A stretch of DNA of 11,989 nucleotides from contig JAITHF010000005.1 of NCBI GenBank assembly GCA_031280115.1, positions 1 to 11,989 on the forward strand, in the 5' to 3' direction. A program made the position numbers and the translations under genes. This stretch comes from Spirochaetaceae bacterium (GTDB lineage Bacteria > Spirochaetota > Spirochaetia > Treponematales > Breznakiellaceae). Below the pieces are notes generated by a model. The model worked only from the letters and a program-made list of their open reading frames with translations, was not told the DNA's origin and did no database searches. Positions 1 to 11,989 of this stretch are shown here, one piece after another (position 1 is the stretch's first letter; each line of letters starts with the position of its first letter).

Positions 1-260
1 TCCTGCGTTGCGCCGCTCACGCCATCGAAGTCCGCTGAGGCGCCGCTTGTGGGTTGTGACTAAAATTGCAAACCCTATCGCAACAAGAAGCACGTGAATC
101 CCCCGCAGGGGGCAAACCCTATCGCAACAAGAAGCACGTGAATCCCCCGCAGGGGGCAAACCCTATCGCAACAAGAAGCACGTGAATCCCCCGCAGGGGG
201 CAAACCCGCTCGCCGCAAGAAGCACGTGAAACCCCCTACGGGGGCAGCCTCCGGCTGCCT
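1..260. repeat. Island E1: right arm of a hairpin-rich repeat island (cut by the window start)
   Basis: Positions 1-60 match the module-b linker found in the right arms of E2 (about 4914-4972) and E4 (about 11850-11910): a core like TCCTGCGTTGCGCC, then GCCATCGAA, then CCGCTGAGGCGCC and GGGTTGTGACTAAA. Tandem module-a units follow from 68, then a CAGCC-TCC-GGCTG hairpin at 245-257. The rest of the island lies left of the window. I see no gene in this stretch. It ends about 30 bp before the promoter of the CBS-domain gene, so it could act as an upstream insulator or terminator, but that is inference. Confidence 0.8.
68..243. repeat. Four tandem 44-bp units (module a)
   Basis: Units start at 68, 112, 156 and 200, each exactly 44 bp. 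Each begins GCAAACCC, contains GAAGCACGTGAA, and ends in a C5/G5 hairpin (100-112, 144-156, 188-200, 232-244). The first three are essentially identical, which indicates recent tandem duplication. The fourth has diverged (GCTCGCCGC replaces TATCGCAAC) and its hairpin loop is TAC, not GCA. The same unit occurs singly or in pairs in the other islands. There are no unique spacers, so it is not a CRISPR array. Confidence 0.93.
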
Positions 261-290
261 GCTATGAGCGGGGACGGGGCCGGCGCGGTA

Positions 291-319
291 TTGCGCGAAA
301 GCGGCTGGTCAGGTATACT
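291..319 (+). promoter_or_regulatory. Sigma70-type promoter for the CBS-domain gene
   Basis: A TTGCGC -35 box (291-296) and a TATACT -10 box (314-319) are separated by exactly 17 bp. Transcription would begin near 326. This falls after an upstream ATG at 264 and one base before the ATG at 327, so it argues for the start at 339, which has GGAG at 329-332 six bases upstream. This is a sequence match only. Confidence 0.55.
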
Positions 320-338
320 CCCGCTCATGGAGTATTCT

Positions 339-1595
339 ATGGGCATTGCTGCCGCGCTTTTCGGGCTGGTTCTCTTTTCCGCGTTCTTCTCTGCCAGCGA
401 GACGGCTTTTTCAACGCTGAACCGGATAAAACTGAAAAATCAGGAGGGCAGACGCGCCGCTATGGCGCTGAAACTCGCGGATCAGTACGATAAGCTGCTC
501 TCAGCGGTTTTAATCGGCAACAACATCGTCAACATCGCCGCCTCTTCCCTTGCCACAGTCTTCTTCGTGGGCCTTCTGGGGAGCGCCGGCGTGAGCGCGG
601 CCACCCTGGTTATGACGGTTATCTTGCTTTTTCTGGGGGAAATCTCCCCCAAAACCCTTGCCAAAGAAGCGCCGGAACGAACCGCCGTGCTGTTCGCGCC
701 GCTCTTGAACGGCCTCGTTATTATCCTTGCGCCGCTTAACCGGCTTATGCTCCTTTGGAAGCGCGTGATTATCCGGCTCTTTCGGGTGCAGGGAAACCGG
801 CGGGTCACCGAAGCGGAGCTTTTGACCTTTGTGGAAGAGGCCCGCCAGGACGGGGGCATAAACGAGCGGGAAGAGACCCTTATCCGCCGGACCATCGCCT
901 TTGACGACTTGTGCGCCCAGGACATCTACACCCCCCGGGTTGACGTGTCAGCGGTCCCGGCAGATGCGTCGGTTGAAGAGGTGGAACGGACCTTTCAGGA
1001 TACGGGCTATTCGCGGCTGCCGGTCTATGAGGAATCGATAGATCATATCATCGGCCTTATCCTGCTTAAAGACTTTTACCGCAGCGTGATAACCCGCGCC
1101 CGGCCCCCTGCTTCTATCATATCTATCGTAACGCCGGTGGTGTTTATCGCCAAATCCATCAAACTGCCGCTCCTGCTCAAGACCCTGCAAGACAAGCAGA
1201 GCCACCTTGCGGTGCTGGTAGACGAGTTCGGCGGGACTATGGGTATCATTACGATAGAAGACATCCTTGAGGAGCTTGTGGGGGAGATCTGGGATGAGCA
1301 TGACAAGGTGGAGGAGCCTATTGTCCAGCTTGAGCCGGATGTGTACCGGGTGCTGGGCAAGGCCGGCGCCCAGGACCTGTTCGAGCGCTTCCCCCTTGTC
1401 CCCCTTGAAGGCGCGCCGGATGAAAACGGCGGCAAAGCCCGGCATACCACCGTAAGCAACTGGCTTATTGAGCGGTGCGGGAAACTGCCCAAAGAGGGGG
1501 AGCCAATCCTGTTCAAAGGGTTTACCCTTATACCCTCAAAAATACACCGCAACCGCATCCTAGAAATCACGCTGAGGCGCGAAGAAAGCCCCTAG
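339..1595 (+). CDS. CNNM/HlyC-CorC-type membrane protein with CBS pair (putative divalent-cation transporter)
   Basis: The 418-aa product has the three-part plan of the HlyC/CorC (UPF0053, CNNM) family. An N-terminal DUF21 membrane domain covers about residues 1-150, with FSASETAFS at 17-25 and the family motif LGEISPK at 99-105. A CBS pair covers about 190-312, including DEFGGTMGIITIEDILEELVG. A C-terminal CorC/HlyC domain covers about 325-413. Family members are implicated in Mg2+ or Co2+ efflux; the old haemolysin label is probably misleading. The frame stays open upstream to ATG 264, but the promoter at 291-319 and GGAG at 329-332 favour 339; 327 is a leaderless alternative. The last 36 bp overlap the 3' end of the convergent moeA. 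Ion specificity cannot be read from the sequence. Confidence 0.9.
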   Translation: MGIAAALFGLVLFSAFFSASETAFSTLNRIKLKNQEGRRAAMALKLADQYDKLLSAVLIGNNIVNIAASSLATVFFVGLLGSAGVSAATLVMTVILLFLGEISPKTLAKEAPERTAVLFAPLLNGLVIILAPLNRLMLLWKRVIIRLFRVQGNRRVTEAELLTFVEEARQDGGINEREETLIRRTIAFDDLCAQDIYTPRVDVSAVPADASVEEVERTFQDTGYSRLPVYEESIDHIIGLILLKDFYRSVITRARPPASIISIVTPVVFIAKSIKLPLLLKTLQDKQSHLAVLVDEFGGTMGIITIEDILEELVGEIWDEHDKVEEPIVQLEPDVYRVLGKAGAQDLFERFPLVPLEGAPDENGGKARHTTVSNWLIERCGKLPKEGEPILFKGFTLIPSKIHRNRILEITLRREESP

Positions 1596-2792
1596 GCGGC
1601 GCGCCCCCAGGCAGGCGGCGCCGGCGCCGATGTGTATAATCGTGTCCGCTCCGGCCTGCGCCCCGTGAAAGCCGCCGGTTATAAGGCGCGCCCCGTCCCC
1701 TTCATCCAGGGCGTACATATAACGGCTCGTCCCGCCGGCCTTGACCGGCGGCGGCGTCTTTAAGACAACAGGGCGCCACACAGGGCGCACCGCCGAGGCG
1801 CCGCCTAAGCGCCGGATAAGCGGGGCCCCAAGGAGGTCGAAGGTCATGGACGCGGCCCCGGGGTTTCCCGAAAGGCAGAGCATGATTTTCCCGCCTGCCA
1901 GAAAGGCCGTAGCCCAGCCCCCGGGCTTCATGGCTATCCCCCGGAAAAGCGCCTCAGCGTGTAAGCGCTTCCCCACTTCGGGCATGAAGTCCCGGTCCCC
2001 TACAGATACCCCGCCGGTGGTGATAAGCCCGTGGCATTGTGCAAGGAGGCGCTCTGCCAGCGCCGCAAGCGCCGCAGCATCGTCCGGCGCAGCCGGCGCG
2101 AAACAAGGCTCGGCGCCCAGCTCAAGGATCCGCCCGCCCAGGAGAGCGCGGTTCGAGTCATAGAGTTTCCCTGCCGGCAGGGCCCCGCCTCCGAGGGCTT
2201 CGGATGAAAGGACAAGCTCGCTGCCGGTAGAGAGAATCCCCACTTTGACTCGGGGGTACACTGCAAGCGAGGCTGCCCCCTGGCTTGCCAGCGCCGCGAT
2301 AGAGCCTGGGCCGATACAGTCTCCCTGTGCAAGGAGCTGCTGCCCTGCCTTGATGTCTTCCCCTTTGCGCCGGTAATTCTGATACGCCTTGAGGCTGAAC
2401 GGAACCTTCACATATTCCTCCCCGTTGTCCGTGGCCTCATAGGGCGCCACGCAGTCCGCGCCCTCCGGCATGGCCGCGCCGGTCATAATCCTGACGCACT
2501 CCCCGCGCTTGAGGGCCTTTGCAGGCGGGTCCCCGGCGTACCGGGCGCTGACCACTTTAAGGCGCGCCGGCGTATTTTCCCCGGCGCCTTCAAGGTCCCC
2601 GTGGAACAGGGCGAAGCCGTCAAGCGGGGCGTTGTCAAACGGCGGGATGTCAAGCGACGCGGTTATGCCCGCGCCGGCGTACCGCCCCAGACACGACAAG
2701 AGCGGCAGGGTTTCTCTCCCCGCTAGCGGGGCGGCGTTTTCAAGCAGGCGCTCAAGGGCCTGGTCCAATGATACTGGTGCCTGTCCGCTCAT
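1560..2792 (-). CDS. moeA: Molybdopterin molybdenumtransferase MoeA
   Basis: The 410-aa product has the full length and motif order of MoeA, which inserts molybdate into adenylated molybdopterin to make molybdenum cofactor in the cytoplasm. Visible motifs are IPPFDNAPLDGFA (49-61, holding the catalytic-type Asp58), RIMTGAAMPEGADCV (101-115), VGILSTGSELV (184-194), YDSN (211-214), TTGGVSVGDRDFM (258-270) and MKPGG then LSGNPGAA (288-314). Domain IV follows from about 335. The usual S-x-M-D-G around the first Asp is A-P-L-D-G here, a mild deviation. No other cofactor gene or molybdoenzyme is in the window. It lies 47 bp downstream of the aminopeptidase on the same strand. Its start has only a weak AAAAGG close to the ATG. 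Confidence 0.93.
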   Translation of the reverse strand: MSGQAPVSLDQALERLLENAAPLAGRETLPLLSCLGRYAGAGITASLDIPPFDNAPLDGFALFHGDLEGAGENTPARLKVVSARYAGDPPAKALKRGECVRIMTGAAMPEGADCVAPYEATDNGEEYVKVPFSLKAYQNYRRKGEDIKAGQQLLAQGDCIGPGSIAALASQGAASLAVYPRVKVGILSTGSELVLSSEALGGGALPAGKLYDSNRALLGGRILELGAEPCFAPAAPDDAAALAALAERLLAQCHGLITTGGVSVGDRDFMPEVGKRLHAEALFRGIAMKPGGWATAFLAGGKIMLCLSGNPGAASMTFDLLGAPLIRRLGGASAVRPVWRPVVLKTPPPVKAGGTSRYMYALDEGDGARLITGGFHGAQAGADTIIHIGAGAACLGARRLGAFFAPQRDF

Positions 2793-2839
2793 GGCCTTTT
2801 GTTTTCCCCCTTTTCCTCTTTTCCTCTTTCTCTTTAATC
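2793..2839. other. Homopyrimidine/homopurine tract between the aminopeptidase gene and moeA
   Basis: The plus strand from about 2807 to 2832 is almost pure C/T; read toward moeA it is a purine run with repeated GAGGAAAA and a GGGGG. It lies just upstream of the moeA start and contains several weak Shine-Dalgarno-like cores at poor spacing. No terminator hairpin is seen, so read-through from the aminopeptidase gene into moeA is plausible. Confidence 0.5.
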
Positions 2840-4006
2840 TTACAGGAGTTTCCCGTCCTGCTCGATAACCGTGGCGGCGCCTTTTTTATCAAAAGCCCTA
2901 ATCGTGGGATTCATAACGAGGCCGTCAAGGTGTATGAGGCTTGGGGCGTCTCCGTCGTAGTTGAGCCCTACTGCGAAATGGCAGGTATTAAAGGCTTTCT
3001 CGTCTTCAAGGATATGGCCGGTAATCCGGGCCGACGGGTTAAGGCCGATACCGAACTCGCCTATGTTGCGGGCGTTTTGCCGGTAGGTTTCGCTGGTACT
3101 GGCAGGGAGTTTCCCGCTCTTTTCATATTCAAGGGCGTTGCGTTCCGCCAGGGTGACGGTTTCAAGCAGGGCCCGGGCCTCGGAGCCGCCTTGAATATCC
3201 GTGATAAAGCCCTGTTCAACAGTACAGCGTATAGGCTCGCGAATAATAATATCCGAGTCATAGAGGCTTATGGACCCGTCAAACACGATAACCCCCCGGG
3301 CCGTGCGGTTCTCCGGGCTTATAAAGGTTTCCCCTGCGGGCAGGTTGCCGCCGCTCCCGCCTTTCGAGAAGTCCCCGTCGTCGGTCTTGGCCTCCCGCCC
3401 CCGCAGCCCCAGATGAATATCCGTGCCGGACGGCGCGGTAATATGCACAGACAGCGCCTGGTCCAGGGTCTTTTTAAGCGCGGCGCACCGTGTTTTAAGC
3501 AGGCCGTAGTCAATGGGAACGGTGCGGACGAAGGATTCCAGCGTGGTTGCAGGGGACCAGAAGCCCCGGCAGGTCTGTCCGCCGTACATTTGCAGGTGGA
3601 AGATATGGTCGTACTGGGTATCTTTATGGATATAGGGGGTGAGGATGCCCTGTTTGTCTTTTCCCAATTTTTTAGCGCTCAGGGAAACGCATATATCCGG
3701 TTTCGCGGCGAACGCGGCAATCACCGCAGGTTCGGCGAAGTCGAGCTGGTTTTTTACCGGCTGGAAGAGGAGCACCGGGCAGGCGCCGGCGCGGTACGCG
3801 GCGTCATAGACCGCCTGGGCAAGGAGCATCACATCCGTTTCGGGGTTGCTTATGATAAGGACCTGTTCGTCAGGTTTCACCTTGAGGGAGACTTCAACGG
3901 CGATACGCGCCGCTTCTTGCAGTTCTGCCGCAAGCCCGCCTGAAACGGCGCCGGCAAAGGGTAATGGTACTGGTAAAGGCGAAGGAGTGATCATCATACC
4001 TTTCAT
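2840..4006 (-). CDS. M29-family (aminopeptidase T-like) metallo-aminopeptidase
   Basis: The 388-aa product resembles the M29 leucyl/thermophilic aminopeptidases, two-metal cytosolic enzymes that remove N-terminal residues from peptides. The metal-ligand pattern is present (numbering from this start): Glu226 in LPAGE, Glu317 in IGEFGIG, His343 in TCHFAVGLNYDG with Tyr350, and the HxD pair His359/Asp361 in IHLDGLVMNPT. The N-terminal half has the expected Rossmann-like part (KVKPDEQVLIISNPETD). The frame extends to a TTG at 4033, inside island E2, which is unlikely as a start. ATG 4006 is chosen; ATG 3994, with AAAGG four bases upstream, is a good alternative. About 30 residues precede the family's usual beginning. 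The gene lies directly downstream of island E2 and upstream of moeA. Confidence 0.88.
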   Translation of the reverse strand: MKGMMITPSPLPVPLPFAGAVSGGLAAELQEAARIAVEVSLKVKPDEQVLIISNPETDVMLLAQAVYDAAYRAGACPVLLFQPVKNQLDFAEPAVIAAFAAKPDICVSLSAKKLGKDKQGILTPYIHKDTQYDHIFHLQMYGGQTCRGFWSPATTLESFVRTVPIDYGLLKTRCAALKKTLDQALSVHITAPSGTDIHLGLRGREAKTDDGDFSKGGSGGNLPAGETFISPENRTARGVIVFDGSISLYDSDIIIREPIRCTVEQGFITDIQGGSEARALLETVTLAERNALEYEKSGKLPASTSETYRQNARNIGEFGIGLNPSARITGHILEDEKAFNTCHFAVGLNYDGDAPSLIHLDGLVMNPTIRAFDKKGAATVIEQDGKLL

Positions 4007-4030
4007 TAAACCCCATACCCCAACATCATG

Positions 4031-4215
4031 CAACCCCCATAGGGGGATTCAGGTGCTTCCTGCGGTGAGCGGGTCTGCGGGTTTAGTCACAACCCAGAAG
4101 CGGCGCCTCACCGCGCTTCGATAGCGCACGGGCGCGAAACAGGTAGCCGTTGGCTGGGGGTTTGGGGGAACTGGTTCCCCCAAATTCTCTTAAAAAGCGC
4201 AAGCGAAGCGCAGCG
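4031..4215. repeat. E2 left arm (modules a-b-c)
   Basis: Module a has a CCCCC-ATA-GGGGG hairpin (4034-4046), then GTGCTTCCTGCGGTGAGCGGG and GTTTAGTCAC. Module b spans about 4085-4135. Module c begins with hp1: GGGGGAAC-TG-GTTCCCCC at 4164-4181, extended by TTT/AAA to an 11-bp stem. It then has CTCTTAAAAAG and a GCGC-rich stem. The arm matches the left arm of E4 almost module for module. Confidence 0.85.
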
Positions 4216-4459
4216 CATAAAAAAACGCAGGGCGGTTGAAAAACTGTGAGAGGGGTAGTATTGTTGTGTTATTATGATGAAACGTAGTAGTATCGCGTTC
4301 CCGTTAGGGCGCAGTGTGGCCGAAAACGGCAAACGAAATTGTATAGTATATATGAGTTTATCAAGCCCCTTCCGCCTGAATCCTGCCCTTCTTTAACCTG
4401 TTTTCCCCTCTTTTTTCAGGTCTTTTTCCCGACAGGCCAGCGGGTACACACGGTGCCGC
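4216..4459. other. E2 interior without gene or obvious repeat
   Basis: This stretch of about 240 bp separates the left arm from the minisatellite. It is less GC-rich than its flanks, with a small GCCG-AAAA-CGGC hairpin near 4319-4330 and an AT-rich patch TATAGTATATATG near 4342-4354. It lacks the AT palindrome and GGGGACAGG leader seen in E3 and E4. I see no convincing coding region, tRNA or promoter pair in it. Confidence 0.5.
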
Positions 4460-4692
4460 AGGGGGTAATCTTTCCGCGTTAGAGGGGCGCATCTTTGCCC
4501 CGCGGGGGCATCTCCGCGTTGCGCGGATACATCTCCGCGCTGCGCGGATACATCTCCGCGTTGCGCGGATACATCTCCGCGCCGTGCGGATACATCTCCG
4601 CGCCGTGCGGATACCTCCCCGCGCCGCACGGATACATCTCCGCGTTGCGCGGATACATCCCCGCGTTGCGCGGATACTTCTCCGCGCCGTGA
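4460..4692. repeat. E2 minisatellite: 21-bp units with CGCGGA/TCCGCG dyads
   Basis: GGATAC recurs at 4525, 4546, 4567, 4588, 4609, 4630, 4651 and 4672, an exact 21-bp spacing. Increasingly degenerate units extend left to about 4460. Each unit holds the arms CGCGGA and TCCGCG, which can pair in two registers: across TACATC within a unit, or across a 3-nt loop (TTG, CTG or CCG) between units. Because 21 is a multiple of 3, several frames stay open and give artificial heptapeptide-repeat ORFs on both strands. Confidence 0.93.
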
Positions 4693-4970
4693 AAGCCCCT
4701 CTCTGTTCGGTTATGAGCGCTGCGCTGCGCTTGCGCTTTTATAATGCAATTTGGGGGCTTTTTTACCGGCGCTTCTTGTTTCGCGTATTCTTTTGCAAAC
4801 TTCGCGTAAGGGAACAGCCTCCGGCTGCCGGCGCTTCTTGTTTCGCGGCTCATAGCGCAAACGGCGGCTGCTGAAACAGCCTCCGGCTGCCCCCAAACCC
4901 CCAACCAACGGCTTCCTGCGTTACGCTACTGACGCTATCGAATTCCGCTGAGGCGCATCCTTCTGGGTTG

Positions 4971-5102
4971 TGACTAAAATTGCAAACCCTATCGCCGCAG
5001 GAAGCACTTAAAACAGCCTACGGCTGCCGCAGGGGGTGACTAAAATTGCAAACCCTCCCGCCGCAGGAAGCACTTAAAACAGCCTACGGCTGCCGCAGGG
5101 GG
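4971..5102. repeat. Tandem duplication of a 66-bp module-a unit
   Basis: Copies at 4971-5036 and 5037-5102 begin TGACTAAAATTGCAAACCC and end GCCGCAGGGGG. Each carries a CAGCC-TAC-GGCTG hairpin (5014-5026 and 5080-5092). They are nearly identical, differing around ATCG/CCCG in the middle. The second copy contains the last codons and stop of the acyl-CoA synthetase gene. Confidence 0.93.
5073..5092 (-). terminator. Candidate intrinsic terminator of the acyl-CoA synthetase transcript, supplied by the repeat
   Basis: Read on the minus strand, CAGCC-GTA-GGCTG is followed at once by TTTTAAG. That is a short GC-rich hairpin plus a brief U-run, with the TAG stop of the gene in its loop and arm. The U-run is only four bases, so efficiency is uncertain. 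The second module-a copy repeats the same structure 66 bp further on. Confidence 0.45.
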
Positions 5103-6772
5103 CGGTCTTCTTCGCGGATTTGGACGCGCCGGATCTTGCCGCTTATGGTCTTGGGAAGCTCAGGGACAAACTCCACTATTCTCGGATACTTGTACGGCGC
5201 GGTAGTCTTTTTTACATGGGCCTTCAGCGCCTCTATAAGCTCCTCGCCGGCTTCCCAGCCCTTTGCAAGCACCACTGTGGCTTTCACCGCGGTCCCCCGG
5301 TCAGGATCAGGCACGCCGGTAACCGCGCATTCCAGCACCGCCGGATGTTCCAGCAAGGCGCTCTCCACCTCAAACGGGCCTATCCGGTAGCCCGAACTCT
5401 TTATCACGTCGTCAGAACGCCCTACAAACCAGTAATAGCCGTCCTCATCACGCCACGCCATATCCCCTGTATGGTACACGCCGCCGCGCCACACGCTTTT
5501 CGTAAGCGCTTCGTCTTGATAGTAGCCGTTAAACATCCCCAAAGGCTTCATCCGGCCAGTGCGGATGACAATCTCCCCTTCTTCACCCATGTCGCAGCTC
5601 CCGCCGTCTTCCCGCAGGAGGTCGACCTCGTAACACGGCGAGGGCTTGCCCATTGACCCGGGCTTAGGCTCAAGCCACGGGAACGCGCCCATAACCACCG
5701 TAAGCTCGGTCTGGCCGTAGGCTTCGCGCAGGGAGAGGCCGGTGGCCGCCTTAAACTGCGCGTAAATCTCAGGGTTAAGGGGCTCGCCTGCGACGCAGCA
5801 GCGCTTGAGCGCGGAAAAATCGTACTTCTTCAGGTCCTCTTTCACAAAAAACCGGTAAACCGTAGGGGGCGCGCAAAAAGTGGTAATCCTGTACTTGGCG
5901 ATAATCTCCAGCATAGCCTGAGGCGCGAACCGGTCGAAATCATACACAAACACCGCAGAGCCGCAGAGCCACTGGCCGTATATCTTGCCCCAGGCCGCCT
6001 TTGCCCAGCCGGTCTCGGCTACCGTAAAATGAAGCCCCCCCTGCTCAACCCCCTGCCAGTATTTGGCCGTGAGAATATGCCCCAGAGGGTACACGAAATT
6101 ATGGCGCACCATCTTGGGAAAGCCTGTGGTGCCGGAGGTAAAGTACAGCAGCATCGGGTCGTCATTGGCCGTGGGAAACCGGCAGGGAAGGGTATCCGGC
6201 GCGCTGTCCATAGAGGCGTTGAAATCAAGCCAGCCCTGCGGCGCAGGCGCGGCGCCGCAGGCGCGGCTGGTTGGCGCAACAAGGGCCTTTATCCGCAGGG
6301 GGCCCGGGCTTTCCGGGTCTGATTCGTCGATCCTCCGCAGCAGCTCAGGGTCGTCCACGCTGATAATGCCGGCAACAGCCGCGGCGCTCCTGCGGTAGGC
6401 GATGTCCTTGGCCGTAAGCAGGTGGGTTGCCGGAACCGCCACCGCGCCTATCTTGTGGAGGGCCAAGAGAATAGGCCAATACTCCCAGCGGCGTTTGAGT
6501 ATAAGGAGCACCGGATCCCCCTTTCCTATCCCGCAGGCCAGAAGGGTGTTGGCCGCCTTATTCGAGAGGGCTTTCAGTTCCCCGTAGGTGAAGCGCTCCG
6601 ACCTGCCGGCCTCGTCGCACCAGACCAGGGCCTCCGCGCCGGCTTGGGACAGGGCAAGCCCGTCCATCACGTCATAGGCGAAATTAAAATTATCCGGCGC
6701 CTTCACGGTAAAACCGCGGTAAAAATCCTCGTAAGAATCAAACTCAAGGGACGGGGCGTAGCGTTCAAGCAT
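5084..6772 (-). CDS. AMP-forming acyl-CoA synthetase (short/medium-chain, ACSM-like)
   Basis: The 562-aa product is a full-length member of the ANL (AMP-dependent synthetase/ligase) superfamily, which activates a carboxylic acid to its CoA ester via an acyl-AMP. Visible motifs are the P-loop FTSGTTGFPK (211-220), AYGQTEL (351-357), YHTGD (433-437), GRSDDVIKSSGYRIGP (451-466) and PKTISGKIRR (540-549) with the catalytic Lys546. The ETGWAKAAWG segment (253-262) resembles medium-chain acyl-CoA synthetases more than acetyl-CoA synthetase. The acyl substrate is not known. AGGAG seven bases upstream supports the start. The start lies 11 bp after the stop of the XRE-cupin gene, so they are co-transcribed and probably co-regulated. 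The last residues, PLRQP, and the stop are encoded by repeat island E2. Confidence 0.92.
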   Translation of the reverse strand: MLERYAPSLEFDSYEDFYRGFTVKAPDNFNFAYDVMDGLALSQAGAEALVWCDEAGRSERFTYGELKALSNKAANTLLACGIGKGDPVLLILKRRWEYWPILLALHKIGAVAVPATHLLTAKDIAYRRSAAAVAGIISVDDPELLRRIDESDPESPGPLRIKALVAPTSRACGAAPAPQGWLDFNASMDSAPDTLPCRFPTANDDPMLLYFTSGTTGFPKMVRHNFVYPLGHILTAKYWQGVEQGGLHFTVAETGWAKAAWGKIYGQWLCGSAVFVYDFDRFAPQAMLEIIAKYRITTFCAPPTVYRFFVKEDLKKYDFSALKRCCVAGEPLNPEIYAQFKAATGLSLREAYGQTELTVVMGAFPWLEPKPGSMGKPSPCYEVDLLREDGGSCDMGEEGEIVIRTGRMKPLGMFNGYYQDEALTKSVWRGGVYHTGDMAWRDEDGYYWFVGRSDDVIKSSGYRIGPFEVESALLEHPAVLECAVTGVPDPDRGTAVKATVVLAKGWEAGEELIEALKAHVKKTTAPYKYPRIVEFVPELPKTISGKIRRVQIREEDRPLRQP

Positions 6773-6783
6773 AGACTCTCTCC

Positions 6784-7338
6784 TTAAAAGATAAAGGCCA
6801 GAAACCGCGCCGGGTTTCCGCCCAGGGCTTTCATGCCGTGGGGCTCCTGGGAATCATAATAGATACTGTCCCCCGGGCCGAGCTCAAGCTCCCGCCCCCC
6901 GACGGATATAAGGATCCGCCCTTCAAGGACATAATCAAACTCCTGCCCCGGATGGGTGTTGAGGCGCAGGGGCTTTGATTCGGTGTCAGCGCCGGCTTCC
7001 ACCAGAAAGGGTTCGGCTTTCTTGCGGTGGAAGTTATGCGCCAGACTCCAGTAGGAATACATGGGCCTGCGGCTCACTTCAGGGGCGCCGCCGGCTCTGG
7101 TAAGGCAGTATGTTTTGAGTTTCGCCGTCTTGCCGCTCACAAGCTCCGCAAGGTCAACCTTGAAACGCGCGGCGATTTCCACTAACGCGCCTATCGGGAA
7201 GTCCGCGCCGCCCTCTTCCCAGCTTTGATAATCCGGGAGCGCGAAGCCCATCTCCTCTGCAAGGTCCCGGGCGCTCAGCCCCTCGATTTCCCGCAGCGCC
7301 CGCACCCGCTGTATAATGTCCCGTATTTCTTCCGCCAT
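6784..7338 (-). CDS. XRE-family transcriptional regulator with C-terminal cupin domain
   Basis: The 184-aa product has an N-terminal Cro/cI-type helix-turn-helix (about 9-66; LSARDLAEEMGFALPDYQSWEEG spans the recognition region). A C-terminal cupin domain follows (about 105-184), with THPGQEFDYVLEGR (128-141), LGPGDSIYYDS (153-163) and EPHGMKA (165-171). Candidate cupin metal or ligand residues are His129, Glu133 and His167. This two-domain type usually senses a small molecule through the cupin and controls adjacent genes. Its position 11 bp upstream of the acyl-CoA synthetase suggests that it regulates that gene, perhaps sensing the acid or its CoA ester (inference). GGAGGG seven bases upstream gives a strong ribosome site. 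Its stop TAA lies just before the Shine-Dalgarno of the next gene. Confidence 0.9.
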   Translation of the reverse strand: MAEEIRDIIQRVRALREIEGLSARDLAEEMGFALPDYQSWEEGGADFPIGALVEIAARFKVDLAELVSGKTAKLKTYCLTRAGGAPEVSRRPMYSYWSLAHNFHRKKAEPFLVEAGADTESKPLRLNTHPGQEFDYVLEGRILISVGGRELELGPGDSIYYDSQEPHGMKALGGNPARFLAFIF

Positions 7339-7368
7339 AGCGTTACCCTCCGGTTTTTTATTGGTATG

Positions 7369-8379
7369 TTAGAGTTCTTTCAAGCGCCGCAGGTCCCCCA
7401 TGAGGGCCCTGAAAGCGTCCGGCGTGAGGGACTGTTCCCCGTCGCACAGGGCTGCCTCCGGATTGGGGTGCACTTCCACCATAACCCCGTCGGCGCCGGC
7501 GGCAATGGCCGCTTTCGCCAGGGCCGGCACCATCCATGAGATCCCTGCCGCGTGGCTCGGGTCGACCACCACCGGAAGGTGGGTTTCTTTTTTCAGCGCC
7601 GGAACAGCTGCGATGTCCAAGGTGTTTCTGGTGTAATTCTCGAAGGTGCGGATTCCCCGCTCGCAGAGGATAATCCGGCTGTTGCCGCCGGCTATAAGGT
7701 ACTCTGCCGCCATAAGCAGTTCTTTTATGGTGGAGGCAAGCCCCCGTTTGAGCAGCACCGGCTTCCCGCAGCGGCCAAGCTCTTTAAGCAGGGTGAAGTT
7801 CTGCATATTACGGGCGCCGATTTGGATGACGTCCACTTCCCGAAACAGGTCAAGGTGGTGGATGTCCATAAGCTCGCTTACCACCGGCAGCCCTGAGGCG
7901 CGTTTGGCCTCAAGGAGGAGCGGAAGGCCGTCCCCGCCGATCCCCTGAAAACTGTAGGGGCTTGTGCGGGGTTTGAAGGCGCCGCCCCGCAGGAACCCTG
8001 CGCCCGCGTCTTTGACCGCATGGGCCGCGGCGGTTATCTGGGCCGGGCTTTCCACCGAGCAGGGGCCCGCGATAATACCGATATGGCCGGCTCCCACAAG
8101 GCGGGCCGTACCGTCAGGGCCTAGGACCTCGATGCAGGTATCTTCAGGGTGAAAGAGCCGGTTTGCTTGTTTATACGGCTCCTGCACCCGTATAACCTTT
8201 TCGACCAGATGGTGCGCCCGCAGGGCCTCTTCATCTATGCTGGTGGTGTCTCCCACAAGCCCCAGCACGGCTTGGCTTGCGCCTTGGGAGTAGTGGACGC
8301 GGACGCCCTTTTGTTCAAGTTCAGCGGCGAACTGCCGGGTTTCCTGTTCCGGCGTTCCCCGTTTGACCGCAATAATCAT
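7369..8379 (-). CDS. aroF: 3-deoxy-7-phosphoheptulonate (DAHP) synthase, type I-beta
   Basis: The 336-aa product catalyses the first step of the shikimate pathway, joining phosphoenolpyruvate and erythrose 4-phosphate. An N-terminal ferredoxin-like regulatory domain (about 1-70, starting MIIAVKRGTP) precedes the TIM barrel, the arrangement of the Thermotoga-type I-beta enzymes, and the length agrees. Motifs: AGPCSVES (104-111, metal ligand Cys107), RGGAFKPRTSPYSFQG (131-146), KPVLLKRG (206-213), CERGIRTFENYTRNT (239-253) and VVDPSHAAG (271-279, His276). Glu302 and Asp313 complete the metal site. GGAG eight bases upstream supports the start. The start codon overlaps the stop of a 12-codon upstream ORF. 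Only 30 bp separate it from the XRE-cupin gene, so an aroF-regulator-synthetase operon is likely. Confidence 0.94.
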   Translation of the reverse strand: MIIAVKRGTPEQETRQFAAELEQKGVRVHYSQGASQAVLGLVGDTTSIDEEALRAHHLVEKVIRVQEPYKQANRLFHPEDTCIEVLGPDGTARLVGAGHIGIIAGPCSVESPAQITAAAHAVKDAGAGFLRGGAFKPRTSPYSFQGIGGDGLPLLLEAKRASGLPVVSELMDIHHLDLFREVDVIQIGARNMQNFTLLKELGRCGKPVLLKRGLASTIKELLMAAEYLIAGGNSRIILCERGIRTFENYTRNTLDIAAVPALKKETHLPVVVDPSHAAGISWMVPALAKAAIAAGADGVMVEVHPNPEAALCDGEQSLTPDAFRALMGDLRRLKEL

Positions 8380-8414
8380 AAAAAAATCTCCGTTACCCGT
8401 CCATGATACCTCAT
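8376..8414 (-). CDS. 12-codon upstream ORF overlapping the aroF start
   Basis: It encodes MRYHGRVTEIFL and has a strong AAGGAGGG ribosome site at 8418-8425. Its TGA overlaps the aroF ATG in an ATGA arrangement, which is typical of translational coupling. Only one Tyr and one Phe are present, so it is not a classic aromatic attenuation leader. It may be real, or a chance frame beneath a strong Shine-Dalgarno; no homologue can be checked here. Confidence 0.4.
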   Translation of the reverse strand: MRYHGRVTEIFL

Positions 8415-8431
8415 CTTCCCTCCTTATGATA

Positions 8432-8737
8432 CCCCCTGCGCAGCCGAAGGCTGTTTTAAGTGCTTCTCGCGGTGAGAGGGTTTGCGGTTTTAGTCACCCC
8501 CTGCGGGGGATTCAGGTGCTTCTAGTAGCGAGAGGGTTCGCACGTTTAGTCATAACCCCGAAGGATGCGCCTCAGCGGGCTTCGATAACGCACGGGCGCA
8601 CCGCAGGAAGCCGTTGGTTGGGGGTTTGGGGGCAGCCGCAGGCTGTTTCAGCAGTCGCCGTTTGCGCTATGAGCCGCGAAACATGAAGCGCTGATAAAAA
8701 AACCCCCCAAATTCTCTTAAAGAGGCGCGCAGCGCCG
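8432..8737. repeat. E3 left arm (two module a, then b and c)
   Basis: The first module a has a CAGCC-GAA-GGCTG hairpin (8441-8453) followed by TTTTAAG. The second has CCCCC-TGC-GGGGG (8497-8509). Module b spans about 8555-8610. The hp1 stem TTTGGGGG (8625-8632) pairs with CCCCCAAA (8704-8711) around a 71-nt apex. That apex includes CAGCC-GCA-GGCTG and GTTTGCGCTATGAGCCGCG, also found inverted in the E2 right arm. Confidence 0.82.
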
Positions 8738-8764
8738 ATAAATCATTATATACTAATGATTTAT
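8738..8764. repeat. AT-rich 27-nt palindrome before the E3 minisatellite
   Basis: ATAAATCATTA and TAATGATTTAT form perfect 11-bp arms around TATAC. A palindrome of the same length and the same outer arms occurs at 11553-11579 in E4, in the same position relative to the minisatellite leader. It could be a protein-binding site or a hairpin. Confidence 0.85.
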
Positions 8765-8766
8765 AT

Positions 8767-9012
8767 GGGGACAGGATAGTTTATTTTGGATACAAAATAA
8801 GTTTTCTTGGATACAAAATAAGTTTCTTTGGATACAAAATAAAGTTTCTTGGATACAAAATAAGTTTCTTTGGATACAAAATAAGTTTCTTTGGATACAA
8901 AATAAAGTTTCTTGGATACAAAATAAGTTTTCTTGGATACAAAATAAGTTTTCTTGGATACAAAATAAGTTTTCTTGGATACAAAATAAGTCACTTTGGA
9001 ACCCAAAAAACG
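8767..9012. repeat. E3 minisatellite: ten 21-bp AT-rich units
   Basis: GGATACAAAATAA recurs at 8788, 8809, 8830, 8851, 8872, 8893, 8914, 8935, 8956 and 8977, always 21 bp apart, with variation confined to the TTTTCTT/TTTCTTT/AGTTTCTT part. A degenerate unit begins at 8998. The leader 8767-8787 (GGGGACAGGATAGTTT...) is itself a degenerate first unit in phase. The sequence is AT-rich, in sharp contrast to the GC-rich surroundings. Confidence 0.95.
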
Positions 9013-9044
9013 CCGCCGCATCCTCTTCAAGCCCTCGGAGAGGG

Positions 9045-9073
9045 TTTACAGCGTTCTGCTGGTGTGGTATGGT
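9045..9073 (+). promoter_or_regulatory. Possible promoter of the cyclo-ligase gene
   Basis: TTTACA (9045-9050) and TATGGT (9068-9073) are separated by 17 bp. Transcription would start only a few bases before the ribosome site AAGGGGG (9079-9085), giving a very short leader, so this is a weak proposal. Confidence 0.3.
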
Positions 9074-9093
9074 GGCCCAAGGGGGATTTATGT

Positions 9094-9678
9094 ATGATTG
9101 ATAAACCTGCGCTGCGAAAAGAAATAAAAGGGCGGCTCAAAGCGCTTCCCGCCCAACAGTTTTATACCGAAGGGGTACAGGCCGCCGCCCGTATCCGGAG
9201 CCTGCCCCAGTGGGAGAGGTACAGCACCATGCTGCTCTTCTTGAACGATCCGCTGGAAATCGACACTGCGCCGCTTCTTGAAGGGGCGCTGGCGGACAAA
9301 AAACAGGTCTTTGTGCCTAAAACCGTTGACGCCCATACAATCCGCTTCTTTCATATCTACACGCCTTCCGGCCCCTGGCGGTACGGGGCGTTTGATATTC
9401 GGGAGCCTGAGACGGACAAAATCGAGGACGCCCTTAAAAACGAGGACTTTCCGGCGCTGGTGCTGGTGCCGGGGGTGGCGTTTGACCGGAAGGGCAACCG
9501 TATGGGCCACGGCAAAGGCTATTACGACCGGTTCCTTGCGAACCTTGACGAACAGGGTCTCCCGAATTTTATGCTGGGGCTGTGTATGGACTGCCAGATC
9601 GTGCCTGAAATCCCTACTGAAGTTTGGGACAAAAAGATGCAGTCCCTCTGTACGGGCTCGGAGTTCATCCCCCTGTAA
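9094..9678 (+). CDS. 5-formyltetrahydrofolate cyclo-ligase
   Basis: The 194-aa product converts 5-formyltetrahydrofolate to 5,10-methenyltetrahydrofolate with ATP, in cytosolic one-carbon metabolism (the YgfA/Fau/YqgN family). The N-terminal KPALRKEIKGRL has the Lys/Arg expected near the ATP site. FLNDPLEIDT (49-58) and WRYGAFDIREPE (95-106) match conserved blocks. The family signature is at 125-148, with PGVAFDRKGNRMGHGKGYYD. The length is usual for the family. A GTG at 9064 would lengthen the frame, but ATG 9094 has AAGGGGG eight bases upstream and fits the family start. It stands alone, downstream of the E3 minisatellite and convergent with putP. Confidence 0.93.
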   Translation: MIDKPALRKEIKGRLKALPAQQFYTEGVQAAARIRSLPQWERYSTMLLFLNDPLEIDTAPLLEGALADKKQVFVPKTVDAHTIRFFHIYTPSGPWRYGAFDIREPETDKIEDALKNEDFPALVLVPGVAFDRKGNRMGHGKGYYDRFLANLDEQGLPNFMLGLCMDCQIVPEIPTEVWDKKMQSLCTGSEFIPL

Positions 9679-9698
9679 AGATGCGGGAACAGGGGGGT
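9667..9698. terminator. Weak bidirectional terminator candidate between the cyclo-ligase gene and putP
   Basis: CCCCCTGT (9669-9676) pairs with ACAGGGGG (9689-9696) across a 12-nt loop and can be extended by two further pairs. It spans the cyclo-ligase stop codon. No good T-run follows on either strand, so termination strength is doubtful. Confidence 0.35.
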
Positions 9699-9708
9699 TT
9701 CCTCTGAG

Positions 9709-11292
9709 TTAAAACTCGGCGCTTTCGGCTGTCTCAAACTCCCGCAGGATCTGCGGGTCCGGCGCCTTGGTGCAGAGGCTTACCGCGAAAATAGCCAGCG
9801 AAGAGATGATAAACGCCGGCAGAAGCTCGTACACGCCGAAAACGCCGCCGGCTTTGCTTACCCACTCCTTCCAGATAATGACCGTAACGCCCCCTGAGAG
9901 GAGGCCCGCAACGGCGCCTGCCAGGGTGGCGCGTTTCCAGAACAGGGAAAAGAGCATGAGCGGGCCGAAAGAGGCGCCCAGCCCGGCCCAGGCGTAAGAG
10001 ACGATCCTAAAGATAGACTGGCTGCCGGAGAGCGCCACTATTACCCCAAAAACCGTAACCAGCAGCATGGTAATCCGGGCGACCCACATAACCAGCACTT
10101 CCCCGGCGTCTTTCTTAAACAGCCCTTTGAAAAGGTCGTTTGCCACGGCTGACGAGACGATGAGCATATACGAGTCAGACGAACTCATAGACGCCGCCAG
10201 AATCCCTGACAGGACCAGCCCCGCCGCAAGGGGCGGAAAGAAATCCCGGGACAGGTGGAGGAAAACCGTCTCCGCGCTTCCCGCTGTGGTGAGGAGCCCG
10301 GGAAAGACCGCCCTTCCAAGCAGGCCCAAAGAAACCGCGGCAAAGAGGGAGATAACGCACCAGGTAAGCGCGACCCTGCGGGACTCTTTTATTTTGCCGG
10401 TGTTTTGGATGGCCATGAAGCGCACCAGCACTTGGGGCATACCGAAATAGCCCAGGCCCCAGGCCAGGCAGGAGACGATATTTAAGAAAGAATAGTCCGC
10501 GCCCGCGCCGAACAGGGGCTTTCCTGCAATAACCTGCTGGACGGCCTTGGCAGAGACCGGGTTTCCCGCCGCATCGAGCGGGGTGGCCACGGCGAAGATG
10601 TCGAGAAAGCGGGGGAAATCAGCCAGAACCGCGCCTGCCCCTGCAAAGCCGCCGACTCGCAGGAAGCCTACGGCCAGCACGACGAGAATCGCGCAGACCA
10701 TCAGTATTCCTTGAATAAGGTCGGTCATGCACACGGCCATGAACCCCCCCAGCAGGGTATAGGCGATAACAATCACCGCCCCCATGACGACCATAGCGGT
10801 ATAGTAATCTTCCGCGCCGAAGATATAGCCGAAGAGTTTGCCGAAGGTTACGAACTGGGCGCCTACATAAATCGAAAAGAAGACCAGGATCATCACCGCG
10901 GCGCAGGCCATTAAAATCCGCCTCCTGTCATGGAAGCGGTTGCTGAAGAAATCCGGCAGGGTAATCGCGTTGCCTGCTGTTTGGGAATAGGCCCGCAGGC
11001 GTTTTGCCACCAGGCGCCAGTTAATCCACGTTCCCGCCGCAAGCCCCAGGGCCGTCCAGAACGCTTCGCCTGATCCGGTAAAATACGCCACCCCCGGCAG
11101 CCCCATGAGGAGCCATCCGCTCATATCCGACGCTTCCGCGCTGATAGCCGCGACCCAAGGCCCCAGCCCCCGTTTTCCCAGAAAGTATTCTTCTGGATTG
11201 TTGTTGCTTTTTCGGGCGTACCAGAGCCCTATAGCGATCATAACGACCAAGTAGGCGCCAATACCTATAAGCATCTGCGGTCCTGCATTCAT
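9709..11292 (-). CDS. putP: Sodium/proline symporter PutP
   Basis: The 527-aa product is a sodium:solute symporter (SSS family) integral membrane protein with about 13 predicted hydrophobic segments. It closely follows PutP: the N-terminal EEYFLGKRGLGPWVAAIS is followed by SAEASDMSGWLLMGLPG (51-67), holding the Asp-Met-Ser triad (56-58) that corresponds to the Na+/proline site residues of E. coli PutP. GGFMAVCMTDLIQGILM lies in the middle, and SGILAASMSSSDSYMLIVSSAV is the later Na+-site helix, with Ser in place of the E. coli Thr. Proline uptake with Na+ is the likely role. GGAG seven bases upstream supports the start. It appears monocistronic; no putA lies beside it. Confidence 0.94.
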   Translation of the reverse strand: MNAGPQMLIGIGAYLVVMIAIGLWYARKSNNNPEEYFLGKRGLGPWVAAISAEASDMSGWLLMGLPGVAYFTGSGEAFWTALGLAAGTWINWRLVAKRLRAYSQTAGNAITLPDFFSNRFHDRRRILMACAAVMILVFFSIYVGAQFVTFGKLFGYIFGAEDYYTAMVVMGAVIVIAYTLLGGFMAVCMTDLIQGILMVCAILVVLAVGFLRVGGFAGAGAVLADFPRFLDIFAVATPLDAAGNPVSAKAVQQVIAGKPLFGAGADYSFLNIVSCLAWGLGYFGMPQVLVRFMAIQNTGKIKESRRVALTWCVISLFAAVSLGLLGRAVFPGLLTTAGSAETVFLHLSRDFFPPLAAGLVLSGILAASMSSSDSYMLIVSSAVANDLFKGLFKKDAGEVLVMWVARITMLLVTVFGVIVALSGSQSIFRIVSYAWAGLGASFGPLMLFSLFWKRATLAGAVAGLLSGGVTVIIWKEWVSKAGGVFGVYELLPAFIISSLAIFAVSLCTKAPDPQILREFETAESAEF

Positions 11293-11345
11293 GTAGTCAC
11301 TCCTTTATGCGGCCTCTGCCGGTACTGTTAAAGTTACATTAAAAC

Positions 11346-11375
11346 ATAATACTACGCCCTCCCGCCTAAACACAA
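11346..11375 (-). promoter_or_regulatory. Possible putP promoter at the E4 edge
   Basis: On the minus strand a TATTAT -10-like box (11346-11351) lies 18 bp downstream of TTGTGT (11370-11375), a poor -35 match formed by the outermost bases of island E4. The -10 region sits in the only AT-rich patch upstream of putP. This is suggestive only. Confidence 0.3.
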
Positions 11376-11552
11376 CCCCCGAAGGGGGTTCACGTGCTTC
11401 CTGCGGTGAGCGGGTTTGCACGTTTAGTCACAACCCCGAAGCGGCGCCTCATCGCGCTTCGATGGCGTTAGTGGCGCTGCACACGTCGCACTGGTTGGGG
11501 GTTTGGGGGAACTGGTTCCCCCAAAAACTCTTAAAAGAGGCGCGAAGCGCCG
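11370..11552. repeat. E4 left arm (modules a-b-c)
   Basis: Module a has a CCCCC-GAA-GGGGG hairpin (11376-11388) and GTTTAGTCACAACCC. Module b has CGCCTCATCGCGCTTCGATGG. In module c, hp1 is GGGGGAAC-TG-GTTCCCCC (11505-11522), followed by CTCTTAAAAGAG and GGCGC-GAA-GCGCC. So three hairpins in succession lead into the AT palindrome. Confidence 0.87.
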
Positions 11553-11579
11553 ATAAATCATTATAACACAATGATTTAT
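11553..11579. repeat. AT-rich 27-nt palindrome before the E4 minisatellite
   Basis: ATAAATCATT and AATGATTTAT form 10-bp arms around ATAACAC. Total length and outer arms are the same as at 8738-8764, but the loop differs. Confidence 0.85.
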
Positions 11580-11581
11580 GC

Positions 11582-11746
11582 GGGGACAGGATAGTTTTTC
11601 CGGTTCACCGGGGAACTTTTCCGGTTCACCGGGGAACTTATCCGGTTCACCGGAGAACTTGTCCGGTTCACCGGAGAACTTGTCCGGTTCACCGGAGAAC
11701 TTGTCCGGTTCACCGGAGAACTTGTCCGGTTCACCGGAAAAACCGG
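11582..11746. repeat. E4 minisatellite: seven 21-bp units with CCGG dyads
   Basis: CCGGTTCACCGG starts at 11600, 11621, 11642, 11663, 11684, 11705 and 11726, exactly 21 bp apart. Each unit contains CCGG-TTCA-CCGG and a GTTC/GAAC pair. The leader GGGGACAGGATAGTTT (11582-11597) is identical to that of E3. The open frames through it are a consequence of the 21-bp period. Confidence 0.95.
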
Positions 11747-11759
11747 TGTTCCTGCCATG

Positions 11760-11989
11760 CTTTGTTATAATATTAAAAATTACCGGCGCTTCGCGCCTCT
11801 TGAAGAGTTTTTGGAGGGTCATAGACCCTCCAAACCACCCACTAAGGCTTCCTGCGTTGCGCCGCTCACGCCATCGAATTCCGCTTTGGCGCAGTGTGAG
11901 GGTTGTGACTAAACCCGCAAACCCGCTCGCCGCAAGAAGCACGTGAATCCCCCGCAGGGGGTGAAACAGCCGCAGGCTGGGGGGTGGCG
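11760..11989. repeat. E4 right arm (inverted modules c-b-a)
   Basis: GGCGC-TTC-GCGCC (about 11784-11796) and CTCTTGAAGAG are followed by hp1, here GGAGGGTC-ATA-GACCCTCC (11813-11831). Module b then follows (about 11850-11910), and module a with CCCCC-GCA-GGGGG (11949-11961). The hp1 stem sequence differs from the left arm while pairing is kept. Confidence 0.87.

Follow-up and report, generated by a model that had tools for sequence, protein, structure and literature searches.

Tandem arrays at the centre of composite intergenic islands in a Spirochaetaceae bacterium keep an exact 21-bp pitch and a dyad within most of their units although the letters of the units change, and both properties are common to unrelated repeats elsewhere. 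This is the most notable feature of the islands, and it was missed by the initial annotation of the window analysed here, a whole contig of 11,989 bases from a draft genome of 1,844,453 bases (301 contigs, 62% complete; hereafter the source genome). In the source genome the islands are dispersed and follow a common order of modules, and the arrays are locked in register to one of these modules, contain an excess of dyads and show no codon constraint. We tentatively interpret the islands as complete or partial copies of a non-autonomous repeat that is dispersed and has long inverted arms, and whose core would be a pitch-locked dyad satellite acting at the DNA level, and propose a mechanism for its upkeep.

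Composite islands in the window and the source genome

The initial annotation described four islands in the window that shared the order module a, module b, hairpin run and minisatellite. This order was recovered at 4031-5102 (E2), 8432-9012 (E3) and 11370-11989 (E4), all with 21-bp arrays, and not at 1-260 (E1), which has no 21-bp array (Table 1). E1 is a fragment cut by the end of the contig: positions 1-112 match 11850-11961 at 88% and correspond to inverted modules b'-a', after which a 44-bp a-type repeat is present in 3.8 copies (68-236). The inverted modules that had been placed on the far side of E2 and E4 were found as arms of 64 nt in E2 (4037-4100 and 4960-5023, 80% complementary) and 193 nt in E4 (11373-11565 and 11771-11963, 73% complementary). 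Judged by eye, the array and hairpins of E2 form a subclass unlike that of E3 and E4.

Table 1 Features of the four islands in the window
Feature	Position	Strand	Basis
E1: inverted b' (~1-51), a' (~52-112) and 44-bp tandem a-type repeats (68-236)	1..253	-	repeat comparison
E2 module a	4033..4090	+	repeat families D6, D10
E2 module b	4091..4168	+	repeat family D7; region aligned in other copies
E2 hairpin TTTGGGGGAACTGGTTCCCCCAAA	4161..4184	+	joint change of three pairs in 9 of 23 aligned copies
E2 second hairpin run, of a subclass other than E3/E4 module c	4195..4217	+	by eye
E2 21-bp array, 8.5 copies	4509..4687	.	tandem-repeat search
E2 module d, present as two direct copies of 62 bp that are 76% alike	4766..4889	-	family D14
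E2 inverted module b'	4890..4965	-	family D12
E2 inverted a', two 66-bp copies; covers the stop codon of the AMP-binding gene, whose end is at 5084	4970..5101	-	
E3 module a, two copies	8439..8553	+	family D6
E3 module b	8567..8632	+	family D7
E3 module d, in place of the short hairpin loop of other copies	8633..8702	+	pairs I2, I8; by-eye comparison
E3 module c; the array takes its register from the conserved dyad at the end of this module	8703..8782	+	family D11
E3 21-bp array, 10.1 copies, dyad TTG-GATA-CAA	8778..8991	.	
E4 module a	11373..11431	+	family D6
E4 module b	11432..11509	+	family D7
E4 module c: GGCGC-GAA-GCGCC hairpin and ATAAATCATTATA / ATGATTTAT stem	11518..11597	+	
E4 21-bp array, 6.7 copies, dyad CCGG-TTCA-CCGG	11599..11738	.	
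E4 inverted arm c'-b'-a'	11771..11963	-	pair I1

The genes of the window that could be named with Pfam are ordinary (a CNNM/CorC-type membrane protein, MoeA, an M29-like peptidase, an AMP-binding enzyme, an HTH-cupin regulator, DAHP synthase, 5-formyltetrahydrofolate cyclo-ligase and a sodium-solute symporter) and, as initially annotated, include no transposase; the two ORFs that run through islands had no Pfam match. A search of the window against Rfam 15 returned no match above the gathering score. Within the window, a generic promoter scan gave 9 matches (4.5, sd 1.7, in shuffles) and a terminator scan 25 (16.0, sd 3.8, in shuffles). A TTGATA...TACAAT pair was seen by eye on the minus strand of E2 (~4338-4364), its 15-nt spacer lying beyond the range of the promoter scan, and the AMP-binding gene takes its final residues and its stop codon from the inverted a' repeat of E2 (5084-5101).

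Searching the source genome with the modules recovered many further copies: at least 54 matches to a module a/b probe (4031-4240; 40 of 499 candidates scored, E down to 1e-67), at least 48 to an inverted-end probe (40 of 496 scored) and at least 46 to a module c probe (40 of 345 scored). The family put forward from the window, composite islands with inverted arms and minisatellite centres, is genome-wide and intergenic. From module and array matches in 105 stretches of the source genome, 176 islands were assembled, for which the usual order on either strand is a b c, array, c' b' a', complete or partial; the order list leaves out 57 of the 176 that touch the end of a stretch. Exceptions were repeated a b units, arrays without modules (26/176) and c c' pairs adjoining an array. 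In one module hairpin the whole loop is swapped among copies; in E3, compared by eye, ~70 nt of module d take its place. Five of the 58 genomes searched gave a match, namely the source genome, three of five congeners (G002, G003 and G005) and one order-level genome, whose 29-base match is probably due to chance; none of the 29 genomes from other genera of the family (G006-G034) matched. Congener G003 also carries a dispersed repeat of its own (L118, L119, L114) with GCCTGTTGTTTCC...GTGCAACACCC, by eye unlike modules a-c.

The sites of two islands were compared by eye between congeners. At the E3 site, upstream of the DAHP synthase gene, no module was seen in G001, G002 (~370 nt only), G004 or G005; an unrelated 21-bp array is present there in G001, and the G003 contig stops at the site. 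At the E2 site, downstream of the AMP-binding gene, no island was seen in ~390-700 nt of each of the same four genomes, and the G003 contig ends in other repeats. Gene order differs between the congeners, so neither a clean empty site nor a target duplication could be read. Dispersed, nested and unseen at two congener neighbourhoods, the arms fit best with the behaviour of a dispersed non-autonomous element, which was the first of three roles originally suggested for the islands. Structured RNA, the second, drew slight support, and for the modules only, the arrays showing no G-U strand asymmetry; the third, a chromosome-organising site, could still apply.

MITEs and other non-autonomous dispersed repeats are dispersed and non-coding, with inverted arms and nested copies. 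The islands resemble MITEs in being dispersed and nested, in their inverted terminal arms (a-b-c / c'-b'-a') and in that no coding capacity was found; they differ in that many are partial and that no autonomous partner was found, Y1 being the one transposase family searched.

Membership in a REP/REPIN family mobilised by a RAYT (REP-associated tyrosine transposase) appears quite improbable. Like the REP, REPIN and BIME sequences described in PMC3733652 and PMC8266576, the islands are high-copy extragenic palindromes that are inverted or clustered and whose stems vary with pairing kept; their short palindromes have alternative stems, and the source genome contains one RAYT-like Y1 transposase gene. 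They differ from these sequences in their ~200-nt arms, their pitch-locked 21-bp centre and the rarity of the GTAG or CGTC tag at hairpin feet, which was found within 8 nt of module hairpins in at most 8/250, 8/378, 0/59 and 3/310 occurrences (both strands). Moreover, no module match was seen at the two Y1 genes examined, neither in the 3.3-kb locus of the G003 gene (78% identical) nor, in the source genome, on the one side of the gene that is uncut by the contig end. Y1 matches number 8 in congener G001 and 16 in G004, neither of which gave a module match; the single module match of G002 is unaccompanied by any to Y1. REP membership was rejected on the GTAG/CGTC tag, and an association with the transposase was not supported; PMC3733652 records RAYT genes that have other repeats beside them. 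By eye, the ORFs next to the source-genome Y1 gene (L189:1444-1917; matched part C283:9532-9831) are trp-like and the contig ends soon after, and the G003 homologue (L342) lies in a different gene context.

Pitch, register and symmetry of the arrays

All three arrays of the window have period 21. Among 85 stretches around module matches, the window contig included (339,476 bp), this period accounted for 110 of 271 tandem-repeat rows, and it made up 17 of 44 rows in 20 contigs picked by number and not by content (108,656 bp; C10, C19 and C21 are omitted from the number range). In the 20 contigs, rows of period 21, 42 and 63 merge into 15 arrays, or ~138 per Mb. Because arrays break the contigs of the drafts that make up almost all of the genome set, unit counts are lower bounds.

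The conserved dyad at the end of module c, CTG-GGGA-CAG, acts as unit zero for 74 following arrays: perfect 4-bp dyads lie at +21, +42 and +63 in 0.32, 0.50 and 0.50 of these arrays, whereas the remaining offsets between 8 and 63 average 0.009. When dyads repeated three in a row were binned by pitch, the 20 numbered contigs gave 15 bins at 21 and 7 at 42, with at most one at any other pitch between 13 and 45. Across 448,132 bp of the source genome, pitch 21 had 99 bins, pitch 42 had 62 and pitch 22 had 3, with no remaining pitch in that range exceeding one. An origin of the unit as three degenerate heptamers was rejected, identity at offset 7 being below that of shuffles, and the arrays have no hidden 7-bp period. 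The arrays share with known period-7 intergenic repeats an intergenic location, sequence diversity and one favoured period; here, in contrast, the period is 21, there is no internal 7-bp repeat and the units are dyads. Nor are they CRISPR arrays, as the units run head-to-tail with no spacers between them. A second array class (L043, L047, L053, L058, L060, L107, L109, L110) has units with TGAGTCA or GACTCA and is bordered by a conserved flank peculiar to it, CAGACTTTTCTGTCTGC..., through which the reading frame looked open by eye.

Array units differ completely from one another yet are mostly dyads (TTTTG-N4-CAAAA, CCGG-N4-CCGG, CGCG-N4-CGCG and others), the typical unit having a stem of ~4-8 bp and usually a centre of ~4 nt. 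At least four of five stem pairs were formed in 65 of 79 source-genome arrays, compared with 31.7 (sd 4.2) after per-unit shuffling, the expectation being taken as the maximum over phase; a per-pair covariation test against shuffled partners was set aside, since its phase had been picked for the greatest pairing. Among 73 distinct units of the source genome, 5-bp stems surrounded a 2-nt centre in 20 and a 4-nt centre in 17 (under 3 expected), and centres of 0, 5 and 3 nt in 11, 10 and 8 (~3 expected; 2.9 each for 0 and 2 nt), with no excess at 1 nt (4). Centre sizes of 7 and 9 repeat those of 4 and 2, because the same dyads are then viewed from the far side.

Centres of 0 and 2 nt cannot be hairpin loops and suit a symmetry at the duplex level, such as that of a bound dimer. 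In a protein-binding scaffold modelled on partition centromeres, iterons or nucleoid-organising sites, each unit would serve a dimeric DNA-binding protein as its dyad operator, the 21-bp spacing placing all dimers on one face of the helix for cooperative binding. The exact two-turn pitch and the register lock agree with this, as do the stem excesses of the source genome, which are largest at the even centre sizes 2 and 4 nt and extend to 0 nt, the TTG arms in 288 of the 459 dyads scored in its arrays, and the lack of preference for G-T over A-C at stems. However, arms vary among the arrays of one genome (TTG/CAA, GCG/CGC, CGG/CCG) and among genera, so that no one specific protein can read all of them, and on balance we consider such a scaffold rather unlikely. 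Plasmid iteron and partition-site arrays are likewise helically phased repeated sites, from which the present arrays differ in being many, dispersed and of differing sequence within one genome, with no known partner gene.

A structured RNA, in which transcribed islands would fold into strings of hairpins, is improbable to a greater degree. Stem positions held 64 G-T against 93 A-C in distinct units, and 17 against 29 when counted by array; since G-T is not favoured, there is no sign of RNA wobble, or of one transcribed strand carrying the symmetry, in the direction from c to array. The covariation term is also small (-1.95 of -44.55 kcal/mol), and the Rfam search of the window was empty. The modules are more favourable to an RNA: in one hairpin, three pairs are exchanged jointly in 9 of 23 copies (Table 1), and three module c pairs change from A-U to G-U in 11, 6 and 3 of 23 copies, so that pairing is kept only in RNA read toward the array, although these changes may represent few inherited events.

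Coding potential, gene context and occurrence in other genomes

As 21 bp equal seven codons, heptad-repeat coding sequences were considered, and array sequences did contain more open frames than shuffles (471/630 against 409, sd 9.6), an excess that may stem from the shuffle not preserving dinucleotides. Further in favour of heptads, some arrays lie inside ORFs of >900 nt in other treponemes (3/24) and other phyla (9/80 merged arrays), shorter ORFs overlapping an array having been discarded before the location count. Against them, 0 of 74 merged source-genome arrays do so, the module c that adjoins the array tolerates single-base indels, and the 105 arrays of the treponeme set have no synonymous bias, with 317 best-frame synonymous changes against 317.9 (sd 8.3) expected from column shuffling. 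The null column-shuffle test and the intergenic location led us to reject coding heptads for the treponeme arrays, and as a general account of the 21-bp arrays they are extremely improbable. A first synonymous test (308 against 204 expected) lost its signal once the choice of the best of six frames was allowed for, and an earlier stop count that seemed to favour one frame was explained by palindromes of shared ancestry. The cross-phylum set (77 arrays) has a mild excess of synonymous changes, 206 against 190 (sd 7.2), which suggests that some of those arrays are probably coding. Of seven cross-phylum loci inspected for ORF layout, two (Evansella L310, Flavobacterium L315) have an array clear of ORFs of at least 100 aa; at the other five (L256, L260, L274, L286, L327) the array shares sequence with an ORF of 104-277 aa.

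The location counts and the gene orientations rest on simple ORF calls and not on a trained gene finder. With respect to gene orientation, 25 source-genome arrays had a called gene on both sides and were placeable, 49 of 74 being without one on one side. These 25 occupied 7 divergent, 4 convergent and 14 tandem gaps, compared with 12, 11 and 26 array-free gaps, and show no marked preference. The corresponding divergent, convergent and tandem counts were 0/2/8 for array gaps against 17/19/55 for array-free gaps in other treponemes, and 6/9/17 against 28/9/41 in other phyla. Outside the source genome, arrays thus seem to avoid divergent gaps, and they might be avoiding promoter regions.

Four TTG-N4-CAA dyads at 21-bp pitch were found in 10 of 195 family genomes, with 308 overlapping matches in the source genome and 84 in the other nine. 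The reversed control AAC-N4-GTT, itself palindromic, gave 7 matches in the source genome and 109 elsewhere in the family, and four non-palindromic arm pairs gave 19, 2, 8 and 11 in the source genome and 23, 4, 16 and 22 elsewhere. Palindromic arms are several-fold commoner than non-palindromic ones in the treponeme family, in counts where matches within one array are not independent. After TTG-N4-CAA units were removed, 4-bp stems with a 4-nt centre remained in 14 of 42 distinct units from outside the source genome (4.2, sd 1.9, expected), with weaker excesses at other centre sizes.

Period 21 also occurred in stretches of G003, G061, G086, G122 and G001, some of those from the first four genomes having been picked for module or pattern matches. 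Across the family, 31 first-contig stretches (three of them from congeners) yielded 49 rows, of which 5 had period 21, forming no peak and being no commoner than 12, 15 or 23; these stretches contained 21-bp arrays of at least three units in G008, G010 and G030 and 22-23-bp arrays in G013 and G029. No 21-bp array was present in 40 kb of G032 (a single contig of 3,855,671 bases). Dyad repeats of other treponemes peaked at 21 (27 bins) and also fell at 20, 41 and 43 (3, 3 and 4 bins). In G061, which belongs to another genus, two 21-bp arrays are very long (L176:3286-4600 and 17573-19022; 62.6 and 69 copies), and a further array at L176 (9167-9746) carries what is nearly the reverse complement of one unit. 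An exception to the 21-bp rule is a 23-bp palindromic array of G029 (L233:4382-4622), GGCCCATACCATGCTATGGGGGT.

Among public species genomes, five TTG...CAA dyads at 21-bp pitch were found in at least 89 stretches, and the phyla among the matches listed, assigned from record titles, were Bacteroidota, Planctomycetota, Cyanobacteria, Spirochaetota, Verrucomicrobiota, Acidobacteriota, Bacillota, Pseudomonadota, Campylobacterota and others. Forty of the cross-phylum genomes had 2-50 pattern matches each, positive by construction; the cross-phylum palindrome excess rests on 15 pattern-less arrays in those loci (dyad score 5.67 against 4.89, sd 0.18), and the non-palindromic arm controls cover the treponeme family only. 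The same spacing with other letters in other bacteria indicates that spacing seems to be kept where sequence is not. By title or abstract, no description of 21-bp intergenic dyad arrays was found among the open-licence papers listed, which is weak evidence of novelty.

Candidate processes behind the 21-bp pitch

A purely mutational process alone does not explain a period of 21 rather than 10, 11, 31 or 32. With less than even confidence, we prefer an amplification at the DNA level, acting on fold-back units spaced by two helical turns, to the scaffold of bound dimers. Under such amplification, arrays would grow and shrink at the DNA level, slipped intermediates would be stabilised by units that fold on themselves as single strands, and same-face duplex sites two helical turns (21 bp) apart would be the preferred partners for slippage or template switching. 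Any self-complementary 21-bp sequence could become a unit, with local homogenisation within each array, and the arms might spread by recombination or through an unseen transposase. The under-use of divergent gaps outside the source genome is something that a neutral process need not produce, and the 0- and 2-nt centres and the relatives in which period 21 does not dominate likewise weigh against this mechanism.

Tandem repeats normally inherit their period together with their sequence. Here, period and intra-unit symmetry persist although the letters become wholly different, both within a genome and between genera, which implies that something measures 21 bp and symmetry and not a motif. It is conceivable, if somewhat unlikely, that the arrays belong to a class defined by geometry only: sequence-independent intergenic satellites of dyads at an exact 21-bp (two-turn) pitch, present in many phyla, hugely expanded in some spirochaetes and kept by a process that measures pitch. 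Their upkeep would then fall to a cooperative DNA-coating protein with a relaxed sequence preference or to a dedicated amplification mechanism. Overall, the persistence of pitch and symmetry makes testable why certain periods dominate bacterial intergenic repeats.
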